64,000 bases of DNA from Ureibacillus sp. FSL W7-1570. GTDB taxonomy: Bacteria > Bacillota > Bacilli > Bacillales_A > Planococcaceae. Numbering within the stretch: the stretch's first letter is position 1; every line of letters starts with the position of its first letter. This document shows, piece by piece, positions 1-64,000 of the stretch. The stretch lies in assembly GCF_038593265.1 (NCBI RefSeq), contig NZ_CP151979.1, positions 2,425,001-2,489,000 on the forward strand, written 5' to 3'. The translations under genes were made by a program, and so were the position numbers. The notes beneath the pieces are model-generated. The model did no database searches and was not told the DNA's origin. It was given only the letters and a program-made list of their open reading frames with translations.

Positions 1-1913
<1,913 letters not shown>

Positions 1914-1970
1914 AAAGAAAAGCTTTCAATGCCGTTATCCAGTTTTGAGAGAACAACCTCTCAGTCCTTG

Positions 1971-2086
1971 TGAAGTGATGATGGCAAAGAGGTCACACCC
2001 GTTCCCATACCGAACACGGAAGTTAAGCTCTTTAGCGCCGATGGTAGTTGGGGGCTTCCCCCTGCGAGAGTAGGACGTCGCTTCGC
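1971..2086 (+). rRNA. 5S rRNA, copy A
   Basis: Canonical Bacillales 5S: helix I arms pair near 1971-1980 and 2076-2085, with the usual conserved body and loop E region. It lies about 57 bases after the 23S end, as in copy B. The helix near 2050-2062 is all G-C here, whereas copy B (48795-48910) has one A-T pair at the matching place, a compensated change. Confidence 0.95.
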
Positions 2087-2091
2087 AAGCA

Positions 2092-2118
2092 GAAACACCA
2101 CGAAAGTGGTGTTTTTTT
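2092..2118 (+). terminator. Intrinsic terminator of first rrn operon
   Basis: Perfect 8-9 bp hairpin (ACACCAC / GTGGTGT, loop GAAA) followed by seven T, six bases behind 5S. In the second operon this position is occupied by an IS1182-family element. Confidence 0.9.
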
Positions 2119-2130
2119 ATTGCCCAAAAT

Positions 2131-2390
2131 AAGCCCCCAACTACCAAAGACCGGAGGTCAGCTCGGCGCGATACAGAAACAGGAATAAAAGAGTCAAGCA
2201 GAAGAACCATTAGTAGTAGACGAGAAGCACGGGGACCAAGAAGATCAAGGAAGTGAGGCGGCACGGAGCGCAAGCGTCGGGTACGTGAGCACCGGACCGC
2301 CGAAACTGACGAGAGTAGCCGGTCAACGTGCTTCGTAGTTCGCGCCGATGGTAATTGGGGGAATCCCCTGCGAGAGTGGGACGTAGTTAA
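2131..2390 (+). ncRNA. Structured GC-rich post-5S element, copy A (5S-mimic; candidate ncRNA)
   Basis: No protein gene is supported. The last 50 bases (about 2340-2388) copy the 3' half of 5S rRNA. The first 16 bases (2131-2146) are the exact reverse complement of 5S copy A at 2042-2057. Within the element they also pair with its own 5S-like strand (2349-2361, one mismatch). A second helix, 2163-2171 with 2340-2348, is perfect and its 3' strand abuts the first, giving a helix of about 22 bp with a bulged hairpin (gacc-gga-ggtc at about 2149-2158). An inner stem pairs 2224-2231 with 2327-2334, enclosing a GGCGG/CCGCC stem and a GUGA-capped hairpin near 2280. A diverged copy at 50825-51082 keeps these helices. 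High GC in an AT-rich spacer fits an RNA gene. Function unknown; I do not recognise a family. Transcription is not shown, and a terminator separates it from 5S. Confidence 0.6.
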
Positions 2391-2773
2391 TAAAAATTAC
2401 TATTTTAGTTTTCTGCATTTTATTTATTAAAACTAAAAATCTTTACAAAGAAAGACCGAAAGTTTATTCATTTTTATATGGAGGCAGAATTTAAATAAAA
2501 ATAAAAAGTATTAAGAAGATACAAGAAAATCAAGAAAGTTTCGTACCCACCATCCCCCCACCAAAAAAACAACTATTCTGTTTTAGTCTAAAAAACAGAA
2601 ATCAACAGTACATAAAAACTCCACTTTCACAAGCCATTTTTGATCAAACAATAGCAATTTTCATAATTAATGTGAAAAAGAACAAAATAAAGCTAGTTTG
2701 ACACACTTCATCATTTGAAAAAACATGTAGACAATTTTCAATAATCCGAATACTTTTTCTATTTATCAGATTC
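2391..2773. repeat. AT-rich spacer; first ~90 bases repeat the flank of copy B
   Basis: 2385-2480 resembles 51078-51232 in patches (a TTTTAGTTTTCTGC block and an AAAGACCGAAAGT block), so the duplicated unit extends past the structured element into AT-rich flank. From about 2480 to 2773 I see no gene. The yaaC gene that sits here in B. subtilis is absent. Confidence 0.55.
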
Positions 2774-2802
2774 TTGACACTGGGAAAACATGTTGTTAAT
2801 CT
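2774..2802 (+). promoter_or_regulatory. guaB promoter (SigA)
   Basis: TTGACA (2774-2779), 17-base spacer, TAATCT (2797-2802) with a TG one base before the -10 (extended -10). It ends about 40 bases ahead of the guaB start. A single near-match to half a PurR box (CCGAA, about 2744) lies upstream but is too weak to call. Confidence 0.75.
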
Positions 2803-2811
2803 TACTAATAA

Positions 2812-4308
<1,497 letters not shown>

Positions 4309-4322
4309 TTGGATGAAACCTG

Positions 4323-4367
4323 GCCACTCTTTCAACGTCAAGGTAGATGTTGGAAGAGTGGTTTTTT
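4323..4367 (+). terminator. guaB terminator
   Basis: Long hairpin (CCACTCTT...CAAC / GTTG..AAGAGTGG) followed by TTTTTT, 15 bases after the guaB stop. Confidence 0.85.
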
Positions 4368-4374
4368 ATCGTTC

Positions 4375-4403
4375 TTTCACACACAGGGAACGTAATCTAT
4401 GAT
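4375..4403 (+). promoter_or_regulatory. Possible dacA promoter
   Basis: TTTCAC (4375-4380), 17-base spacer, TATGAT (4398-4403). The -35 is poor, but a promoter is expected because guaB ends in a strong terminator just upstream. Confidence 0.4.
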
Positions 4404-4444
4404 AAAATGAGCGAAGATGATAATAATGAGTGGAGGTACGTTTT

Positions 4445-5779
4445 GTGAAAAAAGCTAGGAAGACATCTTTGATTGGCTTATTATTAATTCCTATTCTGCT
4501 TTTTAGCATGTTTGTAACGACGCCACAAGCAAATGCTGAAACAGATTTAGGATTGACGGTAGGAGCTGCCATATTAATTGACGCAGATTCAGGGAAAATA
4601 TTATATGAGCAAAATGCGGACACACCCCTTGGAATTGCAAGTATGTCCAAAATGATGACGGAGTATATTCTATTAGATGCCATTAAAGATGGCAAAGTTT
4701 CATGGGATCAGGAATATAAAGTCTCAGAATATGTGTATAAATTGTCACAAAATCGCGCATTAAGTAATGTGCCACTAAGAGCGGATGGAACTTATAAATT
4801 AAGAGAATTATATGAAGCCATGGCAATCTACTCTGCCAATGCGGCGACAGTGGCAATTGCCGAAATGGTTGCTGGAACGGAAACAGAGTTTGTCAAATTA
4901 ATGAATAAAAAAGCGAAAGAATTGGGTCTTGAAGGTTATAAATTTGTCAATTCAACAGGATTAAATAATGCTGATTTAATGGGCATGCATCCTGCTGGGA
5001 CAGGTCCGGAAGATGAAAACGTAATGCCAGCTCGCTCAGTTGCAAAACTTGCCTATCATTTACTGAAAGATTATCCTGAAGTTTTAGAGACTGCTAGCAT
5101 TCCGAGAAAAACGTTCAGAGAAGGTACAGATGATGCCATTAAGATGGAAAACTGGAACTTCATGTTGCCAGGGTTGGTATATCAATATCAAGGTGTCGAT
5201 GGATTGAAAACAGGTACAACTAATTTAGCGGGATACTGTTTTACAGGAACTGCTGAACGAAATGGTACACGTTTAATTTCAGTTGTAATGAATGCTGTTG
5301 ATTCAAACGGTGTTGGTTCATATAAAGCGCGTTTTGATGCAACAGCAAAATTGTTCGATTATGGTTTTAGCCAATTTGCAAAACAAGAAATTATTCCAGC
5401 CGACTTTTCTGAAAAAGGAAAAGAATCTATTAAAGTCATTAAAGGAAAAGAAGATAAAGTAAAAATTGCTGTAAAAGAACCTTTATCCATGCTTGTAAAA
5501 ACATCAGAAAAAGATTTATATCAACCAAAGTTAGTGTTAGATAAAGAGTCCCTTGAAGCGAAAGTTGAAAAAGGGACGGTAGTTGGGAAAGTTGTAATTG
5601 AAAGAAAAGAAGGTTCTGATTACGGTTTTATCGATGGTAAAGAAATGGCTGTTGATGTAGTAACAGCAGACGATGTTGAACGAGCAGGATTTATCTCATT
5701 ATTCTTCCAAGGAATCGGTAATTTCTTCAGTAATCTTTGGGGAGGCATTACTGGTTTTGTAGGAGGCTTATTTTCATAA
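4445..5779 (+). CDS. dacA: D-alanyl-D-alanine carboxypeptidase (PBP5 type)
   Basis: Removes the terminal D-Ala from peptidoglycan pentapeptides on the outer membrane face. I take the GTG at 4445 as start, seven bases behind GGAGG, giving 444 residues. A lysine-rich N-terminus and hydrophobic stretch (about 8-24) end in ANA (cleavage after about residue 31). Active-site motifs: SMSK (Ser66/Lys69), SAN (about 132) and KTG (about 250). The C-terminal domain ends in a hydrophobic/amphipathic stretch typical of membrane anchoring in this family. Placement after guaB is conserved in bacilli. Confidence 0.96.
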   Translation: MKKARKTSLIGLLLIPILLFSMFVTTPQANAETDLGLTVGAAILIDADSGKILYEQNADTPLGIASMSKMMTEYILLDAIKDGKVSWDQEYKVSEYVYKLSQNRALSNVPLRADGTYKLRELYEAMAIYSANAATVAIAEMVAGTETEFVKLMNKKAKELGLEGYKFVNSTGLNNADLMGMHPAGTGPEDENVMPARSVAKLAYHLLKDYPEVLETASIPRKTFREGTDDAIKMENWNFMLPGLVYQYQGVDGLKTGTTNLAGYCFTGTAERNGTRLISVVMNAVDSNGVGSYKARFDATAKLFDYGFSQFAKQEIIPADFSEKGKESIKVIKGKEDKVKIAVKEPLSMLVKTSEKDLYQPKLVLDKESLEAKVEKGTVVGKVVIERKEGSDYGFIDGKEMAVDVVTADDVERAGFISLFFQGIGNFFSNLWGGITGFVGGLFS

Positions 5780-5823
5780 CAAATTAGGCAATTAAAACTT
5801 TTCGCTAATAGAATTTATTTCAA

Positions 5824-5863
5824 GAAAGCTAGGAACCACTAGATGTGGATTCTTAGCTTTTTT
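5824..5863 (+). terminator. dacA terminator
   Basis: Hairpin AAAGCTAGGAA.../...TTCTTAGCTTT followed by a T-run, about 45 bases after the dacA stop. Confidence 0.8.
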
Positions 5864-6033
5864 CTTTGATATATATTCTAATACTTTTGGAAATTAAATG
5901 TAAATTTTATATAAAATGGTATATAATTGGCGTTTGGCGATGGCAACTATCCGTTGCATCATCATGCGCCCATAGCTCTCTTTACTTCATACTACTTTTA
6001 ATTTATATTGACATAAGAAAGGAGTTGCCGTCG

Positions 6034-6489
6034 ATGACATTTAGTGAACGATTAAAAAATGAAAGGGAAAAACGAGGTTGGACACAAGCAGATCTTGCAG
6101 ATAAACTTCATGTCAGTCGTCAATCAGTATCAAAATGGGAAACTGGAAAGAACTATCCAAGTATTGAAGTAATTATTGCACTAAGCGATTTATTTGGTAT
6201 TACAATAGATGAAATGTTAAGGAGTGACAATGATTTGAAGGAAAAAGTAATTCAAGATAGTAAAAAATTAGCTCACCCCAAATTAAAATCGTTTTTTGAC
6301 AGTTTATTTTTACTAGGGGTATTATTAATACTCATTAAAATCATCATTCTAGGTTCCAATTTATTTTTTTATACGAATATAACAATTCCCGATGGTTTAC
6401 CTAAAGTAATTTCAAATTTCTTACCATTAGTATTAATGATTATTGGTGGAACTGGTTCAGAACAATTAAAAAAGAAATATGCAGATTAA
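6034..6489 (+). CDS. Small membrane-anchored HTH (Xre-type) regulator
   Basis: 151 residues from the ATG at 6034, which follows AAAGGAG; the longer upstream reading has no ribosome site. Residues 1-65 form a classic Cro/C1 helix-turn-helix (SERLKNEREKRGWTQ, then SRQSVSKWETG, then PSIEVIIALSDLFGIT). A charged linker and two hydrophobic helices (about 85-105 and 120-140) follow, so it is probably a DNA-binding protein tethered to the membrane. Such proteins are common in Firmicutes and often control adjacent genes; the target is unknown. This gene is not part of the B. subtilis dacA-pdxS order. Confidence 0.8.
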   Translation: MTFSERLKNEREKRGWTQADLADKLHVSRQSVSKWETGKNYPSIEVIIALSDLFGITIDEMLRSDNDLKEKVIQDSKKLAHPKLKSFFDSLFLLGVLLILIKIIILGSNLFFYTNITIPDGLPKVISNFLPLVLMIIGGTGSEQLKKKYAD

Positions 6490-6548
6490 AGAAAAAATAT
6501 TGCTTGGGAAATATTTATGGGAAATATATGTATAATATACTAATATAA

Positions 6549-6586
6549 AAAACTCGCTAAGACATCTATAGTTTAGCGAGTTTTTT
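6549..6586. terminator. Bidirectional terminator between HTH gene and pdxR
   Basis: AAAACTCGCTAA / TTTAGCGAGTTTTTT hairpin with T/A runs on both sides, serving the two convergent genes. Its right arm overlaps the last codons of pdxR. Confidence 0.8.
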
Positions 6587-7984
6587 ATTTTTTTGTACGT
6601 TCCAACATTCCATCAATTGGTGGATACTTTCCTCTATTTGATTTAAAGGAATACCTCCGAATCCAAGCAAGAAGGTAGGATGTTTATATTCAATGGGCTT
6701 TAACAAATAATTGGTTACAGGAGTAATGTTGATGCCATGATGATTTGCAATTTGCTTCAGTTGGTCAACATTTTTGCCGCTAGGAATCGAGATTAGCACA
6801 TGCATTCCAGCTTGGTCTCCTGTTATTTTTATATCAGGATAAAAAGTAGTTAGCGTATGTTTTAATTTATCATGTTTTTTTCGATAAATTTTCCTCATGC
6901 GATTTAAATGTTTAGAGAAATGACCATCTTTCATAAAATTGGCTAATATGTGTTGAACGAAACGTGGGACCGTTGCTGAGTAATAACTAAATATTTCTTT
7001 ATATTTCATTAATAAATGATGAGGCAATACCATATAAGCAACCCTAAGTGATGGCATCAATGATTTTGTAAATGTGCTCATATAAATCACTTTATCATTT
7101 TGATCTAAACCATGTAGGGCTGGAATGGGTTTGCCAATGTAGCGAAACTCACTATCATAATCATCTTCAATAATATATCGATTAGGTGCTTTGCTTGCCC
7201 ATTTCAGCAGTTGAGTTCTTCTTGTAGCTGACAGCACTGCCCCTGTCGGGAATTGATGTGATGGAGTAATATAGACGATATTAGCATTTGTTTGTTCAAG
7301 TTCATCAACTACTAAACCTTCCTCATCCACAGAAATAGGAATGGCATTATTATTTAAATGAATTCTCGGTATTGCTGAGTAACCAGGGTTTTCAAGGGCT
7401 AATATGAAATCATCTTCAAATAAGCGCAAAATCATCGGTAATAAAAGCTCAGTTCCAGAGCTAATAACGATTTGCTCAGGTTTGCAATGGATACCTCTCG
7501 ATTGAAATAAATAATTGGCAATTTCCTTTCGTAACTCTACTTCTCCTTGGGGTTCACCCATTTGTAACAACTCTTTTGAAGTAATATCAAATATATCTTT
7601 TACATACTTTCTCCATACAACAAAAGGGAAGGATTCTTCATCAACTTTACCAGGATGAAAATCATATCGATATTGTTTTTGTTCTTTTTGGGGAATTTCG
7701 ATTGTCGTTTGTTTTTTTTCTACGTAAGGCAGTTCATCAATTTCTTCAACAAAATAACCTACACGGGGAATAGATGTAATATATCCTTCCGCTAATAATT
7801 GAGAATATGCAATTTCAATGGTAGTTTGACTAATATTTAAAAACTCCGCTAATTTTCGCTTAGATGGCAATTTCGTTCCTACTTCAATTTGTTTTTGAAT
7901 AATTGCATTTTTTATGCCGCTGTAGAGTTGTTCATACAAAGGTTTAGCATTTTCTTTTTCCAATTGGAAGATCAGCATGTCCAT
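6566..7984 (-). CDS. pdxR: MocR-family PLP-dependent regulator of pyridoxal phosphate synthesis
   Basis: An N-terminal GntR winged helix (about 10-75: [15 protein letters not shown], then [20 protein letters not shown]) is fused to a type-I aminotransferase-like domain (about 110-460) with the PLP-site motif [12 protein letters not shown]. This is the MocR/PdxR architecture at normal length (472 residues). Start is the ATG at 7984, eight bases after GGAGG on the minus strand; a longer TTG reading would include the ribosome site itself. It is divergent from pdxS across about 100 bases, the arrangement in which PdxR proteins activate pdxST when PLP is low. B. subtilis lacks it; Listeria and some other bacilli have it. 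Confidence 0.9.
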
Positions 7985-8009
7985 CGTATATACCTCCAAC
8001 TGACCATAT

Positions 8010-8058
8010 AACTTTTTATAATTTTGGAACTTTTTATATTGTCAAAAATCATTATACT
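8010..8058. promoter_or_regulatory. Candidate PdxR operator (direct repeats) and pdxS promoter
   Basis: AACTTTTTATA occurs twice as an exact direct repeat (8010-8020 and 8028-8038), 18 bases apart start to start. The second copy covers where a -35 would lie for the good pdxS -10 TATACT (8053-8058). There is no good -35, consistent with an activator-dependent promoter. MocR regulators typically bind direct repeats; the assignment to PdxR is inference. Confidence 0.5.
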
Positions 8059-8088
8059 AAAAATCAACAAATAATAGGAGGTAATAAT

Positions 8089-8946
8089 ATGGAAAATTTT
8101 AAAGAAATTAACATCCCCAGAGGCGGCGTAATCATGGATGTTGTGAATGCTGAGCAAGCAAAAATTGCAGAAGCGGCAGGTGCTGTTGCGGTAATGGCAT
8201 TAGAAAAAGTTCCATCAGATATACGAAAAGAAGGCGGAGTAGCTAGGATGGCTGATCTTCGCATTATTGAGGAAGTAAAGAATGCCATATCCATTCCGGT
8301 GATGGCAAAAGTAAGAATTGGCCATATTGTGGAGGCACGTATTTTAGAATCAATAGGTGTAGATATGATTGATGAAAGTGAAGTATTAACACCAGCGGAT
8401 GATGAATTCCATTTGTTAAAAAAGGAGTTTAACGTACCTTTTGTTTGTGGGTGTCGCGATTTAGGAGAAGCAGCGCGGAGAATTGGAGAAGGGGCAGTCA
8501 TGTTGCGTACGAAAGGTGAAGCAGGTACAGGAAACATTGTAGAAGCTGTACGTCATATTCGAAAAGTAAATGCCCAAGTACGTCAAATTGTTAACATGAG
8601 TCAAGATGAATTAATGGTGGAAGCAAAAAAATTAGGTGCTCCTTATGAGTTGTTGCTACAAATTAAAGAACGAGGACGGTTGCCTGTATTAAATTATGCA
8701 GCAGGAGGGGTTGCCACACCAGCCGATGCCGCATTAATGATGGAATTAGGAGCAGATGGAGTGTTTGTTGGTTCCGGTATATTTAAATCGGAAAATCCAG
8801 AAAAGTTTGCAAGAGCTATTGTTGAAGCGACAAAAAATTATAATGATTACCCACTTATAGCTGAACTTTCAAAGGATTTAGGTAATCCTATGAAAGGAAT
8901 TGATATTGCTACTCTTTCCAAAGAAGAACTTTTGCAAGTTAGATGA
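8089..8946 (+). CDS. pdxS: Pyridoxal 5'-phosphate synthase, synthase subunit
   Basis: Builds PLP from ribose 5-phosphate, glyceraldehyde 3-phosphate and ammonia. It is the (beta/alpha)8 partner of the glutaminase PdxT. Hallmarks: [13 protein letters not shown] near the N-terminus, MAKVRIGH with the active-site lysine, [22 protein letters not shown] and the phosphate loop [13 protein letters not shown] / FVGSGIFKS. At 285 residues it is slightly short: the N-terminus lacks about nine residues and the C-terminus ends about six residues earlier than usual (the tail helps close the active site). Start ATG follows TAGGAGG. No pdxT follows; a T-box begins about 60 bases downstream. Confidence 0.97.
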
Positions 8947-9004
8947 GATTTGTCAAAATAAAGTTAATAAAGTCTTTTCTTGCAAAATTTAACGGGATAT
9001 AGTA

Positions 9005-9265
9005 CGCTATGGTTAAAATCGATTAACGATAATGCGATGATTGGAAGTAGTAGCAAGTCAGTTTTTTTAAGAGAGTCAGCGGTTGGTGGAAGCTGATAAA
9101 AACCCTTGTGAATCCATCCATGAGTTGCCCAGCTGAAATGTTTAGTAGGATTGGGTCGGTTGTAAAGCCGTTATGAAATAAGAGGATTAAACATTTTGTT
9201 TAATCAACTAGGGTGGCAACGCGGGTAGCTCTCGTCCCTTTATGGGATTGAGAGCTTTTTATATG
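9005..9265 (+). promoter_or_regulatory. T-box riboswitch of serS (tRNA-Ser sensing)
   Basis: Transcription-attenuation leader. Stem I carries an AGTA S-turn (about 9048) and a GGTGGAAG-type distal region. The specifier is probably TCC (9113-9115), just after the CTTG arm closing stem I. The T-box core AGGGTGGCAACGCGG lies at 9210-9224. The terminator is AGCTCTC...GAGAGCTTTTT (9227-9260). The TGGC of the T-box expects a tRNA ending GCCA, as tRNA-Ser normally does. Uncharged tRNA-Ser(GGA) should favour the antiterminator and turn on serS. Confidence 0.93.
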
Positions 9266-9295
9266 GAATAATTTTTCAAGTTTGGAGGAATAAAC

Positions 9296-10579
9296 ATGCT
9301 AGATATTAGACGTGTCCGTGAAAACTATGAAGAAGTGAAAAAAATTCTTTTAACACGCAACGAAGATTTAGGAAATTTTGATGAATTTGAAACCCTTGAT
9401 TCCAAACGTCGTGAACTGATTGCAAAAACGGAAGAATTGAAAGCGGAACGCAACAAAGTATCAGAGCAGATCGCTGTCATGAAACGCAATAAAGAAAATG
9501 CCGATGATTTGATTGCCCGCATGCGTGAAGTGGGTGAAGAAATCAAAAAGTTGGATGCGGAACTCGTAGAAATTGAAGAAAAGTTCAAAGATATGATGAT
9601 GCGTCTTCCAAACCTTCCTCATGAATCTGTTCCGATTGGTGAGAGCGAAGACGACAATGTAGTGGAATACACTTGGGGGGACGTGCCAAAGTTTGATTTT
9701 GAAGTGAAACCTCACTGGGATTTGGCAACGGATTTGGGCATTATCGATTTTGAGCGTGCGGCAAAAGTAACAGGAAGCCGTTTTGTATTCTACCGTGGTT
9801 TAGGTGCAAAACTCGAACGGGCACTGGCAAATTTCATGCTGGACTTGCATGTGGAAGAACATGGATATGAAGAAATGCTTCCTCCTGTCATTGTCAACCG
9901 CGACAGTTTATTGGGAACAGGACAATTGCCAAAATTTGAAGAAGACGTATTTAAATTGGCGGAAACGGATTATTTCATGATTCCAACAGCAGAAGTGCCT
10001 GTGACAAACTTCTACCGCGATGAAATTTTGAGTGCCGATATGTTGCCGAAAGCTTTTGCTGCCTATAGTGCATGTTTCCGTTCTGAAGCAGGTTCAGCAG
10101 GCCGTGATACGCGCGGATTGATTCGCCAGCACCAATTCAATAAAGTGGAGCTTGTCCGTTTTGTCAAACCGGAAGAATCTTATGAGCAGCTGGAATTGTT
10201 GACAAGTCATGCGGAAAAAGTGCTTCAATTATTGGAACTTCCTTATCAACGGGTGAAAATGTGTACAGCTGACTTAGGTTTTACAGCTGCCAAAAAATAC
10301 GATTTGGAAGTATGGATGCCGGCCCAAAATAAATACCGCGAAATTTCATCTTGCTCTAACTTTGAAGACTTCCAAGCAAGACGCGCCAATATCCGATTCC
10401 GCCGCGAACACGGGGCAAAACCGGAATATGTTCATACATTGAACGGTTCAGGGCTAGCCATTGGCCGGACAGTTGCAGCCATTTTGGAAAATTATCAACA
10501 AGAAGATGGAAGCGTCGTAATTCCAAAAGCATTAAGACCTTATATGGGTGGAAAAGAAGTTATTACTCCTAACAAATAA
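9296..10579 (+). CDS. serS: Seryl-tRNA synthetase
   Basis: Charges tRNA-Ser with serine. At 427 residues it has the normal class II layout. The N-terminal long coiled-coil arm (about 30-105) binds the tRNA variable arm. The catalytic core carries motif 2 ([21 protein letters not shown], about 263-283) and motif 3 near the C-terminus ([15 protein letters not shown]). Start ATG follows TTTGGAGG by seven bases. It is controlled by the T-box directly upstream and ends in a strong terminator. Confidence 0.98.
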
Positions 10580-10581
10580 TG

Positions 10582-10621
10582 AAAAAGAAGCATACCGGGT
10601 ATATGGTATGCTTCTTTTTTT
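10582..10621 (+). terminator. serS terminator, target of the group II intron
   Basis: AAAAGAAGCATACC / GGTATGCTTCTTTTTTT hairpin. The group II intron begins exactly after the T-run, the insertion habit of group IIC introns. Confidence 0.92.
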
Positions 10622-12506
10622 GTGCGCCCGGCATGTACATGAACTATAGGGTGTAAGTCCCGAACCCCGAAGACAGAAGTAGAGGTTAGCCAAGAGCAAG
10701 GGTGTCCGTGGTGACGCGGAATCTGAAGGAAGCTGGAGGCAAAACACCGGTCCGAGGAACACGAACCTCATATAAGGCTAGGTATGATTGAGTGAGTTTG
10801 CAAAACAAAACAAAGCTCTTTCTGTCGAAGGTCATATCGAGTAGATGAGGCGGATAGATGGTGTGAAAGTGCATGTACTTACCCGGGGAGGTCTGGCGGA
10901 TAGGTGAAGTACGCTTCATAACCTACTTAGTGATAAGTAGCTGAACCGTCAGAAGTCAGCAGAGGTCATAGTATTAGTTGGTCTAGAACAACTAAGAAGG
11001 ACCGAACAATTAAGAGAGAATAGCCCTTGGCATTCAGTGAGTCATGATGAACACAGAAAACGTAGTACCTCACTTGAGGAAGGAAGCGGTGAATCCCGTG
11101 GGGGACCTCTTGGAGGGTGGAGTGACCACTGGCATAAAGAGAACAGCTATTCACGGAAGGAGAATAACGATGCTTTTGAATCAAATCCTGTCACGGGAGA
11201 ACATGCTTCAAGCACTAAAACGTGTAGAACAGAATAAAGGAAGCCACGGAGTAGATATGATGCCCGTACAAAACCTACGACAGCACATAGTCGAAAACTG
11301 GCTATCTATTAAGGAGGCAATTCTCAAGGGAACTTATGAACCAATGCCAGTCCGCAGAGTCGAAATCCCGAAACCTGACGGCGGTGTTCGTTTACTAGGA
11401 ATCCCTACCGTAACAGACCGTTTGATTCAACAAGCAATCGCCCAAGTACTTTCAAAAGTGTATGACCCTACATTCTCTGAAAACAGCTACGGATTTAGAC
11501 CAAACCGAAGTGCCCATGATGCGGTGAGGAAAGCGAAAGAATATATAAGAGATGGACATCGATGGGTTGTAGATATGGACTTGGAGAAATTCTTTGATAA
11601 GGTCAACCATGACAGATTAATGGGTACACTCGCGAAGAGAATCCAAGATAAACCATTACTGAAATTGATTCGTAAGTATTTACAATCGGGAGTCATGATT
11701 AATGGTGTGGTGTCAAGCACATTAGAAGGAACTCCACAAGGAGGACCATTAAGTCCGCTACTATCTAACATTGTACTAGATGAACTAGATAAAGAATTGG
11801 AAAGAAGAGGACACAAATTCGTTCGATATGCGGATGACTGTAACATTTACGTGAAAAGTAAACGAGCAGGACTTCGCACAATGGCAAGCATTCAACGATT
11901 CATTGAAGGAAAACTACGACTGAAAGTAAATGAAAAGAAATCAGCGGTCGACCGTCCATGGAAACGTAAGTTTCTAGGATTTAGCTTTACCTATCATAAA
12001 GAGCCAAAGGTTCGTATCGCAAAAGAAAGCCTTAAACGAATGAAGAATAAAGTTCGTGAAATCACATCACGCAAGATGCCCTACCCGATGGAATACCGCA
12101 TTCAGAAACTGAATCAATATCTAGTGGGATGGTGTGGATATTTTGCGTTAGCAGACACCAAATCTATATTCCTTGAATTAGATAAATGGATTCGTAGAAG
12201 ACTTCGAATGTGTCTATGGAAGAACTGGAAGAAACCGAAAACAAAGACACGCAACCTTATTCAGCTTGGCGTACCACAATGGCAAGCGTATGAATGGGGA
12301 AATACTCGGAAGAGTTATTGGCGTATTTCAAATAGTCCAATATTACACAGAACCCTTGGTAACTCCTATTGGAGAAACCAAGGGTTGGAAAGTCTTGAAG
12401 CTCGTTATGAAAACTTGCGTCAATTATCTTAATTGAACCGCCGTATACGGAACCGTACGTACGGTGGTGTGAGAGGACGGGAGTTAATCGCTCCCTCCTA
12501 CTCGAT
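10622..12506 (+). mobile_element. Group IIC intron with intron-encoded protein
   Basis: The RNA begins GTGCGCCCGG and contains the conserved stretches of domain I (GGGTGTAAGTCCCGAAC, GAGGAACACGAACCTCAT, TTACCCGGGGAGGTCTGG), closely resembling the Oceanobacillus iheyensis group IIC intron as I recall it. Domain V is at about 12434-12470 (GCCGTATACGGAACCGTACGTACGG) and domain VI at about 12472-12500; the 3' end is assigned at ...CTCGAT. It interrupts no gene and sits behind the serS terminator. The element looks complete and may be active: both RNA ends and a full reverse transcriptase are present. Confidence 0.93.
11170..12432 (+). CDS. ltrA: Group II intron reverse transcriptase/maturase
   Basis: Intron-encoded protein that helps splicing and copies the intron into DNA. 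I prefer the ATG at 11170, behind GGAAGGAGA, giving 420 residues; the reading frame is open 42 codons further up but without a ribosome site. Reverse-transcriptase blocks are intact: GIPTVTDRLIQQAI, SYGFRPNRSAHDA, DMDLEKFFD, TPQGGPLSPLLSN and the catalytic YADD (about residue 223). A maturase (X) domain follows (about 280-370, YLVGWCGYFA). No HNH endonuclease domain, as usual for class C. Confidence 0.95.
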   Translation: MLLNQILSRENMLQALKRVEQNKGSHGVDMMPVQNLRQHIVENWLSIKEAILKGTYEPMPVRRVEIPKPDGGVRLLGIPTVTDRLIQQAIAQVLSKVYDPTFSENSYGFRPNRSAHDAVRKAKEYIRDGHRWVVDMDLEKFFDKVNHDRLMGTLAKRIQDKPLLKLIRKYLQSGVMINGVVSSTLEGTPQGGPLSPLLSNIVLDELDKELERRGHKFVRYADDCNIYVKSKRAGLRTMASIQRFIEGKLRLKVNEKKSAVDRPWKRKFLGFSFTYHKEPKVRIAKESLKRMKNKVREITSRKMPYPMEYRIQKLNQYLVGWCGYFALADTKSIFLELDKWIRRRLRMCLWKNWKKPKTKTRNLIQLGVPQWQAYEWGNTRKSYWRISNSPILHRTLGNSYWRNQGLESLEARYENLRQLS

Positions 12507-12811
12507 TATCAATTCCGAACCTTTCATAAATAGCCAAAGCCTATTGTTTATAAAATTACGACATAATATAATTTCTTAATAACTACTATAAAGTATCAAA
12601 AGTTGACTCTCTTTCCATAAAAAGGGGGATTCCTGCTTAATAGAAATTATTTATTAATTATAACTTTTTTCATAAGGGAGGCTATTTTATGATTGAGAGT
12701 TTTGCAAAATTAGATTTTTATTAAAAAGAGTTTTAAAAGAAACCCAAATAAATTGGGGTATTTTGTATCTTTGGTTTACAAATATTCTGTTTGTCCTTTT
12801 TTGGGCGTACT
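12507..12811. other. AT-rich remnant between the two mobile elements
   Basis: Original DNA downstream of serS, between the intron end and the IS4-type element. The only coding signal is an 11-codon ORF (see 12689-12724). A weak hairpin (CCCAA/TTGGG, about 12742-12757) followed by TATTTTGT may be a terminator. In B. subtilis this interval holds dck, dgk and neighbours, which are absent. Confidence 0.5.
12689..12724 (+). CDS. Eleven-codon ORF with good ribosome site; leader peptide or gene stub
   Basis: ATG at 12689 lies seven bases behind AAGGGAGG and reads MIESFAKLDFY then stop. The ribosome site is much better than chance would suggest in such AT-rich DNA. It may be the stub of a gene lost during mobile-element insertion, or a small peptide. 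No similarity is known to me. Confidence 0.3.
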   Translation: MIESFAKLDFY

Positions 12812-14095
12812 TGCAGAATTTTTCGCTTTAAAAATTTTTTAAGCGGTTTGTTGCTTTTTACTCTCTTTTGCCATTGCGAGAGCTGAAACCAGTAATACGA
12901 TGGCGTTCAAGTAAATATGAGTTTTTACTTTATCGATTCCCCACACATGCAGGGAGTTCGCTGTAAGATAACTTTTCATTCTTGAATTGCACCGTTCTAC
13001 ACTGGTTCGCTCATTGTAAAGTTCTTTCCAACGTTTGGAATCGCGGTGTGGATTAGAGTACCGGCGAAGATCCTTATTCACGTTAATTTTTACTACCATT
13101 CCATAGTTGGAGGATGAACAGGCTGCCATTCCTAATGGGCAATCCACTTTTCCGGTTGCGTGTGGACATCTGAATTTGAGCTGATCCTTATTGGCGCCCC
13201 AATAAGTCATTTCGTACCCCATCGAACAGCGTGGGGTTCCATTGGAGGCAATTCCTTCGGGAGGCTCCTTTTCATTACGCAAATTGAGTGGAATAATAGC
13301 TTGAGCCCCGATGTTCTTGGCGGATTCGTAGTTTTTTAGCTGGTCGTACCCACCATCCATTATCAGGAAATCAATTTTAGAGTTTGTACAACTCTTTACT
13401 TGTTCAATTAATTGTGGTGCGACATCCCCATCGTTGATATGAGCAGGGGTTACTTCAATCGCCATTGGTAATTCACTTTTGGTGTCAACGGAAAGATGCA
13501 TCTTATAGCCAAACCAAGTAATTTTATTACCGAAGGAATCAAACTTTGCCCCCCAATTGGCGTTGCCTGTTTGTTCACTTCGCTTCTTAGGCTGCTTCTT
13601 TTCATAAGCATCAATGGCGGCACTGTCGATAGCCTGATGTTTTCCATCAATTACTCCTTCCTCTTGAGCTAACTGGACGAGATCTTGAAAGATTCTTTTC
13701 ACAAGTCCAGTTTTGGTTAGTGAAGAAAATACTCGGCTAAGAGTAGAGATGGATGGTGCAGGCCTGCTAATATCTAAACCACATTGGTAACGAAAACGCA
13801 GGTCATTTTTTAATCGATTGTGAAGAGAAGTAAAAGTATCAATACCTTCTAATGGGGCAGCGATGAGAGCCCTTAGAATCCCTTCTCTGGAATGACCGTC
13901 AGCCCCTCGGGGTGAAGAACTTCTCAACTGTTTAGCATAAGGGCGTAAATCAAGCGAGCTAAAAAAGATAGGTAATTTCTCTTTTGACTCTAATTTTTGC
14001 AGTTCTTCAAAGGAAAATAGGCTTTCTTGTAGAATATACAAAGTGACTTCCTCCTTTTGAATTTTTGTGGTTTCGTCACTTCAAAAATTCTACAT
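12812..14095 (-). mobile_element. IS4-type insertion sequence
   Basis: A transposase gene occupies nearly the whole element. Imperfect inverted ends TGCAGAATTTTT (12812-12823) and AAAAATTCTACA (14084-14095, reverse complement TGTAGAATTTTT; 11 of 12 match) give the proposed limits. I could not find a convincing target duplication, so the exact ends are uncertain by some tens of bases. It separates the intron region from the MCP gene and may have taken the MCP promoter and ribosome site. Confidence 0.7.
12839..14041 (-). CDS. IS4-type DDE transposase
   Basis: 400 residues, apparently intact. The N-terminal DUF772-type helix bundle (about 20-115) precedes a DDE domain with DGKHQAIDSAAID (first Asp, about 153-165), FLIMDGGYD (second Asp, about 225) and the YNERTSVERCNSRMK block. 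That block fits the IS4 signature Y-2-R-3-E-6-K exactly. Start ATG follows AGGAGG on the minus strand. No frameshift seen, so possibly active. Confidence 0.88.
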   Translation of the reverse strand: MYILQESLFSFEELQKLESKEKLPIFFSSLDLRPYAKQLRSSSPRGADGHSREGILRALIAAPLEGIDTFTSLHNRLKNDLRFRYQCGLDISRPAPSISTLSRVFSSLTKTGLVKRIFQDLVQLAQEEGVIDGKHQAIDSAAIDAYEKKQPKKRSEQTGNANWGAKFDSFGNKITWFGYKMHLSVDTKSELPMAIEVTPAHINDGDVAPQLIEQVKSCTNSKIDFLIMDGGYDQLKNYESAKNIGAQAIIPLNLRNEKEPPEGIASNGTPRCSMGYEMTYWGANKDQLKFRCPHATGKVDCPLGMAACSSSNYGMVVKINVNKDLRRYSNPHRDSKRWKELYNERTSVERCNSRMKSYLTANSLHVWGIDKVKTHIYLNAIVLLVSALAMAKESKKQQTA

Positions 14096-14178
14096 TTTAG
14101 GGGTGAAGTCCTTTTTTGTGTCTTTGAAATCCTTATGGCTCTTGGGTCAAAAAATATGCAAAATGCTCGATTAAGAGA

Positions 14179-15918
14179 TTGAAAAAGAGGACCATCAAGA
14201 AAAAATTGATCACCATCTCTTCTGCTCTGTTATTAATCCCTTTGGTCGTTGTAGGCTCCATCAATTACATGCAAACGGAAGAACATTTGAGTGAACTTGG
14301 AAAAACGAATTTGAGCAACAGTGTGGAAATGACCATTGAAATGATTAATGGCTTGGCAGAATATGTGGAAGAGGGGGAACTTTCTTTAGAAGATGCACAG
14401 GAAAAAGTAAAAGAAGCGGTTTTAGGCGTGAAGGGCGCGGATGGAACGCGTCCAATCAATGAAAATTTTGATTTGGGGGAACATGGATACATATTTATCG
14501 TTGATGAAAAAGGCACTTTGATTGCCCATCCTTCAAGCGAGGGAGAAAATCTTTGGGAGAATGAAGATTCAAACGGTGTTAAATTCATACAAGATATCAT
14601 CAAAACAGGCCAATCCGGCGGGGGATTTGTCTATTATGATTATCCTTTGATCGGAAATGAAAGCCGGATCGAAGAAAAAGCGGCTTATTCAAAGGCGGAT
14701 GAACATTGGGGTTGGGTAATTTGTGCCAGTACATATATGATGGATTTTAATAAACCGGCGGAAGAAATTTTCATGTTTAATATGATAACGCTATTGGCTG
14801 CGGTGGTTATCGGTTTTATCGTCATTTGGGGATTTGCGAATAGCATTTCAAAACCGATTCAAATGGTTACTGAAAGAATGAATTTGCTTGCGAATGCAGA
14901 TTTAAGTCATGAACCGTTGAAGCTCAAGTCGCAGGATGAAACGGGGCAATTGGCAACGGCATTGAATAACATGCAAGAGAAACTGAAAGGGATGATCAGA
15001 CAAATTGCGAAAAACGCTGAACTTTTATCGAGCAGCAGTGAAGAATTGACCCATGCAGCCAGTGAAGTGAAACTTGGTGCGGGCCAGATTGTTACCACGA
15101 TGGAAGAACTCGCCCAAGGAGCTGAAAAGCAAGCGGATAACGCAAGTGATTTATCATCGATCGCGGCAAACTTTGCGGAAACTTCCCAAGAGGCAAGCGA
15201 ACATGGAGGACGTGTGCAAAGAAGGGCGGAAAAAATACTATCGTTAACAAACGAAGGAAGCGAGTTAATGGAGTCTTCCTCAAAACAAATGCAAACAATC
15301 GACCATATTGTGCGCGAATCCGTAGACAAGGTCAATCAACTGCATAAACAAGTACAGGAAATTTCCCAGTTGGTGATTGTTATTAGGGATATTGCAGAAC
15401 AAACCAATTTATTGTCTTTGAATGCCGCGATAGAAGCGGCCAGAGCAGGGGAACATGGAAAGGGCTTTGCAATCGTTGCGGAAGAGGTGCGGAAACTTGC
15501 CGAACAAGTGGCTTTATCAGTGACGGATATCACTGAGATTGTAAGCAATATTCAAAATGAATTCAGCATGGTAACAGCCTCTTTGACGGAAGGGTATAAA
15601 GAGGTTGAAGAAGGCTCAGCCCAAATCCAAACAACCCATGAAACATTTATGAACATTCAGGGGGCATTAAAAGAAATGGTCGACAGCATTGTAGCTGTGG
15701 CGGAAAATTTATCAACGATTGCAGCGGACAGTCAAGAAATGAGCGGTTCCATTCAAGAAATTGCGGCCATCTCTGAGGAAGCGGCTGCCGGAATTGAAGA
15801 AACGACAGCGGCATCAGAGGAGACAAGCAGTTCCATGGAAGAAATTTCTGCAAGTGCTGAACAACTGTCCATCCTTGCCGAAGAATTGAATCAAATGGTC
15901 CAACAATTTAAATTGTGA
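14179..15918 (+). CDS. Methyl-accepting chemotaxis protein (single Cache sensor)
   Basis: Transmembrane chemoreceptor that signals to CheA/CheW. A first membrane helix (about 10-28) leads to an extracellular single Cache domain (about 35-190: [23 protein letters not shown], then [11 protein letters not shown]). A second helix (about 197-220), HAMP (to about 275) and a long signalling coiled coil follow, with the tip [19 protein letters not shown] (about 411-429); length 579 is normal. The TTG at 14179 is the only listed start and has no good ribosome site; an in-frame stop lies at 14125. The reading [12 protein letters not shown] suggests the true start was three codons up (ATT at 14170), so the gene may be poorly translated. 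The IS4 element ends only about 75-85 bases upstream. Confidence 0.88.
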
Positions 15919-15957
15919 TGAAAAAGCAGCCCGTGCAAGCACAGGGCTGCTTTCTTA
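15919..15957. terminator. Bidirectional terminator, MCP / atoE
   Basis: AAAGCAGCCC(T) / AGGGCTGCTTT hairpin between the convergent stops, with A and T tracts. Confidence 0.85.
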
Positions 15958-15959
15958 TG

Positions 15960-17273
15960 TCAGAAGAATAAAAAGCCGATGCTGATAATCACTCCTGTAA
16001 AAATCAGAACAAACACACAGAATCCCATAATGTCTTTCGCTTTTAAGCCGGCAATGGCAAGAGCCGGCAATGCCCAGAAAGGCTGGATCATATTCGTCCA
16101 GGCATCTCCCCAGGCGATGGCCATCGCCGTCTTTGCATAATCGGCCCCCATTACTTGGGCCGCTTCCAGCATGATCGGCGCCTGAACTGCCCATTGGCCA
16201 CCGCCGGAAGGGATAAAGAAGTTGACTAAACCGGCGGAAAAGAATGTAAATAAATAAAACGTCGTTTCGTTGGAAATGGCAATAAACCATTCGGAAAAGA
16301 CTGCCGCAAGTCCGGAATTTGTCATCATGCCCATAATGCCTGCATAAAACGGAAATTGGAATACGATGCCGCTTGCGGTTTTAATGGCATTTTGGGTGGC
16401 GGCAAGGAAACGCTGAGGCGTTCCATGCAAAATGATCCCCAAGATGACAAATATGGTATTTACGATGTTTAAATCAAGGGCAAACCCTTTTGTGGCAAAA
16501 TGATAAATGAGATAAGCCACACCGATGATGCCGATTAAAATGGTTAAAATATAGCTTCTTTCGGAACGGGAAGCAAACGTGTTTTCAGGCGGCGGGAGTT
16601 TTTGCTCTTCCTCAGCCAATAACGCTGGATCCACTTCCACTACATCTTCTTCTTTCGGCATCATCCAACGGTTGAAGAATGGAAGCGTAAAGAGAATCAC
16701 GAGTACAATAAATAGATTGTATGGAGTGAAAAGGGTTCCGGAAGTCGGAACCACACCCATGATTTCTTCAAAAGGATGTCCTTCCGTTGCAACAGAAAGC
16801 GGGATAGATCCTGCAAGTCCACCGTGCCAAATAATAAATCCTGAATAGGCACTGGCAATTAATAACCGGTAATCCACTTTTTTCACATGTCGGGCAATTT
16901 CTTTTGCGAAGATGGCACCGATGACTAAACCGAAGCCCCAGTTGATCCAGCAGGCAATTAATGAAATGAATGTGACCAAAATGATGGCCGCCCCGGGGGA
17001 CTTGATTTTGCTTGCGACAGCGGTCAAAAATTTCTTAAATAAAGGGCTGTTCGCTAAAACGTGGCCGGCCGTCAAAACAATGACCATTTGCATTGTAAAG
17101 GCCAACAAACCCCAGAATCCATCTCCCCAGTAGATCACCATCTCAAGGGGGGAAGATGGTGTGAGTCCAATGCCCAGCAGTACAACAAGTACTGTTAATA
17201 TTGCTACAAAAATATATGGATCCGGTAAATATTTTTCCATTATAGTGTTTGATAGTCTTGTTAAAAATTTCAT
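15960..17273 (-). CDS. atoE: Short-chain fatty acid transporter (AtoE family)
   Basis: Integral membrane permease of 437 residues with about ten hydrophobic segments. Family signatures: PDPYIFVAILTVLV at the start, GFWGLLAFTMQMVIVLTAG, CWINWGFGLVIGA, IIWHGGLAGSIPL and NFFIPSGGGQWAVQAPIM. Related proteins carry short-chain fatty acids or butyrate-like substrates. The ATG start follows GGAGGATCAGG. It stands alone between an MCP and tadA and is not part of the conserved bacillary order; no degradation enzymes lie next to it. Confidence 0.88.
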   Translation of the reverse strand: MKFLTRLSNTIMEKYLPDPYIFVAILTVLVVLLGIGLTPSSPLEMVIYWGDGFWGLLAFTMQMVIVLTAGHVLANSPLFKKFLTAVASKIKSPGAAIILVTFISLIACWINWGFGLVIGAIFAKEIARHVKKVDYRLLIASAYSGFIIWHGGLAGSIPLSVATEGHPFEEIMGVVPTSGTLFTPYNLFIVLVILFTLPFFNRWMMPKEEDVVEVDPALLAEEEQKLPPPENTFASRSERSYILTILIGIIGVAYLIYHFATKGFALDLNIVNTIFVILGIILHGTPQRFLAATQNAIKTASGIVFQFPFYAGIMGMMTNSGLAAVFSEWFIAISNETTFYLFTFFSAGLVNFFIPSGGGQWAVQAPIMLEAAQVMGADYAKTAMAIAWGDAWTNMIQPFWALPALAIAGLKAKDIMGFCVFVLIFTGVIISIGFLFF

Positions 17274-17419
17274 ATGTTCCTGATCCTCCTGATTTTCTGA
17301 AAGCTTGTATATTTCATAGATACGAGGAATCAGGTAAAAATATGATTTTTTATTACTATTTTTATTATAAAAATAGTAATAAAATAATAGATTTCCCGTT
17401 TTGCAAATAAAATATCAAC

Positions 17420-18051
<632 letters not shown>

Positions 18052-18108
18052 TTACATGGACTACACATTCATTCGATATAATGAAAGAAAAAGGAGAAGG
18101 TGACATAT

Positions 18109-18672
18109 TTGCGTGTAGCAGTTTATTGCGGATCGTCTTCGGGGAAATCACCGATTTATGAGGAAGCGGCCATTGAACTAGGGAAAGCATTGGCAAAGAA
18201 AAAATATGGCGTTGTTTATGGCGGTTCCACCCAAGGATTGATGGGGAAAGTGGCGGATGCGGCTCTTTCCGAAGGCGGGGAAGTCATTGGAGTGATGCCA
18301 AAACAGTTGATGAATAAAAAAGAAAAATTACATACAGGATTGACGGAACTATATATCGTTGATTCCATGCATACCCGAAAGAAGAAAATGTCGGATCTTT
18401 CCCATGCATTTGTCGCGTTGCCGGGTGGTTGCGGAACGTTGGATGAATATTTTGAAGCTTTTACTTGGGCGCAAATCGGCATCCATTCAAAACCGGTCAT
18501 TTTATACAACGTCAACGGCTTTTATGATGCCCTTATACAACATTTTGAAAAGATGATGGAAGAAGGATTTTTGAGAGAACATCAGCATAGTCTGTTTCAG
18601 GCAGTGACAACGGTGGAAGAATTGCTCTTTATTTTGGATGGCTTGAACGAAGCATTGAAGGAAGGCAATTGA
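18109..18672 (+). CDS. LOG family protein (nucleotide 5'-monophosphate phosphoribohydrolase type)
   Basis: Rossmann-like enzyme of the TIGR00730/YvdD group. Members hydrolyse the N-glycosidic bond of AMP-like or cytokinin nucleotides. Motifs: VAVYCGSSSG at the N-terminus, YGGSTQGLMG, MHTRKKKM and the PGGxGTxxE signature PGGCGTLDE (about 103-111). I place the start at TTG 18109, 12 bases behind AGGAG; a GTG at 18100 is too close to that site. Transcribed away from tadA. Biological role in bacteria is often unclear. Confidence 0.9.
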   Translation: MRVAVYCGSSSGKSPIYEEAAIELGKALAKKKYGVVYGGSTQGLMGKVADAALSEGGEVIGVMPKQLMNKKEKLHTGLTELYIVDSMHTRKKKMSDLSHAFVALPGGCGTLDEYFEAFTWAQIGIHSKPVILYNVNGFYDALIQHFEKMMEEGFLREHQHSLFQAVTTVEELLFILDGLNEALKEGN

Positions 18673-18695
18673 TATTTTTTAATAGTTATAGAAAA

Positions 18696-18731
18696 GCGGG
18701 CTGTCTGGAAGGTGGGCAGCCTGTTTTTCTT
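18696..18731 (+). terminator. Terminator after the LOG gene
   Basis: GGGCTGTC / GGGCAGCC hairpin then TGTTTTTCTTTT. It separates the LOG gene from the HEPN pair, so the two are probably distinct transcripts. Confidence 0.7.
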
Positions 18732-18842
18732 TTCATTCTTATCTTTCCGTTGGAGGGTTGGAAAAGGAAATATTGATTGTACGAAATCGCTCTGAATTGT
18801 AAGATATTTTAAATATGGGAAATTGTACGAGGTGAGAGAAGG

Positions 18843-20126
18843 ATGAGCTGGTTATTGCAATGGGTATTGCCGAATGAGGTGAACCAAATTGATGATTTAT
18901 ACCGGGTTGATATTGAAGAATCGATACATCAATTGGAAGCATTTGCATTGGCGCACCAGAATGAAATAAAGAAAGTTTATATTTGGGTACGTCTTCATCG
19001 CCCTTTTTCCATCCGGCAACAAATGGAGTTTGAGGAACGATGGGAAAAAGAATTGCGAAAGAAAATCCACCAGAATGTGGAATTGATTGTGCTCGACAGA
19101 AAAAAAGGAAAATGGTTTGAGAATGAACTTATTGAAGTCAATCGCGAGATCCATAGGATTTGCATTGAAGAACCCTTTGAGGAAATGGTATTGATTTCAA
19201 GAGGAGAACATTCCCAATTGCAACAGGCTGTCCTTATCGGAGGAATCAAGACTTTTGCGAACCGTTTCTGTTTGATGTTGCAAGATCAAGCAACAGGGGA
19301 ACTGATCAGACAACAATTCCATGATTCCCCATATAAAAAGTCCTGGCTTCAATTATTCCAACATTTAATCCATGATTACAATTACGTTGGAGCTTTAAAA
19401 TTAATGGAAGGACTTGAAAAAAACGATCGAACGCGGTTTATTAAATATCTTTTGGAAGTCCAGCTGTTACGGCAAAATTTCAATTTTGAAAAAGCCTTGG
19501 AAAAATTTATGGAAGCCAAGAAAATACATCCAGCTTCCAATTTACGGTTGTTGGAGATGGAACTGATCCTGCAATGTTTAAACGGCGAGCAGGGGGAACA
19601 GAAAAAAGAACTGGAACAGATTCAGGAACTGTATCGACATATTAAAGCCCTTCTTTTAAAAGGGGATTATCCTGCGTTTTTGGTCCGATTTTATCGTGCA
19701 AGGGAAGCGGTATTACGATATATCGTCAAGTATGGTCCTGATGAAAAAATCGACATTCCCAGAGCTTCTTCCATTTATCAGTTCATCAATCAAGTGGAGG
19801 AACTGTATGAAGAGGGGAAAATCAATCGGTATTTCGGTGTCTATTTTTACATAAAAAGTTCCAATGTGGCCAATGCGCTGAATGTCCGCAATAAAAGTTT
19901 CATCGGACATAATCGCAAATCAATTTCAAAAAATGCCATCTTCCATGAATATTACGGTTCAAAAAATATTAAAATTCCCCAAGCAACAGAGCGGTTTTTG
20001 GGAGATACTCGCATCATGCTCCGTGATTTGGGCGGTGCATTGGATGATAATTTGGAAGCAATGAATCTGTATCTGATCGAATTGATGTTCAGTGCGGCAC
20101 GGGAAGGGGCTGTAAAAGTTGATTAA
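18843..20126 (+). CDS. HEPN-motif protein 1, candidate Csm6/Csx1-like RNase
   Basis: 427 residues with no family I can name with certainty. The N-terminal third (about 1-150) looks alpha/beta: strands near 3-9, 43-50, 78-85 and 112-119, then a small-residue loop and helix (ISRGEHSQLQQAVLIGG), suggestive of a CARF/Rossmann sensor. The middle (about 165-300) is helical and includes FYRAREAVLRYI (283-294), a typical HEPN helix. The C-terminal part has R349-N-K-S-F-I-G-H356, an R-x6-H motif as in HEPN ribonucleases of the Csm6/Csx1 group. ATG at 18843 follows GAGGTGAGAG. It overlaps the next gene by eight bases; that gene encodes a protein of the same layout. No cas genes or CRISPR array here. 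RNase activity and ligand binding are inference. Confidence 0.6.
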   Translation: MSWLLQWVLPNEVNQIDDLYRVDIEESIHQLEAFALAHQNEIKKVYIWVRLHRPFSIRQQMEFEERWEKELRKKIHQNVELIVLDRKKGKWFENELIEVNREIHRICIEEPFEEMVLISRGEHSQLQQAVLIGGIKTFANRFCLMLQDQATGELIRQQFHDSPYKKSWLQLFQHLIHDYNYVGALKLMEGLEKNDRTRFIKYLLEVQLLRQNFNFEKALEKFMEAKKIHPASNLRLLEMELILQCLNGEQGEQKKELEQIQELYRHIKALLLKGDYPAFLVRFYRAREAVLRYIVKYGPDEKIDIPRASSIYQFINQVEELYEEGKINRYFGVYFYIKSSNVANALNVRNKSFIGHNRKSISKNAIFHEYYGSKNIKIPQATERFLGDTRIMLRDLGGALDDNLEAMNLYLIELMFSAAREGAVKVD

Positions 20127-21279
20127 AACCATATGGATCATCCCTCCGGCAAAAGGAGAAATCAATTTAGAGAAATTTTGGGAGAATGTGATTTCCGATG
20201 AGGAAATGATCATGATTCATTCCTCGATGGAAACGGCAAACATACCGGATGTTGAAAACATTCGGCTTCATGGAGAAACGCTTCAAGAAAAATTGGACGA
20301 TTTGGAAGAATATCTGGAAAACCTGGCAATGCAGGCAAAGAAAATTCGGCTGATCGTGGAACCCCATGGAAATGTGTTGACGGATGCTGCCGTTCATTTT
20401 TGCATGACCCATTTTCCGTTAAAAACGGAGATGAGAATGAAGCAGGAGATATGGAGAAACTCCGATATCCATGGGGAAGGTGAGGAAATCTATCAACTGG
20501 TCCATCATTTAATTTATTTGAATAAATATCAAATTGCGGAGTTGATTTTAAAGAATTACTCAGGCGACAACGATCTTTTCCATTTGCTCCAGTTTGGCCA
20601 ACATCTGCTCAACGGCAATGCAACTTTTATCGATTCCCACAATGAATTATTCTATTTCAATTTATTGCAAAGGGTATTAAAAAGCATTGATCATGACAAG
20701 GAAGAATTGCAATTCATCCATGTGATGAAGGGACTGGCCAGTGGCAAGCAACGTCCGTTCATTTACTTTTTGCAAAATTATTGCAAGCAAATGTATAAAA
20801 CAGAAGAGTTGATTGATTTCATTGTGCTTTATTACCGGCTGGCCGAGGAATCGTTATTATTTGCCATGGGATGGGATGTGAATGACAGCAATTATTATTG
20901 GGTGCGGAAAAACGCGAAGAGAAGCGTCCCTTTTAAACGGCCGATATCCCGTCACTTTTACAGTTATTTAAAAATCATTTTGGAAAAGGCTAAAGAAAAT
21001 CCAAGAAATAAATATTATCAAGAGTTGGTGCGGGACTTCACCCAAGATTGGCTGATCGGTTTAATCGATTTGCGCCATGAAGGGATCAGCGGCCATGGAT
21101 TCAGGCATTTCAGCAAGGAATTGTTTGAGGAGATTGCTTCGGGAGACCCCATTGAAAAGATGAATGAGTTGCTTGGACGCTATGGATTGTATGCAACCCA
21201 TGATCTGTTCGAATTGCTCCAAAAAGCGATACTTGCCATGGCGAGAAATTCATTGATGGGAACAAGCAGCCGCCAATAA
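20119..21279 (+). CDS. HEPN-motif protein 2, partner of the preceding gene
   Basis: 386 residues from TTG 20119, which lies inside the end of the upstream gene with AAGGGG before it, so translation is probably coupled. It has the same plan as its neighbour: an N-terminal alpha/beta region (TIWIIPP at 4-10, MIMIHSS at 30-36, IRLIVEPHGNVLTDAA at 76-91), then helices with YYRLAEESLLFAMG (238-251). A C-terminal R319-H-E-G-I-S-G-H326 is again R-x6-H. Overall identity to protein 1 looks low by eye, so they are old paralogues. A paired HEPN system is unusual; single-gene homodimers are the norm. I do not know the ligand or target. Confidence 0.6.
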   Translation: MIKTIWIIPPAKGEINLEKFWENVISDEEMIMIHSSMETANIPDVENIRLHGETLQEKLDDLEEYLENLAMQAKKIRLIVEPHGNVLTDAAVHFCMTHFPLKTEMRMKQEIWRNSDIHGEGEEIYQLVHHLIYLNKYQIAELILKNYSGDNDLFHLLQFGQHLLNGNATFIDSHNELFYFNLLQRVLKSIDHDKEELQFIHVMKGLASGKQRPFIYFLQNYCKQMYKTEELIDFIVLYYRLAEESLLFAMGWDVNDSNYYWVRKNAKRSVPFKRPISRHFYSYLKIILEKAKENPRNKYYQELVRDFTQDWLIGLIDLRHEGISGHGFRHFSKELFEEIASGDPIEKMNELLGRYGLYATHDLFELLQKAILAMARNSLMGTSSRQ

Positions 21280-21456
21280 AAGCGGATGAAGAATAGTGGG
21301 GATTTTTTTCAGACTTTCCCGGGAGCAATGAGACAAAAAAAGATTTTCTTTTTAAATTTTAACGAAGGAAATTGAAAATTATATGGAAAAAGGAAACTTT
21401 ATCCTATAATATAGAATTGTTGAAATATTTAGTGAATTCAAAGGGGTTATGTTGAA

Positions 21457-22077
21457 ATGTCAAACTTAGTCGAACGATTTTTAGCGGTGCCAACTACAGC
21501 CATTTCTGATGCGACAGGAGGACATACAAATTTAGATGCAAACATTAAGCCGTTGAGCGACCATTATAAAATTGCTGGACGAGCTGTTACAGTCCGATTG
21601 CCGGATGGGGAGAATAAAGCGGTGCTTGAAGCCATCAGCATTGCAAAAAAAGGGGATATTCTCGTAATTGATGCGAAAGGAAATACCAACCGGGCCGTGG
21701 CAGGAGATTTTGTCGCTTCTCTTGCAAAGGGATTAGGAATCCAAGGGTTTGTTGTGAATGGTGTAATCCGTGATATTGCTGCGATGCGTGAACTGGATTT
21801 CCCGATTTTCGCTTTAGGGACAACAGTCGCAAGCGGAAATAAACACGGCGGTGGAAAAGTGAATGTTCCGATTGCCATCGGCGGCGTCAGCGTCCAACCA
21901 GGAGACTTTATTGTCGGGGATGTGGACGGGGTCGTTGTCATTCCGCAAGGGGAAGAAGAAGAAATTTTGAAAAAAGCGGAAGAAAAAATGGCGAAAGATG
22001 AAGCAAGAGAAAAAGAGGCTTTGGCCAATGGAGAAGAATCCATCCGCAAATATCTTGAGAAAGCTTTGGCAAAATAA
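21457..22077 (+). CDS. RraA-like / 4-hydroxy-4-methyl-2-oxoglutarate aldolase family protein
   Basis: 206 residues of the RraA/HMG-aldolase fold. Motifs: PTTAISDATGG near the N-terminus, GDILVIDAKGN, and VNGVIRDIAAM, which carries the conserved G-x-x-R-D of the family; then GDFIVGDVDGVVVIP. Members are divalent-metal aldolases or decarboxylases, or bind RNase E; Firmicutes have no classical RNase E partner, so an enzyme is more likely. ATG start follows AAAGGGG. Single-gene unit with an IS1182-family element behind it. Confidence 0.85.
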   Translation: MSNLVERFLAVPTTAISDATGGHTNLDANIKPLSDHYKIAGRAVTVRLPDGENKAVLEAISIAKKGDILVIDAKGNTNRAVAGDFVASLAKGLGIQGFVVNGVIRDIAAMRELDFPIFALGTTVASGNKHGGGKVNVPIAIGGVSVQPGDFIVGDVDGVVVIPQGEEEEILKKAEEKMAKDEAREKEALANGEESIRKYLEKALAK

Positions 22078-22164
22078 AAACTGAATAGAAAGTTTGATCC
22101 TTTCCATTCAGCCGATATAAATAAAACCGTTTATATTCCAGGATGGTTATAAAATGATTTGAAG

Positions 22165-23989
22165 GAGGTTGGGACAAAACCCCCTCTAAAATGGAAACAG
22201 CCCATGAAATTTTGGAATAAAATTTCATGGGCTGTTCTTCATTTTTTCAATAAAAATAAGGACATCTTCTGTTAAAATTTAAGTATCCAACCCCAAAAAT
22301 TTTAACGAAAGAAGTGTCCTTATGTTTAAATATTATAACATGAATCAATTAGTTTTGCCTTTAGATTTAGAAATAAAATTACAAGAAAATGATATTGCCT
22401 TCCACATCCACCATTTAGTTGAAAGTATTCCAGATGAAGCCTTCCAGCCGTTTCTTCGAAATACAGGTTGTCCTGCTTATCATCCACGCATGATGCTAAA
22501 AATTATTTTGTGTGCCTATTCGCAGTCTGTCTTTTCAGGTCGAAAAATTGAAGCGCTATTAAAGGACAGTATACGAATGATGTGGTTGGCACAAGGATAT
22601 GAACCAAGTTATCGGACGATCAATCGTTTTCGTGTGCATCCGGAAGTAAAAGAATTAATTCGTCAATGTTTTGTCCAATTCCGTTGCCAACTGGTGGAAG
22701 AAAAGTTAATCGATCAAGAAGCCATTTTTATCGATGGTACGAAGATTGAAGCGAATGCCAATAAATTTACTTTCGTATGGAAGAAATCCATTGAAAAATA
22801 CAACCAAAGCTTAATTGAAAAATCCAATCAGCTCTACAACGAACTGTTAGAGAAGGAAATCATCCCTGAAATGGAGCGGGAAAATGAGGGAGAACTGTCC
22901 GTTGAAGAACTCGCTCAAATGGTGCAACAAGTCGATGAAGTGATTACGGAATATGACCAAAAGATAGAAGCATCGCCCGATGCCACAGAACGAAAAGCAT
23001 TAAGAAGCGAACGGAAATATCCGAAGCGAGTGTACAAACAGTTGATTGACTTGATTTTACGTAAACAAAAGTATCAAAAAGACTTCGAAATCTTGGGTGA
23101 ACGGAATAGTTATTCCAAAACAGACTTAGATGCGACGTTCATGCGAATGAAAGACGACTATATGAAAAACGGTCAATTGAAGGCTGGATACAACGTACAA
23201 ATCGCAACAGAAGGTCAATACGCACTAGCTTATAGCATCTTTCCAAATCCTACTGATACACGTACATTAATTCCGTTCTTGAATAAGATAGAAAAGGATT
23301 ATTTTCCGTTGCCAAAGTATATTGTCGCAGATGCTGGTTATGGTAGTGAACAAAACTATGAAGACATCCTTTCGAATCGAAAATGTGAGGCACTCATTCC
23401 ATATACCATGTATGAGAAAGAACAAAAGAAGAAATATAAACAAAATCCATTTCATCCAGACAATTGGATGTACGACGAAGAAAGTGATACCTACATTTGT
23501 CCAAATCAGCAGCGAGTAACCTTCCGTTATCGTTCTGTACGTACAGATAAGACTGGTTTCAAACGAGAATTGAAAATCTATGAATGTGAAAACTGTTCAG
23601 GATGTCCATTTCGTTCATCATGCACAAAAGCAAAGGAAGGCAATCACCGAAAGGTCATGGTGAATGAAAAATGGGAACAACAAAAAGAATATGTAAGAGC
23701 GAAGCTTTCAGAAGAAAAAGCTGGTTCTATTTTCCGTCAACGTAAAATAGACGTAGAACCAGTTTTTGGATTCTTGAAGGCTAATTTGCGTTTCACTCGA
23801 TTTTCCGTTCGAGGAAAATCGAAAGTGGAAAATGAAATGGGCATTGCCTTAATGGCCGTGAATTTACGGAAATACACGGCCAACAAAGATCAACTGACCA
23901 AAAATAATGGAGAGAAATGGAAAAAGGAGAATTTAAGTTGGCTCAAATTCTCCTTTTTCCTATTTTGAAGCTAGTTTTGTCCCAGCCTC
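22165..23989 (+). mobile_element. IS1182-family insertion sequence 1
   Basis: Bounded by 16-base inverted ends GAGGTTGGGACAAAAC (22165-22180) and GTTTTGTCCCAGCCTC (23974-23989), one mismatch. Each end has an internal hairpin: ACAGCCCATGAAATTTT / AAAATTTCATGGGCTGT (about 22197-22236) and AAAAAGGAGAATTT / AAATTCTCCTTTTT (about 23923-23958). These could block transcription into or out of the element. It lies between the convergent rraA-like and gltT genes, where a terminator for gltT would be expected. Flanking target duplication not evident. Confidence 0.9.
22322..23968 (+). CDS. IS1182-family transposase
   Basis: 548 residues. DUF772-type N-terminal region (HHLVESIPDEAFQPF, then YHPRMMLKIILCAYSQ), DDE residues in IFIDGTKIEANANK (about 140), VADAGYGSEQNY (about 338), and the region around KIDVEPVFGFLK near the C-terminus. 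A cysteine-rich insert (YECENCSGCPFRSSC) is typical of the family. Reading frame intact and stop inside the element. Only about 40-50% similar by eye to the transposase at 48856-50676, so the two elements are different members. Confidence 0.93.
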   Translation: MFKYYNMNQLVLPLDLEIKLQENDIAFHIHHLVESIPDEAFQPFLRNTGCPAYHPRMMLKIILCAYSQSVFSGRKIEALLKDSIRMMWLAQGYEPSYRTINRFRVHPEVKELIRQCFVQFRCQLVEEKLIDQEAIFIDGTKIEANANKFTFVWKKSIEKYNQSLIEKSNQLYNELLEKEIIPEMERENEGELSVEELAQMVQQVDEVITEYDQKIEASPDATERKALRSERKYPKRVYKQLIDLILRKQKYQKDFEILGERNSYSKTDLDATFMRMKDDYMKNGQLKAGYNVQIATEGQYALAYSIFPNPTDTRTLIPFLNKIEKDYFPLPKYIVADAGYGSEQNYEDILSNRKCEALIPYTMYEKEQKKKYKQNPFHPDNWMYDEESDTYICPNQQRVTFRYRSVRTDKTGFKRELKIYECENCSGCPFRSSCTKAKEGNHRKVMVNEKWEQQKEYVRAKLSEEKAGSIFRQRKIDVEPVFGFLKANLRFTRFSVRGKSKVENEMGIALMAVNLRKYTANKDQLTKNNGEKWKKENLSWLKFSFFLF

Positions 23990-24010
23990 TTTTTATGCTT
24001 GAAATCAACT

Positions 24011-25282
24011 TTATTTTGCTAATTCGGTTACATATTCATTCATCTGATTCTCATCAAATCGGCGTTCCCATTTTGACATAACAATCGCCGCCAAAGAGTT
24101 ACCAACAACGTTTACAGCTGTACGTGCCATGTCGAGGATACGGTCGATACCGGCGATAAAGGCAAGCCCTTCCAATGGAATTCCTACAGAGCCCAAAGTT
24201 GCAAGTAGAACGACGAAAGATACGCCCGGCACTCCCGCAATTCCTTTGGAAGTCACCATCAATACAAGCACTAACGTAATTTGTTCAACAATGGACAAAT
24301 CGATTCCGTACAACTGGGCAATGAAAATCGCGGCAATGGATTGATATAATGTAGAACCGTCCAAATTAAATGAATATCCTGTTGGAATGACGAAGGATGT
24401 AATATCCTTTGGACAGCCAAAACGTTCCATTTTTTGCATAATGCGCGGCAATACCGTTTCGGAACTGGATGTGGAGTAAGCCAAGATCAGCTCGTCCTTT
24501 AGCACTTTAATTACTTGGAAAATATTCACATTGACAATTTTCGCTGTAACGCCCAATACGACGATGACAAAGAAAATCATCGCTGCATAAACGACAATTA
24601 CCAATTTTCCAAGCGGAATCAAGGATGCCAATCCAAATTTTGAAACGGTTACAGCCATTAAACCGAATACCCCGAATGGAGCGAATTTCATCACAAGGTT
24701 TGTCACCCAGAACATGGCGTCAGCCACACCTTGTGCGACGGCAAGAACCGGTTTTCCCCGTTCTCCAATTGCTGCAACACCTAAACCGAACAATACGGAG
24801 AAGAAGATGACGGATAACATGTCACCTTGAGCCATGGAATCAATGAAGTTTGTCGGTACAATTCCTACGATGGTATCGATGAAACCTCCATCATGTTCAA
24901 CTTGTTCAGTGGTTTCCACATAGGATGAAATATCCGTTTGCTCCAATTGATTCATATCGATGCCTTCGCCCGGTTTAAACACGTTTGTGATCAGTAAACC
25001 GAGGATGATGGCAATGGTCGTGATAATTTCAAAATATATCAATGTTTTACCGCCAAGACGGCCGAGTTGTTTCAAATCGCCAGTGCCGGCAACTCCGACA
25101 ATAAGCGTCGAAACGATGATTGGCACAACAATCATTTTAATCAAGTTCAAAAAGATGGTGCCAAGTGGTTTCAAATATGTTTCGACTGCTGGATTTCCAT
25201 AAAATACAGCCCCTACAACAATCCCCAATACTAACGCGATCAAAATCTGTGCCGCTAAACTGAGTTTGAATTTTCTTTTCAA
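24011..25282 (-). CDS. gltT: Glutamate/aspartate:cation symporter (DAACS family)
   Basis: Membrane carrier of 423 residues related to GltP/GltT/DctA. The serine-rich re-entrant loop (STSSSETVLPR, about 274-284), GYSFNLDGSTLY and SKGIAGVPG mark the family. About eight membrane segments. The start follows AGGGGGGAATC. A GlnK/GlnL-type two-component system lies directly upstream in the same direction (gap 88 bases), making it the likely regulator. The IS1182 element ends 21 bases behind the stop codon. Confidence 0.9.
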   Translation of the reverse strand: MKRKFKLSLAAQILIALVLGIVVGAVFYGNPAVETYLKPLGTIFLNLIKMIVVPIIVSTLIVGVAGTGDLKQLGRLGGKTLIYFEIITTIAIILGLLITNVFKPGEGIDMNQLEQTDISSYVETTEQVEHDGGFIDTIVGIVPTNFIDSMAQGDMLSVIFFSVLFGLGVAAIGERGKPVLAVAQGVADAMFWVTNLVMKFAPFGVFGLMAVTVSKFGLASLIPLGKLVIVVYAAMIFFVIVVLGVTAKIVNVNIFQVIKVLKDELILAYSTSSSETVLPRIMQKMERFGCPKDITSFVIPTGYSFNLDGSTLYQSIAAIFIAQLYGIDLSIVEQITLVLVLMVTSKGIAGVPGVSFVVLLATLGSVGIPLEGLAFIAGIDRILDMARTAVNVVGNSLAAIVMSKWERRFDENQMNEYVTELAK

Positions 25283-25370
25283 AAGATTCCCCCCCTGTTT
25301 AAGTAAAAAAATACGAGTTTATAATAATCAGACACTTACAAAATCCGACAAAATCCGAGAAAAATTTTTT

Positions 25371-26249
25371 TTAATTTGTTTTACTTGCGATATCTGCAAA
25401 CAACACTTGGATGAATTTTTTTATGTTAATTTTTACTTTTCTTTCTTCATTATTTTTGATTTGACTCATCAATTTCCGTATTTCTGTAAATTCAAAATAG
25501 CGGGGGGCATAATATTCAAACTCGGAATTTGTATAATCCACCAAACCTAAATTGGCCAAATTGATCATTGCAGCCAAAATCGTGCGGCGTATACGCTGTT
25601 CAATCGATTTGCTTTCTTTTATGATTTCGTCTGGGGTTGTTTTTGTCAGTTTTGCAACCCGTTCATATAATTCTTTTAATGGAGGAAGGGGAGTATTTTT
25701 TTGTCTATCCATCATCAACAATTCAATAATTTTAGTGATATCTTCGCTTCCCACTTCCCCGATGATGCCCATATCATTCAGGATGCTTAAAACATGGTCG
25801 CGGGTGGATTTTTTTGATTGATGGATATTCGGTGTTTCAATATTTGAAAGGGACTCACGTATAGCGGAAATGGAGTTTTTTAACCGGTATTGTTCCTCCG
25901 TTTTTCTCAAAACCATCTCCACTTCCACTTTATTGATGGGTTTATGGATAAAAAATTCAATCCCCTTTTCGTAAGCTTGGGCAACCATATCTTTATTGAC
26001 CACTTGGGAGATCATGATGAATTTTCCATCGTAATGGTATTCACGGAGCTGTTCGATTGTTGCCAAACCGTCCAATTTCGGCATCAACAGATCAATGATG
26101 ACAAAGTCCGGCTGCATCACGAGAATTTGGTTTATCGCTTCTTCCCCATTGGAAGCTTCTCCAATAACCGTTCCGAGTTGACTATCTTCAATGATTTGGG
26201 AGAGCATGGCACGGCTTGCCCGATCGTCATCCACTATAAAATATCTCAT
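25371..26249 (-). CDS. glnL: Response regulator, GlnL (YcbB) type
   Basis: 292 residues. Receiver domain (1-120) with acidic pair near the N-terminus (VDDD), phospho-acceptor Asp53 (VIIDLLMP) and Lys103 in HKPI. The C-terminal domain (about 150-290) matches the YcbB-type DNA-binding region (HVLSILNDMGIIGEVGSEDI, then RRTILAAMINLANLGLVDYTN). In B. subtilis GlnK-GlnL responds to glutamine and controls glnT-glsA; here the neighbouring target is a glutamate/aspartate symporter. It lies 14 bases behind the kinase gene, same transcript. Confidence 0.88.
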   Translation of the reverse strand: MRYFIVDDDRASRAMLSQIIEDSQLGTVIGEASNGEEAINQILVMQPDFVIIDLLMPKLDGLATIEQLREYHYDGKFIMISQVVNKDMVAQAYEKGIEFFIHKPINKVEVEMVLRKTEEQYRLKNSISAIRESLSNIETPNIHQSKKSTRDHVLSILNDMGIIGEVGSEDITKIIELLMMDRQKNTPLPPLKELYERVAKLTKTTPDEIIKESKSIEQRIRRTILAAMINLANLGLVDYTNSEFEYYAPRYFEFTEIRKLMSQIKNNEERKVKINIKKFIQVLFADIASKTN

Positions 26250-26263
26250 CTTTAGACCCCTTC

Positions 26264-27508
26264 TTATAAATTGTTAATCGGAATTTTTATTGAAAATACG
26301 GTTGTTTCATTGCTTTCCACATGAATGGTTCCGTTGAATTTATCGACGATTGCTTGCACATGGGATAAGCCGATCCCCGTTGAAGGTACTCCTTGGCGGT
26401 TAAATTTTGTCGTAAATCCCGGGTCGAAAATGACAGGGATCAAATTTTTTGAAATTCCTGCTCCTGTATCTTCCACGGTGATGGTTGCAAAATCTTTCGA
26501 AGTATTGATGGAGATACGGATTGTCCCTTCCTTTTCAATCGCTTCCACGGCATTCGCGACTAGATTATTCATGAGCGCCAGTAATGGAATGTGTTCTTTC
26601 GTACGGAAATCATGATTGCAAGAAATGGCAATTTCAATCTTTTTGTTTAGCATTTCACTGTATTTTTCATTTGCTTCTTTTACATATTGAAGCAATTCTG
26701 AGATGAAATAAGCATCCAATTGTTCCATATTCAGTATTTTGGCGAGACCTGCATAAATCCGTTGTTCATCTTTTTTTACTTCGTGAATTTCTTGGGCAAT
26801 GGACAGGGCTTTCATGCTCAACATTGGGTCGATCTTTTTTAATTGGTCATACAAACTGTAACTATCCGCGGTAATTTGTTCGATTTCATTCATCGATTTT
26901 TTTAAATATAATGCTTCGACGTATAGAGTGGAGATGAAATTTAATAATTGCTGCACTTGCCTTTTTTGTTCCTTTACCGTAATGGAACTATAAATGCCCA
27001 CGACAAAGAAACTTCGGATGAAGGCAACAAGAAGCAACAATACAATTTCTTTCATCGTCAATGGAATGTTGGTTATAAATAAAGAAGTTGCCAATTGTTC
27101 AACCGAATTGCTCGCAAATTCAATAATGGTGACCAAACTGGCCAACAGGAACGGTTTCGATTTAAGCTGTTCAAGTTTGATCATGTATAAACCGAAAGCA
27201 AATAAAATATAAAACAGACCGGCTGGCAAGTGTGTAAGAATGGCATTTGTAAAAGCGCTTTCAAAAAAGGCAACGTCCAAGATTGTGCGGAACAATACAA
27301 TGACGATTCCGGTAATGAAGCCGGTATGAATCAGCGGTAAAGGAAGAATTAATACCGCCAATAAAAACATGACGGTTCCCAATCCGAAGCGGAATGGAGC
27401 TCCCTCATAAGGTATGACTTTCACTTCACTGGCGATGGCGGTTACAATGGCAACAGCGAAGATCAACAAAACATCATGCCGTTTGATGATGGATTTTGAT
27501 TGTTCCAT
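26264..27508 (-). CDS. glnK: Sensor histidine kinase, GlnK (YcbA) type
   Basis: 414 residues. Five to six membrane helices (about 12-180), a helical linker, then a kinase core with probable phospho-acceptor His in AQEIHEVKKDEQRI (about 230), N box NNLVANAVEAI (about 322), G1 DTGAGIS and G2 STGIGLSHV. Same architecture as YcbA-type kinases. First gene of a kinase-regulator pair ahead of gltT. No promoter was confidently found on the minus strand upstream. Confidence 0.87.
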   Translation of the reverse strand: MEQSKSIIKRHDVLLIFAVAIVTAIASEVKVIPYEGAPFRFGLGTVMFLLAVLILPLPLIHTGFITGIVIVLFRTILDVAFFESAFTNAILTHLPAGLFYILFAFGLYMIKLEQLKSKPFLLASLVTIIEFASNSVEQLATSLFITNIPLTMKEIVLLLLVAFIRSFFVVGIYSSITVKEQKRQVQQLLNFISTLYVEALYLKKSMNEIEQITADSYSLYDQLKKIDPMLSMKALSIAQEIHEVKKDEQRIYAGLAKILNMEQLDAYFISELLQYVKEANEKYSEMLNKKIEIAISCNHDFRTKEHIPLLALMNNLVANAVEAIEKEGTIRISINTSKDFATITVEDTGAGISKNLIPVIFDPGFTTKFNRQGVPSTGIGLSHVQAIVDKFNGTIHVESNETTVFSIKIPINNL

Positions 27509-27594
27509 TTTAGACTCCTTGAATAAATGGTTCTTTCCCTATTCTAATCGAAAATAAAAGGAAAATAAAAAGTAATCATTCATTGCTTGCATGA

Positions 27595-27625
27595 AAAAAA
27601 CCACTACTGTTTTCAGTAGTGGTTG
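27595..27625 (-). terminator. Terminator of tRNA-Ser
   Basis: Perfect hairpin ACCACTACTG / CAGTAGTGGT with a four- to five-base loop, followed on the minus strand by TTTTTTTC. Confidence 0.9.
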
Positions 27626-27638
27626 AGCTTTCTTCGTA

Positions 27639-27731
27639 TGGTGGAGGAAGAGGGATTCGAACCCCCGCGCGGTTTGACCCGCCTGTCGGTTTTCAAGACC
27701 GATCCCTTCAGCCAGACTTGGGTATTCCTCC
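27639..27731 (-). tRNA. tRNA-Ser(UGA)
   Basis: 93 bases including an encoded CCA (27639-27641). Acceptor arms GGAGGAA / TTCCTCC, class II long variable arm, T arm GGGGGTTCGAATCCC. Anticodon stem TCGGT/ACCGA with loop CTTGAAA gives anticodon TGA (complement of 27693-27695). The discriminator base reads A (27642 on the plus strand is T), where bacterial tRNA-Ser usually has G. tRNA-Ser lies in this general neighbourhood in B. subtilis too. Confidence 0.95.
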
Positions 27732-27859
27732 ATTTCGACAAAAAGTAATGTATCATAATTTTTCTTACAAGTCAATATTCAAAATTTATAAAATTGAAGG
27801 ATGGATAGGATGATAAAGGCAGTTTGTGTTATTAATTGAAGAATCGCCAGAACAAAACA

Positions 27860-27889
27860 TTGCAAATTCTCATTTAAATGAGGTATACT
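27860..27889 (+). promoter_or_regulatory. scr promoter (SigA)
   Basis: TTGCAA (27860-27865), 18-base spacer, TATACT (27884-27889), about seven bases before the predicted 5' end of SRP RNA. Confidence 0.75.
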
Positions 27890-27895
27890 AATTTA

Positions 27896-28165
27896 TGCCG
27901 TGCTAGGTGGGGAGGTAGCGGTGCCCTGTAACTCGCAATCCGCTCAAGCGAGACTGAATTCCTTTTTGAGGCTGTGTGCATGTAGGGTTTGCCTCTTGCA
28001 CGTAGCGTTGAAGGTTGGGTCCCGCGCAATGGGTAGCCATGAACCATGTCAGGTCCGGAAGGAAGCAGCATTAAGTGGTTTCACCCATGTGCCGTGGGGT
28101 AGCCTGACCCGAGCTGGCGACAAGAGTAGCACCTATGTGCCTCAGTCGAGAAAAGGTGCACGGCA
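27896..28165 (+). ncRNA. scr: SRP RNA, large Bacillus type (scRNA)
   Basis: About 270 nucleotides. 5' and 3' ends pair (TGCCGTGC / GCACGGCA). The Alu domain begins GGGGAGGTAGCGGTGCCCTGTA. The Ffh-binding helix 8 carries the universal GTCAGGTCCGGAAGGAAGCA (about 28048-28067). The large form with an Alu domain is characteristic of Bacillus and relatives. In B. subtilis dnaX follows directly; here a 12-kb operon intervenes. Confidence 0.98.
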
Positions 28166-28207
28166 TTATTGATTAAAGAATCGAGTGCCGTACAGGCTTT
28201 TTTTATA
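28161..28207 (+). terminator. scr terminator
   Basis: A second TGCCGT (28186 onward) can pair with the ACGGCA ending the RNA, followed shortly by CAGGCTTTTTTT. The exact hairpin is uncertain. Confidence 0.55.
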
Positions 28208-28233
28208 ATAAAATAAAAAAGGTTTTTTGAAAT

Positions 28234-28277
28234 AACTGTAGAAATTCAAATTAAATTGGATTTCTACAGTTTTTTTA
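28234..28277 (+). terminator. Second hairpin terminator after scr
   Basis: AACTGTAGAAAT / ATTTCTACAGTT with a T-run. It insulates the following operon from scr. Remaining bases to 28367 are AT-rich with nothing else seen. Confidence 0.75.
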
Positions 28278-28367
28278 TTTGTTCCAGGGATAATAGCGGT
28301 AATAAGAAATCCATAGCGAACAATTTCTTAATAGATTATTAAAAATTTCTTATTTTTTCTAATTTTA

Positions 28368-28393
28368 GGAACTATACGATTAAATAAACGTAC
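28368..28393 (+). promoter_or_regulatory. Candidate ECF-sigma promoter of the ABC/MoxR/vWA operon
   Basis: GGAAC (28368-28372), 16-base spacer, CGTAC (28389-28393), 37 bases ahead of the first start codon. GGAAC/AAC at -35 with CGT at -10 and a 16-base gap is the usual pattern for extracytoplasmic-function sigma factors. No good SigA promoter overlaps. Single occurrence in AT-rich DNA, so chance is possible. Confidence 0.4.
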
Positions 28394-28429
28394 TAATTTA
28401 TAAAGGAGAAGTAAAGGAGATGTGAACGG

Positions 28430-30802
28430 GTGTACAGAAATATTTTTGTTTTAATGACGTTGGTCTTTTTAACCTTTTTTATTCATATTGATACAGCTCG
28501 CGCTGCGCCCCAATTGGAAGTGAAGGCCGAAATTGGGGTCAATAATACCGTCAAATTATATCAACCATTGCCGTTAAAATTAACCATCACGAATAACGGA
28601 AGCGCCTTTTCCGGCGATATGGTCATTGATGCGGCTGTCACTTATTCAGCCGGATCTGCCCAAGTATTTCCGTTAGATTTGGCGGAAGGGGAAACAAAAA
28701 CATTATCGATTTATTTGGATGGTTTTTCTGACGATTATATTTATCGCACACAAAACGAACCACTCTTCACTTTCTATGAAGGTGGAATCGAAAAGGGGAA
28801 AGCAATCGATTTTTCAGGGGATAAAAATCCACGTTTTCGATATTTCCATGACGGGGATACCGCTTTTATTTTCACCTATACAGAAAATAGCGACCGTTTG
28901 GCGGCCCTATTGCGTTTAAGCCAATATGTGCCGAACTACAATATTGAAATTTTCAACCTGAACCAAATTTCCGGTTATGAGTTCCCTTCGGATGTAAAAG
29001 GGTTTGCAATGGCGGATTTATTCGTTGTGGATGAGATGAACATTGCTGATTTATCGGAAGAGGAACAACGGGCGATTTTTGAATGGGTCAAAAAGGGAGG
29101 AATCCTTCTCGTCGGGGCATCGGAGCAAATCGAGCGTTCCATGGGAATATTCGGCGAATATCTTCCTTTACAATTGTCCAATGAAAAAGCCGTTGTTACA
29201 AAAGAAGCATTGGGCACATTGTCCAAAGGCGGCCTCTTTACGGAAAATATTGAAGTGTTTCAGGCAACCGAACGGGAAGGGAGCAAAAGAATCCTTGCTG
29301 ATGGGGATACCGTTCTCGCTTCTTCCGTTGATTTAGGAAAAGGGAAAATTATTCAGACGACTTTTTCGTTGGGGGATCAGCCCCTTTCCACGATGGATGG
29401 ATACGGGAAATTGTTAAACGAAATTTTGGATGTCCAAACGAGTTTATTAGGTTGGATCAGCGGGGATTATTTGGACTCATTATCTTATGAAGTCAGAAAT
29501 TTCAACGAATTATTCCCTTACTTCCAAGTGAATACCGTATTGATCATCGTCACAATCATCCTTTATATGTTCATTGTTGGACCGATTTTATATTTCCTAT
29601 TGAAAAAGATGGACAAAAGGGAACATGCATGGTGGGTGATCCCGGCACTTTCGATTGTGCTCACTTTATTGATGTTCATTGTTGGTGCCAAAGACCGCAT
29701 CATGCAGTCGCAAATTAATCAGTCCGCTTTTTATAAAGTGGATGGAAACGATCTGTCGGGATATTATGTGGAGTCCATTTTAACGAACCGGGGCGGGGAT
29801 TTTGTTTTGTCGATGGATGAAAATACCTCCGCTTTTGCAACGGTTGATTATAGTGTGGCCAATACGGGAAGGTTGCATGAGAAAGCTTATACAAAAAATC
29901 AGGGGAATGGCTCAAGCATTCATTTGAGAAATTTGAATTATTGGTCTGTGCAATCGGTTATTGGGGAAACAAATATCCCGGATGCCGGAAATTTTGAAAT
30001 TGATTTAACCGTGAAAGATTCCGGAATTGAAGGAACAGTAAAAAATAATTTCCCATTTGTGATAAAAGATGCAACCATTTGGACCGGTTCCCGGAAAATC
30101 GAAATCGGGGATATCGAGCCGAATGAAACCGTGCAAGTCTCAAAACAGCTGAACAGCACCATTTTATTAAAACCGGTTGCCCCTTCAAACTACTGGTTTG
30201 AACCGAAAAAAGCGGATGAATTAATTCCGAAAAGGATCGATCAATTAAATTACCAGGCTATCAATCTGATTGATGAAAATCAACCGGCATTGGTCGGCTG
30301 GGTGGAAGAATCGCTTGTCGGCATCCAATTGGAAGGCAGTGCCGAAGTGAGTCCAATCGCGGTCATCATTCAAACGTTCCAACCGAAGATGGAAATCAAT
30401 GGGGAATTTTCAATCAATGACAGCATGATGGAAACATGGGTGTATCCTGTGAATGAGGGCTATGCTGAACTGGTTGATGAGCAAACAAAAGAATGGAGCA
30501 TAAGCCCTGGAGAGTATGAATATCGAATCCAAGTTCCGGAAGAAATTTATAAACATAATTTCCAATTGACTCAAATAAAGATAAAAAATCATGAGAAGGA
30601 CAGTATAGCCATGTCCATTTGGAACAATTCGACAAATCAATATGAAGCCATTACCGGTCAGGAACACGAAATAAAAGAAAAGATTGACCAATACATTTCT
30701 GAAGGCCGGGAAATTTTGATATTGCTGCAAGTCGGCGCGAATGCCGATGAATCGCTGATGCATATACCGTCTGTTGAAGTTAAGGGGGTGGCAAAAGAAT
30801 GA
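28430..30802 (+). CDS. Exported membrane-anchored protein, first gene of ABC/MoxR/vWA operon
   Basis: 790 residues from GTG 28430, ten bases behind AAAGGAG. A signal peptide (about 1-26, ending ARA) is followed by an extracellular beta-rich region with Ig-like features and a segment of GATase-like fold (about 150-300: FAMADLFVVDEMN, then GGILLVGASEQ). Two membrane helices lie at about 365-390 and 400-420 (TVLIIVTIILYMFIVGP and WWVIPALSIVLTLLMF), then a second beta-rich domain to the end. No enzyme motif recognised. Its stop overlaps the start of the ABC ATPase gene (ATGA), so it is probably a partner of that transporter. Confidence 0.75.
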   Translation: MYRNIFVLMTLVFLTFFIHIDTARAAPQLEVKAEIGVNNTVKLYQPLPLKLTITNNGSAFSGDMVIDAAVTYSAGSAQVFPLDLAEGETKTLSIYLDGFSDDYIYRTQNEPLFTFYEGGIEKGKAIDFSGDKNPRFRYFHDGDTAFIFTYTENSDRLAALLRLSQYVPNYNIEIFNLNQISGYEFPSDVKGFAMADLFVVDEMNIADLSEEEQRAIFEWVKKGGILLVGASEQIERSMGIFGEYLPLQLSNEKAVVTKEALGTLSKGGLFTENIEVFQATEREGSKRILADGDTVLASSVDLGKGKIIQTTFSLGDQPLSTMDGYGKLLNEILDVQTSLLGWISGDYLDSLSYEVRNFNELFPYFQVNTVLIIVTIILYMFIVGPILYFLLKKMDKREHAWWVIPALSIVLTLLMFIVGAKDRIMQSQINQSAFYKVDGNDLSGYYVESILTNRGGDFVLSMDENTSAFATVDYSVANTGRLHEKAYTKNQGNGSSIHLRNLNYWSVQSVIGETNIPDAGNFEIDLTVKDSGIEGTVKNNFPFVIKDATIWTGSRKIEIGDIEPNETVQVSKQLNSTILLKPVAPSNYWFEPKKADELIPKRIDQLNYQAINLIDENQPALVGWVEESLVGIQLEGSAEVSPIAVIIQTFQPKMEINGEFSINDSMMETWVYPVNEGYAELVDEQTKEWSISPGEYEYRIQVPEEIYKHNFQLTQIKIKNHEKDSIAMSIWNNSTNQYEAITGQEHEIKEKIDQYISEGREILILLQVGANADESLMHIPSVEVKGVAKE

Positions 30803-31734
30803 TTGAAATTCAAAATCTCACAAAAATGTTTGGCAATTTCAAAGCGCTTGATGGTTTGAATATGACGGTTGAAGAAGGAGTTGTTTTCGGTTTTGTCGGT
30901 GCCAATGGGGCAGGAAAAACCACAACCTTCTCCATCCTTGCCACCCTTCTTTCGCCGACATCAGGGGATGCGTTCATTAATGGCAAAAGCGTTGTGAAAG
31001 AACCTCAGGAAGTGCGGAGATTGATAGGCTACATGCCTGACTTTTTCGGCGTGTACGACCAGTTGAAAACCGATGAATATTTAGATTTTTATGGCGCCTG
31101 TTACGGGCTTACGGAAAAAGAGAGAAAAGTGCTCATACCGCAGCTTTTGGAGCTTGTGAATTTGTCGGATAAGCGGTATGAGTATGTGGATTTATTATCC
31201 CGGGGGATGAAACAACGGCTATGTTTGGCGCGCTCGCTCATCCATGATCCAAAAGTTTTGATTTTGGATGAACCCGCTTCCGGTTTGGATCCGCGGGCGA
31301 GGGTAGAAATGCGGGAAATCATCAAGCAGCTAAAACAAATGGGAAAAACCATCCTGATTTCATCCCATATTCTTCCTGAACTTGCGGAGATGTGTGATGA
31401 AATAGGCGTCATCGATCGCGGCAAGTTGATTACCCAAGGCAGTGTTGCAACGATTCAGGCCCAATTGCAAGGCGATAAGCATATATCGGTGAAAGTATTG
31501 GACGAAATTGAAAAGACGGTGAAGTTTTTGGAGGAAGATCCGTTTATTTCATCCATTGAAGTCTTGGAAGGAAATAATGAAATCACTTTTGTTTATAAAG
31601 GATCTGCAGAGGAACAAATGAAATTATTGAGAAAAGCGGTTTCCGCGGGACTTTCCATCTATGCTTTCATGGAGGAGCAAAAAGATTTGGAAGATGTTTA
31701 TATGGCGATTACGAAAGGAGCGGATGCGAAATGA
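30799..31734 (+). CDS. ABC transporter ATP-binding protein
   Basis: 311 residues. Walker A GANGAGKTT (about 34-42), Q-loop region, signature LSRGMKQRL (about 132-140), Walker B VLILDEPASGLDP and switch His in SSHILPEL. C-terminal extension of about 85 residues as in CcmA/NatA-type ATPases paired with ABC-2 permeases. Overlaps the previous gene by four bases and the next by four, so the three are translated together. Direction of transport and substrate unknown. Confidence 0.92.
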   Translation: MIEIQNLTKMFGNFKALDGLNMTVEEGVVFGFVGANGAGKTTTFSILATLLSPTSGDAFINGKSVVKEPQEVRRLIGYMPDFFGVYDQLKTDEYLDFYGACYGLTEKERKVLIPQLLELVNLSDKRYEYVDLLSRGMKQRLCLARSLIHDPKVLILDEPASGLDPRARVEMREIIKQLKQMGKTILISSHILPELAEMCDEIGVIDRGKLITQGSVATIQAQLQGDKHISVKVLDEIEKTVKFLEEDPFISSIEVLEGNNEITFVYKGSAEEQMKLLRKAVSAGLSIYAFMEEQKDLEDVYMAITKGADAK

Positions 31735-32588
31735 AAGGACTGATATTGAATCCCGTATTGCTGAAGGAACTGAAATTGCGTTTCCGCGCCTTTAAAAGCT
31801 TTTCCGGTTTGATGTTTTATTTGGCGTCATTGATCATATTTGTGTCCGGCTTCCTGCTTGTATTCACTGAATTTTCGGTGTCCGGCTTTTTTAGACCGAG
31901 CGACAGTTTTACGATGTTTGTCGTACTTTCCGTATTGCAAATGGCCCTTGTCATGTTCATTACTCCGGGGCTAACCGCCGGAGCAATCAGTACAGAGCGG
32001 GAAAAACAAACATTAAATATTTTGCTGACAACAACCCAAACGTCGTCGCAAATTATTGTCGGAAAGTTGCTGTCGTCCGTGGCATTCCTTATTTTAATGC
32101 TGATTGCCGGGCTACCGCTTTATAGCATCGTGTTTCTGTTTGGAGGCGTATCTCCATGGCAATTCGTCACCATGTTTTTCTTTTATTTGGTGACGCTCAT
32201 TGCCATTGGCAGCATCGGCATCATGTTCTCCACGATTACGAAAAGAACGATTGTTTCCATGATTGCAACCTACGGGTCAATGATCTTTTTGGGGGCTATT
32301 ACCTTATTCTTCTTTTTCATTGGCTACTCATTGGAGATGATGGTCACAAATCAAAACGCCCAAAATCTGACGCCATTTTCGCCGATTTCCTATTTCTGGG
32401 CATGTATCAATCCGGGCGTACTGATTGCCACTTTGCTCTCCCCGGACATAAAGAATGGATTGCAGGAAATGGTGGGAATCAGTTTTCCAAATTGGATTGT
32501 ATATTTAATCTTTTATGTGCTGATCACTGTGGTATGTTTAACCATCGCCATTCGCAAATTGCGGGCAAATATGAAAACCAATCGCTAA
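31731..32588 (+). CDS. ABC-2 type permease
   Basis: 285 residues with six hydrophobic segments (about 25-45, 60-80, 110-130, 140-165, 175-200, 255-275). The motif STEREKQTLNILLTT after helix 2 is typical of ABC-2 permeases of the Nat/Gld type. Together with the ATPase gene it forms one transporter. The ATG overlaps the ATPase stop. Confidence 0.88.
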   Translation: MKGLILNPVLLKELKLRFRAFKSFSGLMFYLASLIIFVSGFLLVFTEFSVSGFFRPSDSFTMFVVLSVLQMALVMFITPGLTAGAISTEREKQTLNILLTTTQTSSQIIVGKLLSSVAFLILMLIAGLPLYSIVFLFGGVSPWQFVTMFFFYLVTLIAIGSIGIMFSTITKRTIVSMIATYGSMIFLGAITLFFFFIGYSLEMMVTNQNAQNLTPFSPISYFWACINPGVLIATLLSPDIKNGLQEMVGISFPNWIVYLIFYVLITVVCLTIAIRKLRANMKTNR

Positions 32589-32600
32589 GGAGTGAGAAAG

Positions 32601-34040
32601 ATGGATCGTCAAAAACAGTTGATGAACTATGTAAAGCGGGCACAACGAAGCTTGAATGCCGAAAAACTGCTGCCTATGTTGCAATACGGGATTTTCCTGT
32701 CATTAATATCCGGTTTGGCGATCCTCATCGTTTCTCGCTTCTTTGTTTTTGCCTATTACGATGAAACGGCTTTGATGATTGCCTGCGCGGCGTTTGTTGC
32801 AACGGTCGGATATATGTGGTTCAAGCGCGTTCGCACAAAAGAAGCGCTGAGAAAGTTGGACGCTTTTTATCCATATAACGAGCTTGTCACGGCTTTTTCT
32901 TTTAAACAGGATGAACACCCATTGGCAGATTCCATCCTGAATAAAGCGGTCAATGAGTCGGAAGAAGCCTATGAACGGTTTAAAAAACGCAAGAAACATT
33001 ATTGGCGGCCAAAAACGTTGGTGGGTATATTAATCGCCGCCATTATAACGGGGACTTTGTTGATTTTTCCTTCAGAAACGCAGCAGGATGCGCAAGTGGC
33101 TGAAAAAGAAAAGGAAGTCATCCGGGAAATTGAAAAGGAAGTAGCCAAACTGGAGAAAAAAGCCCAATCGGAAGATGCGAAAAAAGAAATGAAAGAGCTG
33201 CTTGAAAAGTTGAAAGAAGTGGAAACTTCCGAACAAGCCCTGCGTGAAGTGGTGAAAAAGCAAAAGGAATTGAACCTGCAAGAACAAAAGCTGCAAGATA
33301 AGAAACTGGCTGAAAATGGAGAAGGAGCAGGGTTGACGGATGAAGAAGTGCAGAAGCTGAAAGATATTGCGGAAATCAAGAATGCGCTTGCGAAAAGTGC
33401 ATCCGGCACTCAGACGGCTTTAAGCAAACTGGGAAAGCCGATCAGCATTGATCTGCAAAACACCATCAGCAAAATGGCTGAATCTCAAAACGGCACAACC
33501 AGCGGAAAAACTTCCAACAATCCGAGCGGGACAGGAAATAACCAACAGCAAAATAACGGTCAGACAGGTCAAGGAAGTACCGGTTCCGGCAACAATCAGG
33601 GCCAAGGAAACAACGGCTCCGGCAACAATCAAGGGCAAGGAAGGACCGGATCCGGAAGTGGTCAAGGACAAGGAAGCGGCAGCGGGACAAGTGGCCAAGG
33701 ACAGGGCGGCGGTTCCGGATCTGGTGGACAAGGAGGCGGAGCATCAGCTGGGAGCGGTGCCGGAACAGGAATGGGAGGCCGCAGCCTGCTCTCCATCCCT
33801 TCTGAACGGGTGGGAGAAAGCGGCGGTCCTACTGTAGACGGCGGTCCATTAGGTGAAGGGGACTCTGCGGGAGAACAAAAAGGAACGGTTCCGGTGACGA
33901 AAGGAACGGTACGGCCATATGAAGAAGTGGTCGGACAATATGAAGAGCGGTACATGCAAAGTACAAAACGTCTACAATTGCCGAGGGATTTACAAAATGT
34001 CGTGGAGTCGTATTTTTCATCGATTCAGTCTGAGGAGTAG
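32601..34040 (+). CDS. Membrane protein with coiled coil and Gly/Ser/Gln-rich region
   Basis: Start is the ATG at 32601, eight bases behind AAGGAG; 479 residues. Two membrane helices near the N-terminus (about 30-75) and one at about 140-155. A long charged coiled coil (about 165-245, KEVIREIEKEVAKLEKKAQ) follows, then about 130 residues of low-complexity GSGNNQGQG-type repeats. The C-terminal segment reads YEERYMQSTKRLQLPRDLQ and VVESYFSSI. That ending resembles BatC/DUF4175-type proteins found beside MoxR operons. The repeat DNA is GC-rich and prone to slippage. Role unknown, possibly a scaffold. Confidence 0.7.
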   Translation: MDRQKQLMNYVKRAQRSLNAEKLLPMLQYGIFLSLISGLAILIVSRFFVFAYYDETALMIACAAFVATVGYMWFKRVRTKEALRKLDAFYPYNELVTAFSFKQDEHPLADSILNKAVNESEEAYERFKKRKKHYWRPKTLVGILIAAIITGTLLIFPSETQQDAQVAEKEKEVIREIEKEVAKLEKKAQSEDAKKEMKELLEKLKEVETSEQALREVVKKQKELNLQEQKLQDKKLAENGEGAGLTDEEVQKLKDIAEIKNALAKSASGTQTALSKLGKPISIDLQNTISKMAESQNGTTSGKTSNNPSGTGNNQQQNNGQTGQGSTGSGNNQGQGNNGSGNNQGQGRTGSGSGQGQGSGSGTSGQGQGGGSGSGGQGGGASAGSGAGTGMGGRSLLSIPSERVGESGGPTVDGGPLGEGDSAGEQKGTVPVTKGTVRPYEEVVGQYEERYMQSTKRLQLPRDLQNVVESYFSSIQSEE

Positions 34041-34051
34041 GGGGAATTCGT

Positions 34052-35044
34052 TTGTTTAGTGAACAACAATATGCGGAAATGGCCGAACAATTGCAGCGGG
34101 TAAGGGAAGAAATCGGCAAGTTCATTGTCGGCCAGGAAGAGGCCATCGAATATACGCTGTTTTCCATCTTAGCGGATGGCCACGCCTTATTGGAAGGCTT
34201 GCCAGGCATGGGGAAAACGATGTTGATTCGGACGATTTCAAAGGTATTGGATTTATCTTTTTCCCGCATTCAATTTACGCCGGATTTGATGCCTGCCGAT
34301 ATTACAGGGACAAATATCATTCAGCGCACCGAAAGCGGCATGCAGCAATTTGAATTTCAGCCGGGCCCGATTTTCAGCCAAATGGTGTTGGCCGATGAAA
34401 TCAACCGGGCGACGCCGAAAACCCAGAGCGCCTTATTGGAAGCGATGGGGGAAAAGACGGTGACGATTTTGGGCGATACAAAGCCTATGGCGAAACCGTT
34501 TTTCGTATTGGCGACGCAAAACCCGATTGAAATGGAAGGAACCTATCCTTTGCCAGAGGCGCAAATGGACCGATTTTTATGCAAAATATTGGTACCTTAT
34601 CCTGGCAAAGAAGAGTTGATCGAAATTGTTAAACGGACAACCGGTTCGCAAAATGTGCAGTTGGAAAAAGTGATGGATGCGGAGCGGTTGATTGTTGCGC
34701 AGCAAATGGTCAAGGAAGTATTGGTGGCCGATGAAATGCTGGAATATGCAGCTGATTTGGTGGTGGCCACCCATCCGAAAGAGGACGGCGCCCTTCCGTT
34801 TGTGAAGCAATACGTCATGTACGGAAGCGGGCCAAGGGGATTCCAAAGCATCATTAAACTTGCGAAAGCGCGGGCAGTGTATAACGGAAGATTCCATGTA
34901 GCCATTGCGGATATTAAAGCTGTGGCCAAGCCGGCATTGCGCCATCGGATTCTATTGAATTATGAAGGGGAAGCAACAGGAAAAACGACAGACGCGTTAA
35001 TTGAAGAAATTTTAAATGAGATTCCTCAAGGAGCTTCATCATGA
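34052..35044 (+). CDS. MoxR-family AAA+ ATPase
   Basis: 330 residues from TTG 34052 behind GTAGGGGG. Walker A EGLPGMGKT (about 48-56), Walker B VLADEINRA, sensor 1 LATQNPIEMEG and the arginine-bearing lid region (YGSGPRGFQSIIKLAKARA). MoxR ATPases act as chaperones with vWA-domain partners, inserting metal or remodelling complexes; the next three genes encode such partners. Stop overlaps the next ATG by four bases. Confidence 0.94.
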   Translation: MFSEQQYAEMAEQLQRVREEIGKFIVGQEEAIEYTLFSILADGHALLEGLPGMGKTMLIRTISKVLDLSFSRIQFTPDLMPADITGTNIIQRTESGMQQFEFQPGPIFSQMVLADEINRATPKTQSALLEAMGEKTVTILGDTKPMAKPFFVLATQNPIEMEGTYPLPEAQMDRFLCKILVPYPGKEELIEIVKRTTGSQNVQLEKVMDAERLIVAQQMVKEVLVADEMLEYAADLVVATHPKEDGALPFVKQYVMYGSGPRGFQSIIKLAKARAVYNGRFHVAIADIKAVAKPALRHRILLNYEGEATGKTTDALIEEILNEIPQGASS

Positions 35045-35907
35045 GTCATTTCATTCTGCCGGATGATTTAATTGCAAAATTGGGGCGCTTATCGGTTGCC
35101 ACATCTTCCAAATTGAGGGGACACCATAAAGGTTCCCATCGCTCCTCGCGTATCGGTTCATCCCTTGATTTTTCCGACTATCGGGAATATGCCTTGGGGG
35201 ATGACGTGCGGCAAGTGGACTGGAATGTCTACGCAAGAACGGAAAAATATTTTATTAAGCGTTTTTTGGATGAACAAGAAATGAGGGTCCATATTTTGCT
35301 GGATTCTTCCCGCTCGATGGGGGAGGGGAAAAAGTGGCTGTTTGCAAGGCAGATTGCCTGTGCTTTAGGCTTTATGGTCTTGAACCGGGACGACCGGCTT
35401 TCCTTTTCCACATTAGAAGAAAATACGTTTTTCAGAAAAAAAGGGGCCGCTTATCGGAAAGCCTACTTGCAAATGGTGACAAACATGCAGGAGGCAAACA
35501 TTAAAGGCAGTTTTGCCCGAAATGGTATAAAGGCCATTCCAAAAGACTGCACCGTCCTTTTTGTTGTGACGGACGGTTTGGAGCCTCTGGAAGAATGGGA
35601 ACATTTTTTCCGCAAGCTCCCCCGCTTTTCAGGGGATGTCCGGTGCATTCAAATTGTGACGGAAGAAGAATTGCATCCAACCTTTACCGGAGATGTTCGG
35701 CTGATTGATGCAGAAAGCGATGAAGAACTGAATGTTTCGATGTCGAATAAGGTGCTGGAGCAGTATCAAAAAGAACGGGATGAGCATGAGAAAGCATTTT
35801 ATGCCATCTGTAACCGTTTTGGCATTAAAACCATCCAATTAGTTGCGGAAGACGGGATTCAGCGGGCCATTTTTCATCAACTATTAAAGAATCGGTGGGT
35901 ACAGTGA
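35041..35907 (+). CDS. DUF58 protein (YeaD type)
   Basis: 288 residues, soluble. Carries the DUF58 core SSLDFSDYREYALGDDVRQVDWNVYARTEK (written here in part: DYREYALGDD, DWNVYARTE) and continues into a vWA-like fold with LLDSSRSM as the MIDAS-type motif. Companion of MoxR ATPases across bacteria (compare B. subtilis yeaC-yeaD). Coupled to moxR by an ATGA overlap. Confidence 0.9.
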   Translation: MSHFILPDDLIAKLGRLSVATSSKLRGHHKGSHRSSRIGSSLDFSDYREYALGDDVRQVDWNVYARTEKYFIKRFLDEQEMRVHILLDSSRSMGEGKKWLFARQIACALGFMVLNRDDRLSFSTLEENTFFRKKGAAYRKAYLQMVTNMQEANIKGSFARNGIKAIPKDCTVLFVVTDGLEPLEEWEHFFRKLPRFSGDVRCIQIVTEEELHPTFTGDVRLIDAESDEELNVSMSNKVLEQYQKERDEHEKAFYAICNRFGIKTIQLVAEDGIQRAIFHQLLKNRWVQ

Positions 35908-35918
35908 GGTGATACACT

Positions 35919-37661
35919 TTGGGTTTTAGTCAAACCTTCTTTCTATGGGCGATAATTTTCCCAATCATTGTTCTTTTATATTATTTCTTTCGGAAAAAAT
36001 ATAAAAAACAAGAAGTATCTTCCACCCTTTTTTGGGAACAAGTGATGCAAGAAACCAAAGTATCACCTTACTTAAAACATTTGCAGCGGAATGCGTTGTT
36101 TTATTTCCAAATGTTGGCGCTGCTCTTATTCGTCCTTGCACTGATGAATCCATATGTCAAAACGAAGGAAATCAGCGGTGAGCAAGTAATCTGGATTGTT
36201 GATACATCTGCGACAATGCTTGCGGGAAAAGAAAAAACGATATTTGAGAAACATCGGGATGAAATGCGTTCTCTCGTCAAATCGGTGGGTGAAAGGCCTT
36301 TAACCATCATTACAACCGGAAGTGAACCAAAGGCGGTTCTCCGGCAAGAAACCAATGCGCGGCAAATTGAAAAAGCCATCGATGAATTGGCTGTTACCTA
36401 TGAAGAAGAGCAGTTAACGAAAGCGATTGATATGGCTAATGCCTTTGTGGGGAATACGCCAACAACGATTTATTTATTTACGGACGCCGTTTCCCGTACA
36501 GAATTGCCGATTGAAAGCGAACAGGTGAAATGGGTTGTAAAGGGGGCCGATGCAAAATTTGAGAATGTATCCGTTACCCGTTTGGCTGCAACGAACGTAA
36601 ATGGTGAAACTCTTGCTTTATTGCAGCTGAAAAACGAAACGGAAGAAAATCAAACCGTGCGCCTCTCTTTTTCCGATGGAGATGGCAAGGAACTTTTGGA
36701 AAAAACGATTACGTTGCAACCAAAAGAAGAATGGATCAACACTTTTGAATCATTGCCTGAAAGTGATGTGCTCAATGCAGCAATTCAAGTCAACGATGAT
36801 TATGAAGCGGACAATTCGATCATGACCATCGTTGGAAGCGATCCGTATGAAATTGCGATAGGGCAAGATATGCATAAATTGGTGCAAGTGGGATTCCAAT
36901 CGTTGGGCGTAGATGTGAAATCTGTTCCGGAACAACAATTGAAGTCGTTGAAGGGAACCATTGTCGTGACGAATCAAACAGAACTTCTCGAACGGGTTGA
37001 ACCGATCATATTGATTGGACGTGATGACGAGATAGAAAGCGAAGTAAGTGGAAAAGTGGAAGTTTCCCAAGATGAACTGTTTGCCTTCAGCTCATTGGAA
37101 GATGTATATGTAGGCGCCGTTTATCCTCCTTTTGAAAACTTTGAAACGATTGCCAAGGTGGATGGCCATCCGCTGATCCAACGGTCGCCGAAAGGGGATA
37201 TCGTGATTTTGACGGATATCCAATCAACCGATTGGCCTCTACATCCTTCGTTCCCTTTATTTTTATGGAGTGTCCAAAATGAGCTGACGGAAGGGAAAGG
37301 TTCATTAGGCATATTCACACCAAATGAACAACGGGCCGTATCGTTGGTTCCGGGCGATTGGTCCATTTACACCGCGGATGGAAAATACGTGTCTTCCTTT
37401 GAACGGTCGCAGGAGTTTCGGGCGCCGGCAAAGCCTGGATATTATGTTGCACGTTCTGAGCATGAAGAAAAACCGTTTATTGTTCAATTGCCGAAGACGG
37501 AACGGACGATTCAGGAAGGGGACAGTTTTGAGTTGGGTAATGTCAAAGGCGGACAGGAGGAAGTAAGGAATGAATCCCTGGCGCGATGGATTGTGCCCGT
37601 CATTTTATTATTGCTCATCATAGAGTGGGAGGTGCAAAGAAGACGTGGATTTGCGAATTGA
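35919..37661 (+). CDS. BatA-type membrane protein with vWA domain
   Basis: 580 residues from TTG 35919 behind GAGGTGA. N-terminal BatA domain with membrane helices (about 5-25 and 60-78: YFQMLALLLFVLALMNP), then a vWA fold with the metal-site motif DTSAT (about 93). A long beta-rich region and a last membrane helix at about 555-575 (WIVPVILLLLIIEW) follow. Overall like Bacteroides aerotolerance (Bat) proteins. Its 3' end overlaps the next gene by 17 bases. Confidence 0.85.
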   Translation: MGFSQTFFLWAIIFPIIVLLYYFFRKKYKKQEVSSTLFWEQVMQETKVSPYLKHLQRNALFYFQMLALLLFVLALMNPYVKTKEISGEQVIWIVDTSATMLAGKEKTIFEKHRDEMRSLVKSVGERPLTIITTGSEPKAVLRQETNARQIEKAIDELAVTYEEEQLTKAIDMANAFVGNTPTTIYLFTDAVSRTELPIESEQVKWVVKGADAKFENVSVTRLAATNVNGETLALLQLKNETEENQTVRLSFSDGDGKELLEKTITLQPKEEWINTFESLPESDVLNAAIQVNDDYEADNSIMTIVGSDPYEIAIGQDMHKLVQVGFQSLGVDVKSVPEQQLKSLKGTIVVTNQTELLERVEPIILIGRDDEIESEVSGKVEVSQDELFAFSSLEDVYVGAVYPPFENFETIAKVDGHPLIQRSPKGDIVILTDIQSTDWPLHPSFPLFLWSVQNELTEGKGSLGIFTPNEQRAVSLVPGDWSIYTADGKYVSSFERSQEFRAPAKPGYYVARSEHEEKPFIVQLPKTERTIQEGDSFELGNVKGGQEEVRNESLARWIVPVILLLLIIEWEVQRRRGFAN

Positions 37662-40239
37662 TTATCCAATATTCCTGCTTTTGCTCATACCACTCTTGGC
37701 ATATTTTATTTGGACGTGGCGGCATCACCGTGCGGTTTTGAAGAAAGAACATAAAATCGTTTTCGTTATCCGCATCATTGCTGTGACCATGCTTGTTTTC
37801 GCCGTTGCCTCCCCCTATTTACTTTTGCCGGTAAAAGAGGAGCAAGTATTGTTCCTGATTGACCGTTCCGCTTCGATGGCCGGCACGGAAGAAGAAGTGC
37901 TGGATTTCATTGAAGAAAGTTTGGAATCGAAGAAAGACAACCACTTGGTGGGAATCTATTCCTTCGCATCAAATTTTCAAACGGAAGCAATCCTTTCCAA
38001 AACATTGGAACATGCCCCAAAATTAAGTGAAATGGACGAAGTGGACGAAACGAACATCGAACAAGCCTTACAGCTTTCGTCGGGCATCGTTGACAAGGAC
38101 AAGGCTGCACGTATCGTACTTCTGACGGATGGATTGCAAACAAAAGGGGAAGCACTGGAAAGCATAGCGAAAATGGCCGGTTCAAAAATTTCCGTTGATG
38201 TTGTCCCGCTCAGCAGAGATGTTGCTCACGATGTCGCCGTTCGGAGTTTTACGACGCCTCAAGTGTCCTATCAAGGGGAAGAACAGCCATTGACGGCGGA
38301 AATTGAGTCGACGAAAGATACAACCGGTGAGTTATTGTTGTATGAAAATGATCAGCTTATTCACAGGGAAAAGGTTCAGCTGCAAGAAGGAAAAAATGTG
38401 TTTACGTACCGCCATAAAGGAAGCAAGGAAGGTTTAGTGAAATACGAAGCGTCCATTCAAACGGACGAAGATGCGATTTTGGAAAATAATAAATTGACAA
38501 GCGTAACCATTGTCCAAAGCGCTCCCCGGCTGCTGATTGTGAGCAATCGGGAGGAAGGGTCGCCAATCGCCGATTTTTTGAACCCTTCTTCCATTCAGTT
38601 TGATGAAGTGGCTGCCGAAGAATTGCCAAGTTCCTTATCCAGCATCTTGAAGTATAACGCCATCATTTTTGACAATGTCCCCGGCCATCTTGTCGGGGAA
38701 GCGAAAATGGGCGTCATCGAACAGGCGGTGAAGAACTTTGGCGTAGGCTTTATGATGGTCGGCGGTGAAAACAGTTTCGGCCTTGGAGGATATTTTAAAA
38801 CGCCGATTGAACGCCTGTTGCCGGTTGAAATGGAAGTGCAGGGGGAACATCAATTGCCATCTTTGGGCCTTGTTCTAGTCATTGACCGTTCCGGCAGTAT
38901 GGCCGGAATGAAGATGGAACTGGCAAGGGAAGCTGCTGTTCGCTCTGTGGAATTGCTCCGGAACGGGGATACGTTCGGGCTTATCGCTTTCGACTCCGAA
39001 CCATGGGAGCTCATTGAAACAAGCCCGTTAAAAAATAAAGAAGAAGTCATCGAAACGATCTTATCTATACCGCCGGGAGGGGGCACCAATATATATCCTG
39101 CCCTTTCATTGGCCTATGGAAATTTGTCGCATTTAAAATTACAGCGAAAACATATTATTCTGTTGACCGATGGACAGTCGGTCGCATCCGGAAGTTATGA
39201 AGCTCTCATCGAAGACGGAAAGGACAATCTAGTTACATTGTCAACGGTTGCCATCGGGGAGGATGCAGATCGGCGTTTACTGGAAAGTTTGAGTGAACTG
39301 GCCGGCGGTAGATTTTATGACGTGTCGGATGCAACAACGATTCCATCAATTTTATCCCGGGAGACGGCGATGATTTCCCGGACATATATTGAAGATCACC
39401 CTTTTTATCCGGTTATTTACCGCTCGGAAGGATGGAATCCATTGTTTGAAGAGGGCGTTCCACAAATGAATGCCTATATTGCCACAACGGCAAAAGCGGC
39501 ATCCCATGTGATTGCGGAAAGCGAAAAGGAAGATCCGGTGCTTGTGGAATGGCAATATGGCTTAGGGCGGACCATTGCGTTTACATCCGATTCAACGGGT
39601 GCCTGGACAGGCGATTGGGCTCGTTGGGACAAATGGGTGGATTTTTGGCATACAGCCGTTTCCAGATTATTGCCGAATTATAATGAAATTGCGTACGACA
39701 TCAAAATGGATCGGGACGGCTCGTTCGTCATTACGGATCCAACAAATCAAGCAGCCTTTATCGATGTGGCAGCCGTTGATGAACTTGGAAATGAGTTAGA
39801 AGTCCAATTGGAGCCGGTTTCGGCAAGTAAAGTCCGGGCAGTGGTGGATGCAAAACCGGGACTTGTGTTTTTCAGCATTTCCAAAGGGGACGATGTCTAT
39901 CAAGCAGGATTGACGGTGCCGTATAGCGCGGAATATGATTTGCAGCCGGCGGACAAAGAACTGCTGAAAGAAATGGCTGAAAAAACCGGCGGAAAACTTA
40001 TTGAAGAGCCGCAAGAAGTGTTCCGGGCCTTCAAAGACCAGGGTGCAACGCGTCAAAGTATTTCCACGATTCTCCTGTTTGCCAGCTTGTTGTTTTTCTT
40101 TATTGATATAACCCTTCGACGATTTGGCTGGTCTTTCTTCAAGCAGGTGGCGCAGCCAAAGAAAGATTCGCCGGATCGTGAAATTTCGGAAGAAGAAACG
40201 AACGTGGCTCAAATTTTAAAAGGGATGAAGAAAAAATAG
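37645..40239 (+). CDS. Large membrane protein with two vWA domains and a GATase1-like domain
   Basis: 864 residues from GTG 37645, behind GGGAGGTGC within the previous gene. Two N-terminal membrane helices (about 8-22, 40-60), a first vWA domain with DRSAS (about 75), and an Ig-like segment. A class I glutamine-amidotransferase-like region without obvious catalytic triad (about 290-390, FMMVGGENSFGLGGYF) precedes a second vWA domain with DRSGS (about 415). A C-terminal membrane helix lies at about 812-830. Doubling of vWA domains in one chain is known for this family (YP_-type 'VWA/GATase-like'). Last gene of the operon. Confidence 0.85.
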   Translation: MDLRIDYPIFLLLLIPLLAYFIWTWRHHRAVLKKEHKIVFVIRIIAVTMLVFAVASPYLLLPVKEEQVLFLIDRSASMAGTEEEVLDFIEESLESKKDNHLVGIYSFASNFQTEAILSKTLEHAPKLSEMDEVDETNIEQALQLSSGIVDKDKAARIVLLTDGLQTKGEALESIAKMAGSKISVDVVPLSRDVAHDVAVRSFTTPQVSYQGEEQPLTAEIESTKDTTGELLLYENDQLIHREKVQLQEGKNVFTYRHKGSKEGLVKYEASIQTDEDAILENNKLTSVTIVQSAPRLLIVSNREEGSPIADFLNPSSIQFDEVAAEELPSSLSSILKYNAIIFDNVPGHLVGEAKMGVIEQAVKNFGVGFMMVGGENSFGLGGYFKTPIERLLPVEMEVQGEHQLPSLGLVLVIDRSGSMAGMKMELAREAAVRSVELLRNGDTFGLIAFDSEPWELIETSPLKNKEEVIETILSIPPGGGTNIYPALSLAYGNLSHLKLQRKHIILLTDGQSVASGSYEALIEDGKDNLVTLSTVAIGEDADRRLLESLSELAGGRFYDVSDATTIPSILSRETAMISRTYIEDHPFYPVIYRSEGWNPLFEEGVPQMNAYIATTAKAASHVIAESEKEDPVLVEWQYGLGRTIAFTSDSTGAWTGDWARWDKWVDFWHTAVSRLLPNYNEIAYDIKMDRDGSFVITDPTNQAAFIDVAAVDELGNELEVQLEPVSASKVRAVVDAKPGLVFFSISKGDDVYQAGLTVPYSAEYDLQPADKELLKEMAEKTGGKLIEEPQEVFRAFKDQGATRQSISTILLFASLLFFFIDITLRRFGWSFFKQVAQPKKDSPDREISEEETNVAQILKGMKKK

Positions 40240-40245
40240 ATTTGG

Positions 40246-40278
40246 GATGGTGCCATGGAGAGGTGGCACCATCTTTTT
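40246..40278 (+). terminator. Terminator of the ABC/MoxR/vWA operon
   Basis: GATGGTGCCA / TGGCACCATC hairpin followed by TTTTTC. Confidence 0.88.
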
Positions 40279-40291
40279 CAATCATCCTTTG

Positions 40292-40322
40292 TTACCGCTT
40301 CGACAAAAAGAAGTGTTATAAT
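40292..40322 (+). promoter_or_regulatory. Probable dnaX promoter (extended -10)
   Basis: TATAAT at 40317-40322 preceded by TG one base upstream; the -35 is weak (TTACCG, 19-base gap). It lies between a terminator and dnaX. Confidence 0.5.
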
Positions 40323-40364
40323 GAAGCTACAAGTATGTCGAGAAAGTAAAAGGAGAGGAAATCG

Positions 40365-42119
40365 TTGACGTATCAAGCATTTTATCGTGTTTACAGGCCG
40401 CAAAGTTTCCGCGAAATGTCCGGTCAAACCCACGTGAAAAGAACGCTCCAAAATGCTCTCCTGGCAAATAAAACAACCCATGCGTATTTGTTCTCCGGCC
40501 CCCGGGGTACAGGGAAAACAAGTACGGCCAAAATTTTTGCTAAAGCATTGAATTGTGAAAAAGCACCGACAAACGAACCGTGCAATGAATGTCCCACTTG
40601 CATCAGCATAACGGAAGGTTCGCATCCGGATGTCATTGAATTCGACGCCGCCTCCAATTCCCGCGTTGAAGAAATCCGCGACATTATTGAAAAAGTAAGG
40701 TTCGCTCCGGCAAGCGCCCGCTATAAAGTGTATATTATCGACGAAGTGCATATGCTTTCAACGAGCGCTTTTAATGCATTGTTAAAAACGTTGGAAGAAC
40801 CTCCAGCCCACGCGGTGTTTATTTTGGCAACCACTGAGCCGCATAAGCTGCCGGCAACCATCATTTCCCGTTGTCAACGATTCGATTTTAAACGCCTGTC
40901 ATCGAGCGATATCGTGGAACGGATGAAATTGGTGTTGGAAGATATCCAACTGCCTTATGAAGAACAGGCATTGAAAGTGATTGCGCAAGCGGCAAGCGGC
41001 GGGATGCGGGACGCTTTAAGTTTATTGGATCAAGTCGTATCCTTCAGCGGAGAAAAGTTGACGCTGGAAAATGCATTGCTCGTGAGCGGTTCCATTAGCC
41101 AGGATGTGTTTTATGATTTGGCGGCCGCTTTAAAGGATAAGGACATCGCTCATGTTCTTTCCTTATTGGAAGAGTTGATTGCGGAAGGGAAAGATCCGCT
41201 AAGGTTATCGGAAGACTTGATTACTTTTTTCCGGGATTTATTGTTGCTTCAAACAAGCGGGGATTTGGAGGAATTGCTTGAGCTGGTTACGCCCGAGGAA
41301 AAATTTGTGGAGCTGTCCCGGGAGTTTTCGGCGGATAAGCTTTATGGATATATAGATATACTTTCGAAAACCCAACAGGATATGAGATTTTCCCATCATA
41401 CAAAGGTGTATTTGGAAACGGCTTTGTTGAAAATGGCCCAAATATCAAATGCCGGCACGTCTAATGCACCGCAGGCGGATCCCGCTCTGGGCAATAAAGT
41501 TGCCCAATTGGAGAAAATGATTTTTCAATTGAAAGAACAACTCGAAAATGGAGCAACGATTTCTCCTTCAAACACACCGGCAAAAGAAGAGAATCGCCAA
41601 AGAATAAAAATCACGAATGGATACAGAGCGCCTGAGGGAAGAATAAAAGAGGTATTAAAAGCGGCTACGAAAAAGGATATTATGCAAGTGAAAAATGCCT
41701 GGATGCCGGCTTTAAACCAGCTGCAAAAATCCCAATCCGCCCTTTTCGCGGAAGCGGAACCAGTTGCAGCATCTTCTAGTGCATTTGTGATAAAATTCAA
41801 GTATGATATACATTGTCAAATGGTTGCTGAAAACAGGGATCTCACTGCTGCATTTTCACAAATTCTTTTCCAACAAACCGGGAACATGTATGAAATTTTA
41901 TGTATTCCGGAAAGACAATGGACCGTTTTGCGGGAAAATTTTATCCGTGAGAACGGTTTAAACTCCAAAAAAGCCCAAAATACGGAAAACAAGGTTCAGG
42001 AAAGTGCTCCGGAAGCGCCCTATATCGATGATGTGAGAGAGGCGGAATCGGAAGATCCGATTGTGAAAGAAGCGGAAAAGATGTTTGGAAAAGATTTTGT
42101 TGAGGTAGTGGATGATTGA
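40365..42119 (+). CDS. dnaX: DNA polymerase III subunits gamma/tau
   Basis: Clamp-loader ATPase, 584 residues. TTG start behind AAAGGAGAGG. Walker A GPRGTGKTS (about 45-53), zinc-binding cysteines in CEKAPTNEPCNECPTC, DEVHMLS Walker B, sensor 1 LATTEPHK, SRC arginine-finger motif. The C-terminal tau part is shorter and variable. I saw no slippery frameshift heptamer; B. subtilis makes tau only. First gene of the conserved dnaX-ebfC-recR-yaaL-bofA block. Confidence 0.97.
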   Translation: MTYQAFYRVYRPQSFREMSGQTHVKRTLQNALLANKTTHAYLFSGPRGTGKTSTAKIFAKALNCEKAPTNEPCNECPTCISITEGSHPDVIEFDAASNSRVEEIRDIIEKVRFAPASARYKVYIIDEVHMLSTSAFNALLKTLEEPPAHAVFILATTEPHKLPATIISRCQRFDFKRLSSSDIVERMKLVLEDIQLPYEEQALKVIAQAASGGMRDALSLLDQVVSFSGEKLTLENALLVSGSISQDVFYDLAAALKDKDIAHVLSLLEELIAEGKDPLRLSEDLITFFRDLLLLQTSGDLEELLELVTPEEKFVELSREFSADKLYGYIDILSKTQQDMRFSHHTKVYLETALLKMAQISNAGTSNAPQADPALGNKVAQLEKMIFQLKEQLENGATISPSNTPAKEENRQRIKITNGYRAPEGRIKEVLKAATKKDIMQVKNAWMPALNQLQKSQSALFAEAEPVAASSSAFVIKFKYDIHCQMVAENRDLTAAFSQILFQQTGNMYEILCIPERQWTVLRENFIRENGLNSKKAQNTENKVQESAPEAPYIDDVREAESEDPIVKEAEKMFGKDFVEVVDD

Positions 42120-42167
42120 GGAGATTCAGCATCCCTTTTAATGAATGCAATGAAGGAGGACGTTTTC

Positions 42168-42482
42168 ATGCGTGGAATGGGAAATATGCAAAACATGATG
42201 AAAAAAGTGCAAAAAATGCAAAAAGAAATGCTTCAGGCACAGGAAGAATTAAATGCAAAACAATTTGAAGGTACTGCTGGCGGCGGCATGGTAAAGGTAA
42301 TTGTAAGCGGGGAACGCAAAGTGCTTGAGGTCAACATAGATCCTTCCGTTGTGGATCCGGAAGATGTGGAAATGCTGCAAGATTTGATTGTCGTTGCAAC
42401 GAATGAGGCATTAAAGAAAGTGGAAGAAGAAACTGCTGCAACAATGGGCAAATTCACTCAAGGTTTAAACCTTCCATTCTAG
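42168..42482 (+). CDS. yaaK: YbaB/EbfC family nucleoid-associated protein
   Basis: 104 residues from ATG 42168, seven bases behind AAGGAGGA; an upstream in-frame ATG (42141) lacks a site. The Met-rich start ([18 protein letters not shown]) and [10 protein letters not shown] are typical. Small dimeric DNA-binding protein nearly always found between dnaX and recR. Confidence 0.96.
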
Positions 42483-42495
42483 GGGGCAATTTTTC

Positions 42496-43092
42496 ATGTA
42501 TTATCCTGAACCAATATCAAAGCTCATTGATAGCTTTATGAAATTGCCAGGCATCGGTCCGAAAACTGCGGCTCGACTGGCATTTTTCGTTTTAACCATG
42601 AAGGAAGATGAAGTTTTATCCTTCGCCAAAGCATTAGTCGATGCAAAGAGGGATTTGACCTACTGCTCGATTTGTGGACATATTACAGATGTGGACCCTT
42701 GCCACATTTGCTCCGACCAAACTCGGGATGTATCAACGATTTGTGTTGTACAGGATCCGAAAGACGTAATCGCCATGGAAAAAATGAAAGATTACCATGG
42801 TCTGTACCACGTTTTGCATGGAGCCATCTCACCGATGGATGGCGTTGGACCGGAAGATATTAATGTGGCGTCTTTAATCAACCGATTGAAAGATGAAAGG
42901 GTAAAGGAACTTATATTGGCGACTAATCCAACGATCGAAGGAGAAGCAACAGCGATGTATATTTCACGTCTTGTGAAGCCCTCGGGAATCCGGACAACCC
43001 GTATTGCACACGGATTACCGGTAGGCGGCGATCTTGAGTATGCAGATGAAGTGACGTTATCAAAAGCTTTGGAAGGGCGGCGTGAAATATAA
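42496..43092 (+). CDS. recR: Recombination mediator RecR
   Basis: 198 residues. N-terminal helix-hairpin-helix ([14 protein letters not shown]), four-cysteine zinc motif ([16 protein letters not shown]), and Toprim domain ([20 protein letters not shown]). Works with RecO/RecF to load RecA at gaps. Start ATG 13 bases after yaaK, behind GGGGGC; the stop overlaps yaaL. Confidence 0.98.
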
Positions 43093-43312
43093 GGTGGGTT
43101 TATTCAGTCGTAAAGGGAAATTGAAAAAAGAATTTGATGAACAACTGATTCGTTTGATAAAAGAAACAAAAGATGATTGGAATTATGCAAAGCAGCTTGA
43201 AGAACTGACGGAAGATTATAATCTGGATGTAATCGCTCAAAGCAAAATAGCGGAAAGTCTTCATTTTTATTTGTTCAAAGAAGCACGAATCAGAAAAATA
43301 ATGATTCGTTAA
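43082..43312 (+). CDS. yaaL: YaaL family protein (DUF2508)
   Basis: 76 residues, charged and helical, from GTG 43082 which overlaps the recR end by 11 bases. Matches the short YaaL protein by place, size and sequence character ([20 protein letters not shown]). Function unknown. Confidence 0.88.
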
Positions 43313-43476
43313 ATATGGATCATTTTTAATTAAGGAATTTGCCAATTCATAGAGACGGTGTTAAAGGCAAGCATTTCATACATGTCAAGGCAAAAAGGAA
43401 TGTTTGTTGAAAACGATACTAAGAGTAGCCGTAATAGCATATGTTTCCTATGTACTTTAATTCGGAAGGGGATTGA

Positions 43477-43746
43477 ATGGGTACATACTTTGGTTTGGGT
43501 GCTATATGCGTGCTACTCATGATTTTACTTTTAATGGGCAAAAAAATCGGTTACGGTCTAATCATTGAAAAGCTGACGGTTTTTTGGTTCCGTCTGGCAT
43601 GTTCTTTCACTTTTTTATATATTGCGCACATTACATTGGATGGATTTGATATTATCATCCCTGTAAACTTTTTTTCGGCACTCACAATCACGATTCTGGG
43701 TTTGCCAGGCGTGTTATGCATAGCGGTCTTAACTTTATTGCAATAA
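43477..43746 (+). CDS. bofA: Pro-sigmaK processing inhibitor BofA
   Basis: 89 residues with three hydrophobic segments; conserved C-terminus (VNFFSALTITILGLPGVLCIAVL). BofA with SpoIVFA holds the protease SpoIVFB inactive in the outer forespore membrane until late sporulation. Its presence marks a spore-former. ATG follows GGAAGGGG. Between yaaL and bofA (43313-43476) I see no gene. Confidence 0.94.
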   Translation: MGTYFGLGAICVLLMILLLMGKKIGYGLIIEKLTVFWFRLACSFTFLYIAHITLDGFDIIIPVNFFSALTITILGLPGVLCIAVLTLLQ

Positions 43747-43760
43747 ATCCATAAAAAATG

Positions 43761-43921
43761 TTGCATCTTTTTGAATAAGTTGATACAATAGATTTCCCTT
43801 CGAGATGAAAGTCGAAAAGGAAATAAAAATGTTGACAACGGAAAGTAATTTAGCTACAATATAAAAGCTCGCTAAAAAAGAGCAAAAAAATACTTGAATT
43901 AATAAAAAAATGTGATATAAT
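43761..43921 (+). promoter_or_regulatory. Three tandem rrn promoters
   Basis: P1 TTGCAT (43761-43766) / 17 / TACAAT (43784-43789). P2 TTGACA (43832-43837) / 17 / TACAAT (43855-43860). P3 TTGAAT (43894-43899) / 16 / TATAAT (43916-43921). Stacked promoters ahead of 16S are normal for high-output rrn operons; B. subtilis usually has two. Confidence 0.8.
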
Positions 43922-44059
43922 TTCGTAATGTCACAACAAATTACCTGGATGAACCTTGAAAACTGAACACCGAAACGTTAATGTTATAAATTTTTCCGAT
44001 TCGTTAACCCTCGTTGACGGATTGGATACGGACAAAAGTTTGAGCTAATCAAATTTTCT

Positions 44060-48733
<4,674 letters not shown>

Positions 48734-48794
48734 AAAGAAAAGCTTTCAATGCCGTTATCCAGTTTTGAGAGAACAACCTCTCAACTAAATATGG

Positions 48795-48910
48795 TGAAGT
48801 GACGATGGCAAAGAGGTCACACCCGTTCCCATACCGAACACGGAAGTTAAGCTCTTTAGCGCCGATGGTAGTTGAGGGCTTCCCTCTGCGAGAGTAGGAC
48901 GTCGCTTCGC
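48795..48910 (+). rRNA. 5S rRNA, copy B
   Basis: Complete 5S. Differs from copy A at the helix near 48874-48886, where A48875-T48885 replaces a G-C pair, and at the helix I arm (GACG for GATG). An IS1182-family element starts about three bases behind it. Confidence 0.95.
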
Positions 48911-50676
48911 AAGAAGGGCTTGTCTAAAAAGTCCATAAAAACAGAGCGAATGGAGAAAACAATGAGTTTTTCCATTCGCTCTGTTTCCTTATTTTTGAAA
49001 TTGGTTTGGGAATTTGCGGCCCATTTCAGTATGTTGTGGGCCATTGCCACAATCCCGAATTCTGTTCGGACTTTATGAAGCCCCCGTAACAGAAATCGAG
49101 TGAAACGCAAATTGCCCTTGATGTTCCCGAACACACTTTCGACATCCACTTTACGCTTCGCATAAAGAGCTGCCTTTTGTTCGTCACCAAGAGCTGCTTT
49201 GGCTTTCGCTTTCATTTCTTCATAAATCGTGTTCCAATATACTCGACGATTTCCTTTGGCTTTCGTACACCCATTCTTCAACGGGCAATCCGTACAATCT
49301 TCACACTCGTACACTTTCAAATCTTGTATGTATCCAGATGCATTTTTTCTTTTTTGATAATACTTGAATACGACTTTCCGATTGTTCGGACAGATAAAGC
49401 AATCGTCTTCTTCGATGTATTTCCAGTTTTGTACTTTTGATAAATCCTTTTTAAACTTTTTACTTTGTTCCTTCAAATAGGTTTGGTATGGGGCTAATAA
49501 TTCAAAACGAGGTTCTTTTTCTTCGCCAATCGCATATAAATAGTTTTCTTCACTCGCATATCCTGCATCGGCAATGACATACTTGAGTTTCTTTTCCTTC
49601 GGTATCGATTCCAATAACTTTTCCATAAATGGTTGGAAACAGCGAGTATCTCCTGGATTTTGATAAATTTCAAATCCCACGATAAATTGATGTTGTGTGG
49701 CGAGTTGAACATTATAACCCGCCTTGAGTTGGCCGTTTTTCATATGGTCCTCTTTCATTCGCATAAAAGTGGCCTCATGGTCGGTTTTCGAGTAGCTATT
49801 TCGTTCACCTAGAATCTGTTTTTGTACTTTGTATTTTCGTAATCGTGGAAGATAATCCGTTTGAATCGTTTTCAGTTGTTTGGTGAGTTGGGATTTTTTA
49901 GAGCGAAGTTCTTTTTTTCTTTCTTTGTCTTCTTCCTGTTTATAATCTTTTTCCAAAGCTTCTATTCTCTCAGAAAGTTGTGCCGATGATTTTTCTAATT
50001 CTTCTTCTAATTGTTCTTCTTTTAATTCCTCCAAGGCGATTTGGTGCGCTTCTTGTAGAAACGATTGAATTTTGGCTCGTAGTTTCTGATCATATTTTTC
50101 TACGGATTTTCGCCATACAAACGTATATTTGTTGGCATTCGCTTCTATTTTCGTACCATCCACAAAAATATGGTCGAGGTCGATAAATCCTTGTTCTACT
50201 AGTTGAAGGACAAATTGTTCAAATACAGAATCCATCATGTTTGACATACGAACACTACGAAAATCATTTATTGTGCGATGGTCAGGGGTTTGCAATCCCG
50301 CCAACCACATCATCGGAAGATTTTCTTTCACCATTTGCGCCATTTTCCGACTTGAATAAACGTTTTGAGTGTACGCATATAAAATCACTTTCAATAACAT
50401 TTTAGGGTGATAGGGTGCACGACCCCCACCAACATAATGAGTATACAACACTTCATCCGGAATCGATTCCACCATTTCATCCACTAAACGGGCGACATGA
50501 TTTTCAGGAATATACATTTCGATATCTAAAATGCTCATGACTTGACGATTGCAATAAGGTTGGAAAACTAGCTTTTTGCGTTTCTTGTTCTTTTGAACCT
50601 CTATTTTTTGAATACCCTCTAGAGTCATTTCTAATTGCGTGTTATAATTTTCTTGAATAGTCATTTGATTATTCAT
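48856..50676 (-). CDS. IS1182-family transposase, reading into 5S antisense
   Basis: 606 residues as an open frame. N-terminal DUF772-type region, IFVDGTKIEANANK, VIADAGYASEENY and KVDVESVFGNIKGNLRFTRF at the C-terminal end of the DDE domain; Cys-rich ECEDCTDCPLKNGC. Start ATG behind AAAGGACG. The frame has no stop inside the element: it crosses the terminal repeat (MDFLDKPF) and the last 18 or so residues are read from the 5S gene in antisense. The catalytic part is complete, so this may not harm function. Confidence 0.9.
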   Translation of the reverse strand: MNNQMTIQENYNTQLEMTLEGIQKIEVQKNKKRKKLVFQPYCNRQVMSILDIEMYIPENHVARLVDEMVESIPDEVLYTHYVGGGRAPYHPKMLLKVILYAYTQNVYSSRKMAQMVKENLPMMWLAGLQTPDHRTINDFRSVRMSNMMDSVFEQFVLQLVEQGFIDLDHIFVDGTKIEANANKYTFVWRKSVEKYDQKLRAKIQSFLQEAHQIALEELKEEQLEEELEKSSAQLSERIEALEKDYKQEEDKERKKELRSKKSQLTKQLKTIQTDYLPRLRKYKVQKQILGERNSYSKTDHEATFMRMKEDHMKNGQLKAGYNVQLATQHQFIVGFEIYQNPGDTRCFQPFMEKLLESIPKEKKLKYVIADAGYASEENYLYAIGEEKEPRFELLAPYQTYLKEQSKKFKKDLSKVQNWKYIEEDDCFICPNNRKVVFKYYQKRKNASGYIQDLKVYECEDCTDCPLKNGCTKAKGNRRVYWNTIYEEMKAKAKAALGDEQKAALYAKRKVDVESVFGNIKGNLRFTRFLLRGLHKVRTEFGIVAMAHNILKWAANSQTNFKNKETERMEKLIVFSIRSVFMDFLDKPFLRSDVLLSQREALNYHRR

Positions 50677-50812
50677 AAAAAATCGTCCTTTCTTTAGAAT
50701 GTTTTTTGGTCAATTTCATTCTATAAAAAAGGACGATTTTTTTGTACCCTAAAAACAGAAAAAAGGGCTGAGCCGAAGGTCGAATCAATCGACTTTTCGG
50801 ACAGCCCCTTTT
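48913..50812 (-). mobile_element. IS1182-family insertion sequence 2
   Basis: Imperfect inverted ends: AAGGGCTTGTCTAAAAAGTC (48914 onward) and GACTTTTCGGACAGCCCCTT (50791-50810). Subterminal hairpins at both ends (ACAGAGCGAATGGA / TCCATTCGCTCTGT near 48940-48985; AAAGGGCTG...CAGCCCCTTT, about 50762-50811) can act as terminators. It sits between 5S and the structured element, where copy A has the rrn terminator; the terminator hairpin itself is missing here. Confidence 0.9.
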
Positions 50813-50824
50813 AATTGCCAAAAA

Positions 50825-51082
50825 CGCCCTTAACTACCAAAGACCGGAGGTCAGTTCGGCGCGATACAGTAGCAGGAACCAAAAAGTGAAGCGGCAAGCC
50901 GATTAGAAGCAGACGAGAAGCACGGGGACCAAGAAGATCAAGGAAGCGAGGCGGCCCGGAGCGCAAGCGTCGGGTACGTGAGCACCGGACCGCCGAAGCT
51001 GACGAGAGTAGCCGGTCAACGTGCTTCGGAGTTCGCGCCGATGGTAGTTGGGGGGATCCCCTGCGAGAGTAGGACGCCGTTA
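50825..51082 (+). ncRNA. Structured GC-rich post-5S element, copy B
   Basis: Second copy of the element at 2131-2390. The 5' arm (50826-50839) pairs with the 5S-like strand 51042-51055 (G-U pairs allowed). 50856-50864 pairs perfectly with 51033-51041, and 50917-50924 with 51020-51027. The core 50911-51045 is almost identical to copy A, while the linker (about 50870-50910) is quite different and holds its own small hairpin (GCGGCAAGCCG). In the outer arm copy B has CCCTT where copy A has CCCCC, and its 5S has GAGGG where 5S A has GGGGG, so complementarity to the local 5S is kept with one wobble pair. IS1182 element 2 now separates it from 5S. Confidence 0.6.
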
Positions 51083-51567
51083 ATAAAAATCACTATATTT
51101 TAGTTTTCTGCTTTTTCATTCATTTATATAAGGAAACGGAATGGAATTAAAAACGATACAAGTTATTTAGAGGTTAATTATTTATTTGCCCCCTCCTATT
51201 AAAGACCGAAAGTCTATTCATTCTTAATTTCCAGTTGGCTGGTTATCTTTCCATTCGCCTCATGCTTTCTCTTCTCGCTTCAGGTGATTTTTTGTCTTCT
51301 GCCATTTTTCTTCCCCCTAGGATAAAAGAAATTCAATAGCTTATTCATAATTTTCGTTTCCTAATTTTTCTATATTTTATGCCAAACCGTCTTTGGTCAT
51401 CAAATTTTTCATCGTGCCAAAAAAAATGGCATCTTAATATTTTGACAACGGGGATACAGTGAGCTTCCCCGAATGGATGAATTCATTTTCAATGAATTCA
51501 TTATCAGAAGATGAGTTTTTCTTCCATTCAGACTATAATAAAAGTCAGTAGTACAGGGGGGAAGACG
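51083..51567. repeat. Flank of copy B and spacer before yaaO
   Basis: 51083-51232 is patchily similar to 2391-2480. Farther on: a TGCCA/TGGCA hairpin (about 51417-51433), a CGGGGA/TCCCCG hairpin (51449-51471) and a perfect 9-base inverted repeat TGAATTCAT / ATGAATTCA (51478-51500). No gene seen; xpaC and yaaN, found here in B. subtilis, are absent. Confidence 0.5.
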
Positions 51568-52989
51568 ATGAGAATAGGACGTCCATTAGTTGAAACACTA
51601 AAGAAATTTGTAGAAAAACAGCCCACATCCTTTCATGTACCGGGCCATAAAAATGGGTTCATATCCGGACTGCCTAAAGAATTGCAAGGGGCACTCCCCT
51701 TTGATTTAACGGAATTGACGGGCCTTGATGATTTTCATCATCCGGAAGGGGCCATCTATGAAGCGGAACAGCTATTGGCCCAAACCTATGGTGCAGATCG
51801 AAGTTTCTTTTTAGTGAATGGCTCAACGGTTGGAAATTTGGCAATGATTTATGCCACGTGCAAAAGAAATGAAAAAGTGATTGTGCAAAGAAATGCGCAC
51901 AAATCGATATTTCACGGCCTTCAATTGGTGGGGGCTAAACCGATCTATGTTTCGCCGGAATGGGACGGGGAAACCCGGACGGCCACCCATGTGTCGTTAT
52001 CGACTTTGAAAGAGGTGTTACTGCTTCACCAAGACGTCAAAGCGGTCATTTTAACTTCCCCAACTTATTACGGAGCCGTATCGAAGGAATTGAAACAGCA
52101 AATAGCTCTATGTCATGAATTGGGGATCCCGGTGCTGGTGGATGAAGCCCACGGAGCCCATTTATCTGCGAGCAAACGATTTCCGGAATCGGCATTGGAT
52201 GTCGGCGCGGATATTGTTGTCCAATCCGCCCATAAAACATTGCCGGCAATGACGATGGCTTCATTTTTACATATTAAATCGAACATTGTGGATGCGGAAC
52301 GGGTGAACCGTTATTTGCGCATGTTGCAATCCAGCAGTCCATCCTATTTATTGCTCGCATCATTGGATGATGCAAGGCATTATGTTCAAACGTATTCAGA
52401 AATTGATGCAAGCTATTTCTTTGAAAAACGGAACCAATGGATTGAGGCATTGCGCTCAATCCAGCCGCTGGAAGTTATCGAAGTCGACGATCCGTTAAAA
52501 GTGCTGCTTAGGGTGCCAGGCTACACTGGTTTCCAGTTGAAAGAATCGTTGGAGAATAGTGGGATATATCCGGAAATGGCTGATGTCCATCAAGTGTTAT
52601 TGATCTTGCCTCTATTGAAGCAAGGTCAAAATTTCCCTTTTGCAGAAACAAGAATCCAAATAAAAGAAGCTGTTGCTTCTTTGAAGAAAAGGGAAAAAAC
52701 AAACGTATTATCAAATCCGTTGAAAGAAATCCAGAAAATCTCCATTCCCGAGTACTCTTTCGATGAATTGGCGGATATGGAGACCGAATGGATTCCTTAT
52801 GTGCGAGCCATGGGCAGAGTGTCAGCGGGCATGGTGATACCATATCCACCGGGAATCCCTTTGTTTATATCCGGGGAAAAAATTACGGTGTCAAAACTGA
52901 GTCAATTGGAAGAATTGATCGCAGTAGGAGCTGCGTTCCAAGGGGAAATTCGGCTTGAAGAAAAGCTCCTTTGTGTCGTAAAGCCTTAA
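51568..52989 (+). CDS. yaaO: Orn/Lys/Arg decarboxylase family protein
   Basis: 473 residues from ATG 51568, behind GGGGGGAAG; the longer frame upstream has no site. Fold-I PLP enzyme: FHVPGHKNG near the N-terminus, [21 protein letters not shown] and the PLP lysine in [11 protein letters not shown] (about 226). C-terminal domain with PYPPGIPLF. Paralogue of SpeA-type arginine decarboxylase; the true substrate of YaaO proteins is not settled. Confidence 0.92.
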
Positions 52990-53026
52990 TCGGCATGAAA
53001 AAAAACATTCATTGGAGGAACAACTT

Positions 53027-53659
53027 GTGGGATATTTAATCAGTTTTGAAGGTGGAGAAGGTGCAGGAAAAAGTACGGTCCTGAAACGATTAGCGGAATA
53101 CTTGGTTCAACAGGGGTATGAAGTCGTTTGTACGAGAGAACCTGGAGGAATTGAAATTGCGGAACAGATTCGAAATATCATTTTGGACAAAAAGAATGTA
53201 AGGATGGATGCAAAGACAGAAGCGCTTTTGTATGCTGCTGCAAGAAGACAGCATCTTGTAGAAAAGGTTATTCCAGCATTAGAAAAAGGCAGTATCGTAT
53301 TATGTGACCGATATATAGACAGCAGTTTAACATATCAAGGATATGCCAGAGGTCTTGGAATAGAAGAAATATTGACCATTAACCAATTTGCGATTGATGG
53401 TTATATGCCTCATTTGACTTTATTTTTGGATGTCTCTCCCGAGGTGGGGCTTTCAAGGATACGGAAAAACGGAGACCGGGAAGTCAATCGTCTGGATTTG
53501 GAGTCGTTGGATTTTCACCGTAAAGTGAGAGAAGGCTACTATCATCTTTTAGAAGAATTTCCTGAAAGAATCAAAAAAATTGATGCCGAGCAGGACATGG
53601 AAACGGTATTCCAACTTGTTTTGAACGAAATATTAAATTATTTAAAACGGAATCATTAA
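53027..53659 (+). CDS. tmk: Thymidylate kinase
   Basis: Phosphorylates dTMP to dTDP. GTG start at 53027, eight bases behind GGAGG; the frame's upstream TTG contains that site. 210 residues: P-loop [12 protein letters not shown](Y) motif [13 protein letters not shown], lid [14 protein letters not shown]. Conserved position before yaaQ. Confidence 0.97.
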
Positions 53660-53660
53660 T

Positions 53661-53692
53661 AGAAGGATTCTGCTTTATGCAGGATTCTTTTC
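53661..53692 (+). terminator. tmk terminator
   Basis: GGATTCTGC / GCAGGATTC hairpin (two G-U pairs) then TTTTCTTTTTG. The following 265 bases to 53957 hold no gene; a TATAAT near 53923-53930 may serve yaaQ. Confidence 0.75.
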
Positions 53693-53957
53693 TTTTTGTT
53701 TTGAGGGTAAACTGTAAAAAACATTCGTGCTTCTTTATAAAAGTTTTAGGGATTCCCATCTGTTACGTGTGTGGTGCATGCAAAGATATCAAGATGCAGG
53801 ACAAAATCATTGTTTCATTCATAAAATAAGATAAAAAACTTCCTTTTACGAATACGAACAATCCACCATCTGAATGGCGAATTTTTTTGAAAGCAGGAAA
53901 TGAAGTGAAAATGGGTAATATGATATAATAAAAATACGCAATTATAGGAGTGAGTGA

Positions 53958-54287
<330 letters not shown>

Positions 54288-54329
54288 TAAACCGAATTTC
54301 CAAAAAGAAGTGTGTAGGGGCTGAGTAAC

Positions 54330-54770
54330 ATGAAGATTAACCAAGATATACGGGTAGGAATCAAAACAAATTTACATGAAATGAAACAACCGGCCGAAAC
54401 CAACAACCGCTTCGGAGAACTGGTTTTAAGGCAGGGACAAAAATTGCAAAACGAGCAATTGACCCGGCTGCTGGGGGATATTTCTGCGGCGGGCGATCGG
54501 GTCGCAAGGTCGAGAAACCTGCGGGATTTGGCTAGGTTTAAAATGCTCGTAAAGCGTTTTTTGCAAGAAGCTGTCGAATACGGCCTTGAATTGAAACAGT
54601 CCCACACTTGGAATCGATTCGGTGAAGGCAGAAGGTTGAAAATTATTAAAACGATTGATCAACGTTTGGTTGAACTTGCTCAGGATATTTTGGACGAAGA
54701 AAAGGATACGATTGATTTGCTCGATAAAATTGGCGAAATAAAAGGCCTGCTAATTAATCTATATATGTAA
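54330..54770 (+). CDS. yaaR: YaaR family protein (DUF327)
   Basis: 146 residues, helical and charged, with the DUF327 pattern (LGDISAAGDRVARSRNLRDLARFKMLVKRFL in part). Always between yaaQ and holB in bacilli. Function unknown. Confidence 0.9.
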   Translation: MKINQDIRVGIKTNLHEMKQPAETNNRFGELVLRQGQKLQNEQLTRLLGDISAAGDRVARSRNLRDLARFKMLVKRFLQEAVEYGLELKQSHTWNRFGEGRRLKIIKTIDQRLVELAQDILDEEKDTIDLLDKIGEIKGLLINLYM

Positions 54771-54771
54771 A

Positions 54772-54808
54772 ACCCGTGTCTTTCCCCTTTTGATAGACAC
54801 GGGATTTT
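54772..54808 (+). terminator. yaaR terminator
   Basis: CCCGTGTCT / AGACACGGG hairpin followed by ATTTTTTCT. Confidence 0.85.
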
Positions 54809-54852
54809 TTCTAAAAAAATAATCGTCCAGATTGGGGAAAAGGTGAAAGAAC

Positions 54853-55857
54853 ATGTTTGAAACAATAGATGAGCTTATGAAATTGCAGCCCATTGTCATG
54901 AAACAATTACAGATGATTTTTGAAAAAGGGCGCATTGCCCATGCTTATATTTTTGAAGGGGAAAAAGGGACGGGCAAAAAAGAAGTGGCAAAATTTTTTA
55001 TCAAATTGATGCTCTGTCTGAATCCGTCGAAAAATGTTCCATGTGAAACATGCAGAAATTGTAAACGTGTCGAATCCGGGAACCATCCGAACATTTTACA
55101 TATAGAACCGGATGGGCAATTTATCAAAGTGGAACAAATCCGGGACTTAATTTCGAATATGACAAGGACGGGCATAGAAGAGGGAAGAAAGATATATGTC
55201 ATTCATCAAGCGGATAAAATGAATATCGCCGCCAGCAATACGCTGTTGAAGTTTTTGGAGGAACCGGATGGACAAGTAACGGCCATCCTCCTGACGGAAC
55301 AATATCAATCCATATTGCCGACGATTCAATCCCGCTGCCAACATATCAAGTTCTCAAGCATTCCGAAAGACTTATTGATTCAACAGTTGCAGCAACAAGG
55401 GTTAACCTTTTCCATGGCTTCCACTGTCAGCCAAGTGACGAACAGTGTGGAGAAAGGTCTTGCTTTAGCGCAGGATGAGCAGTTTGCACTGGCAAGAAAA
55501 ACAGTGTTAAAATTAGTTGAGACTGTCAGAAAAAATGTAAACGAAGCCTTGTTGATTGTATACGACGAATGGCTTCCAAACCTGAAGGAAAAAAGCGATT
55601 TTGAACTCAGTCTCGATTTACTTCTGTTGGCTTATCGTGATATTGTAGCAATAAAGGCAAATCCAGAAAGTGCTTGCACTTATCCGGATATGATGGATAG
55701 ATGGAAAGAAATTGCATTAACTTCAACTTTTGAGCAGTTGTCGAATCAAATGCAAGCAATATTGCAAGCAAGACAAAATGTAGGTCGCAATATGAATCGC
55801 ACGCTTTTATTGGAACAGCTGATGCTGAAATTGCAGGAGGGGTATTCCTTTGTATAA
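54853..55857 (+). CDS. holB: DNA polymerase III subunit delta'
   Basis: Clamp-loader subunit, 334 residues. P-loop-like EGEKGTGKKEVA, zinc cysteines CLNPSKNVPCETCRNC, SNTLLKFLEEP and SRC motif (IQSRCQHIKF). ATG behind AAAAGGTG. Overlaps ricT by eight bases. Confidence 0.95.
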   Translation: MFETIDELMKLQPIVMKQLQMIFEKGRIAHAYIFEGEKGTGKKEVAKFFIKLMLCLNPSKNVPCETCRNCKRVESGNHPNILHIEPDGQFIKVEQIRDLISNMTRTGIEEGRKIYVIHQADKMNIAASNTLLKFLEEPDGQVTAILLTEQYQSILPTIQSRCQHIKFSSIPKDLLIQQLQQQGLTFSMASTVSQVTNSVEKGLALAQDEQFALARKTVLKLVETVRKNVNEALLIVYDEWLPNLKEKSDFELSLDLLLLAYRDIVAIKANPESACTYPDMMDRWKEIALTSTFEQLSNQMQAILQARQNVGRNMNRTLLLEQLMLKLQEGYSFV

Positions 55858-56665
55858 TGTGGTAGGAGTCCGCTTTAAACGGGCGGGTAAAATATATTAC
55901 TTTGACCCTGGAGAATATCAACTTGAAAAGGACCAATATGTCATAGTTGAAACGGCTCGGGGCGTCGAGTATGGAAAAATTGTTGTTCCGATGAGACAAG
56001 TTGGTGAAAATGATGTTGTTTTGCCTTTGAAGCAAGTTTTACGGCCTGCAACTGAGCGGGATAAAATCCAAGTGGAAGAAAATAAAGCAGAAGCTAGACG
56101 GGCTTTTGATATAGCGAATGTAAAAATAGCCGAACATCAACTGGAAATGAAACTGGTGGATGTTGAATATACATTCGATCGGAATAAAGTGATTTTCTAT
56201 TTTACAGCAGAGGGAAGAGTCGATTTCCGTGAACTGGTAAAAGATTTGGCCGCGATTTTCCGGACTCGTATCGAACTCCGCCAAATCGGGGTGAGAGATG
56301 AGGCAAAACTTCTCGGAGGTATTGGTCCTTGCGGAAGAATGCTATGCTGTTCAACATTTCTGGGGGATTTTGATCCGGTCTCCATCAAAATGGCAAAAGA
56401 TCAAAATCTATCACTAAATCCTACAAAAATATCTGGATTATGTGGTCGCCTAATGTGCTGCTTGAAATATGAAAATGATGATTATGAAACAGCGAAAGAT
56501 GGAATGCCTGATATTGGCGAGACAACAATCACTCCTGATGGCTTTGGAACGGTTGTTGGAATCAATGTGCTGGAAAGAGTCGTCCAAGTCTATTTAGAAG
56601 AACTGGAACGCACGGCTGAATATACGCTGGAGGAAATACTTGAGTGCGAAAAGAATCTGATATAG
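55850..56665 (+). CDS. ricT: RicT (YaaT) family stage 0 sporulation / RNase Y accessory protein
   Basis: 271 residues from TTG 55850 behind GCAGGAGGGG. The PSP1 domain with clustered cysteines GPCGRMLCCSTF and SGLCGRLMCCLKYE, which in the RicAFT complex bind iron-sulphur clusters. RicAFT steers RNase Y mRNA processing and affects Spo0A phosphorelay in B. subtilis. Translation coupled to holB. Confidence 0.95.
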   Translation: MYNVVGVRFKRAGKIYYFDPGEYQLEKDQYVIVETARGVEYGKIVVPMRQVGENDVVLPLKQVLRPATERDKIQVEENKAEARRAFDIANVKIAEHQLEMKLVDVEYTFDRNKVIFYFTAEGRVDFRELVKDLAAIFRTRIELRQIGVRDEAKLLGGIGPCGRMLCCSTFLGDFDPVSIKMAKDQNLSLNPTKISGLCGRLMCCLKYENDDYETAKDGMPDIGETTITPDGFGTVVGINVLERVVQVYLEELERTAEYTLEEILECEKNLI

Positions 56666-56689
56666 ATTAATACTAATGGGGTGGCTTGG

Positions 56690-57037
56690 TTGAGGGACCG
56701 AAATTTTTTAGATGCTATAATGGAATTTGAACAGCAACTAGAAACACTACAACAGCAGTTTCATGAAATAAAAAAATCTGTTGCGCACATGGTGGAAGAA
56801 TATCAGTCACTTCAAATAGAAAATTATCATCTGAGAAGACGATTAGAAGAATTGACAAAAGCAGCAGAAACTTCTGAACATGGTGAAAAGAAAAGCCATT
56901 TGGATATTGGGGAAGGCTATGATAATTTGGCCCGGCTGTATCAAGAAGGATTTCACGTGTGCAATGTGCACTTTGGAAGCTCCCGAAAAGGGGAGGACTG
57001 CTTGTTTTGTCTTTCGTTTTTTAATAAAAATGCTTAA
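56690..57037 (+). CDS. yabA: Replication initiation control protein YabA
   Basis: Binds DnaA and DnaN and restrains re-initiation. About 115 residues from TTG 56690; a GTG at 56681 in the same frame is the alternative. N-terminal coiled coil (about 5-60), then [24 protein letters not shown] and zinc ligands C-x-x-H...C-x-x-C (CNVH, CLFC). Conserved place after ricT. Confidence 0.93.
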
Positions 57038-57043
57038 ATCAAG

Positions 57044-57072
57044 GCTGATACCCGAAAATGGGTACAGTCTTT
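57044..57072 (+). terminator. Possible yabA terminator
   Basis: CTGATACCC / GGGTACAG hairpin then TCTTTTATTTT. Modest. Confidence 0.5.
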
Positions 57073-57097
57073 TATTTTCATGAGGAGGAGTGTAGGA

Positions 57098-57847
57098 TTG
57101 GAAAATTGGTTAAAGGGCGACGAACGGCTGGATTATTTATTGGCGGAAAATTTGCGCATCATTCAAAGTCCTTCCGTTTTCTCCTTTTCATTGGATGCCG
57201 TTTTATTGGCCAAATTTGCGAGCATTCCCATTTCAAAGGGACAAATTGTTGATTTATGTTCAGGAAACGGTGTGATTCCCTTATTTTTAAGCACTCGTAC
57301 GAAGGCAAAAATCATTGGGGTGGAAATTCAGGAACGGTTGTATGATATGGCTGTAAGAAGCATTCAATATAACGGATTGGAAGAGCAGATTCAAATGATT
57401 CACGGCGATGTAAAGGAAATCCCTCCGATCTTGGGGATTGAGAAATACGATACGGTTACATGCAACCCGCCTTACTTTTTGGATATTGAAACAAGCGATA
57501 AAAACTTGAATGAGCATTATACAATCGCCCGCCATGAAGTGTTGCTCACATTGGATGAAGCCATTCATGCGGCCAGCAGATTGCTGAAACAGGGCGGAAA
57601 GGCAGCCTTTGTACATAGACCGGGAAGGCTTCTTGATATCATAACTTCCATGAGGAACCATCGATTGGAACCGAAACGCATCCGCCTAATTTACCCGAAA
57701 ATGGGAAAAGAGGCGAATATGTTGTTGATCGAAGGAATCAAGGATGGCAAGCCGGATTTAAAAATTATGCCCCCGTTGTATGTATATGATGATGATAATA
57801 AGTATACAGCTGAAATGAGAGAATTGTTATATGGAGAAAAAGGATAG
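57098..57847 (+). CDS. trmN6: tRNA1(Val) A37 N6-methyltransferase
   Basis: YabB family, 249 residues from TTG 57098, nine bases behind GAGGAGG. SAM-binding [13 protein letters not shown] and the N6-adenine motif NPPYF (about 132). Overlaps yazA by 17 bases. Confidence 0.92.
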
Positions 57848-58118
57848 ACATTATTTTTATGTGCTGGAATGTGCCGACTCGTCTTTTTATGCGGGATATA
57901 CAAATGACTTGGAGCGGAGAGTGAATCAGCACAATGCGGGAAAAGGGGCGAAATACACACGATCGAAGCGCCCGGTAAAATGCATCTATTATGAAACCTA
58001 CGATACAAAGGAAGAAGCGATGAGGGCGGAGTATGCCTTCAAACAATTAAAACGCAGTGAAAAAATGAAATATATCGGGAGAGAAAATAATGAAATCTCA
58101 AAAAAGCAGCTTACATGA
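57831..58118 (+). CDS. yazA: GIY-YIG domain protein (YazA)
   Basis: 95 residues. [26 protein letters not shown] carries the GIY-YIG core (YVL...YAG) with catalytic Arg and later Glu. UPF0213 family; biochemical role unclear, possibly structure-specific nuclease. Overlaps both neighbours. Confidence 0.93.
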
Positions 58119-58962
58119 ACAAAGCGGTTGTCTATATTTGGTGGCCACACCCATCGGCAATTTGGAAGACATCACTTTGAGGGCATTACGAATTTTAAAA
58201 GAAGTGGATATTATTGCAGCAGAAGATACGAGAAACACAAAAAAACTGTTGTCTTATTACGACATTTCCACCCCTTTAGTCAGCTACCATGAACATAATC
58301 AGGAACAGGCTGGCGAAAAAATATTGCAATGGTTGGGGGAAGGGAAAACGGTCGCTTTAGTCAGTGATGCGGGGATGCCATGCATTTCGGATCCGGGTGC
58401 TGACATTGTCCGAAAAGCGGTTGAAGCAGATTTTGCAGTCGTTCCGATACCAGGGGCCAATGCGGCATTGACGGCTTTGATCGCCTCCGGTTTGTCTCCG
58501 CAGCCATTTTACTTTTTCGGCTTTTTGCATCGCAGCAGTAAAGAAAGAAAAAAACAGTTGTCCCTTTTAAAAAATCGGAAAGAAACGCTGATCTTTTACG
58601 AAGCGCCCCACCGGCTGCAAGATACATTAAAAGATATGGAGGCTGTGTTGGGCAATCGGAACATTGTGCTTGCGAGAGAATTGACAAAAAAATTTGAAGA
58701 ATTTTTGAGAGGAACGGTAGAGGAGGCCGTCCAATGGACAAAAGACAATGAAGTAAGAGGAGAGTTTTGCATTATCATCGAAGGGTCGCAAGATGGGGAA
58801 GAAAGTGAAGACGAAGCCCCTTATTGGTCAAACATGACCATCAAAGAACATGTGGAGTTATTGATGAAAGAAAAACAACTCACTTCAAAAGAAGCGATAA
58901 AAGAAGTGGCCAAATTAAGAGGGCTTCCAAAAAGGGAAGTTTATCAAGAATATCATTTATAA
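58090..58962 (+). CDS. rsmI: 16S rRNA C1402 2'-O-methyltransferase
   Basis: 290 residues. TIM-unrelated SAM/tetrapyrrole methylase fold: LYLVATPIGNLEDIT, AEDTRNTKKLL, VSDAGMPCISDPG and IPGANAALTALIASG. Matches RsmI (YabC) in length and order; overlaps yazA by 29 bases. Confidence 0.96.
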   Translation: MKSQKSSLHEQSGCLYLVATPIGNLEDITLRALRILKEVDIIAAEDTRNTKKLLSYYDISTPLVSYHEHNQEQAGEKILQWLGEGKTVALVSDAGMPCISDPGADIVRKAVEADFAVVPIPGANAALTALIASGLSPQPFYFFGFLHRSSKERKKQLSLLKNRKETLIFYEAPHRLQDTLKDMEAVLGNRNIVLARELTKKFEEFLRGTVEEAVQWTKDNEVRGEFCIIIEGSQDGEESEDEAPYWSNMTIKEHVELLMKEKQLTSKEAIKEVAKLRGLPKREVYQEYHL

Positions 58963-58963
58963 A

Positions 58964-58999
58964 AAAAAGAAGGCTGTCTAATGTTCCAGACAGCCGAAA
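58964..58999. terminator. Terminator between rsmI and abrB
   Basis: GGCTGTCT / AGACAGCC hairpin between the convergent genes, preceded by an A-tract. Confidence 0.75.
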
Positions 59000-59071
59000 T
59001 TTCGCCATGTCATCATTGTTGTTTGCGGGTGCTTCAACAAGACTTTCAGTTATGCTTTTGTCGATCTCAAA

Positions 59072-59353
59072 TTATTTTCTGTTTAAATGTTCCTGGATTT
59101 CTTTCATTAAAATTTCCGCGCCTTCTGGGCTTAAAATCAACTTACCTCCAGCTAAACGGAAATTTTTGTCTGAAACTTCGCCCGTAATCGCACATGTCAT
59201 GTTAGGCATGTATTTTTTGAGGATGATTTTATCATCATCTACATAGATTTCCAATGCATCCTTTTCATTAATGCCCAACGTACGGCGAAGTTCAATTGGA
59301 ATTACCACGCGACCTAACTCATCAACTTTACGGACAATACCAGTAGATTTCAT
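59072..59353 (-). CDS. abrB: Transition-state regulator AbrB
   Basis: 93 residues. N-terminal swapped-hairpin DNA-binding domain: MKSTGIVRKVDELGRVVIPIELRR. Represses stationary-phase genes in B. subtilis. ATG behind AGGAGGAAAAC on the minus strand. Own promoter upstream (59442-59470). Confidence 0.97.
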   Translation of the reverse strand: MKSTGIVRKVDELGRVVIPIELRRTLGINEKDALEIYVDDDKIILKKYMPNMTCAITGEVSDKNFRLAGGKLILSPEGAEILMKEIQEHLNRK

Positions 59354-59718
59354 GACAATGTTTTCCTCCTATTTTTGCGTCATAATTTAGAATAAATCTC
59401 GTATTCGCCAAAATTCGACATTTATTCTTTGTCTGTCTAAAATAATACCAATAAAAGGAATAAACGTCAATTATTTAGCATTCAAGTTTTGAGAGATATT
59501 AATAAAAATTATAAAAATTCGTTTTTTTTAATAAAAAAGTATGATTTGTAATTGTTTAACAATACAATACAAGTGAATTAAGAATAGTATCAACAAATTT
59601 TTATTTACAACATCAAATAAATTTCGACAAAATTTTAGTATAATATGTAAGCGTTGAAACAAAAATCGTTAATCGTTACAATTAATACTATATATCGTTG
59701 ACAATGGAGGCAGTTTAG
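59354..59718. other. Divergent abrB/metS regulatory region
   Basis: AT-rich, no gene. Holds the abrB promoter on the minus strand (59442-59470) and, on the plus strand, a TATAAT (59639-59644) that may serve metS. No T-box features seen ahead of metS. Confidence 0.6.
59442..59470 (-). promoter_or_regulatory. abrB promoter (SigA)
   Basis: Read on the minus strand: TTGACG (59470-59465), 17-base spacer, TATTAT (59447-59442). Good match to SigA; leader of about 85 bases. Confidence 0.7.
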
Positions 59719-61680
<1,962 letters not shown>

Positions 61681-61685
61681 AGTGA

Positions 61686-61720
61686 AAGCCTGTTGGATGG
61701 GTCATTCAACAGGCATTTTT
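61686..61720 (+). terminator. metS terminator
   Basis: GCCTGTTG / CAACAGGC hairpin then ATTTTTG. The next 200 bases to tatD are AT-rich with nothing else recognised. Confidence 0.85.
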
Positions 61721-61920
61721 GTTGTCAAAAAATTATTTTAAAATAACAATAAAAGTCGGTCATCAGAATTTGATGAAAACGGTTTAGTATAAAAAGACTA
61801 GTTTTGTTACAAAACGATATGAAGAATGTCATGAGTTTTGATTCTCGTAATGAAAATGTAACATTTTTGTGAAATCAGTAATATACCAGTCCAATACAAT
61901 ATACGGTAGGTGTGATTAAT

Positions 61921-62691
61921 ATGTTCATTGATACACATGTCCATTTGAATGCAGATCAATTTCAGGAAGATTTACAAGAAGTCATCGATCGGGCACATGC
62001 AGCAAAAGTAGAAAAAATGATTGTTGTTGGCTTTGATCGGAAAACCATCGAAAGAGCGATGGAACTCGTAGAGAAATACGAATCTCTTTATGCAGTAATT
62101 GGTTGGCATCCAGTAGACGCAATCGATTGTACAGAAGAAGACCTGGCATGGATTGAAGAGCTGACCCATCATCCGAAAGTGGTAGGGATCGGTGAAACAG
62201 GACTGGATTATCATTGGGACAAATCCCCAAAAGAAATCCAGCAGGAACTATTCCGCAAACAAATCCGTTTGGCGCAAAAAACGAATCTTCCGATTATCAT
62301 CCATAATCGGGAAGCAACAGGAGATGTTGTAAGGATTTTAAGGGAAGAAAACGCCAAAACGGTTGGTGGAATCATGCACTGTTTTAGTGGAAGCGTCGAA
62401 ACGGCACTGGAATGCATAAAAATGAATTTTATGATCAGTTTGGGCGGGCCTGTTACTTTTAAAAATGCCCGTATGCCAAAGAAGGTGGCTAAAGAAATTC
62501 CATTGGAGCATTTACTGATTGAAACGGACGCACCATATTTGGCGCCGCATCCATATCGCGGAAAAAGAAATGAGCCTTCTCTGGTGCCGCTAGTTGCCGA
62601 GGAAATTGCCCGGTTGAAAGAAATCCCGGTGGAAGAGGTTGCAAAGGCAACGACAGAAAATGCGAAGAAACTTTTTAAATTGGATGTATAA
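61921..62691 (+). CDS. tatD: TatD family metal-dependent deoxyribonuclease
   Basis: 256 residues from ATG 61921 behind GGTAGGTG; another ATG-like start at 61912 lacks a site. Metal ligands: DTHVHLN, GIGETGLDYH, IIHNREA, HCFSG and ETDAPYL. YabD orthologue. Confidence 0.94.
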   Translation: MFIDTHVHLNADQFQEDLQEVIDRAHAAKVEKMIVVGFDRKTIERAMELVEKYESLYAVIGWHPVDAIDCTEEDLAWIEELTHHPKVVGIGETGLDYHWDKSPKEIQQELFRKQIRLAQKTNLPIIIHNREATGDVVRILREENAKTVGGIMHCFSGSVETALECIKMNFMISLGGPVTFKNARMPKKVAKEIPLEHLLIETDAPYLAPHPYRGKRNEPSLVPLVAEEIARLKEIPVEEVAKATTENAKKLFKLDV

Positions 62692-62824
62692 AACGAAAAA
62701 TAGCCTCCAATACTGCAGTTTAATAGGATCATAAATTGCTAAACTAGTAATTGAGAACATTTATTAGTTGACATAATAAAAAGATACCCGTATAATTCAA
62801 CGGGTGTTAAGGAGGCGTTTTTTA

Positions 62825-64000
62825 ATGTCAAGTAGTCCCATAAAAAAACTTTTATTTGGGATCAAGCACCAACAATTATTGGTCACCATTTTGTTTATCG
62901 CGTTGCTTGCGGTGGTTACCACCTTTGTTCTGTATCAAGGAACAAAAACACCTGTGACAATTATAGCGAATGGTGAAGAAATGAACATATTAACTCATGC
63001 CGAGACAGTTGAAGAATTATTCGAAGAAGAAAACATCGATATAACGAGGCATGACAAATTATCCTATTCGCTTGATGCAAAAATAAAACCCGGCATGACG
63101 ATTGAATGGATCAAAGCAAAACCGGTAACAATCATCGTTGATGGAAAAGAACAAGAAATCTGGACAACTGAAACGAAAGTCAAAGATATTCTGAATGCAG
63201 CAAACATCAAAGTATCGGATCATGATAAAGTTTCCATCGCTTTAGATAAAGACTTGGGCGATGAAGACAAAATCAAAATCAATAAAGCGTTTCAGGTGAC
63301 ACTTGTCGATGGTACAGAAGAAAAGCAAGTGTGGTCCACTTCCACTACGGTCGCTAACTTTTTAAAGCAACAAGGTATAACACTTAATGAACTTGATCGT
63401 GTCGAAAATAAATTGAGCGACAATGTGAAACCAAATGATCGAATCACGGTTGTTCGCGTAGAAAAGGTTACCGATGTAGTGGAGGAAGAAATTGACTTCC
63501 CGGTACAAACAAAATCAGATTCTTCCTTGCTGAAAGGGAAAGAAAAAGTAATTTCGGAAGGAAAGAAAGGCAAAGTTTCAAGAACTTATGAAATTACAAA
63601 AGAAAATGGCAAGGTTGTAAATAAGGTCATTAAAGATGAAAAAATCATCGAACAACCGAAAGCAAAAGTGGTTGCAGTGGGAACAAAAGTGGTGACTGCC
63701 CAAGTATCCCGTGGAACAAGCGCGGGCGGAAAAGAATTCTATGTGATTGCAACTGCATATACCCCATACTGTAACGGTTGTTCCGGCACATCGGCTTCCG
63801 GAATCAATTTGCGCAACAATCCGAATTTGAAATTGATTGCTGTTGATCCAAATCTCATCCCATTAGGCTCAAAAGTTTGGGTGGAAGGTTATGGATACGC
63901 GATTGCCGGTGATACTGGTGGCGCAATCAAAGGAAATAAAATTGATGTGCTGGTGCAAACCAAGCAGGAAGCAAGCAGCTGGGGACGAAAAAAAGTCCGC
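62825..64000 (+). CDS. yabE: Resuscitation-promoting-factor-like cell wall protein YabE (5' part)
   Basis: At least 392 residues, open at the window end. ATG behind AAGGAGGCG. One membrane anchor or signal (about 15-40), three DUF348 repeats (about 42-205), G5 domain (about 205-285), and the start of the 3D domain (YVIATAYTPYCNGCSG, then VDPNLIPLGSKVWVEGYG, GDTGGAIKGNKIDV). The 3D fold with its aspartates resembles lytic transglycosylases. Missing only the last part of the 3D domain. Confidence 0.95.
   Translation, partial: MSSSPIKKLLFGIKHQQLLVTILFIALLAVVTTFVLYQGTKTPVTIIANGEEMNILTHAETVEELFEEENIDITRHDKLSYSLDAKIKPGMTIEWIKAKPVTIIVDGKEQEIWTTETKVKDILNAANIKVSDHDKVSIALDKDLGDEDKIKINKAFQVTLVDGTEEKQVWSTSTTVANFLKQQGITLNELDRVENKLSDNVKPNDRITVVRVEKVTDVVEEEIDFPVQTKSDSSLLKGKEKVISEGKKGKVSRTYEITKENGKVVNKVIKDEKIIEQPKAKVVAVGTKVVTAQVSRGTSAGGKEFYVIATAYTPYCNGCSGTSASGINLRNNPNLKLIAVDPNLIPLGSKVWVEGYGYAIAGDTGGAIKGNKIDVLVQTKQEASSWGRKKVR

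Follow-up and report, generated by a model that had tools for sequence, protein, structure and literature searches.

The window analysed here is a stretch of 64,000 nucleotides from the genome of Ureibacillus sp. FSL W7-1570 (contig NZ_CP151979.1, positions 2,425,001 to 2,489,000), a member of the Caryophanaceae, Bacilli, Bacillota in the NCBI taxonomy. Near its start lies the 5S rRNA gene of a cut rRNA operon, followed on the same strand by a terminator-like hairpin and then by an element of about 255 nt (2131-2390) made up of three parts, namely an anti-5S 5' arm, a rod hairpin of 120 nt and a stretch that repeats the 3' portion of 5S rRNA. A second whole copy of the element is associated with a second operon of the window. 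The features relevant to the analysis are as follows.

1971..2086, plus strand: 5S rRNA, first rrn operon (cut), Rfam RF00001, 98.1 bits
2042..2057, within the first-operon 5S: target of the arm, located as its exact complement
2093..2118, plus strand: intrinsic-terminator-like hairpin with a T run between the 5S gene and the element, recognised by eye
2131..2146, plus strand: anti-5S arm (P1), exact 16-nt reverse complement of 5S 2042-2057
2149..2159, plus strand: small hairpin P1a within the arm, 4 of 5 pairs changed on both sides
2163..2169, plus strand: P2, the arm's second segment, whose complement GCGCCGA occurs both in 5S and in the 3' part of the element itself
2220..2339, plus strand: rod hairpin, the core RNA described by model R2 (match G000:C1:2427220-2427339), with covariation
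2339..2384, plus strand: truncated pseudo-5S, a copy of the 5S 3' part (5S 2032-2078)
48795..48910, plus strand: 5S rRNA belonging to the second operon, with variant GTTGAGGGC, Rfam RF00001, 97.2 bits
48856..50676, minus strand: transposase open reading frame of 606 aa with DDE domains PF13751 and PF01609, also PF05598
50820..51093, plus strand: second whole copy of the element, 89% identity, arm GCCCTTAACTACC
50913..51032, plus strand: rod of the second copy (R2 match G000:C1:2475913-2476032)

Group II intron domains (RF02001, RF01998 and RF00029) were also observed in the window at 10705-12506.

The element is far more than a chance likeness. A first-pass annotation, made from the letters of the window, had described an exact 16-base reverse complement of 5S at the start of the element and a near copy of 5S at its end, and both were recovered: positions 2131-2146 are complementary to 2042-2057, and 2339-2384 shares 41 of 46 aligned letters with 5S 2032-2078, with one gap. 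The pseudo-5S corresponds to 5S from nt ~62 onward and is missing the 5' strands of helices I-III, while the letters of loop E and helix IV, located from the generally known structure of 5S, are mostly retained in the Ureibacillus units. Against the 5S family RF00001, the segment 2305-2392 scored 12.5 bits, below the gathering score of 38. The helices proposed in the annotation also exist: 2349-2361 is able to pair with 2134-2146, at the cost of one mismatch in this copy, and 2342-2348 with 2163-2169, the small hairpin 2149-2159 lying in between. Folding of 2125-2400 gave a z of -5.6 relative to dinucleotide shuffles, none of the 200 shuffles being as good.

The host genome contains seven full and three partial copies of the element. 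Six of the seven full copies are located directly behind a 5S gene, and the seventh is split from the second-operon 5S by the transposase gene listed above; two further 5S genes of the host carry no element and, as judged by eye, have tRNA genes behind them. BLAST searches in 41 genomes identified the element in at least 10 of 24 sister species, the full-length matches listed having 66-78% identity, and in these species it lies mostly immediately 3' of 5S, often in tandem. Further carriers (such as G004, G006, G015 and G019) were added with model R1. As a counter of elements this model was dropped, with matches in 250 of 261 genomes; many of these score as low as the tail of a real 5S, and model R2 was therefore used for counting. 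Some of the units at operon tails terminate in a copy of the operon's terminator. In G002, G012, G014, G016 and G022, tail units carry an alternative 3' ending, TAGACGAGCGC or close to it, in place of the 5S-like TAGGACGTCGC; this ending is found in several species, often where another unit comes next, and would extend the closing helix of the 5S-like hairpin.

Conservation of the structure was examined in alignments of increasing breadth. Among 35 full elements from 12 genomes, aligned with MAFFT, 17 of 53 pairs were changed on both sides, with 124 compensatory cells compared to 43 in shuffled alignments and 6-28 when the partners were slid; the count of further standard pair types (46 against 48.5 shuffled) shows no excess on that measure. 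The P2 helix is paired in 99.6% of the alignment cells, with changes on a single side only. Model R2 covers the inner 124 positions only, the 5S-like ends being left out, and was built from 46 MAFFT-aligned rods in which 22 of 33 pairs were changed on both sides. This rises to 30 of 33 pairs in 69 distinct rods whose alignment was fitted to model R2 itself, with 504 compensatory cells against 148 shuffled and 40-100 slid. The base pairs of the rod are maintained by compensatory change and its structure is under selection. The choice between random and compensatory substitutions, on which the annotation had in part made its proposal depend, falls on the compensatory side.

The rod forms a single imperfect hairpin without branches, and its internal loops are conserved and rich in purines. 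In one locus (L300), a rod ahead of 5S has apparently lost its apical part and retained the base helix. The annotation knew of no family with such a layout, and this holds for Rfam 15 (4227 families): the window element and two other rods gave only weak matches below the gathering scores, with E-values up to 10, and no match to the ribozyme families, while a search of 33 further loci at gathering scores found nothing on the rods. Known motifs suggested by inspection were set aside. A CUGACGA-like box noticed by eye hinted at the hammerhead or another known small ribozyme, a suggestion dropped in view of the plain, rod-shaped consensus fold; a canonical kink-turn at the GA-rich loop, also considered by eye, is unsupported, given a conserved G-C pair between the bulge and the GA pairs; and identity with the Bacillaceae-1 motif, already doubted in the annotation, is unsupported by any Rfam match to the window element or the two other rods. 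The middle of the window element is a member of a separate family of rod hairpins and not an anonymous 150-base insertion as the annotation had considered; the annotation overlooked both the rod and its position at stable-RNA starts.

The rods are distributed widely and unevenly in the Bacillota. Within the window's own family, the only one that the order-level search yielded, R2 matched 152 of 261 genomes and 12 of 19 genera; of the genomes sampled more broadly, it matched 86 of 398 for the class (40 of 146 genera) and 35 of 398 for the phylum (28 of 267 genera). The three samples overlap, the E-values are rough and 8-13 candidates were scored per genome; with overlaps removed, rods were matched in about 250 of the searched genomes. 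The rod, with its 124 model positions, is an imperfect palindrome present in many copies per genome: 11 genomes contained 2-27 R2 matches each, 10 of them at least seven. Head-to-tail tandem arrays also occur. One such array (L143:1677-2139, in G116) lies on the opposite strand at a distance of ~300 nt from a glmS ribozyme and is not adjacent to a stable RNA.

The location of the rods was examined in four complete genomes, in which the regions around the R2 matches were re-searched. In G082 (Lysinibacillus sphaericus 2362), all 21 rods are located at 23S (12, distance -1) or 5S (9, distance 3); in G184, all 17 are at 23S (12, distance -2), 5S (4, distance 0) or tmRNA (1, 3 nt before it); and in G244, all eight are at 23S (5, distance 3-4), 16S (1, distance -2) or tRNA (2, distance 1). 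Taken together, all 46 rods of these three genomes lie in sense orientation and stop no more than 4 nt from where an rRNA, tRNA or tmRNA begins. In the fourth, G173, 17 of 26 rods are at starts of full RNAs (23S 8, distance 1; 5S 5, distance 1; tRNA 4, distance 0-5), and the remaining matches comprise six at 5S fragments, one tandem and two others; this count omits two further R2 matches, both tandem neighbours, that were not recovered. No antisense stable RNA was found within 200 nt of the 72 rods of the four genomes. Many of the copies within one genome are homologous and do not represent independent insertions.

A similar picture emerges from 67 named loci with 86 rods, gathered by sequence pattern. 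In these, 54 rods have the first base of a complete stable RNA no more than 12 nt away (5S 27, tRNA 13, 23S 8 and 16S 6) and 16 are at a 5S fragment; the other 16 include six tandem neighbours and ten unclassified by the script, several of which are by eye 5S fragments or a rod followed by another rod. Among 76 labelled rods, 68 have a distance between -2 and +3 nt from the model end to the gene start, the extremes being -7 and +7. In Lysinibacillus, Psychrobacillus, Bacillus and related genera, sense rods directly adjoin the annotated start of a 16S, 23S, 5S, tRNA or tmRNA gene or a truncated 5S.

Other locations are found as well. Outside the class Bacilli and in some families of the Bacilli, rods also occur in ordinary intergenic DNA, and the intergenic rods of several families are often flanked by inverted ends, TGTTCAAAAA ... 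TTTTTGAACA. In G816 (L314-L316), rods are located 13 nt past the 3' end of 16S; rods also lie between the tRNA genes of the same spacer, one of them flush with a tRNA start. A rod at L178:2599-2721 stands immediately ahead of AAGGTGGTACCGCG, which resembles the conserved sequence at the close of T-box leaders, and no Rfam match to a T-box was obtained there at the gathering score. At L207:5597-5721, a rod lies directly 5' of a ribosome-binding site and a start reading MPNIKSA, presumably that of ribosomal protein S20.

Within one genome, some operons have no rod ahead of 5S. Five loci (L138, L285, L297, L299 and L303) are 23S-5S spacers of this kind, some with a promoter-like TTGNNN-TATAAT box visible by eye just 5' of 5S, and L138 has a long tRNA cluster after 5S. 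No target-site duplication was seen by eye at rod-free 5S sites.

The relationships between the rods were examined in a tree of 144 of 152 labelled rods, hand-picked from the match lists so as to avoid near-identical copies; the labels of six pseudo-5S, three tandem and six TTGAAC-type rods were given by eye, and the tree rests on few columns and has many open forks. The site labels require 24 changes on it (the minimum being 7) against a shuffled mean of 79.6, and the rods of tail units 4 changes against 44 shuffled, while the rods ahead of 23S are among the least clustered (11 changes against 14.5). This grouping suggests that the rods tend to keep their type of site over the long term, with repeated colonisation.

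The main rival to a function in the host is that the rod is purely a mobile imperfect-palindrome repeat of the MITE, ERIC or REP kind that enters transcribed spacers, keeps its pairs for its own movement as single-stranded DNA or RNA and has taken the 5S-like parts along as hitchhiked duplications. The many copies per genome and the patchy distribution across the Bacillota are as expected for such a repeat, as are the coming and going of rods between the rrn operons of one genome, the head-to-tail arrays and the inverted ends on intergenic copies of several families; to this extent the suggestion of a mobile element made in the annotation was borne out, although in part only. It is difficult to reconcile with an unselective repeat, however, that every rod in three of the four complete genomes ends at a stable-RNA start in sense orientation, that no stable RNA in antisense orientation lies near those rods, that rods group by site across genera, which points to long-term retention, and that the empty sites show by eye no duplication of the target. 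On balance this explanation is doubtful. A more novel reading, that the rod is an RNA element for stable-RNA 5' ends, is put forward tentatively, with the odds somewhat against it. It may take two forms, a universal 5'-maturation signal for one nuclease or a sequence joined to the ends of processed RNAs and then copied into DNA; both are considered because the DNA offers no common mark for gene starts so unrelated and for 5S fragments that start near one and the same nucleotide in several genera. The intergenic rods and those 13 nt after 16S favour the mobile palindrome over such a 5'-end element. A role of the rods as a substitute for RNase M5 was rejected, RNase M5 being present in nine of nine genomes, two of which have no R2 match. 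The host's own gene for this 5S maturase (TIGR00334) lies at G000:C1:2489157-2489684, 157 bases past the end of the window.

The arm is the part of the element that is directed at 5S. Its first 16 nt were scored against the real 5S of the genome and against the 3' strand of the same unit in 27 of the 35 aligned units, from eight genomes, the other eight units having no 5S in the stretch or not being included; one 5S was used per genome, except for the second copy of the window, and the local 5S of two units differs from it by a letter. The arm fitted the real 5S better in 23 units, equally in four and worse in none. Among 12 additional units, two fitted 5S better and three equally, six having no 5S in the locus and one (G015) being dropped because the position taken for its own strand was wrong. 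Arm and 5S have changed together in two places, which represent few independent events: in U. thermosphaericus DSM 10633 (G022) 5S reads GTAAGGGGC and the arm GCCCCTTAC, and in the second copy of the window the arm reads GCCCTTAAC beside the 5S variant of that operon. When 5S and element were folded together, the arm was placed on the real 5S with a probability of 0.995 for the window copy and 0.83 for a U. thermosphaericus copy, and the calculated duplexes for three host copies were -25 to -29 kcal/mol for arm and 5S against -20 to -21.5 kcal/mol for the arm and its own strand. The antisense arm covers ~24 nt of 5S. Judged by sequence and calculated folding, the Ureibacillus arm is a closer fit to the real 5S than to its own 3' strand; this could partly reflect an arm that drifts slowly while its own 3' strand changes faster. 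The pairing of the arm with its own strand, as first proposed, holds for the element folded alone, the real 5S being the better partner, and the further proposal of an RNA that pairs with 5S gains support in silico.

The match of the arm to the genome's 5S and the stronger duplex calculated for it could also point to a free-standing small antisense RNA with control over 5S in trans, the arm being its seed and the rod its stabilising body. Such a role is unlikely, since no promoter was identified by eye between the terminator-like hairpin and the arm, since the tail units of other genera are without the arm yet keep the rod and the pseudo-5S, and since native 5S is folded and protein-bound. With the unit behind a terminator-like hairpin and no promoter seen by eye, its expression is taken here as an assumption.

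In those other genera, the tail unit behind 5S consists of a terminator, a rod, a 5S fragment and a terminator, with no anti-5S arm; an arm antisense to 5S is found in the units of Ureibacillus and of two more genera from the same family. Clamping of 5S by the arm therefore cannot be the general function of the tail units. The 5S fragment starts at nt ~40 (36-40 as aligned) in several genera and families and at nt ~62 in Ureibacillus, while Kurthia units have lost all of 5S except roughly its last 30 nt. These layouts fit a duplicated rod-5S-terminator segment in which the 5' part of 5S was lost. The relic of a duplicated 5S envisaged in the annotation thus stands for the 3' part of the element and agrees with the rods and longer 5S pieces elsewhere, and fails for the supposed insertion, which is the rod.

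It may be asked whether the unit is anything beyond a decayed tandem duplicate of rod, 5S and terminator, refreshed by recombination with the real 5S in the multi-copy rrn operons. The 5S piece is cut variously in the different genera, tandem and partial units exist, and the operon's terminator is copied at the end of some units, all of which agree with decay. Compensatory change inside the tail-unit rods and P1a is not expected of a decaying copy, nor is the recurrent non-5S ending (TAGACGAGCGC or close) common to several species, and the tail-unit rods are strongly clustered on the tree (4 changes against 44 shuffled); mere decay is accordingly considered quite improbable. The least credible of the explanations is the decoy also raised in the annotation, in which the 5S-like 3' hairpin would attract a protein that binds 5S (L25/Ctc or another). 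The loop E and helix IV letters, mostly retained in Ureibacillus units, speak for it; in Kurthia-type units, however, what is left of 5S is just its final ~30 nt, and a binding hairpin cannot therefore be general.

The explanation preferred here, with a probability of roughly 0.45, is that the element constitutes an RNA unit of three parts behind rrn operons, the core of which belongs to a large uncatalogued family of rod hairpins, and that the rod acts at the RNA level as a partly mobile boundary hairpin, the Ureibacillus form clamping 5S in read-through transcripts. The rod would be a portable boundary of precursor RNAs, placed just outside the mature 5' end, and may serve as a site for cutting by a host nuclease or as an insulator of trimming and folding. 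The tail unit would be derived from a duplication of rod, 5S and terminator followed by loss of the 5' part of 5S. When RNA polymerase passes the first terminator, the arm could clamp helix IV/V of the upstream 5S, the clamped, unterminated 5S precursor would be locked in a non-native fold, and the rod, the pseudo-5S and, where present, the second terminator would bring the transcript to its end. In such a scheme the anti-5S arm would be a natural tail through which 5S transcripts inhibit themselves.

Among known systems, the ERIC or IRU repeats of enterobacteria are imperfect palindromes of ~125-127 bp that occur in many copies in transcribed and varied intergenic DNA. Set beside this description, the rods are similar in being imperfect palindromes with many copies per genome; they differ in their occurrence in Bacillota, in the conserved purine internal loops and in their location exclusively at stable-RNA starts in three complete genomes. 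In some other families, rods are also scattered in intergenic DNA. If the reading as a mobile palindrome is true, the rod belongs with an already known type of repeat. The processing stalks of pre-16S and pre-23S and the pre-5S substrate of RNase M5 likewise place double-stranded RNA just outside the mature ends of rRNA. The rod shares this position; unlike the pre-rRNA stalks it consists of one hairpin, complete in itself and located 5' of the gene, and a single rod family stands ahead of 16S, 23S, 5S, tRNA and tmRNA. In Gram-positive bacteria, the maturation of these five classes is generally assigned to different enzymes. A single hairpin family, absent from Rfam, at the starts of all five in the species with examined loci would point to a shared maturation step or to a mobile element that reads RNA ends, and both readings are directly testable in culturable species.

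Two further comparisons concern RNAs related to 5S or found near rRNA. The 5S family itself (RF00001) is represented at the end of the window element by a copy from nt ~62, with the sub-gathering score given above. The Bacillaceae-1 motif (RF01690), listed in PMC2864571, is likewise a structured RNA of Bacillaceae, situated near rRNA according to the first-pass annotation, and is set apart from the rods by the lack of an Rfam match to the window element or the two other rods. In chloroplasts, AS5 is an antisense RNA complementary to the 5S-trnR region, and its overexpression was associated with lowered stability of 5S, as reported in PMC3017836. The window element resembles AS5, as described there, in being an RNA complementary to 5S; AS5 is a natural antisense transcript, whereas the arm is encoded on the 5S strand itself, further downstream, and spans ~24 nt of 5S. 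Among the open-licence PMC papers listed, titles and abstract openings yielded no published description of the rod. In none of the ERIC repeats, the pre-rRNA stalks and AS5 does the covariation of a hairpin go together with a place at the starts of five stable-RNA classes, and the rod family is accordingly rated as new.
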